A stretch of 64,000 bases of DNA from an uncultured Pelagibacteraceae bacterium (GTDB lineage: Bacteria; Pseudomonadota; Alphaproteobacteria; Pelagibacterales; Pelagibacteraceae): positions 1 through 64,000 of the forward strand of contig CACBMB010000003.1 of NCBI GenBank assembly GCA_902540275.1. Reading direction: 5' to 3'. Within the stretch, counting starts at the first letter, position 1. Each line of letters opens with the position of its first letter. Both the position numbers and the translations under genes were made by a program. Below the pieces are notes generated by a model. It made no database searches. It was not told the origin of the DNA and worked only from the letters and a program-made list of their open reading frames with translations. Positions 1 through 64,000 of this stretch are shown piece after piece.

Positions 1-2
1 AT

Positions 3-209
3 TATGGCGGTTTATCTGATTACAGAAGTAGTGAGGGAAGAGCGGTTAGGGTTAAATATAGAGGAAAAATTAATGATACAATATTAAACATTCTAGGTGG
101 AGTAAGAAGTAGCTGTACATATGTAGGTGCGCCTTCTTTAAAACAGTTAAGCAAATGCACAACTTTTGTGAGAGTATCAAATCAATTTAATGATACTTTT
201 GTAAAATAG
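3..209 (+). CDS. guaC: GMP reductase / IMP dehydrogenase family, C-terminal fragment (5' end outside window)
   Basis: The third forward frame is open from the window edge to a TAG at 207-209, giving the last 68 residues of a longer protein. The visible tail contains EGRAVRVKYRG, then LGGVRSSCTYVGA, then KCTTFVRVSNQ. This series is typical of the end of GMP reductase (NADPH-dependent GMP to IMP, purine salvage). Bacterial IMP dehydrogenases normally read LRAGMGY at the equivalent place, so GuaC is preferred. The catalytic cysteine loop lies outside the window and cannot be checked. It is followed by a tRNA gene on the other strand. Confidence 0.8.
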   Translation, partial: YGGLSDYRSSEGRAVRVKYRGKINDTILNILGGVRSSCTYVGAPSLKQLSKCTTFVRVSNQFNDTFVK

Positions 210-233
210 AAATTTCTAAAAATTATAAATTTA

Positions 234-310
234 TGGTAGCGGGAAGTGGGATCGAACCACTGACCTCGGGCTTATGAGTCCCGCGCTCTAACCAACTGAG
301 CTACCCCGCC
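234..310 (-). tRNA. tRNA-Met (CAU anticodon), CCA encoded
   Basis: The reverse strand folds as a 77-nt cloverleaf: acceptor GGCGGGG against TCCCGCT (G-U pairs at both ends), D arm GCTC/GAGC, anticodon loop CTCATAA with CAT at 276-274, variable loop AGGTC, T arm AGTGG/CCACT around TTCGATC, and an encoded CCA at the 3' end. Overall it resembles elongator tRNA-Met. It lacks the CGCGGGG start and unpaired first base of initiator tRNA. A tRNA-Ile2 read through lysidine modification cannot be excluded from sequence alone. The base pair closing the anticodon loop is an A-G mismatch. Confidence 0.93.
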
Positions 311-409
311 ATATGGTAAATGAAGATATATAATAGAAAAATACTCTGATACAATCAATTTTTTACAATAAATACTTTTTTATATATAAAAATGATTACT
401 TAAATCATT

Positions 410-1135
410 ATGATTAAAAATTTATCAATAATATATCCAATCTTTAACGAAGAAAAAAGATTGTTTAACATTTTTAAAGATATAAAGAAATTTAATAAAA
501 AAACACATCATATTAATAAAGAATATATTTTTGTTGATGATGGAAGTTTTGATAATTCAAAACAGAGAATTAAAGATTTTATTAAACTGAACAAAAACTC
601 GAAAATTCAATATAAAATTATAAGTTATAAAGTTAATAAAGGTAAAGGTTATGCGTTAAAATCTGGTGTCTTAAATTCAACAAAAAAATGGATACTTACA
701 TCAGACTCTGATTGTTCAGTATCAAATTTTCAAATACTTAGATGGATAAAAAAAAATTATATAAACAAAAAAAATATGATTTATTTTGCATCTAGAAATC
801 ATCCTATTTCTCTAGTGAAAAAAATTAAAAGTAGGGAAATAATAGGAGCTATCTTTAGGTTTGCTATTTCTCTTATATTTAATGTAAAAATTTCAGACAC
901 ACAGTGTGGTTTTAAATTATATAGAGCAAATATAGCAAAAAAAATTTTTTCTAAAATTAAAACTAATGGTTATATGCATGATTTAGAAATTTGTATTATT
1001 TCAAAAAAAATGAAGCTTACTATCAACGAACTACCTGTGATTTGGAAGCACAAGTTTGAAGGAAAGATTAGTTTTTTAAAAGATTCAATTAAGATAATAT
1101 TAAGTTTAGTGATGATAAAATTTTATAAATATTAA
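410..1135 (+). CDS. family 2 glycosyltransferase (dolichyl/polyprenyl-phosphate hexosyltransferase type)
   Basis: This 241-residue GT-A fold enzyme should transfer a sugar from a nucleotide sugar to a lipid phosphate or similar acceptor at the inner face of the membrane. VDDGS at residues 42-46 is the nucleotide-binding aspartate motif, DSD at 99-101 is the metal-binding motif, and DTQCGFKLYR at 163-172 is typical of the DPM1/ALG5-like branch. No membrane anchor domain follows, so it is the short form. The next gene starts about ten bases downstream and encodes a multi-spanning protein of the type that uses lipid-linked sugars, so the pair probably acts in envelope glycan modification. The acceptor is unknown. 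Confidence 0.8.
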   Translation: MIKNLSIIYPIFNEEKRLFNIFKDIKKFNKKTHHINKEYIFVDDGSFDNSKQRIKDFIKLNKNSKIQYKIISYKVNKGKGYALKSGVLNSTKKWILTSDSDCSVSNFQILRWIKKNYINKKNMIYFASRNHPISLVKKIKSREIIGAIFRFAISLIFNVKISDTQCGFKLYRANIAKKIFSKIKTNGYMHDLEICIISKKMKLTINELPVIWKHKFEGKISFLKDSIKIILSLVMIKFYKY

Positions 1136-1146
1136 TTTATTTGAGA

Positions 1147-2661
1147 ATGGAATTAACAAAAACAAATTTTCTATCACATAAAATTACTTATCTTTTTTTA
1201 ATTTTTGTAATATCAAGATTTTTTTATTTAAATTTTCTAAATATAACTTTCGATAATTGGACTATTGATGTTTATTGGCAATTCTTTCCTAAAGATTTAT
1301 TAGAAAATGAACTTTTAAATTCTCTCTATTTTAATCACTGGCAAGCACCATTCTTAAACTTACTTGTTGGAATTACGATAAAATTGTCAAATCATTATTT
1401 TTTAATTATTCAATTAATATATTTAATAATTGGATTTTTTTCTTTTGTATTGATTTATTTGATTTCAAAAAACTTTAATTTTTCAGAAAATTTTTCTTTT
1501 TTATTATCTGCAGTATTAATGCTTTTACCAACAACTATCTTATATGAAAACCACCTTTATAAAGAATATATTACTTTTTTTCTTCTTCTTTGGTTATTCT
1601 ATTCAACTATAAGAATTTTAAAAACACCTAACTCTTTAAAATATATTTTATTTTTATCTTTTAGTCTTTCATTGCTCTGTCTAACTAGAGAGACATTTCA
1701 TATTTTTTGGGGATACATTTTAATAATCATAATTCAAAAAAATATAAATATTTTAAATAAATTATTATTATTTTTTATATTCACAATTATTGTAATGCCT
1801 TTTTACCTAAAGAATTTAATTTTATTTGATAAATTTGCTATAAATACAACTTCTTTATATGAGCATTTAAATCAAAAAATTGACTATGTAAAAGAAATGG
1901 ATGATCCCAATCGACATCCAAAAATAAGAAATATAACTTTTGGATCCCATCAAAATTATCAAAAATTTAAAAAAAAAACTTCAATATTGTATGATGTAAA
2001 AATTAACTCAGGTGCAGAATTTTACAAAGATTATCTTAATTACGAGTCAAATTATGACAATAAATTGTTAAATTCTAATACTTCTTTTAATGAAGTATTT
2101 TTCGAAGTTGATAAATATAGAAAAAAAGATTTTTTATTAATTCTTAAAGAACAACCTTTGCTAATTATAGTGAATATAATTAATTCAATTACAAGGCACC
2201 TTTTTACTTCAAGTGATTACTTTAATTTTACAAAACATAATGCTGATAAAATGGGTTATTTGATAAAAATCTCAGATTGTATAAAATTGACCCCAGTATG
2301 TATTTATGAATATAAGTTTGATTGGGAAACAGTTTATACAATAGATAAGCAACCTTTTAAATCTATAGATACTGGCCCTTTAAATTACAAAGAAAAAATT
2401 ATTTATTCTCTTCAATATACCAACTTTTTATTAGTGGTTGTTTATATGATGCTTTTATTTTTTTTAATAAAGAGCTTATTTAGTAATAAAGATAAAGAAA
2501 CTAATATAATTAATTTTTGGTTATTTACCTTTATTTTTATTTTTTCTGCTTTTGTTGTTTTTGAAGATGGTGAAATAGCAAGACACAGATTTCCTTTTGA
2601 TTATCTTTGTTTTTTAATTTTTTTGAAGCAAATGAAAGATAAATTTTTTAAAATTAATTAA
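1147..2661 (+). CDS. multi-pass membrane protein, possible lipid-linked-sugar glycosyltransferase (GT-C-like)
   Basis: About 504 residues with many hydrophobic segments: roughly ten helices in the first 240 residues and the last 90, separated by a polar loop around residues 245-420. This arrangement is common in GT-C family mannosyl/arabinosyl transferases (PMT/ArnT-like). It would fit use of a polyprenyl-phosphate sugar made by the preceding GT2 enzyme. No specific catalytic motif was recognised, so the role is inferred from shape and neighbour. A TTG six bases upstream is an alternative start; the ATG is preferred. The stop codon overlaps the convergent gene by four bases (TTAA). Confidence 0.55.
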   Translation: MELTKTNFLSHKITYLFLIFVISRFFYLNFLNITFDNWTIDVYWQFFPKDLLENELLNSLYFNHWQAPFLNLLVGITIKLSNHYFLIIQLIYLIIGFFSFVLIYLISKNFNFSENFSFLLSAVLMLLPTTILYENHLYKEYITFFLLLWLFYSTIRILKTPNSLKYILFLSFSLSLLCLTRETFHIFWGYILIIIIQKNINILNKLLLFFIFTIIVMPFYLKNLILFDKFAINTTSLYEHLNQKIDYVKEMDDPNRHPKIRNITFGSHQNYQKFKKKTSILYDVKINSGAEFYKDYLNYESNYDNKLLNSNTSFNEVFFEVDKYRKKDFLLILKEQPLLIIVNIINSITRHLFTSSDYFNFTKHNADKMGYLIKISDCIKLTPVCIYEYKFDWETVYTIDKQPFKSIDTGPLNYKEKIIYSLQYTNFLLVVVYMMLLFFLIKSLFSNKDKETNIINFWLFTFIFIFSAFVVFEDGEIARHRFPFDYLCFLIFLKQMKDKFFKIN

Positions 2662-2864
2662 AAAATCATCAATCCAAAAAGAATTAAACCTGTAGATGCT
2701 GCTGCAGAGAAATATAACTTTTTTCTTTTCTCATTTTTTTGATTGGATTTAACTCTATTTAAAAGAACATTAATGTCAGTACTCTTGGTTTGAGCCTTGG
2801 AAATATCATTGTCAAGATATCTAGAAATTAACCTATTACGAACTGATGTACTTAAATTTTTCAC
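2658..2864 (-). CDS. small tail-anchored membrane protein, paralogue of the next gene
   Basis: A 68-residue protein of unknown function. The N-terminal half is polar and the last ~20 residues are a hydrophobic helix ending at the C terminus, so it should be a tail-anchored inner-membrane protein with its polar part in the cytoplasm. Residues from DINVLLNRV onward resemble the corresponding DINVLKSKL part of the upstream protein at 2906-3151, in the same position before the membrane helix, so the two look like diverged duplicates. The start is a GTG, and the frame stays open upstream without an ATG, so the N terminus is uncertain. Confidence 0.5.
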   Translation of the reverse strand: MKNLSTSVRNRLISRYLDNDISKAQTKSTDINVLLNRVKSNQKNEKRKKLYFSAAASTGLILFGLMIF

Positions 2865-2905
2865 AAAATTATTTAACCATGGAAGAGAAATATTTGCAAA
2901 TTTTC

Positions 2906-3151
2906 TTAAAGAGACAGATAAATACCTAAGGCCCCAAGCGCTACTACTAGAGTTGATAATATGTAAACATTCTTTTTGAATTCTTTGCTCTCAGATTGTT
3001 GAAGTTTGGATTTTAAAACATTTATATCGACTCTATTGGGCCTAATTTGATTAGTTTTTAAAGGCTTTTCAGTAAAACTATTACCATTTGGGGTCTCGAT
3101 ATTAGTTTTTATTTCTGCAAAGCCTTTATTATCCATATCTAAATAAAACAT
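2906..3151 (-). CDS. small tail-anchored membrane protein, paralogue of the preceding gene
   Basis: An 81-residue protein, function not recognised. Residues 1-45 are polar. They are followed by VDINVLKSKLQQSES, a short charged stretch, and a C-terminal hydrophobic helix of about 20 residues. The DINVL motif and the helix placement are shared with the adjacent 68-residue protein, and the two genes run in the same direction 41 bases apart, which suggests a tandem duplication. A second ATG five codons in is an alternative start. The gene diverges from the winged-helix regulator-like gene at 3248. Confidence 0.55.
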   Translation of the reverse strand: MFYLDMDNKGFAEIKTNIETPNGNSFTEKPLKTNQIRPNRVDINVLKSKLQQSESKEFKKNVYILSTLVVALGALGIYLSL

Positions 3152-3247
3152 GAAATTCTTAAAGTCTCAATTTTTTCAAAGTTCAATTTGGGTCACTTTT
3201 GAATTGACAACTGTCCATAATGGGTTTCTACTCACAAAAAAAATTTT

Positions 3248-4225
3248 ATGAGTATTCAAGAAATAGATTTTTCCAAAACACTATCTGATCAACAGGTTTA
3301 TGATACCATTATGGGCAACTATTCTGATCTAAGTAAAGAATGGATATTTCATCAATGGAATTGGATGAATAGTGTCTACTGGTCTTTTAAAGATCATTAT
3401 AAATATATGGTAGTGATTTCATTAATTGAAAAAACTCTTCAATTTTATGACCAAATGCAAATTCAATATAGTTATGATGAATATTATGCAAAATCTTATC
3501 AACAAATTGAAAAATTTAGTATTACAGAGCTTTGCGAAAAACTAAATTTACCAAAAGAAACAGTAAGGAGAAAAGTTCTAGAACTTGAAAAAGACGGAGT
3601 TATAAGTCGTAGTAAAAAAAAGATCATAATTGATAGAAAAGCATTTCCTTTTGTCAAACCTGAAAACCAAATCAAATTTTCTTCAAAATATATATATTTA
3701 GTCTCGCAAGCTTTAAACAAAGATAAACTTTATTCAAAAAAACTTGATCCACAAATGATTGAAATAATTATTAAAAAAAGATTTTCGTTATGTTGGAGAT
3801 GGTTTTATCGTATGCAAATACCATTAATTATTGGATATCAAAAATTTATGCAAGATTTGACTACTTTCCATATTTGGGGAACAGTAACAATGAATCAAGT
3901 TTTAAATGTTTCAAAACATTTAGAAACTGCTGATGACAAACCTCCATTAGATCACTTTACCACTAGTGATATTCTAATAAAAAATTTAGGTGCAAATACT
4001 GGAATTAGCGCTATGTCAATTTCTGATATGACGAAAATTCCAAGAGCAACAATTATTAGAAAATGTAAATATTTAATAAAAAATGATTTACTAAAAATAA
4101 ATGACAAAAAACAATATGTATTATCAAGTACAAATTTTAAAAAAATTTTGCCTTACCAAACAGAAGCTTTTAAATATAAAGCCAAATTTATTCGCAAAAT
4201 TTTAAATCTACTTGTAATCTCTTAA
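3248..4225 (+). CDS. putative transcriptional regulator with two winged-helix-like segments
   Basis: This 325-residue soluble protein has no recognised family name. Residues ~90-130 (ITELCEKLNLPKETVRRKVLELEKDGVI) form a clear winged helix-turn-helix like those of Crp or GntR-type regulators. Residues ~255-292 (MSISDMTKIPRATIIRKC followed by a wing-like KQYVL) look like a second, weaker copy. The rest is aromatic-rich (WIFHQWNWMNSVYW near residue 31) and carries no cyclic-nucleotide or ligand domain I can name. It may bind DNA through two wings or as a pseudo-dimer. A TTGACA at 3204-3209 could be part of its promoter, but no good -10 is seen. Regulatory targets are unknown. Confidence 0.55.
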   Translation: MSIQEIDFSKTLSDQQVYDTIMGNYSDLSKEWIFHQWNWMNSVYWSFKDHYKYMVVISLIEKTLQFYDQMQIQYSYDEYYAKSYQQIEKFSITELCEKLNLPKETVRRKVLELEKDGVISRSKKKIIIDRKAFPFVKPENQIKFSSKYIYLVSQALNKDKLYSKKLDPQMIEIIIKKRFSLCWRWFYRMQIPLIIGYQKFMQDLTTFHIWGTVTMNQVLNVSKHLETADDKPPLDHFTTSDILIKNLGANTGISAMSISDMTKIPRATIIRKCKYLIKNDLLKINDKKQYVLSSTNFKKILPYQTEAFKYKAKFIRKILNLLVIS

Positions 4226-4281
4226 ATTTCTCAATAAATTATTTTTACAGAGAGAATATATTTTAAATACTTAAAGGGGTC

Positions 4282-5133
4282 ATGGGTATAGTAACAACAA
4301 TTGCGCCGTTTGCGCTAGCTTTAATAATGTTAGGACTTGGTGCGTCTTTAACAGTAAAAGATTTTACAAGAGTATTTCAACACCCTAAAGAATTTTTTGT
4401 TGGTTTGATTTGTCAATTAGTTGTTCTGCCAATTGTTGGATATTTATTAATCATAATTTTAAAAACTCCAATAGAACTTGCTTTAGGAGTAATGTTAATT
4501 GCTGCAGCCCCTGGAGGAGTTACTTCAAATGTTTTAACTAAATTCGCAGATGGTGATGTTGCACTATCTATATCTCTTACAGCATTTACAAGTTTAATAA
4601 GTATCGTATCAGTTCCTTATATAGTTTTTTTATCAATCGACCTATTTGATATCAATTATGTAAATAAAGAAGTTTCAATGCTGGGAATTTCATTAAAGAT
4701 GTTTGGTGTCGTTACTGTTCCAGTAATTATCGGAATGACAATAAGAAAACTATTTAGTGATTTTATTGAAAGAAATATGAAAATAATTGAAAAAATATCT
4801 ATTATATTATTTTTAATTGTTTTTATCGCTATCTATATTGAAGAATGGGACAGTATTATAATGTTTTTAACTACTGCAGGGACTGTATCTCTAATCTTAA
4901 ATATTTCTATGATGATAATAGGTTTCTTTGTTGCTAAGTTTTTTGCGTCAGGAGTTGCCCAACAAAGATGTATTTCTTTAGAATGTGGTTTACAGAATGG
5001 AACATTAGCTGTTTTTGTTGGAACACAATTATTTGGTCAGGATATGACTTACATGGTGCCAACTGCTGCATATGCTCTAATCATGATGATGACAGCTGTT
5101 TTTTTTGTAATTTTCTTGAGAAAAAAAACTTAA
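4282..5133 (+). CDS. bile acid:sodium symporter (BASS/SBF) family transporter
   Basis: A 283-residue integral membrane protein with about nine or ten helices, the normal length for the SBF/BASS family of sodium-coupled carriers for organic anions. The conserved stretch with APGGVTSNVLTKFADGDVAL (residues ~74-94) corresponds to the family's crossover region, and ECGLQNG (~residues 234-240) is the second conserved motif. The start has a good ribosome-binding site (AAAGGGG). Substrates in bacteria include pyruvate-type and pantoate-type acids as well as sterols; nothing here identifies which. Its TAA abuts the convergent stop of the next gene (TAATTA). Confidence 0.85.
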   Translation: MGIVTTIAPFALALIMLGLGASLTVKDFTRVFQHPKEFFVGLICQLVVLPIVGYLLIIILKTPIELALGVMLIAAAPGGVTSNVLTKFADGDVALSISLTAFTSLISIVSVPYIVFLSIDLFDINYVNKEVSMLGISLKMFGVVTVPVIIGMTIRKLFSDFIERNMKIIEKISIILFLIVFIAIYIEEWDSIIMFLTTAGTVSLILNISMMIIGFFVAKFFASGVAQQRCISLECGLQNGTLAVFVGTQLFGQDMTYMVPTAAYALIMMMTAVFFVIFLRKKT

Positions 5134-7578
5134 TTATAAATTTTTAAAGTCTGTTCGTTTTAGAGCCTCTGTTTGAATTGAAATAGGATATTTCTTTTTT
5201 TCTACTTCAATAAATAAATTCTTATTTTTAAGTTCTTCATTAGAAAAATCAGTATTAATATATCCAAAAGTTAAATTTTTCTTAAAATTAAATGAATAAT
5301 TTCCTGAGGTTGATCTTCCAATAATCTTATTCTCTAAATAAATAGGTTCATCATGTAATAATAATGGTTCGCCTGGTTTGCATTCTTTTAAAGTAAACAT
5401 TGCAAATCTACTTTTGATCTTCTCCTTTTTGATTTTTTCTAACGCTTGCTTTCCAATAAAATCAATTTCTTTTTTCTTACTTATTGTAAAAGTTAAACCT
5501 GCCTGATATTGATTTTCCTCAGGTGAGATATCATGACCCCAATGTAAAAAACCACTCTCCATTCTCATAATATCCATTGCATGCATTCCACAATTTGAAA
5601 GATTAAAATCTTTGCCTTTTTCAATTAGCAATTCATATATTTTCTTAGCTTCATTAACTTTTACATATAATTCATATCCTAATTCACCAACGTAAGATAA
5701 TCTTTGGGCCCAAATTTTTATCCCTTCTATCTCTATATATTTTGCAGTACCAAATTTGAAATCATTGTTATCGATACTATCTCTTGAAATGGTTTTAATT
5801 AAATTTCTACTCTTTGGACCAAATAATCCAAATACACAATAATCATCTGTTATATCTTTTAATTTTACACCTTTAGATAGATGTTTTTTTATATGAAATT
5901 TATCTCTTTCCCTCGTTGCAGCTGAACTAATTATCCTAAAATGATTTTTATCTAAACAAACCACCGTTAAATCGGTTTCAATTCCACCATCACTATTCAA
6001 CATGTGAGTATAAGTGCATTTACCGATCTCATTTTTTATATTAGCAGTACAAATTTTCTGTAATTCCTCATGAGCTTTTTCGGATTTGATTTCAAACTTT
6101 GAAAAAGGGGTTAAGTCAAATAAACCAACATTTTTAATAGTATTATTGGTCTCATATTCGGCTGATGGATACCAATTTTGATAATTATAGCTGTATTCAT
6201 ACTCTGATTTTTCTCCATCAAGTGCAAACCACATTGGTCTCTCATACCCTGCTGAAACACCAAAGCATGCTCCAAAACTTTTTAAATTATCATGATAAGG
6301 AAGTGTTTTTATATTCCTTGAGGTTTTATGTTGTTTAAAAGGCCAGTGCATTCCATAAAGATCACCCAGCGTTTCAGTAATTCTTTTTTTTATAAAACCT
6401 AGTTCTGAATGAAATTTTTGAAATCTTTTAATATCATAACTAAATATGTCCTGATTAATATGTCCAGTCATTAACCATTCAGCTGTAACTTTTCCTACTC
6501 CTCCTCCACTTCCAATTCCAATACTATTTAAACCACAACAAACAAAAAAGTTTTTAACTTCTGGAACTTCCCCTAACAAAGTATTAGTGTCAGGAGTAAA
6601 GGATTCTGGTCCTGCAAAAAATTTTCTAATTCCAGCTTTTTCTAAAACTGGAAATCTTTTGATCGCAGATGCTAAATATGGTTCAAAATGTTCAAAATTT
6701 TCAGGAAATTCTCCAAATGAAAAATCATCAGGCACAATATTGGTTTTATCAAAAGCTGGTATAGATTTTCCCTCAAAAATACCAACTAAGATTTTACCAG
6801 CATCCTCTTTAATGTAAGTGCTGTTATCAAAATCTCTAATAACCGGTAAAGTCTTAGATAAATTTTCTATAGGTTCAGTAATAATATAAAAATGTTCTGC
6901 GGGATAAAGTGGAATACTTACCCCAGCTCTTTCACCAATTTGTCTAGACCACATGCCTGAAGCTAATACAATATATTCACATTCAATTATTTGACCATTT
7001 GCTTTTACACCTGAAATTTTTCCATCTTTTGTTAAAATTTCTTCTACTGGTGATTTTTCAAAAATTTGTGCACCCTCCATTCTTGCCCCTTTTGCAAGCA
7101 TGTGAGTTACACCTGATGGATCAGCAGCTCCATCACCTGGCATCAAAATTCCACCTATAATTTCGTCAGTGTTTATAATTGAATAATCTTTTTTGATTTG
7201 ATCTTTATCTAAAATTCTTACATCAACATCATAAAGTTGTGCAGTAGTTGCTTGTCTTTGAAGTTCTTGCCATCTTCCTTTGTTTTGTGCGATTGAAAGT
7301 GCGCCGTTTAATCTTAAGCCTGCAGAGTGATCAACCTCTTTTTCTAATTTTTTATATAAATCTAATGTATATTTTCGAATTTTTGTTATTGCTGCTGTTG
7401 GGCCTAATTGACTTACAAGTCCAGCTGCATGCCAAGTTGTTCCTGATGTTAACTGATCTCTTTCTAAAAGAATAGTGTCTTTCCAACCAAATTTAGCTAA
7501 ATGGTAAGCGACTGAACAACCAACCACTCCACCTCCTATAACAACAACTTTAGTGCTACTTGGAAGTTTTTTTTCCAT
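5134..7578 (-). CDS. dimethylglycine/sarcosine dehydrogenase-type FAD oxidase fused to a GcvT folate domain
   Basis: This 814-residue two-domain enzyme should oxidatively remove an N-methyl group and pass the one-carbon unit to tetrahydrofolate. The N-terminal FAD domain has the dinucleotide motif VIGGGVVGCSVAYHLA (residues 13-28). SGTTWHAAGL follows, with His50 at the position that carries covalent FAD in mammalian dimethylglycine dehydrogenase. From about residue 440 to the end it matches the aminomethyltransferase (GcvT) fold that binds folate. The gene is last in a leftward operon after the aminotransferase and alanine dehydrogenase genes, with only four bases to ald. Substrate could be dimethylglycine or sarcosine; the context also allows an N-methylated taurine. 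Confidence 0.85.
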   Translation of the reverse strand: MEKKLPSSTKVVVIGGGVVGCSVAYHLAKFGWKDTILLERDQLTSGTTWHAAGLVSQLGPTAAITKIRKYTLDLYKKLEKEVDHSAGLRLNGALSIAQNKGRWQELQRQATTAQLYDVDVRILDKDQIKKDYSIINTDEIIGGILMPGDGAADPSGVTHMLAKGARMEGAQIFEKSPVEEILTKDGKISGVKANGQIIECEYIVLASGMWSRQIGERAGVSIPLYPAEHFYIITEPIENLSKTLPVIRDFDNSTYIKEDAGKILVGIFEGKSIPAFDKTNIVPDDFSFGEFPENFEHFEPYLASAIKRFPVLEKAGIRKFFAGPESFTPDTNTLLGEVPEVKNFFVCCGLNSIGIGSGGGVGKVTAEWLMTGHINQDIFSYDIKRFQKFHSELGFIKKRITETLGDLYGMHWPFKQHKTSRNIKTLPYHDNLKSFGACFGVSAGYERPMWFALDGEKSEYEYSYNYQNWYPSAEYETNNTIKNVGLFDLTPFSKFEIKSEKAHEELQKICTANIKNEIGKCTYTHMLNSDGGIETDLTVVCLDKNHFRIISSAATRERDKFHIKKHLSKGVKLKDITDDYCVFGLFGPKSRNLIKTISRDSIDNNDFKFGTAKYIEIEGIKIWAQRLSYVGELGYELYVKVNEAKKIYELLIEKGKDFNLSNCGMHAMDIMRMESGFLHWGHDISPEENQYQAGLTFTISKKKEIDFIGKQALEKIKKEKIKSRFAMFTLKECKPGEPLLLHDEPIYLENKIIGRSTSGNYSFNFKKNLTFGYINTDFSNEELKNKNLFIEVEKKKYPISIQTEALKRTDFKNL

Positions 7579-7582
7579 CTAA

Positions 7583-8701
7583 TTAATTTTTGACTGCATC
7601 TCCTGGGGTAACATATTCATGTCCAAAAACATCTGCAACAGCTTTATAAGTCACATGACCCTTGTGAACATTTAATCCTGCTAAAAAATTTTTATCCTCT
7701 CCAAGAGCTTTTTGATAACCTTTATTAGCTAATTTAACTAAATAAGGAAGCGTTGCCTGATTTAAAGCAAAAGTAGAAGTTCTTGGAACTCCTCCTGGCA
7801 TGTTGGCAACACAATAATGAACTACATCATCTACTATAAATGTTGGATCTCCATGAGTGGTTGGTTTACTAGTTTCTACACATCCTCCTTGATCAATTGC
7901 AACATCAACAATTACAGATCCTCTTTTCATTAATTTTAGCATGTCTTTTGTAACTAATTTTGGAGCTTCTGCACCAGGTATTAAAACTCCACCCACTAAT
8001 AAATCTGCTTCAGCAACTAATTTATTTAAATCTATTTTATCACTTTGTTCTGGAATAATTTTATCACCAAACATCTCAACTAATTGTTTCAATCTTGCTT
8101 CAGATTTATCTACAACATGAACTTTAGCTCTCATACCAGTAGCTATAATTGCAGCGTTCTCTCCAACTACTCCGCCACCAAGAATTAGTACATTTGCTGG
8201 TTCACCTCCAGGTGCTCCACCTAACAATACCCCTCTACCTTTTTGATTTTTTTCTAAACAATGCGCTCCTGCCTGTACAGACATACGACCTGCAACAGCA
8301 CTCATTGGTGCAAGTAATGGAAGTCTACCATTATCATCTGTAACAGTTTCATATGCAATATTTATACTTTTTGATTTGATTAATCCTTCAGTTAATTCTT
8401 TTGCAGCAGCTAAGTGAAGATAGGTATATATGATTTGATTTTCTTTAATCATATCTACTTCAACTTTTTGAGGTTCTTTTACTTTAACAATTATTTCTGC
8501 ATCATTGAAAATATCAGAAGCTTTATTAACAATTTTTGCTCCTACATTTGTATATTGTTCATTATCAAAACCTGCTTCAAAACCACCATTATTTTCAATT
8601 AAAACTTTGTGGCCCTCTGACACAAGAGTTTTTACGCTATCTGGTGTTAAACCAATTCTATTCTCTTGAGGTTTTATCTCCTTAGGTACGCCAATTATCA
8701 T
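7583..8701 (-). CDS. ald: alanine dehydrogenase (NAD-dependent)
   Basis: A 372-residue enzyme of the AlaDH/PNT family, converting alanine plus NAD to pyruvate, ammonium and NADH. The N-terminal signature MIIGVPKEIKPQENRIGLTP is diagnostic, the substrate-binding histidine lies in YTYLHLAA (near residue 95), and the NAD-binding loop is ILGGGVVGENAA (~residue 173). Length matches the family. It sits nine bases after the class III aminotransferase gene. This is the classical partner pairing in which Ald regenerates pyruvate from alanine produced by taurine-pyruvate aminotransferase, releasing the taurine nitrogen as ammonium. Confidence 0.95.
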   Translation of the reverse strand: MIIGVPKEIKPQENRIGLTPDSVKTLVSEGHKVLIENNGGFEAGFDNEQYTNVGAKIVNKASDIFNDAEIIVKVKEPQKVEVDMIKENQIIYTYLHLAAAKELTEGLIKSKSINIAYETVTDDNGRLPLLAPMSAVAGRMSVQAGAHCLEKNQKGRGVLLGGAPGGEPANVLILGGGVVGENAAIIATGMRAKVHVVDKSEARLKQLVEMFGDKIIPEQSDKIDLNKLVAEADLLVGGVLIPGAEAPKLVTKDMLKLMKRGSVIVDVAIDQGGCVETSKPTTHGDPTFIVDDVVHYCVANMPGGVPRTSTFALNQATLPYLVKLANKGYQKALGEDKNFLAGLNVHKGHVTYKAVADVFGHEYVTPGDAVKN

Positions 8702-8710
8702 TATTGAAAT

Positions 8711-10057
8711 TTAATTTTTTTTACTTTTTGCGTAATTAGTTATTCCTGTTCTCAGTTTTTCAATAATTTCATCAATATGTTTCTTTTCACAAATAAACAT
8801 TGGTGCAATTATTAAACAATCACCAGTAGCTTTAAAATTAACTCCAGCATCATAACAATGTTTAAAAGTTGCTAAACCTGCCTTACCAGGTCTGCCATCA
8901 GTTTTAATATCTATACCTCCCATCATTCCATAACCTCGAATGTTATCCACTACATCAATATCTTTTAAAGAAAATAGACCTTCTTGGAAATAAGGAGCAA
9001 GTTCTTTTGCTCTATTAAAAATATCTTCTTTTTCAAAAATATCTTGTACAGCTAATGCTGCTGCAACAGAAACTGGTATTCCTGAATAAGTGTAACCATG
9101 AAATAATTCTATCGCACCTTTTGGAGAATTATCCATAACTGCATCATAAATTTCTTCTTTACAAGCAACCACACCAAATGGAACTATCCCGTTAGTTGTT
9201 GCTTTTGCCATTGTCATTATGTCAGGTGTGACACCAAATTCTTGAGCTCCAAATGCTGAACCAGTTCTTCCCCAACCTGTAATTACTTCATCAAAGATTA
9301 AAAGTATTTTATGTTTGTCACAAAGTTCTCTTAATCTTTGTAAATATCCAACTGGAGGAACTAAAGTTCCAGTTGAACCAGCAATTGGTTCAACAATACA
9401 GGCTGCAATATTTTCTGAACCAAAATTAGTACAAATTCTTTCTAAGTCATTTGCAATTTCAGCACCTGTTTCAGGTTGACCAGATATAAATTTATGCTCA
9501 TCTAAATGTGTATGTCTCATATGTACAACACCGGGCATCAATACACTTGCATAAGCTTTTACATTATTGATCATTCCACCTACTGATGTTGCTCCGATAT
9601 TCATCCCATGATAAGCACGTTCTCTCCCAACGAATCTAAATCTTTGCCCTTCACCTCTTGCTTTATGGTATGCAATACTAATTTTAATCGCTGTTTCGAC
9701 TGCAGTAGATCCACAAATTGTATAAAAAATTTTATTTAAATTTCCTGGTGTGTGTTTTGAAATTCTAGTTGCTAATTCAAAAGATCCACCAAATCCTTGT
9801 TGGAACGGTTGACAATAATCTAAAGTTTGTAGTTGATTTGTTATTGCTTCAATAATTTCTTTTCTTCCATGTCCTAAAGGATTGCAGAATAACCCTGAGC
9901 TAGCATCAATTTGCGTTTTACCTTGGTGATTTTTTAAATATACACCTTTAGCTTCCACTATAAGTTTTGGATTTTCTTTAAAATCTTTATTAGATGTAAA
10001 TGGCATCCAATGTTCATTTAAGGAATTTGGTACTGATGTTCTTTTTTCTGAGCTCAT
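8711..10057 (-). CDS. tpa: class III omega-aminotransferase, probable taurine-pyruvate aminotransferase
   Basis: A 448-residue PLP enzyme of the class III aminotransferase family. It starts with HWMPFTSNKDF, as in omega-amino acid:pyruvate transaminases. LLIFDEVITGWGRTG holds the aspartate that contacts the pyridine nitrogen, and MTMAKATTNGIVP holds the likely PLP lysine. The family includes beta-alanine, GABA and taurine transaminases, so sequence alone does not fix the substrate. The taurine assignment rests on context: ald follows directly, and the divergent operon 180 bases away encodes a TauABC transporter. It should then form sulfoacetaldehyde and alanine from taurine and pyruvate. It is first in a leftward three-gene operon. 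Confidence 0.65.
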   Translation of the reverse strand: MSSEKRTSVPNSLNEHWMPFTSNKDFKENPKLIVEAKGVYLKNHQGKTQIDASSGLFCNPLGHGRKEIIEAITNQLQTLDYCQPFQQGFGGSFELATRISKHTPGNLNKIFYTICGSTAVETAIKISIAYHKARGEGQRFRFVGRERAYHGMNIGATSVGGMINNVKAYASVLMPGVVHMRHTHLDEHKFISGQPETGAEIANDLERICTNFGSENIAACIVEPIAGSTGTLVPPVGYLQRLRELCDKHKILLIFDEVITGWGRTGSAFGAQEFGVTPDIMTMAKATTNGIVPFGVVACKEEIYDAVMDNSPKGAIELFHGYTYSGIPVSVAAALAVQDIFEKEDIFNRAKELAPYFQEGLFSLKDIDVVDNIRGYGMMGGIDIKTDGRPGKAGLATFKHCYDAGVNFKATGDCLIIAPMFICEKKHIDEIIEKLRTGITNYAKSKKN

Positions 10058-10093
10058 ATTAAAAATTTTTTAAAATGGTTAATTACTGAATCC

Positions 10094-10112
10094 TTAGACT
10101 AATTAAGTCCAA
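10094..10112. promoter_or_regulatory. imperfect dyad in the tpa/tauA divergent region
   Basis: TTAGACT and AGTCCAA flank a five-base AATTA centre, matching as complementary arms at six of seven positions. It lies 37 bases from the tpa start, between that gene and the perfect dyad at 10133-10149. An operator role is an inference from position only. Confidence 0.3.
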
Positions 10113-10132
10113 TAAACCACCAAAATAATTGT

Positions 10133-10149
10133 CACAACTAAAAGTTGTG
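10133..10149. promoter_or_regulatory. perfect 7-bp inverted repeat in the tpa/tauA divergent region
   Basis: CACAACT, a three-base AAA spacer, then AGTTGTG form a perfect dyad about 90 bases upstream of tauA and 75 bases upstream of the tpa start. It could be an operator for a dimeric regulator controlling both operons, or a short hairpin. No regulator gene of the TauR type is encoded nearby. Confidence 0.4.
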
Positions 10150-10236
10150 TAACTATAATGAGCATTTTTTTGTTTTACATATTGGTCAAATTAATCTTAA
10201 ACTTAGAACATATAAATAATCAACTAAGAGGAATAA

Positions 10237-11178
10237 ATGAAAAAAATAATAAGTTTTATTCTTGGATGTTTTGTAGCTCTTAATCTTTCAATTTCAGTTG
10301 CTAATTCGGCGGCTAACGAAGTTAGAGTTGCATACTTTTTAGAATGGCCAAGTCCAAACTTAGAAGACATGCAGAAGAAAAATTTTGCAAAAGCTTTGGG
10401 TGTTCCAGTAAAATGGACAAACTTCACTAATGGTGGAGCAATGACGGATGCTATGTTAGCAGGAGATATTGATATTTCTTACTCACAAGGTTTAGTTCCT
10501 TTCATTAATGCTGTTAAATCTAAAGCACCTATCAAATTAGTAGATATTGCAATGGAATACGGAATGGGTGGTACAACTTGTGTAACATCTAACGCTTCTG
10601 GAATTACAAAAGCAAATGCTACTGAATTAGAAGGTAAAAAAGTTGCTGTTCCACTAGGAACAATGGCTGAGTATGTTTTCGATGAAAGTATGAAAGTTGT
10701 TGGAGCTGACAGAAAAAAAATGGATATTATTCAAATGGATCCTGAAGAAGGAGCTGCTGCATTAGTAAGTGGCGATGTTGTAATGGCATGTTTATTTGGT
10801 GGTAACTCTATTAAAGCTGCAACTGCAGTTGGATCTAGATTACTTACAGTTCAAGAAGCTAGAGATGCTGGTATTTTAGGTATAGATATTACTTCTGTAA
10901 CTACTAAGTTCATGAAGGAAAATCCTGGAATGCTAAGAACTTTTATTGAAGTAACTCATGAGGCTAATGCAAGATATAGAGCTGGAAAAAGCGATATGAA
11001 TGCAATGTCAAAAGCTTCAGAAATGAAAGTTGCTGATATGAAAGAAACTTTAGGTGGTTTCAAATTCTTAACTCCAGAAGAAACAAAACAATCTATGGAG
11101 AGTGGAAATCTTGATGCATTCTTAAAAGGAATGGGAACACCAAGAGGAAACGTAGATACAAGTTTCTTACCTTTATAA
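10237..11178 (+). CDS. tauA: taurine-type ABC transporter, periplasmic substrate-binding protein
   Basis: A 313-residue exported protein. Residues 1-24 form a signal peptide (KK, hydrophobic core, cleavage likely near SVANSA). The mature part matches the TauA/NMT1-like binding-protein fold, with VRVAYFLEWPSPNLEDM at its start and GGAMTDAMLAGDIDISY near residue 66, where the family reads sulfonate- or nitrate-like ligands. It has a good Shine-Dalgarno (AAGAGGA). A strong hairpin separates it from tauB, a common way to make more binding protein than membrane components. Taurine is the best guess given tpa and ald next door, but other C2/C3 sulfonates are possible. Confidence 0.8.
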   Translation: MKKIISFILGCFVALNLSISVANSAANEVRVAYFLEWPSPNLEDMQKKNFAKALGVPVKWTNFTNGGAMTDAMLAGDIDISYSQGLVPFINAVKSKAPIKLVDIAMEYGMGGTTCVTSNASGITKANATELEGKKVAVPLGTMAEYVFDESMKVVGADRKKMDIIQMDPEEGAAALVSGDVVMACLFGGNSIKAATAVGSRLLTVQEARDAGILGIDITSVTTKFMKENPGMLRTFIEVTHEANARYRAGKSDMNAMSKASEMKVADMKETLGGFKFLTPEETKQSMESGNLDAFLKGMGTPRGNVDTSFLPL

Positions 11179-11199
11179 TATAAAGGTAATTAAAATTTA

Positions 11200-11238
11200 A
11201 ATAGGCGCCAATTTTATTAAATTGGTGCCTATTTTTTT
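11200..11238 (+). terminator. stem-loop plus T-run between tauA and tauB (attenuating terminator)
   Basis: AATAGGCGCCAATTT pairs with AATTGGTGCCTATT around a TATT loop (about 15 bp, one G-U pair), followed directly by a run of seven Ts. This is the strongest intrinsic terminator-like structure in the region. Placed 22 bases after the binding-protein gene and before the ATPase gene, it probably lets part of the transcripts end or protects the tauA mRNA 3' end. Confidence 0.8.
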
Positions 11239-11265
11239 ATTAAAAATTAAAATATAAAGATTTTT

Positions 11266-12063
11266 ATGAGTGATTTAGTTTCTCAAAATCTAAATATGAT
11301 TTTCAAAACTCCAAAAGGAGAAACTGTTCATGCTTTAAAAGATTTAAATTTCACTTTAAAAAAAGGAGAACTTTTAACTGTTCTTGGTCCATCAGGTTGT
11401 GGAAAAACAACTTTATTAAATATCACCGCAGGTTTTATAAGACCTACATCTGGATTCATTACTTTAAATAATAAAGAGATTGATGGTCCTGGGGTTGAAA
11501 GAGGAATGGTTTTTCAACAAGGGGCATTATTTGAATGGCTAACAGTAGCTGAAAATGTCAACTTTGGATTAAGAATGAAAAATGAAGATCCAATTAAGAC
11601 TCAAAGAAAAGTTGATGAATGGTTAGAAATAGTTGGATTAAAAGGATTTGGAAATACACCAACTTATCAATTATCTGGAGGAATGCAGCAAAGAGTTGCC
11701 CTTGCTAGATGTTTAATAAATGATCCTGATTTAATTCTAATGGATGAACCATTAGGAGCACTTGATGCGTTAACAAGAGAAAAGATGCAATCATTAGTTC
11801 TAAAAATTTGGAAAGAAACTGGAAAGACAATTATCTTAATTACTCACTCTGTTGAAGAGGCTTTATTGCTTGGTGAAAGGTTATATGTAATGGCTCCAAG
11901 ACCAGGAAGAATACATAAAGAATACAATCTACCATTTGCATCAATGGGATTAAAAGACGATTTGAGGGAAATTAAAAAGAATAAAGAATTTTCTGCAAAA
12001 CGTGAGGAAATTTTAGAAATGATTTGGAATATGGAAGAAGAAATTATGGGGAAAGAAAATTAA
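11266..12063 (+). CDS. tauB: taurine-type ABC transporter, ATP-binding subunit
   Basis: A 265-residue ABC ATPase of the nitrate/sulfonate/taurine subfamily that powers import through TauC. Walker A GPSGCGKTT is at residues 41-49, the Q-loop is in MVFQQGALFEW (~81-91), the signature LSGGMQQRVALAR is at 136-148, Walker B LILMDEP at 156-162, and the H-loop His is near residue 194. All catalytic motifs are intact and length is normal. The stop codon is followed immediately by the tauC ATG, so the two are translated together. Confidence 0.9.
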   Translation: MSDLVSQNLNMIFKTPKGETVHALKDLNFTLKKGELLTVLGPSGCGKTTLLNITAGFIRPTSGFITLNNKEIDGPGVERGMVFQQGALFEWLTVAENVNFGLRMKNEDPIKTQRKVDEWLEIVGLKGFGNTPTYQLSGGMQQRVALARCLINDPDLILMDEPLGALDALTREKMQSLVLKIWKETGKTIILITHSVEEALLLGERLYVMAPRPGRIHKEYNLPFASMGLKDDLREIKKNKEFSAKREEILEMIWNMEEEIMGKEN

Positions 12064-13986
12064 ATGTTAACACAAATAGTAACTTTTCTAATCTTTTTTG
12101 CTGTTGTTGGATGTATTCTTTATGGAAGACGTCTTATAAGAACTGAAAAAGTTGATGCAGTATTTGGAAACCCAGAAAGAGCAAGAGGTGGAACTCATTG
12201 GGTCATAGTTGGTAGTAGTTTTCTTCTTTTAGTGTGGCTTTATTATTCATGGGATATCGCAAAAGGTTTTTATCCAAAATCTGCTAATGAACTTTGTCAA
12301 GTAGCTAAAGTTAATGACTCTTTATTAGGATTAAAATACCAATTCCCAATAGAAGAGAGGCAATTCAAAAGTACCTCTCAAATTAAAAAAGAGAATAAAA
12401 ATCTTCAAATAATCTTAGATGAAATACAAAATTCTAATGAGCTAAATAGTCAACAAAAAATAATTCTTGCTAATTTTATCAATAAAACCAATCAATTAAT
12501 TCCATTACTTACAAATGAGGACTTGCTTGAAATCGATACTAAACAAAAAATAGATGACATTACTGGCAGAATTAATCTTTTGACTGAAAATTTCCAAAAA
12601 CCTGATTATCCATTTGAGTCAGAACAAGAATATAATGAAAGACAAAAAGCTGTAAGTGAAGAAGGTGGATGGGGTATAGTTAAAGTAAGCGCTGGAACTG
12701 GATCTATAGAAAATACAATAGAAGTCCCTCTAATTCCAGCAACTGATAGAGGTTTAAAATTTCATGCTGCTGCACAAGAATTAAATTTAATAAGTGATGA
12801 TTTCTTCAAATTAAGAAATCATAACCCTCAATTTAAAGAAAAGATTAAAGAACTTAAGGATGAAATTAAATCTTATAGACAAGATTTAGATAGCGAAGAT
12901 TTATCATCAACTTACGCCAAAAACATTGTAAAAATTGCTCGAAGAATAGAATTTGCAAGTATCTACCCACCTAACGCATTAGATAAAATGCAAAATGCAA
13001 TTATTAAATTTGATGTTTCTCAAAAAGAAGCTCAAGGTGGATTAAGATTTATTGATATCTTTTTGTTTCCAGCAGGAACTATTATTGCAAGTGGTCCAAG
13101 TTGCTCTGAACAAGGTTCTGGTAGATGGCTTCCAAAACCTTCTGATACTTTTAATAAATTTGCGCTAATGTTAAAACCAAGTGTAGGTTACAAGGATATT
13201 CCTCTTTTATGGATTGATATGGTCGATGTAAGCAAAATGATCGGTTTTATTTTGCCTGATTGGATTGCAGATATTCTTCCTGGTGAATATCCTGTTCATA
13301 CTAAAGATGGAATAGTCAAACAAAACTTTAAAGGCTATGTCCTCAAAGTTGTTACAGGTGACTTTGAATTATTTAAAATCCCTGTGCCATACGGTCATAT
13401 TTGGGATTCATTTATGAGGGTCTTCTTGGGACTAGTTTTTGGTATCCTTATAGGTGTTCCTTTAGGATTGTTTATGGGCTTAAATAGATTTGCAAAAGGT
13501 TTTTTTGATCCATTGATCGAACTATATAGACCAGTGCCTCCTTTAGCTTGGGCTCCTCTAATTATTTCTGTTTTAGGAATTGATAATACTGGAAAGGTTT
13601 TTTTATTATTTATGGTGTCATTATCTATCATGATTATTTCAGCTAGAGCTGGTGCTTCTGGAACTCAATTATCAAAAATACATGCTGCTCACTCTTTGGG
13701 AGCATCTAAAAAACAAATATTAAGATATGTAATTTTCCCTAATTCTTTACCTGAAATATTAACAGGAATAAGAGTTGCAGTTGGAATGTGTTGGGGAACT
13801 TTAGTTGCAGCTGAATTTTTAGCTGGGACAACGGGTATCGGATTTGTAGAAAATGTTGCCAAAAAATATTTTCAATATGAGGTCATTTGGATCACGATAT
13901 TTATAATGGGAATGTTGGGTCTCTTATTTGATGTAACTCTAAGAAAAATTATTGATAAGACAATTCCATGGCGTGGAAAAGGTTAA
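12064..13986 (+). CDS. tauC: taurine-type ABC transporter permease with a large N-terminal extension
   Basis: The C-terminal ~200 residues (from about 443) are an ordinary sulfonate/nitrate-type permease domain, including the ATPase-docking EAA-like loop AHSLGASKKQILRYV near residue 540. The protein is 640 residues, however, more than twice the ~250-280 of standard TauC. Two hydrophobic segments occur in the first ~65 residues. A long, mostly polar stretch follows (residues ~66-440), with predicted helical, charged runs (around 100-150 and 245-290) and a cysteine-containing part near residue 345. By topology this stretch would be periplasmic. It may contact TauA or the cell wall; no named domain was recognised. 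Confidence 0.8.
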   Translation: MLTQIVTFLIFFAVVGCILYGRRLIRTEKVDAVFGNPERARGGTHWVIVGSSFLLLVWLYYSWDIAKGFYPKSANELCQVAKVNDSLLGLKYQFPIEERQFKSTSQIKKENKNLQIILDEIQNSNELNSQQKIILANFINKTNQLIPLLTNEDLLEIDTKQKIDDITGRINLLTENFQKPDYPFESEQEYNERQKAVSEEGGWGIVKVSAGTGSIENTIEVPLIPATDRGLKFHAAAQELNLISDDFFKLRNHNPQFKEKIKELKDEIKSYRQDLDSEDLSSTYAKNIVKIARRIEFASIYPPNALDKMQNAIIKFDVSQKEAQGGLRFIDIFLFPAGTIIASGPSCSEQGSGRWLPKPSDTFNKFALMLKPSVGYKDIPLLWIDMVDVSKMIGFILPDWIADILPGEYPVHTKDGIVKQNFKGYVLKVVTGDFELFKIPVPYGHIWDSFMRVFLGLVFGILIGVPLGLFMGLNRFAKGFFDPLIELYRPVPPLAWAPLIISVLGIDNTGKVFLLFMVSLSIMIISARAGASGTQLSKIHAAHSLGASKKQILRYVIFPNSLPEILTGIRVAVGMCWGTLVAAEFLAGTTGIGFVENVAKKYFQYEVIWITIFIMGMLGLLFDVTLRKIIDKTIPWRGKG

Positions 13987-13987
13987 T

Positions 13988-14992
13988 TTGAAGACTAAAA
14001 TTTTAAAAAAAGAAATTATTAAAATTTTCAAAAAGTTTGGTTTAAATAATAATCATGCTTTAATTTCAGCAAACGCAATTATAAATGCAGAGATTGTTGG
14101 TGCATATGGACACGGACTTTCAAGACTAAAAATGTATTGTGATCGAATTTCTAAAAAGCTAATTAATCCAAAACCAAAAATAAAAATAAAAAAAATATCA
14201 ACATCAATTTCTCATATTGATGCTGATGATAGTATTGGTTTTGTTGCTGCAGATATTGCGATTAAACAGGCAATTAAAAATGCAAAAAAAACCGGCATCG
14301 GCTTAGTAGCTGTTAAAAACAGTGGGCATTACGGTTTGTCAGGATATTACGCAGAACAAGCTGTTAAAAAAAATTTAATAACGATGATTTATACTAATGC
14401 TCCCCCTGCTGTTGCACCTCATGGAGCTTTAAAAAGTTTATTTGGCACCAATCCAATTTGTTTTGGAACTCCAACAGGTTCTAAAATACCATTTATTTTA
14501 GATACATCTATTTCAATGATTAATAGAGGTAATATCAGATTAGCAGAAAGAAATAATAAAAAGATACCAAAAGGTGTCGCCTTAGATAAATTTGGTAAAC
14601 CAACAACAGATGCAAAAAAAGCCCTTCAAGGTGTGCAACTACCTATAGCAGGTTTTAGAGGTTCTGGCTTAGCGTGGATGGTTGATATATTAAGTGGGGT
14701 ATTAACTGGAGGAAATCATGCAGGAAGAGTAAAAGATCCTTTTGATGATTTTTCAGGTCCTCAAAATATTGGGCATTTATTTATCACATTTAAAACAAAT
14801 TTATTTGTAAAAAATTATAACACTAGGATAAAAGATAATATAAAAAAAATTAAAAGATTACCAAAAATTAAAAGTGTAAAAGAAATAATGTACCCTGGTC
14901 AAAACAAATATAAAAGATTTAAAATGAATTCAAAAAAAGAAATTAAAGTAACACATATAACAAAAAAAGATTTAGAAACTCTAAAAAAATAA
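13988..14992 (+). CDS. LDH2-family NAD(P)-dependent malate/lactate/sulfolactate dehydrogenase
   Basis: A protein of about 334 residues in the LDH2/MDG2 family, which includes YbiC, ureidoglycolate dehydrogenase and (R)-sulfolactate dehydrogenase (ComC). Family hallmarks are GAYGHGLSRLKMYCDRI near residue 38, the catalytic-histidine segment VKNSGHYGLSGYYAEQA (~110-126) and SLFGTNPICFGTP (~145-157). The open frame runs upstream into tauC, but the TTG just after the tauC stop has an AAGG six bases before it and gives the family's usual N terminus, so I chose it. Between TauC and an HpsN-like dehydrogenase, oxidation of sulfolactate to sulfopyruvate is the most attractive role. It is not proven. 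Confidence 0.75.
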   Translation: MKTKILKKEIIKIFKKFGLNNNHALISANAIINAEIVGAYGHGLSRLKMYCDRISKKLINPKPKIKIKKISTSISHIDADDSIGFVAADIAIKQAIKNAKKTGIGLVAVKNSGHYGLSGYYAEQAVKKNLITMIYTNAPPAVAPHGALKSLFGTNPICFGTPTGSKIPFILDTSISMINRGNIRLAERNNKKIPKGVALDKFGKPTTDAKKALQGVQLPIAGFRGSGLAWMVDILSGVLTGGNHAGRVKDPFDDFSGPQNIGHLFITFKTNLFVKNYNTRIKDNIKKIKRLPKIKSVKEIMYPGQNKYKRFKMNSKKEIKVTHITKKDLETLKK

Positions 14993-14994
14993 TT

Positions 14995-15906
14995 ATGCTT
15001 TCAAGTAAAGAAATAGTTGTACCAAATAATCTTTTAAATTTTGCACATAAAAAAAAAGGAGTAAAAGCAGGTATTGTTAATGCTGGAAAACCTTTACCAA
15101 TGCTTTCTGTTCAAGATGCAGTTAAAGAAAATTTGATCGAGCCTATTTTTATTGGTGACAAAAAAGAAATTCAAAAATGTGCAGAAAATTTGAAATGGGA
15201 TATCTCAAAATATGAAATTATTCACGAACCCGTTGAAAATAATACGGCAACTATAGCTGCAAAATTAGCTAGTGAAAAAAAAGTAAGAATTATTGTTAAG
15301 GGACATATTCATACAGATGTTTTAATGAAAGAAGTTCTTAAAAGAGAATATAATTTATTAGGTAAAACTAGACTAAGTCACATTTGGCATATGACTTTAG
15401 AAAAAGAAGATAAACCGCTGATTATTACCGATGGTGCTTTAAACGTCTTACCAAATGTTAAAACAAAAATGCATATTTTGAAGAATGTTATAAATTTTTC
15501 AAATCGAATTGGTATTGAAAGACCTAAGGTTGCAGTTTTGTCAGCTACAGAAGAAGTTTTAGATAGCGTTCCAAGCTCTAAAGAAGCTGAAGAAATAACA
15601 AAATTAGCTAAGAAAGAAAATTTGAATGCTGATGTTTTTGGTCCATTAGCGTTTGATAACAGTATTTCAAAAAAATCTGCAGCTATAAAAGGAATTAAAA
15701 ATGATGTAGCGGGAGTGGCTGATGTTTTACTAGTCCCTAGTGTTGAAACAGGTAATGGTTTGGTTAAAATGTTAATTTATTTTTGCGGTGCATGTGCTGC
15801 TGGTGTTGTTGTTGGTGGTAAAGTGCCAGTTGTAATAACAAGTCGTTCTGATGAAGCTCAAGCTAGATTAGCTTCTATTGCTGCAGCAGTTGTTGCATTA
15901 GATTAA
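14995..15906 (+). CDS. pta: phosphate acetyl/butyryltransferase family enzyme
   Basis: A 303-residue PTA_PTB family enzyme that interconverts acyl-CoA and acyl phosphate. It is the short form without the DRTGG/AAA regulatory part of long Pta. The family's C-terminal signature is seen as DVLLVPSVETGNGLVKML (near residue 244), followed by GGKVPVVITSRSDEA. It starts two bases after the preceding stop. In sulfonate degradation Xsc releases acetyl phosphate from sulfoacetaldehyde, and a dedicated Pta usually converts it to acetyl-CoA, which fits this location. A butyryl or general acyl specificity cannot be ruled out. Confidence 0.8.
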   Translation: MLSSKEIVVPNNLLNFAHKKKGVKAGIVNAGKPLPMLSVQDAVKENLIEPIFIGDKKEIQKCAENLKWDISKYEIIHEPVENNTATIAAKLASEKKVRIIVKGHIHTDVLMKEVLKREYNLLGKTRLSHIWHMTLEKEDKPLIITDGALNVLPNVKTKMHILKNVINFSNRIGIERPKVAVLSATEEVLDSVPSSKEAEEITKLAKKENLNADVFGPLAFDNSISKKSAAIKGIKNDVAGVADVLLVPSVETGNGLVKMLIYFCGACAAGVVVGGKVPVVITSRSDEAQARLASIAAAVVALD

Positions 15907-15966
15907 TTGTTGATTGCATTAAAATCAAAATTGTCTTAAATAATTGAACAATAAAATAAGGAAATA

Positions 15967-17253
15967 ATGGCAATCAAATATTTAAAAAAATCTCCAAAAA
16001 CATCATCCACGGATGACACAAAGACTACAGGAATTGTTCAAGACCTATTAAAAGATATAGAAAAAACTAAAGAACAAGGTTGTATAGATTTAACAAAAAA
16101 ATTTGACAAATATGATGGTGAGATTGTTGTGTCAAAAGAAAGAATTGAGGAAATTAAAAAAACTTTAGATCAAAAAACTAAAGATGATATTCAATTTTCT
16201 TTTGACAGAGTAAGAAAATTTGCAGAAGCTCAACTCAAAAACTATGGTCAAGATTTTGAAGTAGAATTATCGAACGGATTATACGCTGGTCAAAAATTAG
16301 TCCCAGTGAATACCGCTGGGTGTTACATTCCTGGTGGAAGATATGCTCATATAGCCTCTGCAGTTATGAGTGTTACAACAGCAAAAGTCGCTGGTGTGAA
16401 AAATATCATTGCTTGTAGCCCTCCTAAAGAGGGTGTAGGTGCCCACCCAACTATAGTGTATACAGCCGATCTTTGTGGAGCTGATGTAATTTTAAACTTA
16501 GGTGGTGTTCCAGCTATTGCTGCAATGACTAATGGATTATTTAAAAATCCTCCAGCAGACATAATTGTTGGTCCAGGAAATCAATTTGTAGCTGAAGCTA
16601 AAAGAATTTTATTTGGAAAAGTTGGTATTGATTTATTTGCAGGTCCAACAGAAATCGGAATTATTGCTGATGCAAAAGCAGACCCAGAAATTGTTGCTGT
16701 CGATTTAGTTGGTCAAGCTGAGCATGGTTACAACTCTCCTTGTTGGTTATATACAACAAGTAAAGAACTTGCTGAAAAGGTAATGAAAAGAGTTCCAGAA
16801 TTAATTGCAGAACTTCCAGAGGTGCCAAGAACTAATGCTGATGCTGCTTGGAGAGATTATGGTGAAGTAATTCTTTGTGATACAAATGAAGAGTTGGTAA
16901 AAATCAGCGACGAGTATGCTCCAGAACACTTAGAAGTTCAAACTGAAAATTTGAAATGGTTTCATGAAAGATTAACAAATTATGGATCTTTATTTGTTGG
17001 AGAAGAAACAACAGTAGCCTACGGAGATAAATGTTCAGGAACTAATCATATTTTACCAACTAAAGGTGCTGGAAGGTATACAGGTGGATTATTCGTTGGA
17101 AAATTTATTAAAACTTTGAGTTTCCAAAGAATGACGAAAGAGTCTACAGAACTTGTCGGTGCTGCTGCAGCTAGAATATCAAGGTATGAAGGTATGGAAG
17201 CTCACGCAAGAACTGGTGATGTAAGACTAAGAAAATACGGATATTCTAATTAA
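15967..17253 (+). CDS. hpsN: histidinol-dehydrogenase-family enzyme, probable sulfopropanediol dehydrogenase (HpsN-like)
   Basis: A 428-residue zinc-dependent HisD-superfamily enzyme. The zinc-binding Gln and His lie in LVGQAEHG, the Glu-His catalytic pair in YAPEHLEVQ, the third ligand in YGDKCSGTNHILP, and the last His in GMEAHARTGDVR. It has no histidine-biosynthesis neighbours. It lies instead after tauABC, an LDH2-family enzyme and Pta. HisD relatives called HpsN oxidise 2,3-dihydroxypropane-1-sulfonate (DHPS) to sulfolactate, so that role is favoured; the LDH2 enzyme could take the next step. A true HisD is the alternative. An SD (AAGGAA) precedes the ATG. The stop overlaps the convergent lysE-type gene by eight bases. 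Confidence 0.65.
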   Translation: MAIKYLKKSPKTSSTDDTKTTGIVQDLLKDIEKTKEQGCIDLTKKFDKYDGEIVVSKERIEEIKKTLDQKTKDDIQFSFDRVRKFAEAQLKNYGQDFEVELSNGLYAGQKLVPVNTAGCYIPGGRYAHIASAVMSVTTAKVAGVKNIIACSPPKEGVGAHPTIVYTADLCGADVILNLGGVPAIAAMTNGLFKNPPADIIVGPGNQFVAEAKRILFGKVGIDLFAGPTEIGIIADAKADPEIVAVDLVGQAEHGYNSPCWLYTTSKELAEKVMKRVPELIAELPEVPRTNADAAWRDYGEVILCDTNEELVKISDEYAPEHLEVQTENLKWFHERLTNYGSLFVGEETTVAYGDKCSGTNHILPTKGAGRYTGGLFVGKFIKTLSFQRMTKESTELVGAAAARISRYEGMEAHARTGDVRLRKYGYSN

Positions 17254-17854
17254 TAGTTTCCATTATTACATAAGTTGTCAATAAACTCATAAAACAAATA
17301 ATAAATATATTTATTATTTTCCAAACTATTTCACTTTGAGCATATTGAGATAAATATTTAGATAAATATCCAATAACAAAAAAGAAAATAAAAGATGCAA
17401 TAGAAGCTCCCACTCCAAAGAGTATTTTTTGATAAAAAATAAAGTTTTTTGAAAAATTCCCTAAAAAAAAGACTGTATCTGAATAAACATGGGGGTTTAG
17501 ATATGTAAAACCAAGAGTCTTTAAAAAAATATTAAATTTTGAAATATCTATGACTTCATTGTTAAAATGTACTTTGGAATTAAAAGATTTAATTTTTGAA
17601 TAAATAAAGTGAATTAAAAAAATTATTAAAAGAACATTAAAAATTAATTCAATTGTATGATTGAAATATTGAATGAAATAGTGAAAAAGAAAAATTCCTA
17701 AAAATATTAAGATTAAGTCTGATATAGAGCAGATGAAACAAACCAAAAAGATATGTTGTTTTTTTAAACCCTGCTCTATTACAAAGATATTTTGTGCACC
17801 TAAAGCTAAAATTAAACTAAGTCCAGTAAAGAATCCTAAAACTAGGAATTCCAT
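17246..17854 (-). CDS. LysE/ArgO-family amino acid exporter
   Basis: A 202-residue membrane protein with five or six hydrophobic helices and the family motif LALGAQNIFVIEQGL near residues 16-31. This is the ArgO/LysE version (basic amino acid export) rather than the RhtB version. Length matches. It shares an eight-base overlap of stop codons (CTAATTAA) with the hpsN-like gene. Twelve bases separate its start from the upstream VOC gene on the same strand, so the two may be co-transcribed. The exact exported substrate is unknown. Confidence 0.8.
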   Translation of the reverse strand: MEFLVLGFFTGLSLILALGAQNIFVIEQGLKKQHIFLVCFICSISDLILIFLGIFLFHYFIQYFNHTIELIFNVLLIIFLIHFIYSKIKSFNSKVHFNNEVIDISKFNIFLKTLGFTYLNPHVYSDTVFFLGNFSKNFIFYQKILFGVGASIASFIFFFVIGYLSKYLSQYAQSEIVWKIINIFIICFMSLLTTYVIMETIN

Positions 17855-17866
17855 CCAAATCTAATT

Positions 17867-18277
17867 TTACTCTGCGTTTGCAGTTAATGTTTTAATCTCT
17901 AAAATGTTTTCGTTAGGATCTTTAACAAAAAAAGTTTCTTGCTCATACTTTGTGCCTTTAAATCTTAAATAAGGCTCATCGTAATATTTCGCACCTTTTT
18001 CCTTTAATCTTTTTTTAAGAGCATCAAAATCTTTCCTAGATAAATGAACTCCAAAATGAGGAACAGAAACATTCCCCATATCAACGTCATGTCTTTCATT
18101 GTCTAGTTTGTGCTCACTTGCATGTAGTGTTAATTCATTTCCCCAAAAATCAACATCTGCCCATTCTTGAGCAGCGTTATCAAGTCTACAGCCAAGTGTT
18201 TCACTATAAAATTTCTTTGCTGTTTCTAAATCTCCACATGGAATTGCCAAATGAAAACAGTTTGTATTTTTGTACAT
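17867..18277 (-). CDS. VOC-superfamily (glyoxalase/dioxygenase fold) protein
   Basis: A 136-residue protein with two beta-alpha-beta-beta-beta modules typical of the vicinal oxygen chelate fold. FHLAIPCGDLETAKKFYSETLG at residues 8-29 starts the first, and VPHFGVHLSRKDFDALKKRL starts the second. Candidate metal ligands are His9, His75 and a Glu in the C-terminal FVKDPNENILEI. The closing motif DPxGNxLE-like is that of glyoxalase I and related dioxygenases. The reaction cannot be assigned from this. It diverges from cysE. Confidence 0.75.
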   Translation of the reverse strand: MYKNTNCFHLAIPCGDLETAKKFYSETLGCRLDNAAQEWADVDFWGNELTLHASEHKLDNERHDVDMGNVSVPHFGVHLSRKDFDALKKRLKEKGAKYYDEPYLRFKGTKYEQETFFVKDPNENILEIKTLTANAE

Positions 18278-18360
18278 TTTTAACCCTCTTTAAATTACGT
18301 ATATGGCTACTATATAAAGTATATACTTTTTTTAATCAACTGTTAGAAAACTCAAAAAAA

Positions 18361-18930
18361 ATGAATGATTTTTTGCAATCTATAATTGACCGAGATCCTG
18401 CGGCAAAATCTAAGTTAAGTTTAATCTTAACTTACCCAGGTATTAAAGCTATTTTTTTCTATAAAATTGCAAATTTTTTTGCTATCGCAAAATTTGATTT
18501 AGTTGCAAGAATTATTTCTCAATTCTCAAGATTTTTGACAGGAATAGAAATACATCCAAAAGCAAAAATTGGAAAAAATTTGTTTATTGACCATGGCATG
18601 GGTGTTGTTATTGGAGAAACTTCTGAAATTGGCAACAATGTTACTATCTATCACAATGTTACATTAGGTGGAATTGCTCCAAGTATTAATTCTAACGATC
18701 AAAGAAATATGAAAAGACATCCAACCTTAGAAGATAATGTGGTTGTGGGTTCCGGTGCTCAAATTTTAGGACCAATTACAATTGGTAAAAACTCTTTAAT
18801 TGGTTCAAATTCAGTTGTAACAAAAAATGTGCCAGAAAAATCAGTAATGGCTGGTATTCCTGCTCGAAGAGTTGGTGATGCTACAAAAGGATTTAAACCT
18901 TATGCCGTTACAGATGAAGATAAAGAATAA
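18361..18930 (+). CDS. cysE: serine O-acetyltransferase
   Basis: A 189-residue enzyme making O-acetylserine from serine and acetyl-CoA, the first step of cysteine synthesis. The C-terminal part is a left-handed beta helix of hexapeptide repeats starting at IEIHPKAKIG. It includes IDHGMGVVIGETSEIG and YHNVTLGG, the catalytic and binding segments of CysE. The short N-terminal helical domain (DPAAKSKLSLILTYPG) fits the compact bacterial form. The frame is open for 81 codons upstream through the divergent VOC gene, but only this ATG gives the family's normal N terminus. The stop overlaps the cysK start by one base (TAATG). Confidence 0.9.
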   Translation: MNDFLQSIIDRDPAAKSKLSLILTYPGIKAIFFYKIANFFAIAKFDLVARIISQFSRFLTGIEIHPKAKIGKNLFIDHGMGVVIGETSEIGNNVTIYHNVTLGGIAPSINSNDQRNMKRHPTLEDNVVVGSGAQILGPITIGKNSLIGSNSVVTKNVPEKSVMAGIPARRVGDATKGFKPYAVTDEDKE

Positions 18931-19931
18931 TGAAAAATACAAAAAATAATTTCATCGATTCTATTGGAAACACCCCATTAATAAAATTAAAAGCAGCATC
19001 TGAAATTACAGGATGTAATATCTATGGAAAAGCTGAATACCTTAATCCAGGTGGGTCAGTTAAAGATAGAGCGGCATTAGCATTAATCAAAGATGCTCAA
19101 GAAAAAAAGTTGATATCCGAGGGTGGAATTGTGGTGGAGGGAACTGCTGGTAACACTGGAATAGGATTATGTCTTCTAGGAAATTCTCTTGGTTATAAAA
19201 CTATTATTGTCATGAACGACAATCAAACCCAAGAAAAGAAAGATACATTAAGAAATATTGGTGCTGATTTAAGATTAGTGCCACCTAAACCTTACAAAGA
19301 TGATGGAAACTACGTAAAAGTTGCAGGAAGACTTGCAGAAGAATTAAAAAGTACAAATAACAATGGTGTTGTTTGGGCTAATCAGTTTGATAACACTGCT
19401 AATGCTAAAGGACATTACGAAACGACAGGTCCGGAAATATGGGAACAGACGGATGGTAAAGTTGATGGATTTGTTTGTGCATCTGGAACAGGTGGAACTA
19501 TAGGTGGTGTTAGTAAATATTTAAAAGAGAAGAATAAAGATATTAAAATTTATCTTTCAGACCCTACCGGTTCAGCTCTCTATAATCACATCATGAATGG
19601 AGAACTTAAAGCAGAGGGTGGATCAATAACTGAAGGTATTGGTTCAAGCAGAATAACTAAAAATTTTGCTGAAGCAAAAATTGACGGTGCTTTCTCAATA
19701 AGTGATCAAGAGTCTTTACCAATACTCTATGATTTAATTCAAAATGAAGGTTTAAGTCTAGGAACTAGTTGTGGAGTTAATATTGCTGGAGCAATAAGAC
19801 TTGGAAAAGAACTTGGTCCAGGCAAAACAATCGTTACAATCCTTTGCGATAAATCAGATAAATACAACTCAAAGATGTTTAACAAAACATTTTTAAAGGA
19901 AAAAAACCTACCTATACCTAGCTGGTTATAA
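18930..19931 (+). CDS. cysK: cysteine synthase (O-acetylserine sulfhydrylase)
   Basis: A 333-residue PLP enzyme joining O-acetylserine and sulfide to make cysteine. The PLP lysine is Lys45 in NPGGSVKDRAA, the substrate loop is VEGTAGNTGIG (~residue 68), and the phosphate-binding glycine loop is CASGTGGTIGG (~residue 180). All core motifs of the CysK/CysM family are intact. It overlaps cysE and so forms a two-gene cysteine operon in which the two products are known to associate physically. CysM cannot be excluded, but pairing with CysE favours CysK. Confidence 0.88.
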   Translation: MKNTKNNFIDSIGNTPLIKLKAASEITGCNIYGKAEYLNPGGSVKDRAALALIKDAQEKKLISEGGIVVEGTAGNTGIGLCLLGNSLGYKTIIVMNDNQTQEKKDTLRNIGADLRLVPPKPYKDDGNYVKVAGRLAEELKSTNNNGVVWANQFDNTANAKGHYETTGPEIWEQTDGKVDGFVCASGTGGTIGGVSKYLKEKNKDIKIYLSDPTGSALYNHIMNGELKAEGGSITEGIGSSRITKNFAEAKIDGAFSISDQESLPILYDLIQNEGLSLGTSCGVNIAGAIRLGKELGPGKTIVTILCDKSDKYNSKMFNKTFLKEKNLPIPSWL

Positions 19932-19946
19932 TATCGCATACCAGCT

Positions 19947-19966
19947 ATGTAACAAAACGGTTACAT
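19947..19966. promoter_or_regulatory. perfect 7-bp dyad upstream of the small-gene operon
   Basis: ATGTAAC and GTTACAT flank a six-base spacer (AAAACG), followed by five Ts. It lies 15 bases after cysK and 34 bases before the first small gene. The spacing of arms is typical of a dimer operator. As RNA it could also act as a weak terminator for cysK, but the stem has few G-C pairs. Confidence 0.4.
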
Positions 19967-19999
19967 TTTTAAATTAATATTAATTAACATTGAGGTCGT

Positions 20000-20374
20000 A
20001 TGAAAAAATATACTTTAATTATTTTATCTTTCTTAATATTTAATCTTGCTCATGCAGGAATGAGTAACAGCGACAAGACTAAAGCTTGGGAATGTAGTGG
20101 AATTTATATGGCTAATTACTTTTTACCGTCTGGTGAACAGTTTGAATATAGTATGAAGGAAAAATCTATGGCATCAGTGAAAGTTCTGAAAACATACGCT
20201 CTTGAAGTCGGTATCTCGGAAAAAGAGTGGGATGAAGGAGTAAATAAAGCTGTAGATAAATACTATGGATCTAAATATGACAAAACCAAAACCGAGGATT
20301 GTCATTCATTTATAGCCAATTCAATTCCTAATGGTGCTGAAAGAGTAAAAAAAGTAGTTCAAACTTTATATTAA
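20000..20374 (+). CDS. small secreted protein of unknown function
   Basis: A 124-residue protein with an N-terminal signal peptide (hydrophobic residues 5-18, cleavage likely after AHA at 19). The mature part of about 105 residues contains two cysteines (in WECSG and EDCHS) that could form one disulfide in the periplasm, and it looks helical. I do not recognise a family. It is the first of about ten small genes transcribed to 23235, with a possible operator just upstream. Confidence 0.6.
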   Translation: MKKYTLIILSFLIFNLAHAGMSNSDKTKAWECSGIYMANYFLPSGEQFEYSMKEKSMASVKVLKTYALEVGISEKEWDEGVNKAVDKYYGSKYDKTKTEDCHSFIANSIPNGAERVKKVVQTLY

Positions 20375-20391
20375 TTTAAAAAGGAGAAAAA

Positions 20392-20676
20392 ATGGAAAAA
20401 GAAATGTTAGTAGTGGCTAAATTAAAAGAAGGTACATTTGAAAAATTTATGGGTTTCATGCAATCACCTGAGGGTTTAGCAGAAAGAGCAAAGGTGGCTG
20501 TAGTAGAAAAAACAATTGGTACGGTAACCCCAGATAAAAGTACTGTAATGTTTAAGATTTTTTGTACGGATGAAGCCGCTTTATATAAATTTATTGAAGG
20601 AACTGAAGTATCAAAACCTGTTATGTCAGCAGTATTAGATAGCTATTCAGTTTATCATTTAACCAAAGCAAAATAA
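20392..20676 (+). CDS. small cytoplasmic protein, ferredoxin-like/ABM-type fold suspected
   Basis: A 94-residue soluble protein. Its alternation of strand and helix (MLVVAKLKEG, then a helix around EKFMGFMQSPEGLAE, strands around TVMFKIFCT, a second helix and YSVYHLTKA) is what dimeric alpha/beta-barrel proteins (DUF1330, ABM, YciI-like) show. No catalytic residue stands out. A strong AAAGGAG precedes the ATG. Function is unknown; the fold call is from pattern only. Confidence 0.55.
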   Translation: MEKEMLVVAKLKEGTFEKFMGFMQSPEGLAERAKVAVVEKTIGTVTPDKSTVMFKIFCTDEAALYKFIEGTEVSKPVMSAVLDSYSVYHLTKAK

Positions 20677-20689
20677 TAAAGAGGATACT

Positions 20690-20896
20690 ATGAAAAAAAT
20701 ATTATTATCACTTTGCCTAGTCTTATTTGTTAGTTCGGCATATGCAGGTTCTTGTCCAATGATGGCTAATAATGTTGACGATAAAATTAAAAAAGCACAA
20801 GATCTTAGAGATCAAGGTATGGATGCACACAAAGCTGGTGATCATGCTAAGTCTGAAAAACTTTTAAATGAAGCTCTTGCTCTATTTAAAAGTTAA
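20690..20896 (+). CDS. small secreted helical (TPR-like) protein
   Basis: A 68-residue protein with a signal peptide (MKKILLSLCLVLFVSSAYA, cleavage after residue 19). The mature ~49 residues include a Cys near the new N terminus (GSCPMMANN) and a helical hairpin AQDLRDQGMDAHKAGDHAKSEKLLNEALAL, which reads like a single TPR-type repeat. Its partner is unknown. It is preceded by an AAGAGGA site and lies 13 bases after the previous gene. Confidence 0.6.
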   Translation: MKKILLSLCLVLFVSSAYAGSCPMMANNVDDKIKKAQDLRDQGMDAHKAGDHAKSEKLLNEALALFKS

Positions 20897-20918
20897 ATAA
20901 TAATAAAAGGAGCACACA

Positions 20919-21224
20919 ATGAAAAAAGCATATTTAGTGGCAGTTCCAACCGTGACGAACCCAGATATGTTTGCAAAAGAATATGCAAGTAAAGTTGCAG
21001 ATACGTTAAAGCCTTTTGATGGAAAATTTTTGGTAAGAACTCCAGAGAAATTAGTCAAAGAAGGAGAAGAAACTACCCTTACAGTAGTAATTGAATTTCC
21101 AAATAAAGATAAAGCTTTAGGCTGGTATAATTCTGATGAACATCAAAAAATTGTCGTTCAAAGAAGAAAGGCTACTGACCCAAAAAGTACAATTGTAATA
21201 TGTGAAGAGTCAGACTCTTATTAA
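20919..21224 (+). CDS. DUF1330-like protein
   Basis: A 101-residue soluble protein resembling the DUF1330 family (dimeric ferredoxin-like fold). KAYLVAVPTVTNPDMFAKEYASKV opens the domain, FLVRTPEKLV lies mid-protein, and VVIEFPNKDKALGWYNSDEHQKI matches the family's conserved FPS.. A..W..S.EYQ segment. The family has no settled biochemical function. It has a strong AAAAGGAG site and sits in the middle of the small-gene run. Confidence 0.75.
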   Translation: MKKAYLVAVPTVTNPDMFAKEYASKVADTLKPFDGKFLVRTPEKLVKEGEETTLTVVIEFPNKDKALGWYNSDEHQKIVVQRRKATDPKSTIVICEESDSY

Positions 21225-21239
21225 AAAAAAGGAGTAAAA

Positions 21240-21554
21240 ATGAAAGCAATCTACACAAGAACTATCGGTGTTTATGATGACAAACTTGGTGAGGCTATGG
21301 AAATATCTAAAGGCTTAGCTGAAGTAAGAAAAAAGCATTATCCTGATCATGAAGTTTACTTTTCTTTTCAAATTGGTGGAAATCCCAGAACAGTAAGAGA
21401 AACTCTTGTTGGAGAACAATTTACAGACAAAGCATTTGAAAATGATCAAAACATGTCTGGTGATCCTAAATTTATTGAACTTCAAAAAAAAATGAAAGGT
21501 GTTTTTAAAGAAGGCACAATACAAGACGAAATGAGAATGGTATTCAACGATTAA
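21240..21554 (+). CDS. small soluble protein, possible dimeric alpha/beta-barrel
   Basis: A 104-residue soluble protein beginning MKAIYTRTIGVYDDKLGEA. A helix, a YFSFQIGGNP strand and a C-terminal helix-strand pair follow, consistent with another ferredoxin-like (ABM) domain, the third such protein in this operon. No catalytic motif was seen. An AAAAAGGAG lies seven bases before the ATG. Confidence 0.55.
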   Translation: MKAIYTRTIGVYDDKLGEAMEISKGLAEVRKKHYPDHEVYFSFQIGGNPRTVRETLVGEQFTDKAFENDQNMSGDPKFIELQKKMKGVFKEGTIQDEMRMVFND

Positions 21555-21563
21555 GGAGACAAA

Positions 21564-21980
21564 ATGATAGAGAAATTTAATGGAATATTTTATTTAGCAG
21601 TTTTTATAATTCATTTTATAGGTTTTGCTTATTATGGATTTAGATGTGTTTTCCAAACTAAATCCTTTTTAAATCAGTATGGTATTGATGATACCGGTGC
21701 AGGGATGGTTAGATTTTTTGGATCAATATTTTTTGGCTCTGTAGTTATGGCGATCTATGTTGGTTTCGTAAGACCTAATGGTTTAGAGGCAACATGGGGA
21801 TTTTTTAACCTTATTTTTTTACAAAATCTATCTGCATTTATAATTGGATTTTATAATACAAAAATAAATAAACTCGGACACACTGATAAAACATCAGATG
21901 AAGGAATTTATGCTCCTTTAGTTTTGACTATTTTAAGTGCTGTTTTATGTTACGGTCTAGCTGATAAAATTTACATCTAA
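21564..21980 (+). CDS. four-helix membrane protein of unknown function
   Basis: A 138-residue protein with about four transmembrane helices (residues ~8-28, ~48-68, ~76-96 and ~115-135) and short loops. A polar loop after the first helix carries TKSFLNQYGIDDTGAGMVRFFG, and another near residue 100 is rich in Lys and Thr. No family was recognised. It has a good SD (TAAGGAGAC) and lies nine bases after the preceding gene. Confidence 0.6.
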   Translation: MIEKFNGIFYLAVFIIHFIGFAYYGFRCVFQTKSFLNQYGIDDTGAGMVRFFGSIFFGSVVMAIYVGFVRPNGLEATWGFFNLIFLQNLSAFIIGFYNTKINKLGHTDKTSDEGIYAPLVLTILSAVLCYGLADKIYI

Positions 21981-21994
21981 TTGGAAGGAAAAAT

Positions 21995-22315
21995 ATGTCG
22001 ATATTAAAGAGATATACTGATGCTATAACAAATAAAGACGAAGCAACAATGAATGAACTTTTGCATGATGATTTTAAATTTACAATGCATAAATCTGGAA
22101 ATTCTTTAGGAAAAGCTGATGTTGTAAAATGGGCTATGAGCGGTGATATAAATCAAGATAAAGCAAGAGTAGTTTATGAAAATGATGAAGTTGGTATACA
22201 CCATTCAATCGTAACGTTTAATGACGGAAATGTTGAAGCTGTAATGGCAGTATATAAATATAAAGATGGAAAGATTATCAGTTTGGAGACAGGCGCTACT
22301 CCAATGTCTAAATAA
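21995..22315 (+). CDS. SnoaL/NTF2-like small protein
   Basis: A 106-residue protein with the cone-shaped NTF2/SnoaL pattern: an N-terminal helix (ILKRYTDAITNKDEATMNELLHDDFKF), the loop with SLGKADVVKWAM, and a curved sheet toward VEAVMAVYKYKDGKI. Proteins of this fold range from isomerases to pure binding domains, so no activity is assigned. Its stop overlaps the next start by one base (TAATG). Confidence 0.65.
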   Translation: MSILKRYTDAITNKDEATMNELLHDDFKFTMHKSGNSLGKADVVKWAMSGDINQDKARVVYENDEVGIHHSIVTFNDGNVEAVMAVYKYKDGKIISLETGATPMSK

Positions 22316-22536
22316 TGTTTCCCAAGAAATATTCTAATCTTTTATTTATTTTAGTAATGGGCTTTGGCATGAGTTTGTTAATGACCCTTATAATTACTTA
22401 TATAAATACGGGAATGGATAACCAATATATAAACAGGTTCTTCAAAGCTTGGTCTGTAAGTTTGCCAATAGCAATAATAGCTGCTCTACTTGTAGGACCT
22501 CCTATAAAAAAATTTGTAGATAAAATAACTAAATAG
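22315..22536 (+). CDS. DUF2798-like two-helix membrane protein
   Basis: A 73-residue inner-membrane protein with two hydrophobic helices (residues ~9-30 and ~46-65) and the short polar loop NTGMDNQYINRFFKAW. The pattern, with SLPIAIIAALLVGPPIKKFVDKI at the end, matches DUF2798, a family of unknown role. It overlaps the preceding NTF2-like gene by one base, so translation is probably coupled. Confidence 0.75.
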   Translation: MFPKKYSNLLFILVMGFGMSLLMTLIITYINTGMDNQYINRFFKAWSVSLPIAIIAALLVGPPIKKFVDKITK

Positions 22537-22552
22537 GAATACTCTTTATATT

Positions 22553-22888
22553 GTGAGTAATATTATTGCCTATGTAGTTCTTGTACTTGCAGTTATTTTA
22601 GGTACTGCTGCTAATGGTTTCGCTAAAGGTGCAAATGGTTTTACATTGTTAATGCCAAGCTTATTAACAGCAATAACGATAGTTGGCTGTATGTTCACAT
22701 TATCTATAGTTATGAAAACTATCCCTGTTGGTATTACTTATGCATCATTCGCAGGTTTATGTATAATTGCTACAACAATTGTTGGAATTTATAAGTTTAA
22801 CCAAATGCCAGACCTTTACACTTTAATTGGTCTAACTCTAATAATTTCCGGAGTTTTAATAGTCAACCTACTTGGTAAAACAAATTAA
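22553..22888 (+). CDS. SMR-like (EmrE-type) small membrane protein without the TM1 glutamate
   Basis: A 111-residue protein with four transmembrane helices, aligning with EmrE/SugE over the whole length: MPSLLTAITIVGCMFTLSIVMKTIPVGITYASFAGL resembles the TM2-TM3 region and LTLIISGVLIVNLLGKT the end. EmrE uses Glu14 in TM1 to bind protons and drug cations. Here TM1 reads LVLAVILGTAANGFAK and holds no acidic residue; the only one in the protein is an Asp in a loop. It therefore may not be a proton-coupled multidrug exporter. The start is GTG. A related gene follows 11 bases later. Confidence 0.8.
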   Translation: MSNIIAYVVLVLAVILGTAANGFAKGANGFTLLMPSLLTAITIVGCMFTLSIVMKTIPVGITYASFAGLCIIATTIVGIYKFNQMPDLYTLIGLTLIISGVLIVNLLGKTN

Positions 22889-22899
22889 ATAATACAAAT

Positions 22900-23235
22900 A
22901 TGACAAATTTATCTGGATATATATTTCTATTTTTAGCAATCATTCTTGGAATAACAGCTAATGGTTTTTTAAAATCAACAAATGGTTTTACTAATATTGG
23001 TCCAACTATATTTTGTGCAATCTCAATAGTTGCTTGCATTTTTTGTTTATCAAAAGCAATGAATATTATTCCTGTCGGTTTTACTTACGCAACTTATGGC
23101 GGTTTAACTATTACAGCGGTAACTTTATTTGGTGTCTTTAAGTATAATCAAATACCAAACTTATATGGAATTGTTGGAATAGCTTTGATTGTTATTGGTG
23201 TAATTTTGCTTAATACATTAGGAAAAACTACTTAG
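22900..23235 (+). CDS. SMR-like small membrane protein, second of a tandem pair, with no acidic residues
   Basis: A 111-residue four-helix protein clearly paralogous to the preceding gene: shared FLAIILGITANGFLK..NGFT in TM1, IIPVGFTYATYGGL in TM3 and VIGVILLNTLGKT at the end. No Asp or Glu occurs anywhere in the protein, so the usual Glu14 proton/cation site of SMR pumps is absent. The two genes probably form a heterodimeric pair, as in EbrAB or MdtIJ. The cargo is unknown. Its stop overlaps the convergent hisN-like gene by eight bases (CTACTTAG). Confidence 0.8.
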   Translation: MTNLSGYIFLFLAIILGITANGFLKSTNGFTNIGPTIFCAISIVACIFCLSKAMNIIPVGFTYATYGGLTITAVTLFGVFKYNQIPNLYGIVGIALIVIGVILLNTLGKTT

Positions 23236-24034
23236 AAACAGGTTTTAAAATTTTTATAATTTTATTGTGAATTTTTTTATTTGCTGAACAAACTATGTTT
23301 CCAGCTTTTTTTGGATTATCATTTTTCCAAGTTGTCACTATACCTCCAGCAGCTTTAATGATTGGTATTAAAGCGTGAATATCCCAGATTTTGTTTCTAC
23401 ACTGAAGAACAACATCAAGTTTACCTTCAGCAAAATGCGAATAGCTTAAGGCATCTGAGCAAGGAAATTGCATTCTTTTTAAAATTTGTGGAATCTTTTT
23501 TTGCTGATTTAAGGTTAGTGCCCCGTGAAAACCTGCTGATAATTTTATATTTGAAAAAGAAACTTTTTGATTAACTTTTATTTTTGTTTTTTTTCCATTT
23601 TCACAAACATAAGCATTTTTTTCTGATTTGTTATAATAATATTTTTTAAGAATTGGAAAATTTGCAAGACCTAAAACTGGATATCCTTTGTAATTTAAAG
23701 ATATTAAATTACTCCATGTTGGATTACCAATAACAAATGATCGGGTACCATCAATTGGATCTATAACCCAAGAATAATCGCTTTTTGATTTTTTATTACC
23801 CAGTTCTTCACCTATTATTTGATGATTGGGAAATTTTTTTCTAATTTGATTTCTTATAAATTTTTCAAATGCTTTATCAGCACTTGTAACTGGATCGTAA
23901 CCTCTACCCTTTAATTTATTGGTAACTTTAAATGGCCTATTAAGCTTTATGTAATAAAATTTAGTTAATTTATTAGCTAAATTACTAAGAAATTTTGAGT
24001 ACTTTTTATAATCTGAAGATTTTAATTTTAACAC
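23228..24034 (-). CDS. hisN: inositol-monophosphatase-family phosphatase, probable histidinol-phosphatase
   Basis: A 268-residue lithium-sensitive-type phosphatase with metal-binding motifs GEELG (residues ~76-80), WVIDPIDGTRSFV (~89-101) and WDIHALIPIIKAAGG near residue 220. The version with DGTRSF is common in HisN-type histidinol-phosphatases of alphaproteobacteria, which use the IMPase fold for histidine synthesis. General inositol or sugar monophosphatase activity is the alternative. It stands alone, facing the small-gene operon, and diverges from the dioxygenase gene. Confidence 0.75.
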   Translation of the reverse strand: MLKLKSSDYKKYSKFLSNLANKLTKFYYIKLNRPFKVTNKLKGRGYDPVTSADKAFEKFIRNQIRKKFPNHQIIGEELGNKKSKSDYSWVIDPIDGTRSFVIGNPTWSNLISLNYKGYPVLGLANFPILKKYYYNKSEKNAYVCENGKKTKIKVNQKVSFSNIKLSAGFHGALTLNQQKKIPQILKRMQFPCSDALSYSHFAEGKLDVVLQCRNKIWDIHALIPIIKAAGGIVTTWKNDNPKKAGNIVCSANKKIHNKIIKILKPVSK

Positions 24035-24100
24035 ACGAGACTAATACAGTTTAATTAGTATTGATTAAAGCAAAATTTTAAATAATCATTGATATTAAGC

Positions 24101-25201
24101 ATGAAAATTGAATTATTAGAAAATAAAGTTTTTTTTGAAAATGAAGGATTAAAAAAAGAAATTCATCCTTTTTGGCTTAGAGAAAGGGTAAATGGAGAAA
24201 AATTTGTAGATAAAGGAACTCAACAAAGACTTTTTGATCCAACTGAATTAAAAGAAAATGTGGAAATCAAACATCTTGAATTATCAAATGATTTTTTAGA
24301 AGTTACATTCAATGATGGTTCGCATACTAAATTGAATGTAAAAAACATTCTTAAAGAATTCTCAAATAAAAATGAAGTAAAATTTATCAAAAAGATTGAG
24401 TGGGATGCTTCATTAAAAGATTTAAATAATTTTTATTTTAAAAAAAATATTTTTGAAGAAAAAGAAATGTATGATGCTTTAGTAAGTTTTTATAAATATG
24501 GTTTTGTAATTTTTAAAGAAGTACCAACTAAAAATAATTTCATCATTAATTTTGCAAATTCAATTGGTAGTATTAGAAGAACGAATTTTGGTGAATATTT
24601 TGATGTTAAATCAAAACCTAATCCAAATGATTTAGCATATACGTCATTGCCACTAGCACCACATACGGACAACCCTTACCGTAATCCTGTGCCATGTATT
24701 CAAATGCTACATTGTATCACTAATGAAGTTCAAGGAGGTTTATCTACATTAGTAGATGGTTATACGGTTACAGAAAAATTAAAAAAAGATTTTCCAAAAT
24801 ACTATGAAATTTTAACACAAACCAAAGTAAGATTTCAATTTGTTGACGAAAGTGTAATTTTAGAAGATTGGGCAGAAATGATTCAATTAGATGAAAATAA
24901 AGAATTTAGACAAGTAAGATTTAGTCCTAGACTAGATTTTGTTCCATTAATGGAAAAAGAAAAATTAGAACTGTATTATTCAGCAAGAAATAAAATTTCA
25001 GAACTATATAATTCTGAAAAGTATAGAATTGAATTCAAATTAATGCCTGGAGATCTCTTAATGATGGATAATTATCGTTTATTACATGGAAGGACATCTT
25101 TTGACTCTAAAGATGGAGAGAGATTTTTACAAGGATGTTATATTGATTATGATAGCACTGAAGGAAAATTGAAACATTTAGCTAGAAAATTTGGTTTTTA
25201 A
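24101..25201 (+). CDS. gamma-butyrobetaine hydroxylase-like Fe(II)/2-oxoglutarate dioxygenase
   Basis: About 366 residues. The N-terminal part (HPFWLRERVNGEKFVDKGTQQRL, around residue 19) is the DUF971-type domain found in gamma-butyrobetaine and trimethyllysine hydroxylases. The C-terminal part is the TauD/TfdA double-stranded beta helix: the HxD iron site is in APHTDNPYRNP, and the distal His with the following Arg lies in NYRLLHGRTSF. The likely reaction is gamma-butyrobetaine to carnitine. I chose the ATG over an in-frame TTG 12 bases upstream. The two orphan genes that follow begin only a few bases after its stop. Confidence 0.8.
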   Translation: MKIELLENKVFFENEGLKKEIHPFWLRERVNGEKFVDKGTQQRLFDPTELKENVEIKHLELSNDFLEVTFNDGSHTKLNVKNILKEFSNKNEVKFIKKIEWDASLKDLNNFYFKKNIFEEKEMYDALVSFYKYGFVIFKEVPTKNNFIINFANSIGSIRRTNFGEYFDVKSKPNPNDLAYTSLPLAPHTDNPYRNPVPCIQMLHCITNEVQGGLSTLVDGYTVTEKLKKDFPKYYEILTQTKVRFQFVDESVILEDWAEMIQLDENKEFRQVRFSPRLDFVPLMEKEKLELYYSARNKISELYNSEKYRIEFKLMPGDLLMMDNYRLLHGRTSFDSKDGERFLQGCYIDYDSTEGKLKHLARKFGF

Positions 25202-25205
25202 ATAA

Positions 25206-25631
25206 ATGAAATCACTTGATCGAAATAAAATCAAAATAATTTTTTTTTTTATCATAGTTTCTCTAATAGTTTTAAAATTTTTTAATACTCCTTATAATTT
25301 TTATTCATTATTAAATTGGGATTATGAAAAAAGAATGGAACAAAACTATGGGTTTTGTGAAAATGAAAGTTGGGGTTTTTATAATTTTGCCTCAAAAAAA
25401 TTTGATTTAGAAAAAGAAGAAATTAATCTCATTAATGATCAGAATTTTGTTACCCCAGAGAGATTATTCAATAAAATAAAAACAGATTCCAAAAAAACAA
25501 AATTTCTAATGATTTTGAATTATCAAAGTCAAAGTGATGAAAATATTTTTAATGGCAAATACGACTTTTTAAGTAATTACAAAATTAAACTCAAATATAA
25601 TAATTGTTACCTATTGGAGCTAAATGATTGA
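25206..25631 (+). CDS. membrane-anchored protein of unknown function
   Basis: A 141-residue protein with one N-terminal membrane helix (residues ~8-28) followed by a polar, aromatic-rich region that should lie in the periplasm. Two cysteines occur (in YGFCENESWGF and YNNCYLLEL). No family was recognised. The end overlaps the start of the next, multi-pass membrane gene by eight bases, so the two are probably translated together and act together. Confidence 0.55.
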   Translation: MKSLDRNKIKIIFFFIIVSLIVLKFFNTPYNFYSLLNWDYEKRMEQNYGFCENESWGFYNFASKKFDLEKEEINLINDQNFVTPERLFNKIKTDSKKTKFLMILNYQSQSDENIFNGKYDFLSNYKIKLKYNNCYLLELND

Positions 25632-26934
25632 AATATTTTCAATTCTCTGTCAATTAATCATATTTCTAACTATTTTTTCTTTTCCATTTACACCAAAGAT
25701 TTTAAACAATTCTATAGTATCAAAAAAAACATTTAATATCATCGATGCTCATACAATTAATATTATTTTCTTTCTTTACCTAAGTCTCTTACTTTCTTTT
25801 ACCGGTATTAATTTAATTTTCTTTTTCAAAATTTATTTTGTTTTAGCAGTGGTTTTTATTTTATTTAACTTCAAAAAATTAAGTAAAATATTTAATAACG
25901 AAAACATTACATTGTTTTTTTTATTTTTATTAATCGTCTTATCAATTTTTTCTTATCTTGCTCAAAATCTTCGACTTGAGTCTGATGGACATGTGTGGTT
26001 AGAAAAAGTGCTAATTTTTTATAATGGTTATGATATTCAGGCTGTTAAAGAAGTGCCTTCACTTCCAGAATATCCTCATTTAGGATCATATATTTGGGCT
26101 TTTTTTTGGAAGAATTCAATTCTTAATTTGGAATATTTTGGAAGATACTTTCAGCCATATTTTTACGTTCTATCAATTTTTTTGATAATCAATAATTTAA
26201 GTTTTAATAACAAAAAACTTAAAATATTATTAATTTTATTTTTAATCCTAATTTCTTTTGAACCTTATTTGTTTGGAGGGTATCAAGAATATTTAATTTT
26301 TACTACCATCATTGTAGCAATCAGATATGTTTTATTGATTGATTTTAACAATCCTAAAAACTTAAATCTTATCTCACTAGTACTTTTAATATTATATATC
26401 AATTGCTGGTTTAAAGATGAGGGAGTTGTTTATTTTATAATTTTTGGACTCTTATTAATTTATTTCATTAATATAAAATTTTTAACCAAAATTTATTTTT
26501 TTCTATTCATGGCTTTCCTTTTGATTCTACAAATTATATTACAAAAGTATCTAATTGGGATTCATGGATTTCCACATAATAATTTAATAGAACTTTTTAA
26601 TCTTTTAAATAACCCTGAAATTTTATTTATTAAAATTTTAAAAATTTCTGAAGGTATAATGATTTCTTTTATAAAATACCCACTATGGTTATTAACTTTA
26701 TTTTCTTTATTAGTTTATTTAATTTTTATTAAAAAGTATGAAAAATTATTTATGTATGTAAGTAGTTGTTTAATTTTAAATTTAGCTTTTATATTTGTTG
26801 TTTTTTTAGGTTTTAGTGAATATGAGTGGTATATAAGTGTAACACTAGATAGATTAATGTTTCAAACATCTGGACTTTATTTGATATTTTCTTTTTTGTT
26901 AGTAAAAGATTTAAAGATCTTTCAAAAAAAATAA
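25624..26934 (+). CDS. multi-pass membrane protein, GT-C-like, unknown function
   Basis: A 436-residue protein with roughly eleven hydrophobic helices. A polar loop near residues 118-150 carries RLESDGHVWLEKVLIFYNG, with aspartate and histidine just after a helix, and a second polar loop lies near residue 310. Such loops are seen in GT-C enzymes that use lipid-linked sugars, but no diagnostic motif was found, so the function is open. It overlaps the preceding small membrane protein and ends flush against the convergent azoR (TAATTA). Confidence 0.45.
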   Translation: MIEIFSILCQLIIFLTIFSFPFTPKILNNSIVSKKTFNIIDAHTINIIFFLYLSLLLSFTGINLIFFFKIYFVLAVVFILFNFKKLSKIFNNENITLFFLFLLIVLSIFSYLAQNLRLESDGHVWLEKVLIFYNGYDIQAVKEVPSLPEYPHLGSYIWAFFWKNSILNLEYFGRYFQPYFYVLSIFLIINNLSFNNKKLKILLILFLILISFEPYLFGGYQEYLIFTTIIVAIRYVLLIDFNNPKNLNLISLVLLILYINCWFKDEGVVYFIIFGLLLIYFINIKFLTKIYFFLFMAFLLILQIILQKYLIGIHGFPHNNLIELFNLLNNPEILFIKILKISEGIMISFIKYPLWLLTLFSLLVYLIFIKKYEKLFMYVSSCLILNLAFIFVVFLGFSEYEWYISVTLDRLMFQTSGLYLIFSFLLVKDLKIFQKK

Positions 26935-27516
26935 TTATTTAATATTTTCTATTTGTTTTTCTGCTTCTTTAATAGATTTGTCATAATCTAATGCCATCTG
27001 ATCAGCACTAATTACTTGTACTTCCTCAATACCAAAAAAATTTAATATAAATCTTAACCAAGGTGTTAAAAAATCCTCTTTACTATTTAATTTAGTTCCT
27101 CCGGAAGTAATTACTAAATAAGCTTTTTTATTTTTTAATAGACCCTCTCGTCTTCCATTAGGTTTAAATCTAAATGTTTCACCAACTCTAGCTACAAGAT
27201 CTGACCATGCTTTTAAAGTTGCAGGTGGCCCATAATTATAAATTGGTGCAGAAATTATGATTTTATCACTTTCTTTAAGCTCTCTCACTAATTGATTTGA
27301 AAGCTCAAACATTTTTTTATGATTTTCATTTTGATCTTTTTCAGCAATATTCATTCCAGACTCTGTTAATCCAGTTACAAAAACCATTTCATCATTTAGA
27401 TCTCTGTATATAACTTCATCATTTGGTTCTTTTATTTTATTTAGTAATTTTTTAGCTAAAGCACGAGAGGTTGATCCGTCTTTTCTTGCACTTGAATCTA
27501 TTTGATAAATTTTCAT
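26935..27516 (-). CDS. azoR: FMN-dependent NADH:quinone oxidoreductase / azoreductase
   Basis: A 193-residue flavodoxin-fold enzyme of the AzoR family, which reduces quinones and azo compounds with NADH and protects against electrophiles. IDSSARKDGSTSRALA near the N terminus binds FMN phosphate, SAPIYNYGPPATLKAWSDLVARVGETF (~residues 93-119) is the family signature, and VITSGG follows near residue 137. Length is normal. It is last in the leftward run from gabD and starts seven bases after ccdA. Confidence 0.85.
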   Translation of the reverse strand: MKIYQIDSSARKDGSTSRALAKKLLNKIKEPNDEVIYRDLNDEMVFVTGLTESGMNIAEKDQNENHKKMFELSNQLVRELKESDKIIISAPIYNYGPPATLKAWSDLVARVGETFRFKPNGRREGLLKNKKAYLVITSGGTKLNSKEDFLTPWLRFILNFFGIEEVQVISADQMALDYDKSIKEAEKQIENIK

Positions 27517-27523
27517 AAATTAA

Positions 27524-28231
27524 TTAACCAAAGTTTTGTAAAAAAGGTAATACATCAAGTAAATAATATCCTAAAGCTTGTAAATGATTTGTAATTATTA
27601 AAATACCAGTGATTAATAAAATAACTCCACCTATTTTTGATACTCGATTTACATTTTTCTTAAAATTTTTTGAAAATATTAAAAATTTTTGAATTAAATA
27701 TCCTGAAAGAATAAAAGGTATAGCTAAACCAGCAGAGTAAAAAAATAATAACAGTATACCTCTTGTCAAATTCTCTTCTGTAGCTGCTAACACTAAAATT
27801 GACCCAAGAATAGGACCAATGCAAGGGGTCCATCCAAACGCAAAAGCCATACCGATCAAAATTGGGCTAAATAAATTCTTACTGAAATTTGTTTGAATTC
27901 TTTTTTCATAATTTAAAAATTTAAGATTTATAACACCCAAAATATGAAGAGATAAAACAATGATAATTAAACCCGCTGCTACTCTTAGTTCATATGAATT
28001 TTTTAACAGAACTTGACCTATAAAAGTTGAGGCTGCTCCAAAGATTATAAAAACTAAAGAAAAACCAACAGTAAATAAAATTATTGGTATTAAATTTACA
28101 TTTTTTTTTTCTAACAACTCATTTATTGAACTGCCTGAAATATAAGAAATATAACCAGGTATTAATGGTAAAACACAAGGAGATAAAAAACTTATTAATC
28201 CTGCACCAAAAGCTATAAACAATTCTATCAT
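27524..28231 (-). CDS. ccdA: CcdA/DsbD-type transmembrane electron transporter for cytochrome c biogenesis
   Basis: A 235-residue protein with six membrane helices that carries reducing equivalents from cytoplasmic thioredoxin to periplasmic thiol proteins. The two reactive cysteines are in LSPCVLPLIPGYIS (Cys18) and FGWTPCIGPILG (near residue 138), at the family's conserved places. No periplasmic DsbD-gamma or alpha domain is attached. The start lies two bases before the end of ppc, so the two are probably co-translated. Confidence 0.9.
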   Translation of the reverse strand: MIELFIAFGAGLISFLSPCVLPLIPGYISYISGSSINELLEKKNVNLIPIILFTVGFSLVFIIFGAASTFIGQVLLKNSYELRVAAGLIIIVLSLHILGVINLKFLNYEKRIQTNFSKNLFSPILIGMAFAFGWTPCIGPILGSILVLAATEENLTRGILLLFFYSAGLAIPFILSGYLIQKFLIFSKNFKKNVNRVSKIGGVILLITGILIITNHLQALGYYLLDVLPFLQNFG

Positions 28232-28232
28232 G

Positions 28233-30920
28233 TTAACCAGTATTTTTCATAGCAGCAGATATACCTGCAATTGAAGTTAATAAAGCATCATTTAAATATT
28301 TTTTATTTTGAGTATTTGTATCACTTTTTAATTTTTTTATGACTATAGGCTGAATAATATTTAAAACTTCTGAGTATATATTTCTTACAATTACTGATTT
28401 TCTGAATTGTTTTCTTGAGTTCATTATTTCTTTAGGTGTAATTTTCTTATTTAAATTTTTGATAACATCAAATTGAAATCTCAATTTTTTACCAACTCTT
28501 TTTAAACTCTCATTTGCAAGATACTCTTCATAAATTTTAGATATTTCTGGATCTGCTTTTGATATGACCATATCTAACATATCGAGCATAGAATTAAAGA
28601 AGGGCCATTTTCTCTCCATATCATATAAAGTTTTTCTAAATTCTTTAATGTAAGCATATCTTAGTGCCTCAGCACTTCCTAACCAAGCAGGTAACATCAA
28701 TCTAATCTGCGTCCATGCAAAAACCCAAGGAATTGCTCTTAAACTTTTTATATTATCAACATTTTTTCTTTTGGAAGGTCTTGATCCAATTGAAAGTTTC
28801 CCAAGCGCCTTATGCGGAGTTACAGTTTCAAAATATTTTATAAAATCAGAGTTTTGATTAATATTTTTTCTATATGAACTTTTAGATATATCTGACATTT
28901 TTTCGATTAATGATCTCCAATTTTTTTTTGGATGAGCTGGTGGGTTTAATGTTGCCTCAGTAACAGCACCTATGTAACTACATAAATTATATTTAGCCAT
29001 TGGTTCGTATCCATATTTTTGCTGAATGACTTCTCCTTGGTCGGTAATTCTTATTTTTCCATTAACCGAGTGTGGAGGCTGAGATCTCAGTGTTGCTTGG
29101 ATTGGTCCACCACCTCGACCAGCTGATCCACCTCTGCCATGGAAAAATGTTATTTTAATATTATATTTCTTACCTAATTTTATTATATCTTCCTGAGCTT
29201 TATATTGGTGCCAACTTGCACAAATTTTACCAGCGTCTTTACTTGAGTCAGAATATCCAATCATAACTTCTTGTTTATTTTGAATTAATTTTCTGTACCA
29301 ATTTTGTGAAAATAAATTTTTCATTATTTCTTTGGCATTTATTAAATCTTCTAATGTTTCGAATAACGGAACTACTCGTAATTTGTTTCTTATATTTGCT
29401 TCTTTTTGTAAAAAAGATACAGATAAAATATCTGATGCTGATGTTGTCATAGAGATAACGTAAGCTCCTAAGCATTCAGGTGGTTCATTTGCTAAAATTT
29501 TAAAAGTTGACCAAACTTCTTTATTTTCTTTATTTTTAAATTTAAAATTTTTAACTTGTTTTTTTTTAGATTTTAGTTGAAATTTGAAAAATTGAATCTT
29601 TTCTGTTTCACTCATCTTGTAATAATTTTTTTTGTATTTTTTTTTTATAAATTCAAATACTAATTGACTATGTCTTGATGACTCTTGTCTAATATCCAGT
29701 CTTGCGAGATTTATACCAAAACATTTTGCTCTTCTCATTAAATCTAACAACTCACCACTAGCTATATTTTCATTTTGATTCTGTTCTAAAGATTCTCTTA
29801 CAATTCTTAGAGGCTTTAATATTTCTTCTCTTGAATTAAGTAATTTCTTTTGATCTAAAGATTTTTTATTTACCAAATGTTGTTCAATTGATCTATGTGT
29901 CACTCTCATTTTATCTCTTAAAGGTCTCAAAAAAACTCTATATGGTTCAAAAGATTTACCAACTTTATTTTGAATTTTTTTTGAACACTTTTCCATCGAG
30001 TAAGATCTGATAATTTTAGTTAAAGCTTTTTCATATAGTTTAGCTGCTTCCCATCTTGATAGTAAAATTACTTTTCTAGTTACATCTGCAGTTACATTAG
30101 GATTCCCATCTCTATCACCACCCATCCATGATCCAAATTCTATAGGATTAAAGTTTTTCGGGAGATTTTTTTTCATATTTTGGGCAAAAATAGAGTTTAG
30201 TCTCCTATAAACTTTTGGCACTGTATCCCAAAGACTGTCCTCTATAATTGCTAGTCCCCATCTAGCCTCATCGTATGGTGATGGTTTAAATCTTTTTAAA
30301 TCATCCGTATTCCAAATAATTGTAAGTTCATCAAATAATCTTTTGTTTAATATTTTTAATTTAGCTGGAAAATTTTTGAATAAGTTTCGTTGTTCAAGAA
30401 TTTCGATTATTGAATGGTATTTCTGAATTAATGTTCTTCTTTTTACCTCTGTTGGATGAGCTGTTAAAACAATACCAATATTTAGATTTTTTGCTGTATT
30501 ATAAATTTTATTTTTTGAAATATTTTTTTTTTTAAAGAGGTTTTCAAAAATTTCTTCAATAAACAAATTATTATTTGCAATTTTTTTCTTATCATTTTCA
30601 TATTCATTTAAACTTCTTGATGCATCTATTAACTCAGCTAAATTTATAAAATTCATAAAATGAGTAAATGCTCTTGTTAATTTAAATGTATTTTTTGGAC
30701 TTAGATTTTTAATTGCTTTTATTACTTTTTTATTTGTTTGATGAGTTTTTAAACTTTTATTATTAGCTTTAGAAAGTTTTCTTATTTTTTCAACTAATTC
30801 AAAAAAATTTTGACCTTCTTGTTCTTTGATAACTTTGCCTAATATATTTCCTATATATCTAACATCATCTCTGAGAAGTTTTGTAGGTATTCTCTCGTAA
30901 TATAAATCTCTTTTTTGCAT
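28233..30920 (-). CDS. ppc: phosphoenolpyruvate carboxylase
   Basis: An 895-residue enzyme fixing bicarbonate onto phosphoenolpyruvate to make oxaloacetate (anaplerotic). The catalytic histidine motif is VLTAHPTEVKRRT (near residue 150), and the mobile glycine loop FHGRGGSAGRGGGPIQATLRSQP lies around residue 590. IGYSDSSKDAG and the allosteric/C-terminal MKNTG end are in place. All key residues are intact and length is normal. It overlaps the FAH-family gene by one base on the same strand and is followed directly by ccdA. Confidence 0.95.
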   Translation of the reverse strand: MQKRDLYYERIPTKLLRDDVRYIGNILGKVIKEQEGQNFFELVEKIRKLSKANNKSLKTHQTNKKVIKAIKNLSPKNTFKLTRAFTHFMNFINLAELIDASRSLNEYENDKKKIANNNLFIEEIFENLFKKKNISKNKIYNTAKNLNIGIVLTAHPTEVKRRTLIQKYHSIIEILEQRNLFKNFPAKLKILNKRLFDELTIIWNTDDLKRFKPSPYDEARWGLAIIEDSLWDTVPKVYRRLNSIFAQNMKKNLPKNFNPIEFGSWMGGDRDGNPNVTADVTRKVILLSRWEAAKLYEKALTKIIRSYSMEKCSKKIQNKVGKSFEPYRVFLRPLRDKMRVTHRSIEQHLVNKKSLDQKKLLNSREEILKPLRIVRESLEQNQNENIASGELLDLMRRAKCFGINLARLDIRQESSRHSQLVFEFIKKKYKKNYYKMSETEKIQFFKFQLKSKKKQVKNFKFKNKENKEVWSTFKILANEPPECLGAYVISMTTSASDILSVSFLQKEANIRNKLRVVPLFETLEDLINAKEIMKNLFSQNWYRKLIQNKQEVMIGYSDSSKDAGKICASWHQYKAQEDIIKLGKKYNIKITFFHGRGGSAGRGGGPIQATLRSQPPHSVNGKIRITDQGEVIQQKYGYEPMAKYNLCSYIGAVTEATLNPPAHPKKNWRSLIEKMSDISKSSYRKNINQNSDFIKYFETVTPHKALGKLSIGSRPSKRKNVDNIKSLRAIPWVFAWTQIRLMLPAWLGSAEALRYAYIKEFRKTLYDMERKWPFFNSMLDMLDMVISKADPEISKIYEEYLANESLKRVGKKLRFQFDVIKNLNKKITPKEIMNSRKQFRKSVIVRNIYSEVLNIIQPIVIKKLKSDTNTQNKKYLNDALLTSIAGISAAMKNTG

Positions 30921-31768
30921 TATTCATTATAAGGAACAACTTGATGTTTTTGTTGACCCAGTTTGTCAATTCCTAAGACAACTTCTTCTCCACCTTTTAA
31001 AAAATATGGAGGTTTCATATTTTCACCAACACCAGGAGGTGTTCCTGTGCAACAAATGTCACCTGGATGTAAACTCATACATGAGCTCATATAAGATACT
31101 AAAGTTTTTATATCAAATATCATTTTTTCAGTATTTCCTGTTTGCATTCTTTTTCCATTAACATCCAAAAACATATTTAATTTTTGAAAATCTGGAAGTT
31201 CATCTTTTGTAACAATGTAAGGACCGATTGGACCAAAAGTATCAAATCCTTTTCCTTTATCCCAAGTTAATCCTTTATTTTTTTGATAATTTCTCTCACT
31301 AACATCATTTACTAAGAAAAAACCTAATACATGATCTAAAGCTTGTTCAACACTTACGTTGACAGCTTTTTTTCCAATTACAAATCCTAATTCTACTTCC
31401 CAATCAGTATGTGTAGAACCTTTTGGTACAATAATTGGATCATTAGGTCCTGTAATACAGCTAGTAAATTTTGAAAAAATAATTGGTTCTTTTGGAATTG
31501 GTAAGTTTTGTTCTTCTGCATGATCTTTAAAATTTAAACCAATTCCAATAAATTTTGATGGTGCCGATACACATGCACCAATTCTAAGATTTGAGTCTAA
31601 TTCTGGAAGTTTAGATGCGTCTATATTTTTTATTTTTTCTAATGTTTCAAAATTTAAAGTATCAGGATTTAGATCTTTTATAACTGATGATAAATCTCTG
31701 TATTTATTTTGACTATCTATTAATGCGGGTTTCTCTGATCCTGTTTCACCTATTCTCAATAATTTCAT
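30920..31768 (-). CDS. fumarylacetoacetate hydrolase (FAH) family enzyme
   Basis: A 282-residue FAH-superfamily enzyme acting on a 2-oxo or acylpyruvate-type acid with a divalent metal. The metal ligands are seen in SKFTSCITGPNDP, TDWEVELGFVIGK (two Glu) and FLVNDVSERNYQ (Asp). TGTPPGVG near residue 240 is the family's conserved end segment. The close relatives with an N-terminal LLRIGETGSEKPALID are often called ureidoglycolate lyase or 2-hydroxyhepta-2,4-diene-1,7-dioate isomerase; which applies here is unknown. It lies between an aldehyde dehydrogenase and ppc. Confidence 0.8.
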   Translation of the reverse strand: MKLLRIGETGSEKPALIDSQNKYRDLSSVIKDLNPDTLNFETLEKIKNIDASKLPELDSNLRIGACVSAPSKFIGIGLNFKDHAEEQNLPIPKEPIIFSKFTSCITGPNDPIIVPKGSTHTDWEVELGFVIGKKAVNVSVEQALDHVLGFFLVNDVSERNYQKNKGLTWDKGKGFDTFGPIGPYIVTKDELPDFQKLNMFLDVNGKRMQTGNTEKMIFDIKTLVSYMSSCMSLHPGDICCTGTPPGVGENMKPPYFLKGGEEVVLGIDKLGQQKHQVVPYNE

Positions 31769-31772
31769 TTTA

Positions 31773-33215
31773 CTATCCTTTCAATCCCATGTGGGTATAT
31801 TTTACATTTAAATAATCTTTAATAGCTTCAGAACCACCTTCTCTTCCGTATCCACTTTGTTTTATTCCTCCAAAAGGTGCTTCTGCAACTGCAATCATAC
31901 CTGTGTTTACTCCTACTGTTCCAGTTTCTAATCGTTCTGATGCTAGGTGTGCTTTTTCCATAGAATTAGTACATACATAACTACATAAACCAAGCTCATG
32001 ATTGTTTGCCCTTTCAATGACTTCATCAAAAGATTTAAATGAAAGCATTGGTACTAATGGTCCAAAAGGTTCTTGTTTCATAATTGTATAATCATCTTTC
32101 ACATTATCAAATATTGTTGGTTCGTAAAAAAATCCTTTGTTAAACCCAGCTGGTCTTTTTCCTCCTAATAAAACCTTAGCACCTTCTTGCTTAGTTTTTT
32201 CAACTAACTCTTCAATTTCATTCAATCTCTTTTTTGTTGTTAATGGACCTAATTGTGTATTTGGATCCATACCATCACCAATTTTTAATTTTTTAGTTTT
32301 ATCTACGAATAAATTAACAAACTCATCTTTTTTACTTTCATGAATATAAAATCTATTTGGAGATATACATACTTGTCCATTATTTCTAAACTTTGCTGAG
32401 ATTGCCATATCAGCTGCTTTTTTAATATCTGCATCATCAAATACAATAAAAGGTGAATGACCACTAAGTTCCATCGTAACTCTTTGAACTTTATCAGCAG
32501 CTTGTTTTAATATAAGTTTTCCAACTCTTGAAGATCCTGTGATTGAAATTTTCTTTATTATATCTGAAGCAATTAATTGTTGGGCAATGCTAGGTGGATC
32601 ACCTGATAAAAGATTAACAACACCTGGTGGTACACCACATTCCCTACAAATATCTACCATTTCCATAACTATACCTGGTGTGATTACATCTGGTTTAATT
32701 ATAACAGAACAACCAGCTGCTAAAGCAGTTGAAATTTTTCTAGCTGATAAAACAGCTGGGAAATTCCATGGTGTTAACGCTGCTACAACACCCACAGGCT
32801 GATAGTAAACATGCACTCTAGTATCTTCAAATCTACTTTCTACGGTTTGACCATAAATTCTTTTTGTCTCCTCAGCGTTCCATTCAAAAATATCTGCAGC
32901 ACCACCTATTTCTCCTTTAGCCTCTGCTAAAGGTTTACCAACTTCAAGTGTCATCCATTTTGCTAAAACATCTTGTTTTTCTCTCATCTTGTCTGCAATT
33001 CTTCTTATGATGTATGATCTTTGCCAAGGAGCAGTTTTCTTCCAAACTTCAAGTCCTTTTGCTGCAGATTGTAATGCTGTATCTACATCTTTAGATGTTG
33101 CTTTTGATGCGTGGCCTAAAATTTCTTCATTTGCAGGATTAATAACTTCATAAGTTCCTTTGTCAGAAGATTGTTGCCATTTACCATTAATAAATTGTCC
33201 AAATTTCTCGTACAT
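31773..33215 (-). CDS. gabD: NAD(P)-dependent aldehyde dehydrogenase, succinate-semialdehyde type
   Basis: A 480-residue aldehyde dehydrogenase. The Rossmann segment TPWNFPAVLSARKISTALAAG is near residue 150, the catalytic glutamate is in VTMELSGHSP (~residue 252) and the catalytic cysteine in NNGQVCISPNRF (~285). The closest relatives by wording are succinate-semialdehyde and related omega-semialdehyde dehydrogenases (GabD), but glycolaldehyde or aldehydes linked to the following FAH enzyme are possible. It is the first gene of a five-gene leftward run. Confidence 0.75.
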   Translation of the reverse strand: MYEKFGQFINGKWQQSSDKGTYEVINPANEEILGHASKATSKDVDTALQSAAKGLEVWKKTAPWQRSYIIRRIADKMREKQDVLAKWMTLEVGKPLAEAKGEIGGAADIFEWNAEETKRIYGQTVESRFEDTRVHVYYQPVGVVAALTPWNFPAVLSARKISTALAAGCSVIIKPDVITPGIVMEMVDICRECGVPPGVVNLLSGDPPSIAQQLIASDIIKKISITGSSRVGKLILKQAADKVQRVTMELSGHSPFIVFDDADIKKAADMAISAKFRNNGQVCISPNRFYIHESKKDEFVNLFVDKTKKLKIGDGMDPNTQLGPLTTKKRLNEIEELVEKTKQEGAKVLLGGKRPAGFNKGFFYEPTIFDNVKDDYTIMKQEPFGPLVPMLSFKSFDEVIERANNHELGLCSYVCTNSMEKAHLASERLETGTVGVNTGMIAVAEAPFGGIKQSGYGREGGSEAIKDYLNVKYTHMGLKG

Positions 33216-33318
33216 ATAGTTAATTTAGCATTACTTGAGGTTGTGTCTAGCATGCAAATAAAACATATCAACATTTTTATATCGCTTGTAGAATGAGATT
33301 ATAAAAAAGGGGGGAAAT

Positions 33319-33636
33319 ATGAAAGCATACATAATGGGAAATTATACTGCAAAAGCTTTTCAAGGATTTCTTAAAGATCCAGCAAGTGATAGAAAAGCTG
33401 TTGTAAAACAACTTACTGAAGCTATGGGTGGAAAAATGCATAGCATGGATATTGTAAGAGGTTCCTTTGATTTTATAGTAGTTACTGACGTGCCAAGCTT
33501 TGATGATTTTGCTGCAATAAAATTAGTTGTAGAAGCTTCTGGTGCAGTTGATAATTTAACAATGTTAGAAGCTATCGACTTTGGGAAAGCAACTGCAAAA
33601 GCAAGCAAAATTGGTTATAAAGCTCCAGGCCAATAA
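33319..33636 (+). CDS. GYD-domain protein
   Basis: A 105-residue protein with the ferredoxin-like GYD fold: strand MKAYIMGNYT, helix around DRKAVVKQLTEAMGGKMHSMD, strand GSFDFIVVTDVPSFDDFAAIKLVVEASGAVDNLTMLEAI. The family motif appears here as RGSFDFIVV. Function in bacteria is not settled. It has a very strong ribosome-binding site (AAGGGGGGAAAT) and its own perfect intrinsic terminator, so it is a monocistronic gene that may be highly expressed. Confidence 0.75.
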   Translation: MKAYIMGNYTAKAFQGFLKDPASDRKAVVKQLTEAMGGKMHSMDIVRGSFDFIVVTDVPSFDDFAAIKLVVEASGAVDNLTMLEAIDFGKATAKASKIGYKAPGQ

Positions 33637-33645
33637 AAAATTTTT

Positions 33646-33680
33646 TTAACTTCCAGCTTATTGCTGGAAGTTAAATTTTT
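33646..33680 (+). terminator. intrinsic terminator after the GYD gene, likely bidirectional
   Basis: TTAACTTCCAGC pairs perfectly over 12 bp with GCTGGAAGTTAA around a TTATT loop, followed by a T-run (33676-33680). A-rich sequence on the left side (33634-33640) supplies Ts on the reverse strand, so it can also end the convergent cytochrome c/sulfite oxidase transcript. It is the cleanest terminator in the window. Confidence 0.9.
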
Positions 33681-33682
33681 CA

Positions 33683-34009
33683 TTACTTACCTGCCGCGTT
33701 TACAACGTAGTAAGATACTATTTCTATTTCTTCTTTTGTTAAAATTTCACCTTCACCAAAAGCTGGCATGACTCCTAATCCATGGGTAACCATGTCTGTA
33801 ACAGACTCAATTGTCATGCTTACAGTATCTAAATTAGGTCCTATATTACCCACAGAACCTGCTGCCTTTAAAACATGACAAGCAGCACATCCAGCAGTTT
33901 CGTTAAAAATTTCTAATCCTTTTTTCATTTTTGCTTCATCAGCAAAAGTATTTTTACTGCTAGTTATAGATACAAAAAAAATGATTAATAAAAATTTCAA
34001 AATTTTCAT
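33683..34009 (-). CDS. sorB: periplasmic monohaem cytochrome c, probable electron acceptor of sulfite dehydrogenase
   Basis: A 108-residue class I cytochrome c. Residues 1-23 are a signal peptide. The haem-binding motif is CAACH at residues ~41-45, and the axial methionine is likely in GVMPAFGEG (~residue 81). It follows the sulfite-oxidase-like gene by 27 bases on the same strand. That arrangement matches sorA-sorB, where SorB takes electrons from SorA in the periplasm and hands them to the respiratory chain. The pairing is inferred from context and size. Confidence 0.75.
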   Translation of the reverse strand: MKILKFLLIIFFVSITSSKNTFADEAKMKKGLEIFNETAGCAACHVLKAAGSVGNIGPNLDTVSMTIESVTDMVTHGLGVMPAFGEGEILTKEEIEIVSYYVVNAAGK

Positions 34010-34036
34010 TAATTTACTCTAAAACTTTTTATAGTT

Positions 34037-35258
34037 TTATACTACTGTAATATTTACGCTATGATCCTTCCAACCGTTATGAGCATATCCTCTTCTATTT
34101 TCCATTCTCAACTCGGGTTGTTTATCATTTCCACCATTAGAAGCTAAACTTGCAATATTATAAGTTCCTGCTGATAGAGTAGTTTCTAAAACAAATTGTC
34201 TCCAAGCATATTTTCCTAAGTTTGGTCCAATAAATTTTGCTTTTTTTCCAGCTACCACCACCATCGACTGATACCTTAACACTTCTTACTTTTTTAGTAC
34301 CACCCATAGCTACACCAACAATTTGAACTTTTCCTGCCTTAACAGTTCCAGTTTCATCTGTAGGACGTGTGATCCATGATTTGACAGGCATTTCCCAACA
34401 TGATGGATATTGTGATCCTTTTTTTCCAATAGGAGAAATTCTGTAACTTTTTTTCATGTATTTAACTGAAGACTCTTTACTAGTAAAAGCAACTTTTCCT
34501 AAATGTTTTACATTGTTAATTCCAAAATAACCAGGTGTTACCATTCTTAATGGACCACCATGAGCATTTGGAACTGGAACACCATTCATTTCCCAAGCAA
34601 GCATTGCATCTTTAAAAACTTTTTTAGGAACAGATCTTTCTATCATTGCTTTGTTTGGATCTAAACCAGTTGGCACGTGATCAACACCTGCAGATGTCAT
34701 ATAAACTGCATCACTATTTATTCCTCCACAAGCTTCAACAACAGTTTTCATTGGAACACCAGTCCATAATACACATGCTGCTGCACCTGTTTTCCATTGC
34801 GAGCCTCTAGGTTTATGTTTAAAAAATCCTCTTCCATTTCCTGAACACTGTAAAATTGTAGCCATTGTCTGATGACCTAATTTTTGAAGTTGTGCTAATG
34901 TGAAAGTTTTAGGATTTTTGACACCTTCTATCGAAACTTTCCAATTCATTCTATCTCCGATTTGTTCATCGGTCATTGTTGGCATATTATTTCTAATATA
35001 AATATTTCGATTTGGAGTGATTAAACTTTCACCAATGGCACTTCTATGAGTTTCGATACCTTTATCGGAATGTACTATTAGAGCATCTCTGTTTTTCCAA
35101 TTTATAAAATCAGGTAAACCTTTTTTTCCTTCAGAATGATTTGCATTAGCGATTGTAATTGGAACAACAGAAGCTGTTGCAGCAATACCTGCTAATGTTG
35201 CAGTTCCAGTTAAAAAATTTCTTCTTGATAGATTTAATTTTTTTAATCTTTTTTTCAT
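34037..35258 (-). CDS. sorA: sulfite dehydrogenase (SorA-like) molybdoenzyme, interrupted by a homopolymer frameshift
   Basis: The gene would encode about 406 residues of the sulfite oxidase family (sulfite to sulfate). It starts with a Tat signal (SRRNFLTGTA, residues 11-20). The molybdenum-binding cysteine is Cys138 in LQCSGNGRGFF, and the Mo-co dimerisation domain follows after ~280. The frame breaks at a run of seven Ts at 34241-34247 (As on the coding strand). With six, VDGGGSWKK continues as AKFIGPNLGKYAW to a stop at 34037; as given it ends early at 34158. This may be an assembly error, a real mutation or slippage. The start has a strong AGGAGGGG. The cytochrome c gene follows. Confidence 0.75.
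34241..34247 (-). other. frameshift site in sorA (7-base homopolymer)
   Basis: Seven Ts on the plus strand read AAAAAAA in the gene. Removing one base rejoins the two reading frames exactly within a conserved segment of the sulfite oxidase C-terminal domain. The point is marked because it decides whether sorA is functional. Confidence 0.75.
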
Positions 35259-35430
35259 TTAACCCCTCCTAAAAAAATAATTTTACCAAAAAAGAGTGCG
35301 ACGAAAAAGTAAAATTGAAAAATTTATTCAATCGGTGGTTTTGCAATCCATAGTTGAAATATTTATTTTTTTAAGCAAATACTTAATCATTTAAATTTAT
35401 TAATCTTAATTTCTATTATAAGTTTATTGT

Positions 35431-36423
35431 GTGAAACATTTAGAGGACAATTTTGGAAGAAAATTTCCTTACATAAGGATGTCCATCACTGAGGTGTGTA
35501 ATTTTAAATGTGGATACTGTCTACCCAATGGTTATCAAGCAGATAAGAGTGATAATAGAAAATTTCTTAACATAGATGAAATTAGAAGATTGGCTAAAGG
35601 GTTTTCAGAACTAGGAGTTCAGAAAATAAGATTAACTGGCGGAGAACCAACGGTTAGAAAAGATTTTTATGAAATTGTAAAAATTTTAAAAAATGAAACA
35701 TCTATTAAAAAAATTGTCATTACAACAAATGGCTATCATCTTGATCAAAAAGCAAAGTTGCTTATTGATAGTGGTTTAGATGGAATTAATATTAGTATTG
35801 ATAGTTTGGATAGAGAAACATTTAAAAATATTACAAAACATGACAGATTGCCTGAGATTTTAAAAGGGATAGAGATTTTACAAAGTTTAGATTTTGATAA
35901 TATTAAAATTAATGCGGTTCTTTTAAATGGCGTTAACTCCTCAAAAAAAGATTTTGATTCTTGGGCTGAATATATAAAAATTAATAAAGTTAATTTTAGA
36001 TATATTGAATTGATGCAAACTGGAGATAATTTAGATTATTTTAATAGATATCATATTTCATCTAAAATATTTAAAAGTTACTTAAATGAGAATAAGTGGA
36101 TTTATCAAACCTTAGGCCAAGATGCGGGACCTTCATTAAACTATATTAATCCAGAATATAAAGGTAAGTTTGGAATTATTGCACCATATTCTAAAGATTT
36201 TTGTAAATCATGTAATCGTCTTAGAATAACATCAAAAGGTGATCTAAGACTTTGTTTGTTTGGAAATACTGGAATAAGTATAAGACATTTGTTACAAAAA
36301 GATGATCAAACTGAAGAGTTGAAAGATTTAATTTTAGGACAAATGAAATTTAAAAAAGAATCTCATTATCTTGAACTTGGAGAAACTGGGTTAACAAAAA
36401 ATTTATCGAAAACGGGTGGTTAA
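35431..36423 (+). CDS. moaA: GTP 3',8-cyclase, molybdopterin biosynthesis
   Basis: A 330-residue radical SAM enzyme that rearranges GTP to 3',8-cyclo-GTP, the first step of molybdenum cofactor synthesis. The N-terminal cluster cysteines are Cys23, Cys27 and Cys30 (CNFKCGYC). The C-terminal cluster motif reads FCKSCNRLRITSKGDLRLCLFG, and the protein ends in the functionally important Gly-Gly. The start is GTG with TATTATAAG upstream as a possible -10. moaC begins immediately after its stop. Confidence 0.93.
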   Translation: MKHLEDNFGRKFPYIRMSITEVCNFKCGYCLPNGYQADKSDNRKFLNIDEIRRLAKGFSELGVQKIRLTGGEPTVRKDFYEIVKILKNETSIKKIVITTNGYHLDQKAKLLIDSGLDGINISIDSLDRETFKNITKHDRLPEILKGIEILQSLDFDNIKINAVLLNGVNSSKKDFDSWAEYIKINKVNFRYIELMQTGDNLDYFNRYHISSKIFKSYLNENKWIYQTLGQDAGPSLNYINPEYKGKFGIIAPYSKDFCKSCNRLRITSKGDLRLCLFGNTGISIRHLLQKDDQTEELKDLILGQMKFKKESHYLELGETGLTKNLSKTGG

Positions 36424-36969
36424 ATGAAAAATTTAAAAATTGTTAATCAAGAAGAACTTAAAGATTGGGCAAAAGAAATATTTCAGAAGAACTCTTTTAA
36501 TATGGTTGATGTTTCATCTAAAAAAGAAACATTCCGTAGAGCATTAGCTTCAGGAAAAATTTACGTAGGAAAAGAAGTTTTTGATTTAATTAAAAACAAA
36601 AAGATGCCTAAAGGAGACCCAATTACTTTAGCTGAGGTATCAGCTGTATTAGGAGTTAAAAAAACAAGTGAACTAATTCCTTTATGCCATCCACTTCCAA
36701 TCGATCATACCGCAACGAAAATTATTATGAATGAAGTTGATAGCTCATTGGAAGTTTTCTGTGTGGTTTCAGCAGTTGCAAAAACAGGTGTTGAGATGGA
36801 AGCTATTATGGGTGTTAACGCTGCTTTAATAACTATTTATGATTTAAGTAAAATAGTAAATCCCCATTTAAAAATTGATAACGTCAAGTTGTTAATCAAA
36901 GAAGGTGGAAAAAGTGGATTATGGAAAAATCCAGATGGCCTACCTGAGTTCCTAAAAAATATTTTTTAA
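36424..36969 (+). CDS. moaC: cyclic pyranopterin monophosphate synthase
   Basis: A 181-residue enzyme that turns MoaA's product into cyclic pyranopterin monophosphate. NMVDVSSKKETFRRALASG opens the domain, LIPLCHPLPIDH is the substrate-binding histidine motif (near residue 87), and AKTGVEMEAIMGVNAALITIYDL contains the catalytic Lys and conserved Glu-Met. Compared with many MoaC proteins it has about 20 extra N-terminal residues. It follows moaA without a gap. Confidence 0.93.
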   Translation: MKNLKIVNQEELKDWAKEIFQKNSFNMVDVSSKKETFRRALASGKIYVGKEVFDLIKNKKMPKGDPITLAEVSAVLGVKKTSELIPLCHPLPIDHTATKIIMNEVDSSLEVFCVVSAVAKTGVEMEAIMGVNAALITIYDLSKIVNPHLKIDNVKLLIKEGGKSGLWKNPDGLPEFLKNIF

Positions 36970-36975
36970 TATTTA

Positions 36976-37446
36976 ATGTCCGTTTATTTAAGTTCTCAAA
37001 AAGTAATTAAAGATTGGATTGATTACAATGATCATATGAATGTTTCATATTATCTTTTAATTTTTGATAAGTATGGTGCAGATACTTTAAATAATATTTT
37101 CAAAATGGGAGAAGAGTCTGCAAAAACAACTAAGAAAAGTACTATGATTGTGGAGTCTCATATCACTTATAATCAAGAACTTCAGTTAAATGATGAAGTT
37201 GATATCAATTGTATTTATTTTGATCACGATAAAAAGAGACTTCAATATAAAATGGAAATGATACATAAAGAGAAAAAATTTCTAGCTTCAACTATTGAAA
37301 TTCTAGCTTTATATGTAGATCTTAATGAAAGAAAAGTTGCAGAATTTGAAGAAGAAAAAATCAAATTAATGGATGATTTTATTAATAAAAATAAATCTAA
37401 ATTTAAATATGAAAATCTAAAATTTTCACCTAAGCTTAAAAAATGA
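36976..37446 (+). CDS. hotdog-fold acyl-CoA thioesterase
   Basis: A 156-residue 4HBT-type thioesterase. DWIDYNDHMNVSYYLLIFD at residues 13-31 holds the conserved Asp/Asn/His of the family, close to the wording in thioesterases linked to carnitine dehydrogenase (betainyl-CoA thioesterase). The rest follows the hotdog pattern (ESHITYNQELQLNDEVDI, then LASTIEILALYVDL). Substrate is not determined. It sits inside the moa operon, six bases after moaC, and overlaps the next gene by four bases, although it has no obvious link to molybdopterin. Confidence 0.65.
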   Translation: MSVYLSSQKVIKDWIDYNDHMNVSYYLLIFDKYGADTLNNIFKMGEESAKTTKKSTMIVESHITYNQELQLNDEVDINCIYFDHDKKRLQYKMEMIHKEKKFLASTIEILALYVDLNERKVAEFEEEKIKLMDDFINKNKSKFKYENLKFSPKLKK

Positions 37447-38741
37447 AAAAAATATTTCTAATTTTAACTTTCAGTTTGTTAGCTTCAAGCAACCTATTTG
37501 CTACCGAGTGGTCTAATCAAATTGAATTTAATAAATGGCTTTCTGAAAACGGATATAATCAATATTTAAATGAGCAAGGATCCAACAATCTAAATATCAA
37601 AATAAAAAATAAAGCATTATCAGGTACAAATATTGCATATCATTCAAACCCAAATAGAGACTCTCTAATTTATTATTTATGGAAATATTCATATAGAGAT
37701 AGAAGTCAACATTTAAAAGAGTTTAAACCGACAAATAGTTCCTACGATTTTAAATTCAACTTAATTGAAGATAAATTTGTAAAAAAGCAAATGAAAACCA
37801 AAGCTATCCTTAGTTATTTATATTATCAAAATGGTGAAGTATTAATTGACGAACTTTCTCCTAAAGAACAATTAGGAGAGTTTTTGAATAATGAAACAAA
37901 ATTTTATTCAATGTCAATGAGTAAGTCAGTAACTTCTTATTTAGTAGGTCACGCAATATGTGAGGGTTATATTGATGGAGTTGATGCAAGAGTAAATGAC
38001 TGGCCTATAATAAAAGATTCTCTTTATCATGATCAAAAATTAATTAATTTTTTAAATATGAATACTGGTGATCAAAAATATATCGATGAATTTGATGATG
38101 GTACAAGTAAATTAGGCGCATATGAAGATGAAGATATTGCAACAACCATGCGCTTTCACTTTAATAACAAAAATACAAAAAAATCTAAGGAAAGATACAA
38201 TTACAATGGATTTGTCACTCAGTTAATTTTAAACTATATGAAATTTAAAATCGGTGAAGATTATGACAAATTTTATAGCAAAGTTTTCAACGATAAAATA
38301 AAGATCAAAAATAGCATTCGTTATGGCTATACTAGTTATAAAGAGCAATTTGGAAATGGACATCCCAACATAATGGCAACAAGATTTGATTATCTTAGAA
38401 TAGCAAAAGCTATAATGGATGATTATCAAAATGATACTTGTGTTGGAAAATATTTAAAAGAAATTTATAAAAGAAGAATACCAAAAGGAAGCAAATCACA
38501 AGAAGAGCCTTATTATAATCGTACCAAATCTTATGGAGGTCAATTCCATATGGATTATCCAGGATTAAAAGATAAGATTATCTTTGGGATGGGTGGTTAT
38601 GGTGGAAACGCTATTCTAATTGATATGGAAAATTCAAGAATACTGCTTGTTAATTCACTCCATTATAATAATAAACAATATAAATATAATCACAAAAAAC
38701 TACTACTAGATCCATTTAAAAAAGGTAAACAAATAAATTGA
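37443..38741 (+). CDS. exported beta-lactamase-fold serine hydrolase
   Basis: A 432-residue protein with a signal peptide (residues 1-20, cleavage near LFA) and a penicillin-binding-protein/class C beta-lactamase-type hydrolase domain. The SxxK nucleophile motif is SMSK in YSMSMSKSVTSYL (near residue 159), a Tyr-x-Asn motif is likely in RYNYNGF (~251), and a GGYGGN segment near the C terminus replaces the KTG triad. The substrate could be a peptide, ester or beta-lactam. Its presence between moaC and moaD is unexplained. It overlaps moaD by four bases. Confidence 0.75.
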   Translation: MKKIFLILTFSLLASSNLFATEWSNQIEFNKWLSENGYNQYLNEQGSNNLNIKIKNKALSGTNIAYHSNPNRDSLIYYLWKYSYRDRSQHLKEFKPTNSSYDFKFNLIEDKFVKKQMKTKAILSYLYYQNGEVLIDELSPKEQLGEFLNNETKFYSMSMSKSVTSYLVGHAICEGYIDGVDARVNDWPIIKDSLYHDQKLINFLNMNTGDQKYIDEFDDGTSKLGAYEDEDIATTMRFHFNNKNTKKSKERYNYNGFVTQLILNYMKFKIGEDYDKFYSKVFNDKIKIKNSIRYGYTSYKEQFGNGHPNIMATRFDYLRIAKAIMDDYQNDTCVGKYLKEIYKRRIPKGSKSQEEPYYNRTKSYGGQFHMDYPGLKDKIIFGMGGYGGNAILIDMENSRILLVNSLHYNNKQYKYNHKKLLLDPFKKGKQIN

Positions 38742-39007
38742 AAATTAAATTAGAATTGTTTGGAGCAAGTCGAGATTTAAGTGATAAAGATCACTTGGAA
38801 ATTGAGATCCAAAATAAAGCTTCAATAGATGATTTACGAAATGAAATTATTAGATATATAAATAAAAATTTTGAAGGTAATGAAAACTTTATCAAAGTTG
38901 TTAAATCCTCAGCATTTTGTTCAGAAAATAATGAAATAATTAGCGACAATTATAAAATCACAAAAGATCAAAAGATTGGTATTATTCCCCCTATCGGAGG
39001 AGGTTAA
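38738..39007 (+). CDS. moaD: molybdopterin synthase sulfur carrier subunit
   Basis: An 89-residue ubiquitin-like protein. The first strand MKIKLELFGASRDL and the terminal Pro-Pro-Ile-Gly-Gly-Gly fit MoaD, whose C-terminal Gly-Gly carries the thiocarboxylate used to build molybdopterin. The start is TTG. The last base overlaps the moaE start, and the two gene products form the synthase complex. Confidence 0.9.
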   Translation: MKIKLELFGASRDLSDKDHLEIEIQNKASIDDLRNEIIRYINKNFEGNENFIKVVKSSAFCSENNEIISDNYKITKDQKIGIIPPIGGG

Positions 39008-39459
39008 TGCTTCATACAAAAATAGTAGATACTAAAAAAGAGAAAATACTAACTTTAAACGCTGAGAAATTTATTAAAGATTCTAAGTTTGGAGCATCAA
39101 TTTATTTTTTAGGCACTGTAAGAAATATCAATGATAATAAAACGGTGACCGGAATTACTTATGATAGTCATGACGAAATGGTAATTAAAAGTTTTGAAGA
39201 AATTTACAATGAAGCAGATCAAAAGCTAAATATTAAAGATAAAGCAGTTTTTATTGAACATGCCAAAGGACATTTAAAATTAGGCGAGATAAGTATAATT
39301 ATCGCAGTCGCTTGCAAACACCGTGATCAAGCTTATGTACTATCAAGATATATAATTGAAGAAATTAAAAAAAGATCTCCGATATGGAAAAAAGAACATT
39401 ACGAAAATGAAGATAGTGCTTGGTTAAAAGGAAATCCAATTAACAATGAAAAAGTTTAA
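39007..39459 (+). CDS. moaE: molybdopterin synthase catalytic subunit
   Basis: A 150-residue MoaE. GASIYFLGTVRNIND near residue 29, the FIEHAKGHLKLGE..IIIAVA core, and RSPIWKKEHYENEDSAWLKGN with the catalytic lysines are all present. It dimerises and receives sulfur from MoaD to convert the pterin precursor to molybdopterin. Its end overlaps the start of msrP by 14 bases. Confidence 0.92.
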   Translation: MLHTKIVDTKKEKILTLNAEKFIKDSKFGASIYFLGTVRNINDNKTVTGITYDSHDEMVIKSFEEIYNEADQKLNIKDKAVFIEHAKGHLKLGEISIIIAVACKHRDQAYVLSRYIIEEIKKRSPIWKKEHYENEDSAWLKGNPINNEKV

Positions 39460-40345
39460 ATACTCAGACATTACTCCTGAAAAAATTTATAATGATAGGA
39501 GATCTTTTATTAAATCTATGGGCTACGGATTAGGTGCGCTTACTTTAAGCTCAGTTCCATTAATTAATGCTAAAGCCAATAATCTGAATGAACCAAATAG
39601 TTATGAGGACATAACGACTTATAATAACTTTTATGAATTTGGTACTGGTAAAAGTGATCCTCATAGAAGAGCAAAAAATTTTACCACAAGACCTTGGAGT
39701 GTTAAAATTGAAGGTGAAGTTGAAAAATCTCTAGAGCTTTCTATTGAAGAAGTTTTAGCAATTAAATCTGAAGAAAGAATTTTAAAACTTAGATGTGTTG
39801 AAGGTTGGTCAATGGTTATTCCATGGTTAGGTTTTTCATTAAGTGAATTACTTAATAAAGTTAAGATTAAACCAACAGCAAAGTTTGTTGAATTCGAAAC
39901 AGTTTATAATCCTGAAGAAATGGTTGGTCAAAGATATCCTGTTTTGAACTGGCCTTATATCGAGGGTTTGAGATTAGATGAAGCAATGCATCCTCTTACA
40001 ACGGTCGTAACAGGTTTATATGGCAAATCTTTACCAAATCAAAATGGAGCACCTTTAAGAATTTTTATACCTTGGAAGTATGGTTTTAAAAGTGCGAAAT
40101 CAATCGTGAAAATTAAACTTACAAAAAATATGCCTAACACTGCTTGGAAAAATGCCTCACCAAGAGAGTATGGTTTTTACTCAAATGTAAATCCTGAAGT
40201 TGATCATCCAAGATGGTCACAAGCTACAGAGAGAGTAATTGGAGAAAGTATTTTAGCACCAAGGATAAAAACTTTAATGTTCAATGGCTATGGGGATGAA
40301 GTTGCTCATCTTTATAGTGGTATGGATTTAAAAAAGAATTACTAA
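39446..40345 (+). CDS. msrP: periplasmic methionine sulfoxide reductase catalytic subunit (YedY)
   Basis: A 299-residue sulfite-oxidase-fold molybdoenzyme that reduces oxidised methionine in periplasmic proteins. It has a Tat-type signal (NDRRSFIKSMGYGLG, residues 15-29), and the molybdenum-ligand cysteine is in LKLRCVEGWSM (~residue 116). PWSVKIEGEVEK and the VDHPRWSQA end match MsrP. Electrons come from MsrQ, encoded seven bases downstream. It needs only the simple Mo-molybdopterin cofactor, which the flanking moa genes provide. Confidence 0.92.
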   Translation: MKKFKYSDITPEKIYNDRRSFIKSMGYGLGALTLSSVPLINAKANNLNEPNSYEDITTYNNFYEFGTGKSDPHRRAKNFTTRPWSVKIEGEVEKSLELSIEEVLAIKSEERILKLRCVEGWSMVIPWLGFSLSELLNKVKIKPTAKFVEFETVYNPEEMVGQRYPVLNWPYIEGLRLDEAMHPLTTVVTGLYGKSLPNQNGAPLRIFIPWKYGFKSAKSIVKIKLTKNMPNTAWKNASPREYGFYSNVNPEVDHPRWSQATERVIGESILAPRIKTLMFNGYGDEVAHLYSGMDLKKNY

Positions 40346-40351
40346 AATAAA

Positions 40352-40933
40352 TTGAAAAATTATTTTAAGCCTGCTGTTTTTTTAATATCACTTTGGCCAA
40401 TTTATATAATTACCTATCAAATATTTTACGATAAATTAGGGCCAGAACCTGTTGACAGGATCATAAATCATTTTGGTGAGTGGACACTTTTTTTTATTTT
40501 ATTAACACTCTCAATGACACCCCTCAAAAAAATTACAAAATCTTTAGAATGGATTAAATTTAGAAGAATGCTTGGACTGTTTGCTTTTTTTTATGCATCA
40601 ATACATATGTTAAGTTATGTTGGGCTTGACTACAGATTTGATTTTGAGCCATTGATTGATGATGTTCTTAAAAAGAAATTTGTATTTATTGGATTTTCTG
40701 CGTGGCTTTTATTAATTCCTCTTGCAATCACCTCTTCAGATAAGATGGTAAGAATTTTAAAACAAAATTGGAAAAGGCTTCATAAATTAATTTATATAAT
40801 TTCTATTTTTGGAGTTCTTCATTTTATTTGGTTATCAAAGACTATATTTTTTAAACCGCTTATTTTTTTGATAATTTTAATAATTCTTTTACTTTTTAGA
40901 ATTAATTTTAATAAATCAGATTCTAAAATCTGA
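40352..40933 (+). CDS. msrQ: haem-binding membrane subunit of MsrPQ
   Basis: A 193-residue integral membrane protein with about six helices, of the ferric-reductase-like family (YedZ). Conserved haem histidines lie in the helices with ASIHMLSYVGLDYRF (~residue 89) and HKLIYIISIFGVLHFIWLSK (~149 and ~161). It passes electrons from the quinone pool to MsrP. The start is a TTG. The C terminus overlaps the convergent mocA-like gene by 18 bases, the longest such overlap in the window. Confidence 0.9.
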   Translation: MKNYFKPAVFLISLWPIYIITYQIFYDKLGPEPVDRIINHFGEWTLFFILLTLSMTPLKKITKSLEWIKFRRMLGLFAFFYASIHMLSYVGLDYRFDFEPLIDDVLKKKFVFIGFSAWLLLIPLAITSSDKMVRILKQNWKRLHKLIYIISIFGVLHFIWLSKTIFFKPLIFLIILIILLLFRINFNKSDSKI

Positions 40934-41491
40934 AGCTTTATCAAAATCTTTAAAAGATTTAGCAGTACTTGTTCTAATAAACTTAGTTCTGTTTTTTAGT
41001 CTTTTAACCATAAATTTTGCACCAAATTCACCTTTAATATTTCTAAATTTTTTGATTAAAGAAATATCAAAACCTATTGGATTCCCTATTTTATTTTTAA
41101 ACTTTAAAACATAAACTAAAAACTTTTTTAACTTAATTGAATTAAAAATTTTGTTAATATCTACTGATTTAATAAATGGCATATCTGATTGAACAATTAT
41201 AAATCCTTTATCGCTTCTTGTTATTTTTCTTAAACCCACTTTTATAGATGAGGCCATTCCTTTTCTAAAATTTTTATTATAAATAAAAATATTTTTTTTA
41301 TTTTTTTTAATTATTTTCTTTACTTTTTTATGTTCGTGACCAAGCACAATGATAACTTTGTTTACTTTACTTTTTTGTAATGCTTTTAATGAATGATTTA
41401 TTAATGGAGTTTTTTTATATAATTTAGTGAGTTTATTTTCAGATTTAAGTCTTTTAGATTGACCAGCTGCAAGAAAAATTGCTTTAATCAT
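40916..41491 (-). CDS. mocA: molybdenum cofactor cytidylyltransferase-type nucleotidyltransferase
   Basis: A 191-residue MobA/MocA-like enzyme. IFLAAGQSKRLKSENKL (residues 4-20) is the nucleotide-binding loop and QSDMPFI (~residue 98) holds the metal-binding aspartate. It lies at the end of the cox-xdhC operon. Enzymes of the CO dehydrogenase/xanthine dehydrogenase family in bacteria use molybdopterin cytosine dinucleotide, so MocA (CTP-dependent) is more likely than MobA (GTP). The charged, Lys-rich sequence fits the AT-rich genome. Confidence 0.75.
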   Translation of the reverse strand: MIKAIFLAAGQSKRLKSENKLTKLYKKTPLINHSLKALQKSKVNKVIIVLGHEHKKVKKIIKKNKKNIFIYNKNFRKGMASSIKVGLRKITRSDKGFIIVQSDMPFIKSVDINKIFNSIKLKKFLVYVLKFKNKIGNPIGFDISLIKKFRNIKGEFGAKFMVKRLKNRTKFIRTSTAKSFKDFDKASDFRI

Positions 41492-41496
41492 TTCAT

Positions 41497-42218
41497 TTAG
41501 TAACAGGCAACTGGTAAAGTTAAAAGACCTTCTGGATATGTTTTTCCTTCATCAAAACACTCAGGTCTCCCTTTTCCACCAGTCCAATAAAGATGAGGAT
41601 TTATCCAACCACTTGGTTTTCCTAGAAATCTCCAAGATCCCCAATAAGTTGGGTCTGTCCCTCGCTTTTTTGACATATGAAAATGTAAATGTTCTATGCC
41701 ACCACCACATTTTGTTTTTACTAATTCGCCAGCGTCAGCGATGTGTTGCCCTCTTTTAACTTTGTCACCTTTTTTAACATGTATTTTTCCAACATGCATA
41801 TGTGTTGCATATAATCTTGTTCCATCCGGTGCTTTTCCAAAATCAATAGCAAATTGATTGCCAATACACTTGTCTTTAACTTTAACACCATAAACTTTTC
41901 CATCAGCAGCAGCTAAAATTTTTTCACCTGGTTTTTGATAAAAATCAACACCACCATGTTTTTTTTTGGACTACTTCTACTTCCACCAAGAACTCCATAA
42001 ATTGAATGGTGGTCAGAAATTATTGGAGGTGAATTTTTTGGTAATATAATTTCAAATTCATTTGGATTTTTTTCATTATGATATCTTAAAATAAATCCTG
42101 TTAATCCTTTTTCTTCAATTAAGCTAAAAAAATTTTCCTTACTTATATTTTTTTTGCCAGCAAATACATTATTTTGTAAAAATAAGATCCAAATTAAAAT
42201 AAATAAGTATTTATTCAT
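41497..42218 (-). CDS. M23-type (LytM) peptidase, interrupted by a homopolymer frameshift
   Basis: The gene would encode about 240 residues: a signal peptide (residues 1-20), a short N-terminal region, then the lysostaphin-like zinc peptidase domain that cuts peptidoglycan cross-links. After SRSSPKK the frame breaks at a run of nine Ts (41959-41967, As in the gene). With ten, the reading continues as HGGVDFYQKPGEK, the expected HxxxD zinc motif, through the rest of the domain to HLHFHM, the second zinc motif, and the stop at 41497. As given, the first part stops at 41913. It lies within the cox/xdhC operon. Confidence 0.7.
41959..41967 (-). other. frameshift site in the M23 peptidase gene (9-base homopolymer)
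   Basis: Nine Ts on the plus strand. Adding one base to the run joins the N-terminal and C-terminal halves exactly at the first zinc-binding motif. It is the second homopolymer break in the window, which points to a sequencing-type error as the simplest cause. Confidence 0.75.
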
Positions 42219-42898
42219 TTTTTATTGTAAGTCTTTGAAACTAATTGAGCAATAATTGATAAAGCTATTTCTGGTGCTGATCTACCACCTAATTTAATTC
42301 CAATAGGTCCATGAATTAAATTAATTTGCTCATCACTAAATCCAGCTTCTTTTAATCTTTGACACCTGTTTTCGTGAGTTTTTTTACTTCCAAGTGCTCC
42401 TATATAATAAAATTTCTTTTTTAACGCATGTTGTAATGCTGGATCATCTATTTTTGGATCATGTGTTAAAGCAACTAATGCAGTATTCTCGTTAGTTTCA
42501 ATTTCTTTAAAAGCTTCATCTGGCCACTTATTGATTATTTTCATATCAGGAAATCTTTGTTCTGATGCAAAATATCCTCTTGGATCAATTATAGAAATTT
42601 CAAAATTTAAACTCTTTGCAAAGTCTACTAAATATTGAGCTATATGAACTGCTCCTACTACAATAACTTTTATTGGTAATACATATGTTTCGACAAATAT
42701 TTCTGTGTTTTCTATAACTCCGTTTTTTTTTGATTTAAAGAATTCTTCTATTTGACTTGAGTAAGTCTCCATTTCTTTACTTAATTGTTTATTTTTCTCA
42801 AAAATCTCACTCTCCCCTGTTGTAAGATTTGTAATTATTGCAAATTCAGATTTATTTTTCTTTTTTTCAATAATTGATTTTAATGTTTGTAACTTCAT
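42215..42898 (-). CDS. xdhC: XdhC-family protein, C-terminal Rossmann part
   Basis: A 227-residue protein. The later half is the XdhC C-terminal domain, with VIVVGAVHIAQYLVDFAKSLN (~residue 78) as a nucleotide-binding loop and GALGSKKTHENRCQRLKEAG, then GLKLGGRSAPEIALSI near the end. XdhC inserts the sulfurated molybdenum cofactor into xanthine-dehydrogenase-type enzymes. Here the usual single protein is split: the N-terminal half is the next gene, joined by TAATG. A fainter N-terminal segment may be a second XdhC_CoxI-like stretch. Confidence 0.8.
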   Translation of the reverse strand: MKLQTLKSIIEKKKNKSEFAIITNLTTGESEIFEKNKQLSKEMETYSSQIEEFFKSKKNGVIENTEIFVETYVLPIKVIVVGAVHIAQYLVDFAKSLNFEISIIDPRGYFASEQRFPDMKIINKWPDEAFKEIETNENTALVALTHDPKIDDPALQHALKKKFYYIGALGSKKTHENRCQRLKEAGFSDEQINLIHGPIGIKLGGRSAPEIALSIIAQLVSKTYNKK

Positions 42899-43227
42899 TA
42901 GTTAACTTGTTCTAAATAGACAGCTATTTCACCACCACAGGCAAGTCCTACTTCCCAAGCACTTTCATTTGAAACTTTAAATTCAATTTTTTTACAAGGC
43001 TTATTATCTTTAATTAAACCAATACACTCTCTGACTACTGCTGACTCAACACATCCACCTGAAACAGATCCTGAAAAATCTCCTTTTTCATTGACAATCA
43101 TTCTGCTCCCAACTTGTCTTGGAGAGGATCCCCAAGTTTGGATTACAGTCGCTAAGACAACTTTTTGATTAGCTTTTACCCAATCGTGAGCTTCTTCTAG
43201 AATTTTTTCATCAAATGAGTTTTTCAT
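42898..43227 (-). CDS. XdhC/CoxI-family protein, N-terminal half
   Basis: A 109-residue protein equal to the XdhC_CoxI domain. VLATVIQTWGSSPRQVGSRMIVNEKGDFSGSVSGGCVESAVVREC contains the conserved Ser-Pro, Gly-Ser-Val-Ser-Gly-Gly-Cys and Glu residues. It ends in ACGGEIAVYLE, where the second part of a full-length XdhC would follow. The next gene begins on its stop codon (TAATG), so the two halves are made in equal amounts. It acts in maturation of the CO-dehydrogenase-like enzyme upstream. Confidence 0.8.
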   Translation of the reverse strand: MKNSFDEKILEEAHDWVKANQKVVLATVIQTWGSSPRQVGSRMIVNEKGDFSGSVSGGCVESAVVRECIGLIKDNKPCKKIEFKVSNESAWEVGLACGGEIAVYLEQVN

Positions 43228-43248
43228 TTGATAAAATATAAATCTTAA

Positions 43249-44034
43249 CTAACAAGCTTCAACAGCTTTTTTAGCATACAAAGACACAAGATTAGCTCTG
43301 TATTCAGCAGATGCATGCATGTCAGAATTCATTCCAGAAGATTTAACTTCCATACCTTCAATTGCTGACACTGAAAAATTTGAGCTCAATTTTTTAGATA
43401 AATCTTGATCAATATAAACACACGATTTTGCACCTGTTACAGCAACATTTACATCTTTTTTATGTTTAGCAACAAACACACCTATGATTGCATATCTTGA
43501 AGCTGGGTTTGGATGTTTTTGATAATCTGCTTTTTCTGGAATTTCAAACTCCACTGCTTCTACAAGTTCCCCACTTTTCAATGCAGTTTCAAACATTCCA
43601 GTAAAAAATTTATCTGCATCTATTTTTCTTTTATTAGTATGGATCACTGCATTAAGTGCCATGCAAGCAGAAGGGTAACAAGCTGAAGGATCATTGTTTG
43701 AAATTGATCCACCAATAGTTCCTCTATTTCTTACTTGGGCATCACCAATGTTGCCAGCTAATTTTGCTAAAGCTGGAATAGCTTTTTTAACATCTTTAGA
43801 TGCTGCAACTTCTGCATGTTTTGTAGTTGCACCTATTGTTACAGATTTTCCACTCACTTTGATGCCAGATAATTTTTTTATATTTTTGATATCAATTACA
43901 TCTTTGTAACTAGCTAATCCTAATTTCATTGAAGGAATAGTTGTCATACCTCCTGCTAAGAAAGCTGAATTAGAAGAGGCTAACTTTGAAGCATCTTTAA
44001 CATCTTTTGGTGCATGATAATTAAATGATTTCAT
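43249..44034 (-). CDS. coxM: CO-dehydrogenase-like FAD-binding medium subunit
   Basis: A 261-residue FAD subunit of the xanthine dehydrogenase family. SNSAFLAGGMTTIPSMKLGLA (~residue 22) is the first FAD-binding segment, and NRGTIGGSISNNDPSACYPSACMALNA (~residue 102) is the second, closely following the family's TIGG motif. It moves electrons from the Fe-S subunit to the final acceptor. The gene follows coxL on the same strand by nine bases. Confidence 0.88.
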   Translation of the reverse strand: MKSFNYHAPKDVKDASKLASSNSAFLAGGMTTIPSMKLGLASYKDVIDIKNIKKLSGIKVSGKSVTIGATTKHAEVAASKDVKKAIPALAKLAGNIGDAQVRNRGTIGGSISNNDPSACYPSACMALNAVIHTNKRKIDADKFFTGMFETALKSGELVEAVEFEIPEKADYQKHPNPASRYAIIGVFVAKHKKDVNVAVTGAKSCVYIDQDLSKKLSSNFSVSAIEGMEVKSSGMNSDMHASAEYRANLVSLYAKKAVEAC

Positions 44035-44043
44035 ATTTTCCTC

Positions 44044-46422
44044 CTATGCTGCTTTAGCGTTTGATTTTTTCATTGCTTTACAAGCTTTCCAAACTTTTTC
44101 AGCTGTTGCCGGCATTGAAATTTCTTGACCACCTAATGCATCAATTACTGCATTCATAACAGTTGGCGGTGAAGCAATTGCACCTGCTTCTCCACAACCT
44201 TTAACTCCTAAAGGGTTAGATGTTGCATGAGTACAAGTAAATCCTAAATTAAATTCAGGAAAATTATCAGCTCTTGGCATTGTGTAATCCATATAAGAAG
44301 CAGTCATTAGCTGTCCTGTTTCATCATATTGAGTATTTTCATGCAAAGCCTGTCCGATACCTTGAGCGATACCTCCGTGAACTTGTCCCTCAACGATCAT
44401 TGGGTTTACTATTCTTCCAAAATCATCAACTGCAGTATATTTTTCAACTTTTACATTTCCAGTATCAGGATCGATTTCTACTTCACATATATGAGAGCCT
44501 GCAGGAAAAGAGAAGTTAGCAGGATCAAAAAATGAAGATTCAATCAAACCTGGTTCATCACCTTCTGGTATTGGTGATTTCATTTCATCTCTTTGACCTG
44601 GTAAATAACAAGCAAAAGCAACTTCTCCAATTGTTTTTTTTTTGTTTGATTTAAGTGCAACAAATTCTCCATCCTTGAATTCAATTTCATCTTCATTAAC
44701 TTCAAGCATTTTAGCTGCAACCCTTTTACCTTTGGCTACAATTTTTTTACAAGCATTTACGATTGCAATACCACCAACGGTTAAAGATCTAGAACCGTAA
44801 GTACCCATTCCAAATGTTCCTTTATCAGTGTCACCATGAACAACATCAATATTTTCCATAGGTACACCCAACTCATCCGCAGCTATTTGTGCAAAAGTTG
44901 TATCATGACTTTGACCATGACTGTGCGCGCCTGTAAATACAGATATCTGTCCTGTAGGATTAAATCTTACTTCAGCTGACTCCCAAAGCCCTACTCCACA
45001 GCCTAATGACATTACTGCTGCAGATGGTGCAATACCACATGCTTCAAAATAAGATGAAACACCTATTCCTCTTAATTTACCATTAGCTTCTGATTTTTTT
45101 CTTCTAGCTTCAAAGCCTTTATAATCAGCCATTTGTTTTGCTTTTTCTAATCCAGCAACATAGTCCCCAGAGTCAACTGTATGAACTAATGTTTGTTTGA
45201 ATGGAAACTGAGTTGGAAAATTTTTCATCCTAATTTCAGTTTTATCAATACCTAGTTCCATTGCAGCTTTTTCTACTAATCTTTCAATTGTATAAGTTGC
45301 TTCTGGTCTTCCAGCACCTCTGTATGCATCAACCGGAGCTGTATTTGTATAAACAGCTTTTACATTAGAATAAGCTGCAGGAATTACGTAAACTCCTGTA
45401 GCACAAGGTCCAAATAAATAAGTTGGAGTAACTGTTCCAAATACTCTCGCATAAGCTCCTAAGTTTGCAATAGTTTCATTTTTAAAACCTAAAAACTTAC
45501 CATCATTAGTTACAGCAAGTTCTGCGTGAGTAACATGGTCTCTTCCATGAGTATCTGTTAAAAAAGACTCTGTTCTTTCTGCTACCCATTTAATTGGTCT
45601 TTCAATTTTTTTTGATGCCCAACTACAAACTATTTCTTCATTGTAAACATTAATTTTAGATCCAAAACCACCACCTACATCTGGAGCGACAACTCTTAAT
45701 TTATTCTCAGGTGCAACACCTCCAAACGCTGACATTACTAATCTTGATAAGTGAGGATTTTGACTTGTAGTATATAAAGTGATTTCTTCTGAGGCAGTGT
45801 TGTAATCTACTACACATGCTCTTGGTTCCATTGCATTAGGAACTAATCTATTATTTATTAAATCAACTTTAATAATTTTATCAGCTTTAGCAAAAGCTTC
45901 ATCAACTGCTTTTCTATCTCCAAGTAACCAATCGTAACAAAGATTTTTATCTACACCGTCATGAATAGCATCACTTTTCATTGCTTCAGCAGGATCTACT
46001 ACTGCTTTTAAAACTTTGTAATCAACTTTTACTTTTTCTGCTCCCTCTTTTGCTTCATCTAAAGTTTCTGCAAAAACAACAGCAACTGGTTCACCCACAA
46101 AGTTAGCAACATCTTTTGCTAAAGGAGGATTTGCAGGAACTTTCATCTCAGATCCATCTTCGCTTCTAATTGCCCAACCAGCAATTAAACCACCAATTTT
46201 ATCTTCTGCTATTTCTTTACCAGTTAGTACTCCAACTACCCCAGATGATTTTAAAGCTTTAGAAGTATCTACACTTTTAATTTTTGCTCTTGCATGCGGA
46301 GATCTTACAAACACTGCGTATGTTTGATTTGCAATATTAATATCTGCTGTATATCTACCTTTTCCCTGTAAAAATCTTGTATCTTCTTTTCTTTCTACTC
46401 TTGATCCAACTAAACTTGCCAT
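44044..46422 (-). CDS. coxL: form II CO-dehydrogenase-like molybdenum large subunit
   Basis: A 792-residue molybdopterin hydroxylase subunit. The active-site loop reads AYRGAGR at residues 366-372. True (form I) CO dehydrogenase has AYxCSFR with a copper-binding cysteine; AYRGAGR marks form II, whose real substrate is uncertain and need not be CO. The GGGFGSK (~250) and GVKGCGEAGAI (~745) segments, including the proposed base Glu, are in place. It works with CoxS and CoxM. The gene order coxS-coxL-coxM differs from the coxMSL order typical of form I clusters. Confidence 0.92.
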   Translation of the reverse strand: MASLVGSRVERKEDTRFLQGKGRYTADINIANQTYAVFVRSPHARAKIKSVDTSKALKSSGVVGVLTGKEIAEDKIGGLIAGWAIRSEDGSEMKVPANPPLAKDVANFVGEPVAVVFAETLDEAKEGAEKVKVDYKVLKAVVDPAEAMKSDAIHDGVDKNLCYDWLLGDRKAVDEAFAKADKIIKVDLINNRLVPNAMEPRACVVDYNTASEEITLYTTSQNPHLSRLVMSAFGGVAPENKLRVVAPDVGGGFGSKINVYNEEIVCSWASKKIERPIKWVAERTESFLTDTHGRDHVTHAELAVTNDGKFLGFKNETIANLGAYARVFGTVTPTYLFGPCATGVYVIPAAYSNVKAVYTNTAPVDAYRGAGRPEATYTIERLVEKAAMELGIDKTEIRMKNFPTQFPFKQTLVHTVDSGDYVAGLEKAKQMADYKGFEARRKKSEANGKLRGIGVSSYFEACGIAPSAAVMSLGCGVGLWESAEVRFNPTGQISVFTGAHSHGQSHDTTFAQIAADELGVPMENIDVVHGDTDKGTFGMGTYGSRSLTVGGIAIVNACKKIVAKGKRVAAKMLEVNEDEIEFKDGEFVALKSNKKKTIGEVAFACYLPGQRDEMKSPIPEGDEPGLIESSFFDPANFSFPAGSHICEVEIDPDTGNVKVEKYTAVDDFGRIVNPMIVEGQVHGGIAQGIGQALHENTQYDETGQLMTASYMDYTMPRADNFPEFNLGFTCTHATSNPLGVKGCGEAGAIASPPTVMNAVIDALGGQEISMPATAEKVWKACKAMKKSNAKAA

Positions 46423-46446
46423 TTTTTTATTCTCCTTTTGTTTTAT

Positions 46447-46911
46447 TTACATTTTTGTTGCAGCTTCTTTAACAGCCGCCACTATATTTTGATAACCTGT
46501 ACATCTACAGATATTACCCTCTAACCATTCTCTGATCTCTTGATCGCTTGGATTTTTCTTTGTCTGTAAAAGATCAACTGCACTCATAACCATGCCAGGT
46601 GTGCAATATCCACATTGTAATCCATGAGTTTTTTTGAATGCTGCTTGCATTGGATGAAGTTTTCCGTCTTTAGCTAAGCCCTCAATAGTTGTTACTTTAG
46701 ATCCTTCAACATCCGCTGCTAATGTAGAACAACTTTTTATTGATTTTCCATTAACATGAACAACACATGCTCCGCATTGGCTAGTATCACATCCAACATG
46801 TGTACCTGTTAAATTTAAATTATCTCTTAAAAAAACTGATAAAAGTGTGTGGTCTGGAACCTCTTTACTTACCTTTTTACCATTTACCTCTAATGTTACT
46901 TTTGTCATCAA
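46447..46911 (-). CDS. coxS: CO-dehydrogenase-like [2Fe-2S] small subunit
   Basis: A 154-residue ferredoxin subunit. Plant-type cluster cysteines are in [18 protein letters not shown] (residues ~40-62), and the second cluster cysteines are in [10 protein letters not shown] and [10 protein letters not shown]. All eight ligands are present. It carries electrons from the molybdenum site to the FAD subunit. It is the first gene of the leftward cox operon. The 123-base region upstream has an 11-base palindrome (46988-46998, TTCTACTAGAA) of unknown role. Confidence 0.92.
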
Positions 46912-47034
46912 GTGTCTCCTTCCTGATAGATTCTAAGTACATCACATGTAATATTGAGAAGCAATTGTTAATTTTGTACATTTCTACTTCTACTAGAAAA
47001 TTTATTTCTATTTTTTTTTGATTTTACTTAATTT

Positions 47035-47613
47035 TTATAAGAAGGAGTAAAGCAAAATTCCTATAATTGCCGCAACACCAGCATAAATTAAAATTTTTTG
47101 ATTTTGTTTTTTAGACTTAGCTGCAATTGTTTGATCAATTTTTTCCTCTGACTTCTCCTCATTCTTTGAAATATCATCTGTCGAAATTAATTCTGAAAAT
47201 TTTCCAAAAAAGATATCTGCCATTTTTTTTGCAGTCATGTCTATTAATCTTGATCCAACTTGTGCAATTTTTCCACCAACATTAGCCTCAACTTCATAAA
47301 TTAGATTAGTTCCATTTTCATGATCCTCTAATTTAACTGTTGCTTCTCCTGATGCAAAACCAACTGGAGAATTTCCAGAACCAGTAATTTTATAACTATT
47401 AGGCGGATTAAGATCCGTTAGCTCAATATCACCAGTAAAACTAGCGTTAAAAGGGCCAATTTTATTTGTAGCAGTAGCAGTGAATTCTGTATCTGAATTT
47501 TTCTTAAATTCTTCACATCCGGGTATAGCTTTTTTTAAAATTTCAGGATCGTTCAATGCTTCCCACACTTTTTGTTTAGATAAATTAATTTGATAGGACC
47601 CAGAAAGTTTCAT
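47035..47613 (-). CDS. coxG: CoxG-like SRPBCC protein with C-terminal membrane anchor
   Basis: A 192-residue protein. Residues 1-145 are a CoxG/START-like domain beginning MKLSGSYQINLSKQKVWEALNDPEIL and including IPGCEEF. A charged linker of about 25 residues follows, then a final hydrophobic helix. CoxG in CO oxidisers tethers the dehydrogenase to the membrane and helps deliver electrons to quinone, and the C-terminal helix here fits that job. It lies just upstream of coxS on the same strand, separated by the cox promoter region. Confidence 0.85.
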   Translation of the reverse strand: MKLSGSYQINLSKQKVWEALNDPEILKKAIPGCEEFKKNSDTEFTATATNKIGPFNASFTGDIELTDLNPPNSYKITGSGNSPVGFASGEATVKLEDHENGTNLIYEVEANVGGKIAQVGSRLIDMTAKKMADIFFGKFSELISTDDISKNEEKSEEKIDQTIAAKSKKQNQKILIYAGVAAIIGILLYSFL

Positions 47614-47636
47614 AATATATTTATATAGAAAATTTT

Positions 47637-47882
47637 ATGGATGATAAAACAAAAAAAGAATTACAGTCTGCAACTTTTGATAGATTAATTAATCACCTTA
47701 GAGAAAGAAAGGATGTTCAAAATATAGATTTAATGAATCTTGCAGGCTTTTGTAGAAACTGTTTATCCAAATGGTATAGGGAAGAAGCTGAAAAAAAAGG
47801 AATTACTATTTCAGATCCTGATGCCAGAGAGCATGTTTATGGAATGCCTTACTCAGAATGGAAAGATAAATATCAAAAATAA
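47637..47882 (+). CDS. DUF1244 protein
   Basis: An 81-residue protein of DUF1244, a conserved alphaproteobacterial family of unknown function. LINHLRERKDVQNIDLMNLAGFCRNCLSKWYREEA contains the CxxC-like CRNC and the conserved Trp, and DAREHVYGMPYSEWK closes the domain. It is divergent from coxG and stops flush against moaB (TAATTA). Confidence 0.88.
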   Translation: MDDKTKKELQSATFDRLINHLRERKDVQNIDLMNLAGFCRNCLSKWYREEAEKKGITISDPDAREHVYGMPYSEWKDKYQK

Positions 47883-48383
47883 TTACTTCTCTTTTAATCT
47901 TGGAAATAATTCTACAAAATTACAAGGTTTATGATCAATGTCTAATTGATGTTTTAAAATTCCTTCCCATGCATCTGTTACTCCTCCAGAAGATCCTGGT
48001 AAAGCAAAAATATATTTTCCATTAGATAGGACAGCGCAAGCTCTAGATTGAATTGCCGAAGTTCCAACTGTTTTAATACTAATATTTCTAAATATCTCAC
48101 CAAAACCAGGGATATGCTTTTCAGCAACTTCATTTAATGCCTCGGGTGTTATATCTCTGCCAGTAAGACCTGTACCTCCAGTAGTTATAATGACATCAAC
48201 TTTTTCATTCTTTAACCATTCTCTTAAAATGACAACTATGTCATCTTTATTGTCTTTACATATTTTTCTTTCAATTAGATTGTGATTTGCCTCTTTAAAT
48301 TTATTTACTAGAATTCCACCAGATTTATCATTATCAATTGTTCTAGTATCTGTTACAGTTAATAGTGCAATATTTACTTTCAT
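47883..48383 (-). CDS. moaB: MoaB-like molybdopterin adenylyltransferase
   Basis: A 166-residue MoaB/MogA-fold protein. ITTGGTGLTGRDITPEAL (~residue 66) is the molybdopterin-binding loop, and IFALPGSSGGVTDAWEGIL is near the end. It should adenylylate molybdopterin before metal insertion, or fill that place if no MogA is encoded. MoeA, the partner that inserts molybdate, is not in the window. The gene stands alone between DUF1244 and a TauE-type exporter. Confidence 0.88.
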   Translation of the reverse strand: MKVNIALLTVTDTRTIDNDKSGGILVNKFKEANHNLIERKICKDNKDDIVVILREWLKNEKVDVIITTGGTGLTGRDITPEALNEVAEKHIPGFGEIFRNISIKTVGTSAIQSRACAVLSNGKYIFALPGSSGGVTDAWEGILKHQLDIDHKPCNFVELFPRLKEK

Positions 48384-48397
48384 AAAAAATTTTTTAT

Positions 48398-49144
48398 ATG
48401 ATTATATTATCAGTATTATTTTTTATAACAGCTATTTTATACTCTAGTGTTGGATTTGGAGGTGGATCTACATATTTAGCTTTATTATTGATTTGGGAAA
48501 TTCCATATTATATTTTTCCTGTCATAGCACTTATATGTAATATCATAGTTGTATCTGGAAATTCCTTTAATTATATTAGGGCTGGCAATCATAATTTTAA
48601 GTTATTAGTTCCATTTTTAGTAGGTTCTATTCCTTTTGCTTTTTTTGGAGGATCACTAAAAATTGAAAAAGAAATTTTTGAAATTCTTTTATTTTTTGTC
48701 CTATCAATAGCTGGCATATTATTACTAATAAATAATAAATCTTACGAAAAAAAAAATTTAATTATTAATAAACTTAATTCTATTTATTCTTTTATAATCG
48801 GCTCAATTCTTGGACTGGTTTCTGGAATTGTGGGTATTGGAGGAGGTATCTTTCTGAGCCCTATACTTTTTTTACTAAAAGCAGAAAAACCCAAAGTAAT
48901 CGCAACAACAGCTTCCCTTTTTATTTTGATTAATTCGATATCAGGAATTTTAGGTCAATTTACGAAGGAAAATACTTTTTATGAGTTAACTAATTACTGG
49001 ACGCTTTTTTTAAGCGTTTTAATAGGTGGTTTTATTGGAAATTATTTAAATCTTAAAATACTTTCAAATCGGACTTTAACTATAATGACATCTCTATTAG
49101 TTATTTTTGTTTCTATAAGAATAGGTATAAAGCTTTTCTTATAA
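48398..49144 (+). CDS. TauE/SafE-family anion exporter
   Basis: A 248-residue membrane protein with about eight helices and the two-repeat TauE/SafE pattern: SSVGFGGGSTYLALLLI near residue 17 in the first half, GLVSGIVGIGGGIFLSPILFL (~residue 139) in the second. The family exports sulfite, sulfoacetate or other organic anions, and the name-giving TauE exports sulfite in taurine degraders. With the sulfonate cluster and sorAB in the same window, sulfite export is a fair guess. It is not shown by sequence. Confidence 0.8.
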   Translation: MIILSVLFFITAILYSSVGFGGGSTYLALLLIWEIPYYIFPVIALICNIIVVSGNSFNYIRAGNHNFKLLVPFLVGSIPFAFFGGSLKIEKEIFEILLFFVLSIAGILLLINNKSYEKKNLIINKLNSIYSFIIGSILGLVSGIVGIGGGIFLSPILFLLKAEKPKVIATTASLFILINSISGILGQFTKENTFYELTNYWTLFLSVLIGGFIGNYLNLKILSNRTLTIMTSLLVIFVSIRIGIKLFL

Positions 49145-49152
49145 TTAAATTC

Positions 49153-50061
49153 ATGGATAAAAATTTTTTCAAACAGGTCAGAATTTTAGATGGTGGTATG
49201 GGTCAAGAATTGCTTGCTAGAGGATTGAACCCGAAGGGCACTTTATGGAGTGCAAAAGCACTACTTGAGGAAAAAACACATTCTTTAATTGAAAGTGTGC
49301 ATGAGAATTTTGTTAAAGCCGGTGCAGAAGTAATAATTACTAATACATTTGCAACTCGACGAATTAGACTTAAAGAAAACAATTTAGAGGATAAATTTGA
49401 AATCTTAAATAAGAATGCAGGTAAAATAGCTAAAAAAATTAAAAATAAATATCCTCAAATTTTAATTGCGGGTGGCTTACCTCCTCAAAATACAACATAT
49501 TCTTGTGACACAAGAGATGAGATTGAAATATTTAACAATTTCAAAGATCAAGCAAAAATTTTAGATCCATATGTTGATTTTTTTTATCTTGATGTTCTGA
49601 GTAGTATTAGGGAAATCTCTATTGCAGTTAATTCAATTAAAGAATTTAATAAACCATTTTTAATTGGTGCTCATATTTCTGAGGGAGTAACTTTACCGAG
49701 TGGTGAAAAATTATCAGAAATTACTAAAAAGATTGAAATAAAAAATCTTCTTGGATTAATATTAGCATGTGTTTCTCCAGAAAATTATGAAAAAAATATT
49801 AATGAAATTAAATCTATTGGATTTCCATTTGGTTTTAAAATTAATGCTTTTGAAAAAACTAAAATCACAGGTGGATATAAAAAGAATTATAGAAAAAGTA
49901 AATCTGGAAATCCTAATGAATTTTTAGGTAAAAAAGATGACTTAACCCCAGCAGTTTTAAAAAATTTAGCAAAAAAATTTATTGATGATGGAGCGACAAT
50001 AATTGGTGGATGTTGTGAAACAAATCCATCACATATCAAAGCTTTTTCAGAACTTAAATAG
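49153..50061 (+). CDS. homocysteine S-methyltransferase family enzyme
   Basis: A 302-residue TIM-barrel methyltransferase. ILDGGMGQELLARGLNP opens it, VIITNTFATRR follows, a first zinc-site cysteine is in ACVSPEN (~residue 200), and the paired zinc cysteines are in IGGCCETNPSHIKAF at the end. It transfers a methyl group to homocysteine from a donor such as S-methylmethionine, betaine or dimethylsulfoniopropionate. It starts nine bases after the exporter gene, so no riboswitch separates them. Its stop overlaps the convergent transporter gene by eight bases (TTAAATAG). Confidence 0.82.
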   Translation: MDKNFFKQVRILDGGMGQELLARGLNPKGTLWSAKALLEEKTHSLIESVHENFVKAGAEVIITNTFATRRIRLKENNLEDKFEILNKNAGKIAKKIKNKYPQILIAGGLPPQNTTYSCDTRDEIEIFNNFKDQAKILDPYVDFFYLDVLSSIREISIAVNSIKEFNKPFLIGAHISEGVTLPSGEKLSEITKKIEIKNLLGLILACVSPENYEKNINEIKSIGFPFGFKINAFEKTKITGGYKKNYRKSKSGNPNEFLGKKDDLTPAVLKNLAKKFIDDGATIIGGCCETNPSHIKAFSELK

Positions 50062-50941
50062 TTTTTTGATAGTCTGCTTTTCTTACAAAATAAATTCCCA
50101 CACACACTGCAATAAGAGAAATAAGCACTTTAAAAGTAATTAATTCTTTCAAAAAGATATAGCTTAAAATAGTTCCAAAAATTGGTATCAAATAAGATAC
50201 TTGCGATTGAAAAATTAACCCGTTGTTGACTAAAATTCTAAATCTTAATAACCACGCAATACCAGTCGAAACTAATCCAAGATAGATTACTGAAATAGTT
50301 GAGTCTAACCTAGGTGTTAATTCCCAAGGTTGCTCAATAAAACTTACTAAAGGAATTAGTATAATAGTTGCCCAAATTAAAATTGATCCTGTTACATTTT
50401 CATTTTTTTTCTTACTAATTTTTAGAGTAAGAACTCCTCCAATTACATAACAAGTAGAACCTAAAAGAATTAATAATGCTGATATAAAATTATTTTCATC
50501 AATTAGTAGATTATCAGAAAATAAAAACACAATCCCAGAAAATCCAATCATTATTCCAATGGTTTTGACGAAATTAAATTTTTCATTTTTTGTATAAAAG
50601 TGCGCAAGAACTGTAGAACTTAATGGAGTAGTAGACATCAATATTGCTGCTAAATTACTTTGAACAGATTTTACTCCATAGGCTATTAAAAAAAATGGAG
50701 CGACTAAGTTTATAAAACCTATCATAGCAAACCAATGCCAATCTTTAGAAAATGCTTCAATTTTAATATTTTTAAAATAACACAGTAGTAAAACTGGAAT
50801 TGCTCCAAAAAAAACTCTCAGGAAAGCAATAGTTACAGGTCCAAATGAGTAGGTTGCGATTTTAATATTAAAAAAAGCAGAAGCCCATATCAATGCTAAT
50901 ATAGTTAACAATATATAGTCTAACAGTTTTGGTTGTCTCAT
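50054..50941 (-). CDS. EamA-family (DMT) transporter
   Basis: A 295-residue membrane protein with ten helices in two EamA repeats. The first starts at LALIWASAFFNIKIATYSFGPVTIAFLRV, the second near LLILLGSTCYVIGGVLTLK. It is an exporter or importer of a small metabolite of unknown identity. Its ATG overlaps the end of the YbaK-like gene by four bases, so the two are co-translated. Confidence 0.85.
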   Translation of the reverse strand: MRQPKLLDYILLTILALIWASAFFNIKIATYSFGPVTIAFLRVFFGAIPVLLLCYFKNIKIEAFSKDWHWFAMIGFINLVAPFFLIAYGVKSVQSNLAAILMSTTPLSSTVLAHFYTKNEKFNFVKTIGIMIGFSGIVFLFSDNLLIDENNFISALLILLGSTCYVIGGVLTLKISKKKNENVTGSILIWATIILIPLVSFIEQPWELTPRLDSTISVIYLGLVSTGIAWLLRFRILVNNGLIFQSQVSYLIPIFGTILSYIFLKELITFKVLISLIAVCVGIYFVRKADYQKTI

Positions 50942-51417
50942 TCAGAAATCTCTTTAATTAAACCTTGAGTAATTTTTTGTAGGTTTGAATAATCAATTTT
51001 AAAAACACAATTTGGATGACCAGCCGCTGCATATAAATCAGCAAATCTTTCTAATGATTTATCAATAAAAATATTAACCTTATTTAAATGGCCCACTGGT
51101 GAAACACCGCCAATGGTAAAACCTGTGATATCTTTAACCTCATCAGCAGAAGCCATTGAAGCATCTTTAATATTTAAGGTTTTTTTAATCTTATTCAATG
51201 AAGCTTTTTTATCTCCAGCTATTAAACATAAAGTGAATGTATTTTCAGTTTTAAAAAGTAAGCTTTTTACTATCGCTCCAACTTCACATTTTAAAGAGGA
51301 AGCTGCCTCCAAGGCTGTTCTGGCAGAAGTATCAAGTAAAATAACATTAAAGTTTGGGTCAAAATTTTTTAAAATTTTCTCAACCCTTTTTACTGGCTCT
51401 TTATCTAATGTAGACAT
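50938..51417 (-). CDS. YbaK/ProX-type aminoacyl-tRNA deacylase
   Basis: A 159-residue single-domain protein of the YbaK/ProX editing family, which hydrolyses mischarged tRNA (for example Cys-tRNA-Pro or Ala-tRNA-Pro). ALEAASSLKCEVGAIVKSLLF contains the conserved Lys, SLNKIKKTLNI follows, and TIGGVSPVGHL (~residue 105) is the family's loop around the active site. Which tRNA it edits is unknown. It diverges from glnA. Confidence 0.82.
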   Translation of the reverse strand: MSTLDKEPVKRVEKILKNFDPNFNVILLDTSARTALEAASSLKCEVGAIVKSLLFKTENTFTLCLIAGDKKASLNKIKKTLNIKDASMASADEVKDITGFTIGGVSPVGHLNKVNIFIDKSLERFADLYAAAGHPNCVFKIDYSNLQKITQGLIKEISE

Positions 51418-51556
51418 AATTCAACTTTAAATTGTTGGTTATTTATATTGTAAAATACACACTTATGTAAAAATTGCATAGGTGTTATTAATTAAAAGAG
51501 CATTCTTTATCAGTCTTTATTTGGTATCACAAGGCCCAAATTATATAGGAGAGATT

Positions 51557-52963
51557 ATGAGTGCTAAAGATGTTTTAAAATTTATTAAAGATAAAGAAGC
51601 AGAATTTGTTGATTTAAGATTTACAGATCCAAGAGGTAAATTGCAACATTTAACAATGGATTGCACTGCAGTTGATGAAGGTATGTTAAACGATGGTGTA
51701 TTCTTTGATGGATCTTCGATTGCTGGCTGGAAAGCTATAAATGAATCTGACATGATTTTAAAACCAGATTTATCAAGATTTTTTTTAGACCCTTTCACTT
51801 CTCATAATACAGTTGTTTTATTTTGTGACATTTTAGATGCAATTAAAAAAACACCTTACGAAAGAGATCCAAGAGGGGTTGCAAAAAAAGCTGAAGAATA
51901 TTTAAAAAAGTCTGGAATTGGTGATAAAGCATTCTTTGGTCCAGAACCTGAATTTTTTGTTTTTGATGATGTAAGAATAAAAAATGATATGAACGAATGT
52001 GGTTTTAAACTTGATAGTAAAGAAGGTCCTTATAACTCAGGAAAAGAATACGATAACGGTAATATGGGACATAGACCTGGAATTAAAGGTGGTTATTTCC
52101 CAGTGCCTCCTGTTGACAGTGAACAAGATATGAGAGGTGAATATTTAAAAAATTTAAAAGAAGTTGGAATTAAAGTTGAAAAACACCACCATGAAGTTGC
52201 ACCAAGTCAGCATGAACTAGGAATGTATTTTGGAACATTGGTTCAGCAAGCAGATAACGTTCAGTTATATAAATATGTTGTGCAAATGGTTACACACTCG
52301 TTTGGAAAAACAGCAACATTTATGCCAAAGCCAGTAGCAGGAGACAATGGCTCAGGCATGCATACACATCAATCTATTTGGAAAGGTGATACTCCAGTTT
52401 TTTCTGGTGATGCGTATGCTGGACTATCTGAGACAGCACTACATTACATTGGTGGTATTCTAAAACATGCTAAAGCAATCAATGCATTCGCTAACGCTAC
52501 TACTAATAGTTATAAAAGATTAATTCCTGGATTTGAAGCTCCAGTTCTTTTAGCTTACTCTGCAAGAAACAGGTCTGCTTCTTGTAGAATTCCAATAACT
52601 TTGAGTAAAAAAGGAGCTAGATGTGAAATTAGATTTCCAGATGCATCAGGAAATCCCTATTTAACATTTGCAGCTATGTTAATGGCTGGAATTGATGGGA
52701 TTAAAAATAAAATACATCCAGGTGATTCTTTTGATAAAGATTTGTATGATTTACCTCCTGAAGAAGTTAAATCTATCCCAACTGTATGTGGATCTTTAAG
52801 AGAAGCAATGGAGAGTTTAGATAAGGATAGAGATTTTTTAACTCAAGGTGGTGTATTTACTGATGATCAAATTGATGCTTATATAGCTCTTAAGTTTGAA
52901 GAAATTCATAAATTCGAACACGCACCTCATCCGGTAGAGTTTGAGATGTATTATAGCTGCTAG
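51557..52963 (+). CDS. glnA: glutamine synthetase type I
   Basis: A 468-residue GS I-beta enzyme making glutamine from glutamate, ammonium and ATP. FDGSSIAGW (near residue 51) is the Asp-50 loop, PEPEFFVFD (~residue 131) is a metal-site segment, and MPKPVAGDNGSGMHTHQS (~residue 256) is the ATP and glutamate site. Tyr in KDLYDLPPEE is the adenylylation site, so activity can be switched off covalently. The frame is open 25 codons upstream, but the ATG with TAGGAGAG before it is the true start. The leader of about 140 bases from ybaK holds its promoter; no clear riboswitch was seen. Confidence 0.95.
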   Translation: MSAKDVLKFIKDKEAEFVDLRFTDPRGKLQHLTMDCTAVDEGMLNDGVFFDGSSIAGWKAINESDMILKPDLSRFFLDPFTSHNTVVLFCDILDAIKKTPYERDPRGVAKKAEEYLKKSGIGDKAFFGPEPEFFVFDDVRIKNDMNECGFKLDSKEGPYNSGKEYDNGNMGHRPGIKGGYFPVPPVDSEQDMRGEYLKNLKEVGIKVEKHHHEVAPSQHELGMYFGTLVQQADNVQLYKYVVQMVTHSFGKTATFMPKPVAGDNGSGMHTHQSIWKGDTPVFSGDAYAGLSETALHYIGGILKHAKAINAFANATTNSYKRLIPGFEAPVLLAYSARNRSASCRIPITLSKKGARCEIRFPDASGNPYLTFAAMLMAGIDGIKNKIHPGDSFDKDLYDLPPEEVKSIPTVCGSLREAMESLDKDRDFLTQGGVFTDDQIDAYIALKFEEIHKFEHAPHPVEFEMYYSC

Positions 52964-52974
52964 TAATATTTTAA

Positions 52975-53145
52975 TTACTGCTTAGTTGTAGCTATAGTGT
53001 CTTTGTTAACGCCTTTTTTAACTACGTAATCCTGAGTACCGTTAGCACCAGTCTCTACTTCTTTACGTAGATCTTTAAAAAAAGATTTTTCTTTTAAAGA
53101 ATCTTTAAGACCTTTAACAAGATTTTTAAATTCAAATTTATTCAT
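52975..53145 (-). CDS. 56-residue basic, helical small protein of unknown function
   Basis: An ATG-started frame of 56 codons on the reverse strand, not previously listed because of its size. It starts MNKFEFKNLVKGLKDSLKEK, is rich in Lys and ends IATTKQ. The first half should form an amphipathic helix, and the second half is more polar (TGANGTQDYVVKKG). No signal peptide is seen. It lies between glnA and sufA, convergent with glnA and separated from its stop by eleven bases. I do not recognise it. Coding-like codon use and a clean start support it as a real gene. Confidence 0.55.
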   Translation of the reverse strand: MNKFEFKNLVKGLKDSLKEKSFFKDLRKEVETGANGTQDYVVKKGVNKDTIATTKQ

Positions 53146-53211
53146 GATTCATTTATACACTAGATATGCATTATACGCAATACTGCTATGCAACTTGTGG
53201 GATACTAGAAA

Positions 53212-53547
53212 TTAATCAATTTTAAATGACTCTCCACAGCCACAACGCTCAGTTTCGTTGGGATTATTGAATACAAAAGTAGAGGAAAAATCCTCTTTTT
53301 TATAATCCATTTCAGTTCCTAATAAATACATGACAGCTGCAGAATCGATAAAAACTTTTACGCCTTTTTCCTCGATAATTTCATCATTTGGATTTAATTC
53401 TTTAGAGTATTCCATGACATAAGACATGCCAGCACATCCACCAGATTTTACAGAAACTCTAACGCCTAATGCATTTTTTTCGGCGCTAGACATTATTTCT
53501 TTAATTCTATTTGCTGCATTGTCACTTAATTTTATTATTGGGTTCAT
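53212..53547 (-). CDS. sufA: HesB/IscA-type iron-sulfur carrier
   Basis: A 111-residue A-type carrier that receives clusters from the SUF scaffold and delivers them to apoproteins. The three conserved cysteines are in SGGCAGMSY (Cys38) and ERCGCGESF near the C terminus. It is last in the leftward SUF operon and its start abuts the end of sufT (shared base), so the operon position favours SufA. ErpA or IscA are equally possible by sequence. Confidence 0.88.
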   Translation of the reverse strand: MNPIIKLSDNAANRIKEIMSSAEKNALGVRVSVKSGGCAGMSYVMEYSKELNPNDEIIEEKGVKVFIDSAAVMYLLGTEMDYKKEDFSSTFVFNNPNETERCGCGESFKID

Positions 53548-53843
53548 TATAAATTCAACTCCAGTTTTGCAGCATCAGACATCATATCTTTTGTCCATGG
53601 TGGATCCCAAACTAATTCAAGGTCAACCTCATCTATCCCCTCTACTTGCATTGCACCCTCTTTAACTTCTTTAGGTAAACTTTCTGCAACGGGACAATTA
53701 GGTGTTGTAAGTGTCATTTTTATTTCAGCTTTTTTACCTTTAACTTGTATATCATAGATTAACCCAAGTTCATATATATTCACAGGTAACTCAGGGTCAT
53801 AAATTTTTCTTATTTCTTCTATTATTTTATTTTTAACTTCCAT
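53547..53843 (-). CDS. sufT: SufT (DUF59/MIP18-like) Fe-S maturation factor
   Basis: A 98-residue DUF59 protein. IYDPELPVNIYELGLIYDIQ (near residue 14) and LTTPNCPVAESLP (with the conserved Cys at ~50) are the family core, and WDPPWTKDMMS closes it. It helps insert Fe-S clusters in SUF systems. It lies between sufU and sufA in the operon, five bases after sufU. Confidence 0.88.
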   Translation of the reverse strand: MEVKNKIIEEIRKIYDPELPVNIYELGLIYDIQVKGKKAEIKMTLTTPNCPVAESLPKEVKEGAMQVEGIDEVDLELVWDPPWTKDMMSDAAKLELNL

Positions 53844-53848
53844 AATAA

Positions 53849-54313
53849 TTAATCTTCTGTACTAACTTGTTTACCATCGTTTTCCATTGCTGACACTAAA
53901 GTGTGCCATGATAAAGTAGCACATTTTACTCTCATAGGGTATTGTTTAACTCCTGAAAGACACATTAATTTTGTTTTATCATCCTCTTTTAAGATATTAT
54001 TCTTTAGTTCTGGATTTTCTTTTATCATTCCTAAAAAATCTTCTATAATTTCTTTAGCTTCGTTATCACTTTTGCCTTTAATTAAATCTGTCATTATTGA
54101 AGCAGATGCCATAGATATTGCACATCCACTTCCTTCAAAAGATATATCTTCAACTTTTCTTTGCTCATTTAATTTTAAATATACATGAACGTTATCACCA
54201 CATAATGGATTATTTCCTTTAGCATCTTTATTAAAATTTTCTGTCTTCCTCAAGTTTCTAGGATTTTTTCCGTGTTCTAAAATTATTTCTTGATAAAGTT
54301 CTTTTAAATTCAT
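53849..54313 (-). CDS. sufU: SufU/IscU-like scaffold or sulfur-transfer protein
   Basis: A 154-residue IscU-fold protein. The three conserved cysteines are in NPLCGDNVHV (~residue 38), GSGCAISMASASIM (~62), and MRVKCATLSWHTL (near residue 130), with an added Cys in LMCLSGV. The stretch between the second and third cysteines is longer than in IscU, which fits SufU, the zinc-dependent sulfur acceptor of SufS. It overlaps sufS by four bases. Confidence 0.88.
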   Translation of the reverse strand: MNLKELYQEIILEHGKNPRNLRKTENFNKDAKGNNPLCGDNVHVYLKLNEQRKVEDISFEGSGCAISMASASIMTDLIKGKSDNEAKEIIEDFLGMIKENPELKNNILKEDDKTKLMCLSGVKQYPMRVKCATLSWHTLVSAMENDGKQVSTED

Positions 54314-55530
54314 TTTAAATCAAAAATTTTTTTACAATTATTAATTCCTTCATTCAATTTATCTAAATCATCTTTGGTATTATATACTCCTAATGATGCT
54401 CTTGCACTTGCAGGAATACCTAATTTATCATGAAGAATTTGACAGCAATGATGACCTGCTCTGATTGCAACTCCTGTTTCATCTAAAATGGTTGCAATAT
54501 CATGAGGGTGGACACCTTCAATAGTAAAAGATAATACACCACCTCTTTCTTTGGGATTTCCAATTAATTTTACAGAATTATTTTTTTGTAAAATTTCTTG
54601 ACCATATTCAATTAGTTCTTTTTCATGTTTTATTATATTTTCAATTCCAATACTTTCGAGAAATTTTATTGACTGATCAAAGGCAATCACTTGTGCCGTA
54701 GCCATTGTTCCAGCTTCATATTTATTGGGAAGTTCACCATATGTAATTCTATCTTTTTTAACTTCATTAATCATACCTCCTCCACCTTGATAAGGTGGTA
54801 GTTGTTCTAACCATTTTTTCTTTCCATAAAGAACACCTAATCCTGTTGGACCATACATTTTATGACAAGAAATTGCGTAAAAATCACAATCTAAATCCTG
54901 CATATCTAATTTTAGATGTGGTCCTCCTTGACAACCATCAACCACAACTACAATTCCTTTTGAGTGCGCAAGTTGTGTAATTTCTTTGATAGGTAAAACT
55001 GAGCCAGTAACATTGGATAAATGAGTTATTGCAATTACTTTAGTTCTATCTGTTATTTCTTTTTCTATATTTTCAATTGGAATATCACCATCCTCATTAA
55101 TTTCTGCAAATTTTATTTTAATATTCTTAGATTTTCTCAAAAAGTGCCAAGGAACATAATTTGAATGATGTTCTAATTCTGTAATTAAAACTTCATCATT
55201 TGGTTCTAAAATTGTTTGACCTAAAGTATTAGCTACTAAATTTAGAGCTTCTGTCGCTCCTTTAGTAAAAACAATCTCGTTCTTATCTTTAGCATTAATA
55301 TATTTTTGAACAGAAACCCTTGTATTTTCATACAAATTAGTTGCTGCAACTGCCAAATAATGAAGGCTTCTACCTACATTTGAAAATTGCTTTGAATAAA
55401 AATCATTTATTCTATCCAAAACAACCTTGGGTTTTTGTGAAGAGTTTGCACTATCCAAGTAAACTAAGTCATTGTTATGAATTTTTTCGTCAAATATAGG
55501 AAATTCTTTTTTAATATTATCTATATTCAT
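54310..55530 (-). CDS. sufS: cysteine desulfurase
   Basis: A 406-residue PLP enzyme that strips sulfur from cysteine for cluster assembly. The PLP lysine is in AISCHKMYGPTGLGVLYG (~residue 226), and the persulfide cysteine lies in IRAGHHCCQIL near residue 362. NSSQKPKVV and the N-terminal YLDSANSS are typical of SufS. It overlaps sufU and sufD at its ends, so the operon is tightly coupled. Confidence 0.94.
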   Translation of the reverse strand: MNIDNIKKEFPIFDEKIHNNDLVYLDSANSSQKPKVVLDRINDFYSKQFSNVGRSLHYLAVAATNLYENTRVSVQKYINAKDKNEIVFTKGATEALNLVANTLGQTILEPNDEVLITELEHHSNYVPWHFLRKSKNIKIKFAEINEDGDIPIENIEKEITDRTKVIAITHLSNVTGSVLPIKEITQLAHSKGIVVVVDGCQGGPHLKLDMQDLDCDFYAISCHKMYGPTGLGVLYGKKKWLEQLPPYQGGGGMINEVKKDRITYGELPNKYEAGTMATAQVIAFDQSIKFLESIGIENIIKHEKELIEYGQEILQKNNSVKLIGNPKERGGVLSFTIEGVHPHDIATILDETGVAIRAGHHCCQILHDKLGIPASARASLGVYNTKDDLDKLNEGINNCKKIFDLK

Positions 55531-56774
55531 TCTTTTAATCCAATCATGTTTTTAACCAGGTTTTTAACTTCAGAGTCTGTTATCTTGTCAATTACATCGA
55601 CTATAAATCCATTTATTAAAAGTTCTTTAGATTGCTTATAATTAAGTCCTCTTGACATTAAATAAAATATTGAATTTTCATCTAAACTTCCTGACGCTGA
55701 TCCATGAGAACATTTTACATCATCAGCATAAATTTCTAATTCTGGTTTAGCATTAAATTCTGATGACTCATCTAATAAAATAGCTTTACTTAATTGATAG
55801 CCATCAGTTTTTTGTGCTTCAGAATTTACAAAAATTTTTCCTTGATATACAGCCTTAGAATCTTTTCCAAGAACACTTTTAATCAATTGATAACTTTTTG
55901 TATTTTCAACAAGATGATTTATCGATGTTCTAATTTCATGGTGTTGATCGTTCATTAATGTGATAATTCCATTAACGAATGCAGAGGAATAACTACCATT
56001 TAAGTTACAATTAATTTCATTTTTAAAAAAACTAGATCCAGAGGATAAAATAAAGTTTTCAGAAACACTATTTTCATCCTGATTAATATTATTGAAAGAA
56101 TATCCAATATTTTTATTATGATCATTATCAATTTTGTAATTTTTCAAAATAGAATTTTTTTTCAATTCAAAGTCATAAAAGATATTAATAAAATTTTTTT
56201 CTGATTGATGATTATTGTAATCTATTAATCTTAAAGAGCTATTTTGATCTAGTTCAAATTTTAATCTAATATTGATACTTTTCGATTTAATTTTATTATT
56301 TGTTGTATGGTAAATTACTAAAGGTTTTTTAAGATGATAATCTTTTTTAATTGAAATCTTATAAATCCTACTCGAAAAAGCATTATTTAAATCAACTAAT
56401 GAATTGAAATTTTTAATTTCACTTTCAGTCTCTGAAGTTTCATTTAATTTTATCTTTTCTGCATCTTCATAACTAAAATCAATTTTTTCAACTCTTCCAT
56501 TTATAAAAACAATTTTATTATGTTCTAATTCGTCTATAAAAACTGATGTATCAATTTTATTGGATGATGAATAATCACTAAAAAAACTTAACTCTCCAAT
56601 ATTTTTATGAATAATTTGATTAATGTCAGAGAATTTCCAATTTTCAAGTTTTTTGTTTGGAAAACCATTTAAGATGAATTTATCTAAGAACTTTTTTTTT
56701 AAATTAACATCAGTTTCAGATAAACCTGAAGTTTTAAATGTTTTTTCAAAATCAATTTTTATCTGTTCATTCAT
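55527..56774 (-). CDS. sufD: SUF scaffold component SufD
   Basis: A 415-residue beta-helix protein that forms the SufBC2D scaffold. The C-terminal region is well conserved: VLGKDSKAVYQGKIFVNSEAQKTDGYQ, then PELEIYADDVKCSHGSASGSLDENSIFYLMSRG. The histidine in CSHG is implicated in cluster building. The N-terminal third is divergent and lysine/asparagine-rich, as in other AT-rich genomes. It starts one base before the end of sufC. Confidence 0.9.
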   Translation of the reverse strand: MNEQIKIDFEKTFKTSGLSETDVNLKKKFLDKFILNGFPNKKLENWKFSDINQIIHKNIGELSFFSDYSSSNKIDTSVFIDELEHNKIVFINGRVEKIDFSYEDAEKIKLNETSETESEIKNFNSLVDLNNAFSSRIYKISIKKDYHLKKPLVIYHTTNNKIKSKSINIRLKFELDQNSSLRLIDYNNHQSEKNFINIFYDFELKKNSILKNYKIDNDHNKNIGYSFNNINQDENSVSENFILSSGSSFFKNEINCNLNGSYSSAFVNGIITLMNDQHHEIRTSINHLVENTKSYQLIKSVLGKDSKAVYQGKIFVNSEAQKTDGYQLSKAILLDESSEFNAKPELEIYADDVKCSHGSASGSLDENSIFYLMSRGLNYKQSKELLINGFIVDVIDKITDSEVKNLVKNMIGLKE

Positions 56775-57509
56775 TTAATTAAAACTTTCATAACCCTTTT
56801 TTTCTAACTCTAGTGCTAATTCTGGGCCACCAGATTTAATTATTTTACCGTTCATTAAAACATGTACAAAATCTGGCTTGATATAATCTAACAATCTTTG
56901 ATAATGAGTAATAATTAAAAATGAATTTTCTTTATTTCTAAGAGTATTTACTCCATCAGCAACAACCTTTAATGCATCTATATCTAAACCTGAATCTGTC
57001 TCATCTAAAATTGATAACTTTGGTGCTAACATTGACATTTGTAGAATTTCATTTTTCTTTTTTTCACCACCAGAAAAACCAACATTCAACTGTCTACTTA
57101 ATTTCTCTTCATCAAATTTTAATTCTTTTGCTTTTTCTTTTACAAGTTTTAAAAATTCAATTGTATCAAGCTCTTTTTCACCTCTTGCTTTTCTGATTGC
57201 ATTCAAAGAAGTTTTTAAAAAAATATTAGTATTTACCCCTGGAATTTCCAATGGATATTGAAAAGCTAAAAAAATACCTTTGTGAGCTCTTTCTTCAGTT
57301 TCTAAATCAAACAAGTTTTTATTTTCAAATAATATGTCTCCTGTTACTTCGTAACCTTTTTTTCCAGATAAAATATTAGATAGTGTGCTTTTTCCAGATC
57401 CATTAGGACCCATTATTGCGTGAACTTCTCCAGGTTTTATATCCAAAGAAAAGCCTTTTAATATTGACTTATTTTCAATGTTTGCGCTCAGATTGTTTAT
57501 TTTAAGCAT
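56775..57509 (-). CDS. sufC: SUF ATPase SufC
   Basis: A 244-residue ABC-type ATPase driving assembly on SufB-SufD. Walker A is GPNGSGKST (residues ~35-43), the signature is NVGFSGGEKKKNEILQM (~147), Walker B is LSILDETDSGLD (~170), and the H-loop is ITHYQRLLDYI (~201). All are intact. SufC ATPases characteristically carry the GFSGGEKK signature seen here. Its start overlaps the sufB stop by one base. Confidence 0.95.
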   Translation of the reverse strand: MLKINNLSANIENKSILKGFSLDIKPGEVHAIMGPNGSGKSTLSNILSGKKGYEVTGDILFENKNLFDLETEERAHKGIFLAFQYPLEIPGVNTNIFLKTSLNAIRKARGEKELDTIEFLKLVKEKAKELKFDEEKLSRQLNVGFSGGEKKKNEILQMSMLAPKLSILDETDSGLDIDALKVVADGVNTLRNKENSFLIITHYQRLLDYIKPDFVHVLMNGKIIKSGGPELALELEKKGYESFN

Positions 57510-58951
57510 TAACCGACGCTCCCCTCTAAACTAATACCTACAAGTTTTTGAGCTTCTACCGCAAACTCCATTGGTAATTGCTGTAATACTTCTTTGCAGA
57601 AACCATTCACAATTAGACCAACAGCTTCTTCTGAACTTAAACCTCTTTGTTGACAATAATGGAGTTGTTCCTCACTTATTTTTGATGTTGTTGCTTCATG
57701 AGCAATATTCGAGTCAAAATTTTTATTTTTAATGTAAGGAACAGTGTGAGCACCACATTTATTCCCCATCAAAAGAGAGTCACACTGAGTATAATTACTT
57801 GAATTTTTTGCTTTAGAATTGATATCAACAAGACCTCTATATGTCATATCTGAAAATCCAGCACTGATACCTTTGGAAATAATTTTACTTTTTGTATTTT
57901 TTCCTAAATGGATCATTTTAGTTCCTGTATCAGCTTTTTGATGATTATTTGTAATTGCTATTGAATAAAACTCTCCAATAGAATTGTCACCTTTTAAAAT
58001 ACAACTTGGATATTTCCAAGTTATAGCCGAACCAGTTTCAACTTGTGTCCAAGAAATTTTAGAATTTTTTCCCTTACATAATCCTCTTTTTGTAACAAAG
58101 TTATAAATACCTCCTTTGCCATTTTCATCACCAGGATACCAGTTTTGAACTGTAGAATATTTGATCTCAGCATCATCAAGTGCTATCAATTCAACATTAG
58201 CGGCATGTAATTGATTTTCATCTCTCATAGGGGCTGTACACCCTTCAAGGTAACTTACATAACTACCCTTATCAGCTATTATGAGTGTTCTTTCAAATTG
58301 ACCTGTTTCAGAAGCATTAATTCTGAAATAAGTTGACAATTCCATCGGACATCTAACTCCCTCAGGAATATAAACAAATGAACCGTCTGTAAAAACAGCT
58401 GAATTAAGTGTTGCAAAAAAATGATCTGTAGTAGGTATTACGGTTCCAAGATATTTTTTTACTAAATCTCCATGTTTTTGAATAGCTTCTGACATTGAAC
58501 AGAAAATAATTCCTTGTTTTGTCAATTCTTCTTTAAATGTTGTTGCCACAGAAACTGAATCGAACACTGCATCAACAGCAATACCATTTAATCTTGCTTG
58601 TTCCTGTAAAGGAATTCCAAGTTTTTTATAAGTTTCTAATAATTTAGGATCAAGCTCATCAAGACTTTTAGGTTTGTCCTTCATGCTTTTAGGTGCTGAA
58701 TAGTAATATAAATCTTGATAGTCAATTTTAGGATATTTTGGTTTCTGCCAGTTTGGTTCTTTTAATTCTTTGAACCTTTTAAATGCATTTAGTCTAAATT
58801 CTAACATCCATTCAGGCTCTTTTTTAATATCAGATATAAATTTAATTACATCCTCATTCAAACCTTTTGGCGCTTTGATATTTTCAATATCAGTTGAAAA
58901 CCCATATTTATAATCTTTTAACTTTTCTATATCTTTCTCTCTAGTATCCAT
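57509..58951 (-). CDS. sufB: SUF scaffold component SufB
   Basis: About 480 residues, the main scaffold subunit on which [4Fe-4S] clusters form. The C-terminal half holds [40 protein letters not shown], and the cysteine used in sulfur transfer is in EGCTAPM (near residue 240). I chose the ATG with GAAGAA upstream. An in-frame GTG six codons earlier inside the iscR end is an alternative. It follows iscR with almost no gap. Confidence 0.93.
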
Positions 58952-58952
58952 T

Positions 58953-59378
58953 TTAAATTCTTCTTTCACTATTATCTTTAACTAAATCATACAAACTTTT
59001 TTCCTCAAAAAAATTATTAATATGATTTTCAAGTTCATCCCAAAGATTATGTGTTAAACATTTTGTAGATTTACCGTTACATCCTTTTTTTGACTCTTTT
59101 TTACATTGAACAGTTTTTACTTTTTCATCTACTGCATCAAAAATATTCGTTAACTTAATTTCTTTAGCATTTTTATTTAAAACGTAACCACCCTGAATTC
59201 CTCTTACACTTTGAACAATTTCTTTTTTTCTTAATTTAGAAAAAATTTGTTCTAAATAATCTAGTGAAATTCCTTGCCTTAAAGATATATCTCTCAAAGA
59301 AACTGGATTGACATTGTCAAATCTAGCTAAATCAGCTAAGGCCATTACCGCATATCTTCCTTTAGATGTAAGTTTCAT
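58953..59378 (-). CDS. iscR: IscR-like Rrf2-family Fe-S-sensing repressor
   Basis: A 141-residue regulator. [18 protein letters not shown] begins the winged helix, and [24 protein letters not shown] is the DNA-reading helix. Cluster cysteines are Cys92, Cys100 and Cys107 with a possible His110 ligand; the spacing (seven and six residues) is longer than in E. coli IscR (five and five). The gene heads the suf operon. A near-perfect IscR site overlaps its own promoter, so it most likely represses the operon when [2Fe-2S]-loaded. Confidence 0.9.
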
Positions 59379-59399
59379 AAATCCGCTATTTACAAGGGG

Positions 59400-59431
59400 T
59401 ATATATAAACCTGACTAAAATAGTCAAGTAT
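59400..59431 (-). promoter_or_regulatory. iscR-suf promoter with overlapping IscR type-1 box
   Basis: On the reverse strand TTGACT (59427-59422) and TATATA (59405-59400) form -35 and -10 elements 16 bases apart. The same place on the plus strand contains CCTGACTAAAATAGTCAAG followed by TAT (59410-59431), fitting the E. coli IscR type-1 consensus (SYYGACT R WWW Y AGTCRRS TAT) at every position from S onward; only the first ATA half-match is off. The site covers the -35, as expected for repression. Confidence 0.8.
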
Positions 59432-59512
59432 ATAGGTTTAAAAAAAACTATCAATTTGTCACGTACTTGTGCTATGTCTACTTTTTTTTTGAGAATAATT
59501 ATCATTTACAAG

Positions 59513-60169
59513 ATGGATAATAAAATTTTAGAAATATTCATTCCAGGACCTGCGGGCAGACTAGAGGCAAAATATTTTAAAAGTAAAAAAAATACTGCAC
59601 CAATTGCTTTAGTATTACAACCACATCCTCAGTACGGTGGCACAATGAATAATAAAGTTGTTGTGGAAACATTTCGTACTTTTATGGAAAATGATTTTTC
59701 AGTGTGCAGAGTAAATTTTAGAGGTGTCGGTAAAAGTGATGGAGAATTTGATAATGGTCAAGGTGAATTAGCGGACGCTGCTGCTGCACTAGACTGGTTG
59801 GAGAGAGAAAATTTTGATAACTCTCAATGTTGGGTTACAGGATTTTCTTTTGGGTCTTTGATAGCAATGCAGTTACTTATGAGAAGACCTGAAATTAATA
59901 GATTTATAGCTATTTCTCCTCAACCTAATGTTTATGATTTTTCATTTCTATCACCATGTCCAACCTCTGGATTAATGGTGTACGGAAAAAAAGATGAATT
60001 GGTGCCAGTTGATCATATTAAAGATCTAGAAAAAAGATTAAGTTCTCAAAAAGGAATAAAAGTAGATTTTCAATCTGTGCCAGAGGCAAATCATTTTTTT
60101 TCCAAAAATGAAAATGACTTAACTAAATATCTCAATAAATATATCAAAAAAGAAACTGCTTTATATTAA
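59513..60169 (+). CDS. alpha/beta hydrolase
   Basis: About 218 residues of alpha/beta-hydrolase fold of the small CC-type (COG2945-like). HPHPQYGGTMNNKVV near residue 35 is the oxyanion region, VNFRGVGKSDGEFDNGQGE follows, and the nucleophile elbow is GFSFGS (~residue 114). A late acid in YGKKDELVPVDH and His in EANHFF complete a likely catalytic triad. The open frame extends 19 codons upstream, but the ATG after AAG gives the family start. Substrate is unknown. It diverges from iscR and shares TTAA with the convergent anmK. Confidence 0.8.
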   Translation: MDNKILEIFIPGPAGRLEAKYFKSKKNTAPIALVLQPHPQYGGTMNNKVVVETFRTFMENDFSVCRVNFRGVGKSDGEFDNGQGELADAAAALDWLERENFDNSQCWVTGFSFGSLIAMQLLMRRPEINRFIAISPQPNVYDFSFLSPCPTSGLMVYGKKDELVPVDHIKDLEKRLSSQKGIKVDFQSVPEANHFFSKNENDLTKYLNKYIKKETALY

Positions 60170-61293
60170 AAATTATTTACAATAGTTCCACCAGAAATGG
60201 GTTCATTGCATCCAGTTGTTGCAGGATATGAAATAGGTAACTTTAAAAAAGATCTGATAGCGAGATAGGCAAATGCTTGAGATTCTACAAAATCACCATC
60301 AATACCATAATCGTCGATAGACTGTATAACTAAATCTTTTGCTAACTCATTTTTAATTCTTTGAACTAATGTAGTATTTTTTCTTCCACCACCACAAAGT
60401 AAAATTTTCGATATTTTATATTTTGTTTTTAACAAAAAATTATGGAGTTCTGTAGTAATTATTTTACTCGAAAAATCTGTTAACGTTGATGCTCCATCTT
60501 CCAAACTTAAACCTCTTACAAAATTTAAATCAAAATCTTTTGTGTCAAATGAAAATATATTTTTATTGACTCTATTATCAAAAATATCAAGAGCCTGATT
60601 TAAAATTAATTTATTTATTTTACCTAATTTTGCAATTTTTCCGTCTTTATCAAACTTATCATTTGTTTTGTTTCTTATCCACTCATCTATTAAACAATTT
60701 CCAGGTCCCAAATCTTTACTTTTTAAACTGTTTTTACGATGCTTGCTTATTACAGTAACATTTGCAATACCACCTATATTTAAAATACAAACAGGCAATT
60801 CAATTTTTTTTTTATTTATAATCAACTTGTGGAATATTGGAGTTAATGGAGCCCCTTCACCACCATTTTTAATATCATTCTGCCTAAAATCATAAATTAT
60901 AGTTTTTTTAGTTAATTGAGACAAAAGATTGCCGTCTCCTAGTTGTCTTGAAACTTTCTCTGAGGGATTATGATATACAGTCTGACCATGAAAACCAATA
61001 AAATCTATTTTTTTATCTATCGTTTCTAAAATTTGATTAACAATTTTTGCATGAAAAATTGTAATTTCTCTTTCAAGTTCATTAATTTCACTTTTATTGG
61101 TATTGAGATCGTTAGATTTTAAAATTTTATCTCTTAAAAAATGAAGATTTTCATAGATTTTTTGATCATATTTAAAATATTTATTAGTAACTTCATGAAA
61201 TCGATCAATCCCATCTGAATCAATAATTGAAGCGTCTACTCCATCTCCAGAAGTACCACTCATCAAGCCTAATGCTGTATATAACTTTCCCAT
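60166..61293 (-). CDS. anmK: anhydro-N-acetylmuramic acid kinase
   Basis: A 375-residue sugar kinase of the ASKHA fold that opens and phosphorylates 1,6-anhydroMurNAc in peptidoglycan recycling. LMSGTSGDGVDASIIDSDG (residues 11-29) is the ATP-binding signature. GFHGQTVYHNP follows (~residue 98), then FNIGG-like LNIGGIANVT (~171), DLGPGNCLIDEW, and CGGGRKNTTL near the end. Length and motifs match AnmK. It diverges from tyrS. Confidence 0.93.
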   Translation of the reverse strand: MGKLYTALGLMSGTSGDGVDASIIDSDGIDRFHEVTNKYFKYDQKIYENLHFLRDKILKSNDLNTNKSEINELEREITIFHAKIVNQILETIDKKIDFIGFHGQTVYHNPSEKVSRQLGDGNLLSQLTKKTIIYDFRQNDIKNGGEGAPLTPIFHKLIINKKKIELPVCILNIGGIANVTVISKHRKNSLKSKDLGPGNCLIDEWIRNKTNDKFDKDGKIAKLGKINKLILNQALDIFDNRVNKNIFSFDTKDFDLNFVRGLSLEDGASTLTDFSSKIITTELHNFLLKTKYKISKILLCGGGRKNTTLVQRIKNELAKDLVIQSIDDYGIDGDFVESQAFAYLAIRSFLKLPISYPATTGCNEPISGGTIVNNF

Positions 61294-61340
61294 TCTTATT
61301 TTTTTTTAATAAAATTTGTATATTGTATAATTATTAGCTT

Positions 61341-62570
61341 ATGAACAAATTTTTAAAAGAATTTAAAGATAGAGGCTATTTCTATCAGTGTACCAGCGAA
61401 AAAGAATTATCTGATTTGCTGAATAATAAAAAAATAAAAGGTTATATAGGTTTTGATTGTACGGCTGAAAGTCTTCATGTGGGAAGTTTGCTCCAAATAA
61501 TGTGTTTAAGACTACTTCAAAAACATGGTCATCGGCCTATTGTCTTGTTAGGTGGAGGAACTACTAGAATTGGTGATCCATCAGGTAAAGATAAAACAAG
61601 AAAAATTTTAAATGAGAAAGAAATTGAAAAAAATATTAAGAGTATAGAAAAAATCTTAAAAAAATTTCTTATTTCAGATAATTCAAAAACTAAACCTATT
61701 TTTGTTAATAATTATTCATGGCTAAAAAAATTAAATTATATATCTTTTTTAAGAGATATTGGAAAACATTTTACAATTAATAAGATGCTAACTTTTGAAA
61801 GTGTTAAAACTAGATTAGATAGAGAGCAGTCTCTAAGTTATATGGAATTCAATTATATGATTTTACAGGCATACGATTTTTTGGAATTAAACAAAAAAGA
61901 AAATTGTTCTTTACAAATTGGTGGTTCTGATCAATGGGGTAATATAGTTAATGGCACAGAACTTATAAAAAGATACTCAAGTAAGCAAGTTTATGGTTTA
62001 ACTACTCCTTTAATTACATTGGCATCAGGAGCTAAAATGGGAAAAACTGAGTCAGGAGCTATTTGGTTAGATGAAAAACTATTATCTGCTTATGATTATT
62101 GGCAATTCTGGAGAAATGTAGACGACAGAGATGTTATTAAATTTTTAAAAATGTTTACAGATTTAGATGTTGAACAAATAAATAAAATAATAAATGAGGA
62201 TATTAATCAACTTAAAATTAAGTTAGCTAATGAAACAACTTCTATGCTTCATGGTGAAAAGGCTTCTCGTAACGCAGAGCAAGCTGCGAAAGAAGTTTTT
62301 TCTGGAAAATCATTAGGGTCTAATTTGCCATCAATTAAGATCAATAAAAAAAATTTTAGTAAAAATAATGATATAATTGAACTTGTCATTTTATCTAAGT
62401 TAGAAAAATCTAAAAGTGAAGTAAGAAGATTAATTAAAGGAAATGCAATTAAATTAAATGATGAAATAATATCTGATGAAAAATTAATTATAAGTGATAA
62501 GTTTTTTCAAAAAGATTATTTAAAACTTTCTATAGGAAAAAAAAGACATATTAAAATCGAATTTAATTAA
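61341..62570 (+). CDS. tyrS: tyrosyl-tRNA synthetase
   Basis: A 409-residue class I synthetase charging tRNA-Tyr. FDCTAESLHVGSLLQ (~residue 38) carries the HIGH-type motif, and YDFLELNKKENCSLQIGGSDQWGNI is the tyrosine pocket. The KMSKS-type motif is KMGKTESGA (~residue 233), with the S4 RNA-binding domain in the last 60 residues (SKLEKSKSEVRRLIKGNAIKLN). It shares an eight-base palindromic stop overlap (TTAATTAA) with the next, convergent gene. Confidence 0.95.
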   Translation: MNKFLKEFKDRGYFYQCTSEKELSDLLNNKKIKGYIGFDCTAESLHVGSLLQIMCLRLLQKHGHRPIVLLGGGTTRIGDPSGKDKTRKILNEKEIEKNIKSIEKILKKFLISDNSKTKPIFVNNYSWLKKLNYISFLRDIGKHFTINKMLTFESVKTRLDREQSLSYMEFNYMILQAYDFLELNKKENCSLQIGGSDQWGNIVNGTELIKRYSSKQVYGLTTPLITLASGAKMGKTESGAIWLDEKLLSAYDYWQFWRNVDDRDVIKFLKMFTDLDVEQINKIINEDINQLKIKLANETTSMLHGEKASRNAEQAAKEVFSGKSLGSNLPSIKINKKNFSKNNDIIELVILSKLEKSKSEVRRLIKGNAIKLNDEIISDEKLIISDKFFQKDYLKLSIGKKRHIKIEFN

Positions 62571-63999
62571 TTTTTTTTATTCTCTCTAATGTTCTAGTAA
62601 TAAATCTTGGAGTAAGAGTTTTTATAGGATTAACTGATGTTTCTAGATTTTCCAGAGGTCCTTTTATCTTAAAACTAACTCCAAAGACTCCCTCACCTGT
62701 TTTAGAACCCACTAATATTTGGCCTAATATGGGTATTGATCCAATTACTTTATTTATCGTAGTGGCTGGGATTAAAGTTCCACGTAAACTAATCAATTTA
62801 TCTTTTTCAACATATCCATTCATTAAAATAGAAATAGCTGGACCAATTGCATAAACTTCGTCTATGGTGATTAAATCTTTACTTGATTTAAATTGCATCT
62901 CAAATTCATCAAATCCAATTCCTTCACCTGACATTAAGTCTGCAATACCCTGCAAGGATGCAAGTGTTAAAATTTTAGTTAAAACTGGTAATTCTTTTAA
63001 TTTAAAATCATAAATTTTTACTGTTGAGATAGACTCGTTTCCTTTTTTTATTGAATAAAAATCTAGTAGACCTCCACTAAATCCTTTTACAAATTTATAT
63101 CTATTTACAAAAGCCTCAGCTTGATCAACAAATAAAGTTGTAATTTTTTGATTACTTTCTGAATTAACTGTAAATCTCAATTTTTTTTTATTGTCAAAAT
63201 ATCCCTTTAAATCACCATTTATAATTTCTTCATCTTTAAAAGCTAAACTACCCTCAAAATTATCAAGTTTATGATTTTGATCTAATTGTAATTTAGCTAC
63301 ATTGATATGAATTAAGAATGATTTCTTAAATATCTTTGTGCTTTCCTGATTATCATCCAATAAATTCTTTATTAAGGAATTTGCATTTAAAATAGGACCC
63401 TTTAAAAAATAATCCTTATTTTTTTTAATTAACTCAAAATTATTGATTATATTCTCCTTGTCCAAATAATTGACATTAAAATTATTTAGATCAATTATTT
63501 TTAAATCTTCATTAAAAATTAATTTTTTGATGCTTATTTTATTTTCTTCCTCTGTTAAAGAAATTGTATCAAATTTTATTTTATCATTAATCTTATTTTC
63601 TCCTTTTATGTCTATGTTCAATTCAGTATTTTCTTTTTTTTGATAATTTAAAAAATCTAATTTAAAAGGATTTTTTTTTATTTTAAGTGAACTGGAGAAT
63701 GAATAAACATCATTAATTTTTTTTATTGAGTATTTAATATTATCATTTTGTTTTTGTAATAAAATATCTCCAAAACCATCTATAGATAAATTATTTTTTT
63801 TGGAAACAATTGTTAATTCATGATTTAAAAATTTTATACTATTTGATAATTCAGGAAATATTCTTTTTAAACCTTTAACTTTTGAACTTGTTATTTCATT
63901 TAATTTTAATTTAGTTTCAAATGCTAAGTCTTTAAGTTTTAATTTATTGTTTATTTTTAGGTAAAATCTACTATTTGAACTAAACTTTAAATTTGTCAA
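62563..63999 (-). CDS. AsmA-like/DUF3971 (YhdP-type) envelope protein, C-terminal part, 5' end outside window
   Basis: At least 478 residues of a large protein that continues beyond the window edge; the start seen here is only the cut. It is mostly short beta-strand-rich, Lys/Asn-rich sequence without membrane helices. The conserved end LMSGEGIGFDEFEMQFKSSKDL, then GTLIPATTINKVIGSIPILGQIL and VSFKIKGPLENLETSVNP, matches the AsmA-like C-terminal region of YhdP-type proteins. These bridge inner and outer membranes and are thought to move phospholipids. Confidence 0.7.
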   Translation of the reverse strand: MTNLKFSSNSRFYLKINNKLKLKDLAFETKLKLNEITSSKVKGLKRIFPELSNSIKFLNHELTIVSKKNNLSIDGFGDILLQKQNDNIKYSIKKINDVYSFSSSLKIKKNPFKLDFLNYQKKENTELNIDIKGENKINDKIKFDTISLTEEENKISIKKLIFNEDLKIIDLNNFNVNYLDKENIINNFELIKKNKDYFLKGPILNANSLIKNLLDDNQESTKIFKKSFLIHINVAKLQLDQNHKLDNFEGSLAFKDEEIINGDLKGYFDNKKKLRFTVNSESNQKITTLFVDQAEAFVNRYKFVKGFSGGLLDFYSIKKGNESISTVKIYDFKLKELPVLTKILTLASLQGIADLMSGEGIGFDEFEMQFKSSKDLITIDEVYAIGPAISILMNGYVEKDKLISLRGTLIPATTINKVIGSIPILGQILVGSKTGEGVFGVSFKIKGPLENLETSVNPIKTLTPRFITRTLERIKKIN

Positions 64000-64000
64000 A

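Follow-up and report, generated by a model that had tools for sequence, protein, structure and literature searches.

We propose that, in the SAR11 bacterium from which this DNA comes, IscR carrying its cluster (holo-IscR) acts at one type-1 operator to repress the suf operon that its own gene heads, and so forms a negative feedback loop; we put the probability of this reading at roughly 0.87. When clusters are plentiful, IscR would hold a [2Fe-2S] cluster on three cysteines and one histidine, and the holo-protein would bind the type-1 box and cover the −35 element of the iscR-suf promoter, with the result that RNA polymerase would be excluded. When iron or clusters are scarce, the protein would lose its cluster and no longer fit the unequal CC and TT half-sites, so that the whole iscR-suf operon would be derepressed. 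The operator in question is a predicted IscR type-1 site at positions 59407–59431 (minus strand) of the window, by which we mean the whole 64-kb stretch of DNA that was analysed, and it was recognised by its consensus match, its uniqueness and its conservation.

The type-1 box and the iscR-suf promoter

The earlier note had described an E. coli-like type-1 box with a nearly full match to the consensus, and this was borne out: the E. coli IscR type-1 consensus ATASYYGACTRWWWYAGTCRRSTAT, as printed in the available text of PMC6599224, is identical to the sequence at 59407–59431 at 24 of 25 positions. Read in the sense of iscR the box is ATACTTGACTATTTTAGTCAGGTTT; it starts 53 bp and ends 28 bases upstream of the iscR ATG, with the TT half-site distal and the CC half-site proximal to the gene. 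At a threshold of three mismatches it was the single type-1 match within the window, and 100 shuffles of the window gave a mean of 0.01 matches (one match in 1 of the 100). The whole assembly (1,203,901 bases in 19 contigs) likewise contained this one place at the same threshold (reversed-pattern control, 0), and the search for further genomic copies that the note had proposed thus found none at up to three mismatches. The same scan applied to E. coli K-12 iscR returned two sites, with one and three mismatches; the SAR11 site, with one, therefore equals the best site of E. coli. Judged from its sequence, the box is genuine, well conserved and functional-looking; such boxes are known from E. 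coli and are common among SAR11 relatives.

The box heads an operon of eight genes on the minus strand (iscR-sufB-sufC-sufD-sufS-sufU-SUF_assoc-sufA, 59378 to 53212). The first gene, iscR (58953–59378), encodes an Rrf2-family protein with the motif C-x7-C-x6-C-x2-H (PF02082, 126.8 bits against a cut-off of 30) and is followed by sufB (57509–58969; PRK11814, 893.9 bits, over the cut-off), whose listed start codon is a GTG and whose likelier one is the in-frame ATG at 58951. Then come sufC, encoding an ATPase (56775–57509; PF00005) and named from its place and the Pfam match only; sufD (55527–56774; SUFBD core, PF01458); the cysteine desulfurase gene sufS (54310–55530; TIGR01979, 548 bits, over the cut-off); a gene for a SufU-type protein (53849–54313; TIGR01994, 158.1 bits, over the cut-off); and one for a SUF-associated DUF59/PaaD-like protein (53547–53843; TIGR02945, 143.7 bits, cut-off 143.4). 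The last gene (53212–53547) encodes a SufA/HesB-type carrier that scored 127.3 bits with TIGR00049, over the cut-off, and 132.6 bits with the SufA model TIGR01997, below the cut-off of 136.2. An alpha/beta hydrolase gene (59516–60169, plus strand; PF00561 and PF12146 over their cut-offs) is transcribed divergently; it adjoins iscR/suf in both SAR11 families, and anmK and tyrS, which lie past it and were named by eye, are apparently common to both as well. From the numbering of loci only, SAR11_0737 is presumably its counterpart in HTCC1062. That locus is absent from the main text of PMC2864753, and the gene content of the operon resembles SAR11_0738–0745 in the available text of the same paper.

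The note had also placed the box over the iscR-suf promoter, containing its −35 element, and our reading of the sequence and of its conserved columns agrees, the promoter being a predicted one. The putative −35 element TTGACT (59422–59427, minus strand) lies inside the box and is separated by a 16-bp spacer from the putative −10 element TATATA (59400–59405, minus strand), which would place the start of the iscR transcript near 59393. The type-1 box therefore overlaps the predicted promoter of an Fe-S assembly operon, and the interval given earlier, 59400–59431, resolves into the 25-bp core at 59407–59431 plus this probable −10 element. The top pair in the promoter scan was a different one, TTGATA/TATACT (59454–59427), which matched at 10 of 12 positions. 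If that pair were the operon promoter, IscR would still bind, but the box would lie over the −10 element and the transcript start instead of the −35 element. Such an arrangement seems unlikely, as the scan found two pairs against a shuffle mean of 1.0 and therefore no real excess, and TTGATA/TATACT shows weaker column conservation than TTGAC and TATA[TA]A, which rank with the best-conserved columns when the window is aligned with 103 relatives. Promoters aligned on the box in other Alphaproteobacteria point the same way: 38 of 40 families have a C directly after TTGA, and at the fitting distance there is a recurrent TA..T element (T in 30, A in 32 and T in 31 of 40), although TTGA itself was required when this set was selected (42 of 60 families at up to six mismatches, 40 of which entered the column counts). 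We preferred TTGACT/TATATA because TTGAC and TATA[TA]A are conserved in the relatives and recur across these 40 alphaproteobacterial promoters.

The inverted repeat could in principle act as an RNA hairpin (a terminator or attenuator) rather than as a site for a protein, and a scan did report a stem of nine pairs and a T-rich tail at 59429–59409, against a shuffle mean of 0.0. A palindromic operator, however, yields such a stem by itself, and the consensus match together with the retained TT/CC asymmetry favours a protein over a hairpin; moreover, the stem would fall outside the transcript if the promoter preferred here is used. No Rfam match was found in 50000–62000, and we consider the hairpin explanation highly improbable.

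The IscR protein and its DNA contacts

The iscR gene (58953–59378) was the sole Rrf2-family gene found in the assembly, and the closest named IscR loci are those of uncultured Pelagibacteraceae (SAR11), with 94% identity. The best NCBIfam model was that of IscR (TIGR02010) with 175.4 bits, below the cut-off of 207.55, which is a threshold set by curators and not a biochemical feature; four other alphaproteobacterial IscRs, three of them trimmed to the aligned 134 amino acids, all fell short too (158.0–192.0), and E. coli IscR passed (220.2). We named the protein IscR because its ligands, Glu43, the operon and the operator all fit.

The longer cysteine spacing that had been noted, x7-x6 against x5-x5 in E. 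coli, held throughout, as C-x7-C-x6-C-x2-H was present at 111 of 111 loci (a count in which the window's own locus appears twice, as L001 and L002). Cys92, Cys98, Cys104 and His107, in E. coli numbering, were kept at all 104 Pelagibacteraceae loci, as were Gln35, Glu43, Gln44 and Arg59; Tyr41 was found at 98, with Phe at the other six. Residue 40, which lies in the recognition helix, was Asp at 91 of these loci, Leu at 7 and Val at 6 and was Ser at none of them, whereas all six sister-family loci examined, and 51 of the 60 other families, have Ser there. At residue 62, in the wing, Gln replaced Gly at 88 of the 104. In the available text of PMC5411485, the rule for type-1 sites is a CC half-site paired with a TT half-site, Glu43 serving to exclude apo-IscR; Ser40 of E. 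coli IscR contacts type-2 DNA, and the turn between the first two cysteines is proposed to move the recognition helix. The SAR11 box shows the CC/TT asymmetry of this rule, and in SAR11 IscR the turn between the first two cysteines is two residues longer. Among the type-2 DNA contacts, the window's IscR has kept Tyr41, Glu43, Gln44 and Arg59, and Ser40 has become Asp.

A search of the assembly with the type-2 pattern at up to three mismatches returned two places (reversed control, 0) and no match outside open reading frames (ORFs). Both places were dropped as candidate sites because they lie inside long ORFs. The replacement of Ser40, together with type-2-like matches inside ORFs only, suggests that type-2 control may have been given up. 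One may go further and suppose, tentatively and with some doubt, that IscR once governed many genes through two motifs and has been reduced in Pelagibacteraceae to an autorepressor with one operator. The observations behind this idea are a type-1 box that is nearly unchanged, the replacement of Ser40 and usually of Gly62, one type-1 site with no type-2 match outside ORFs, and a Fur box that shares the intergenic region.

Conservation in SAR11 and across Alphaproteobacteria

An iscR match was found in 43 of 61 genomes (our own and 60 relatives). The box stood at the head of the operon with up to three mismatches in 42 of these 43 and with four mismatches in the remaining one (G025); one genome (G026) had a second, weaker type-1 place, and among the 18 genomes without an iscR match one (G028) had a type-1 match of three mismatches. 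Among genomes of good quality, 2 of 19 were without an iscR match, and G143, a complete genome from another genus of Pelagibacteraceae, had neither an iscR match nor a type-1 box.

Conservation was followed at 110 distinct loci chosen by similarity to the window's IscR (including the best 80 of 559), all of which therefore have iscR by choice; removal of six sister-family loci left 104 Pelagibacteraceae loci, L001 being omitted as the same place as L002. Within 260 bp of iscR, the best site at these 104 loci had 0, 1, 2, 3 or 4 mismatches in 1, 48, 46, 8 and 1 cases, respectively, counts that are not independent since many of the SAR11 loci compared are closely related. None of 520 resamples came below six mismatches, the controls for this test and for that of the 60 families below being first-order Markov resamples and not exact shuffles. 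When the window was aligned with 103 relatives, the column content was 1.72 bits for the box, 1.35 and 0.99 for its flanks and 1.64 for the start of the neighbouring coding sequence.

All 19 sister-family genomes that have iscR place the box about 740 bp ahead of that gene, and seven regions from this family carried it with one to three mismatches. As it stands there at the head of the operon and at a distance from iscR, the box tracks the operon head and not iscR. In the sister-family region examined gene by gene (L279:2515–4378, genome G043), cysE opens the operon, between the box and iscR. Pelagibacteraceae have no cysE at the corresponding place and retain both the operator and the divergent hydrolase.

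The earlier note had considered the conservation notable on the grounds that Alphaproteobacteria often use other iron boxes, and this part of it did not stand. A type-1 match at up to three mismatches was found in 55 of 289 alphaproteobacterial genomes (15 with the reversed pattern), and for at least 28 of the 55, three of them SAR11, a match lay within 1 kb upstream of an iscR-like gene on the same contig, as paired by eye among the matches listed. One iscR region was then taken from each of 60 families; these were picked by hand, nearly always as the first listed (the second for f121, with at least f54 and f142 skipped), after the counts from the 289 genomes were known and without using them. 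Within 1.3 kb upstream of iscR, a site was present in 25 of the 60 at up to four mismatches and in 43 at up to six, against 0 and 7, respectively, of 600 resamples. The best sites of the remaining 17 families had seven to nine mismatches, with CTTGAC still present in four. The C-x7-C-x6-C spacing occurred in 52 of the 60. Both features are therefore common, and the argument from rarity fails. Other iron boxes are tied to particular groups, for example the Iron-Rhodo-box of Rhodobacteraceae in the available text of PMC4618611. Since a type-1-like operator is found in most of the families sampled, it is probably ancestral in Alphaproteobacteria, with the group-specific boxes as later departures. 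Type-1-like boxes being common in this class, the SAR11 box is, as far as sequence comparison goes, largely ordinary.

A neighbouring Fur box, the iron response and known systems

The intergenic region also holds a candidate Fur box, TGAGAATAATTATCA (59490–59504, no strand assigned), which has no mismatch to TGANAATNATTNTCA, the sequence that we take to be the 7-1-7 Fur box pattern. It lies 11 bp before the ATG of the divergent hydrolase and about 97–111 bp upstream of the putative iscR start near 59393. The assembly has two perfect 7-1-7 places and 48 at up to one mismatch (reversed control, 14), and the 19-bp Fur consensus had no match in the window at up to three mismatches. As chance alone would give 1.62 matches per window at up to one mismatch, it is conservation that carries the claim: 103 of the 104 Pelagibacteraceae loci have a box of up to two mismatches within 260 bp of iscR, compared with 33 of 520 resamples. 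The box starts between −122 and −155 across loci, and at 66 of the 104 it has one mismatch. At up to three mismatches it was not found in the sister family or at L011 (best, four).

Two near-perfect Fur-like boxes stand side by side at L172:1867–1897, 51 and 35 bp before a gene for a periplasmic binding protein, which would appear to resemble the iron-limitation marker SfuC. The other perfect 7-1-7 box (L170:1854–1868; C1:36853–36867 of our own assembly) lies within gataatgataatcattctca, in a region without an Rfam match; about 75 bp beyond it are a Cys-rich frame of about 58 amino acids with CxxC motifs (found by eye), possibly a small iron-responsive protein, and then a DUF2061 small membrane protein. 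In the available text of PMC4771312, SAR11 iron transporters are reported to be preceded by 7-1-7 boxes, and neither suf nor iscR occurs as a word in that text; a strict search of HTCC1062 found no classical Fur box, according to the available text of PMC3090418. The L172 copies and PMC4771312 support the reading of 59490–59504 as a SAR11 Fur box. It could supply part of the iron response of suf, or it may be the hydrolase's own operator.

A stronger version of this idea would make Fur, acting through 59490–59504, the main iron regulator of suf and leave IscR only to fine-tune it. The near-universal box at the Pelagibacteraceae loci, its place as one of two perfect copies in the assembly, the boxes before the SfuC-like protein and the three FUR-family proteins that the assembly encodes all speak for it. 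However, the box is far from the putative iscR start for simple occlusion and close to the hydrolase ATG, and the IscR box persists in the sister family and at L011, where no Fur box was found at up to three mismatches. We therefore regard a leading role for Fur as very unlikely and retain autorepression by holo-IscR. The points that weigh against autorepression are the preference of the scan for TTGATA/TATACT, the shortfall with TIGR02010, the Ser40 to Asp change, the Fur box that shares the intergenic region, the low similarity to a type II motif described for the Caulobacter isc site, the 2 of 19 good-quality genomes without an iscR match, and G143, in which no type-1 box was found either.

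The available text of PMC2864753, which counts SAR11 among the most abundant marine bacterial groups, reports that iron limitation raised transcripts of SAR11_0738–0745 1.76- to 2.44-fold, with P = 0.062 for the regulator SAR11_0738 (Table 1). This rise fits autorepression by holo-IscR. A matching rise in protein was not seen in the same study, which implies later control too. The word iscR is absent from that paper, though the suf operon is iron-responsive there, and the type-1 box offers a direct, testable mechanism for the response. The Ser40 change beside a nearly unchanged operator provides a natural test of how IscR discriminates type-1 from type-2 sites, and a Fur box beside the IscR operator, if real, would link the demand for Fe-S clusters to the supply of iron. 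Our literature search found no paper naming the SAR11 type-1 site; Rodionov et al. 2006, reportedly the principal comparative work on the iron regulons of Alphaproteobacteria, lay outside that search and may already have predicted it. To a known kind of site, this analysis adds the replaced Ser40, the lone type-1 operator and the neighbouring Fur box.

Compared with E. coli, the operator sequence is alike (one mismatch in SAR11, one and three in E. coli), TTGAC sits at the same place in the SAR11 box as in the second E. coli site, and the Cys3His ligands and Glu43 are also present in SAR11 IscR. The systems differ in that E. coli has two boxes, isc genes in the operon, x5-x5 spacing and Ser40, whereas SAR11 has one box, suf genes, x7-x6 spacing and Asp; and, in contrast to E. 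coli, the SAR11 assembly is without a type-2 match at up to three mismatches outside ORFs. Caulobacter crescentus, as described in the available text of PMC11475020, is similar in arrangement: IscR represses a single isc-suf operon headed by iscR in iron-replete cells, with a peak over the −35 element, an iron-dependent repression that is predicted for SAR11, and its ligands (Cys95, Cys105, Cys112 and His115) also have a longer spacing. Its spacing is x9-x6, however, its regulon has two motifs and an estimated 302 genes, and its isc site is described as closer to type II, with low similarity to that motif. In Rhodobacter sphaeroides, according to the available text of PMC4618611, IscR is likewise encoded by the first gene of an isc-suf operon and is a cluster-dependent repressor, the role predicted here for the SAR11 protein, but it has a single Cys and a different box, the 19-bp Iron-Rhodo-box.
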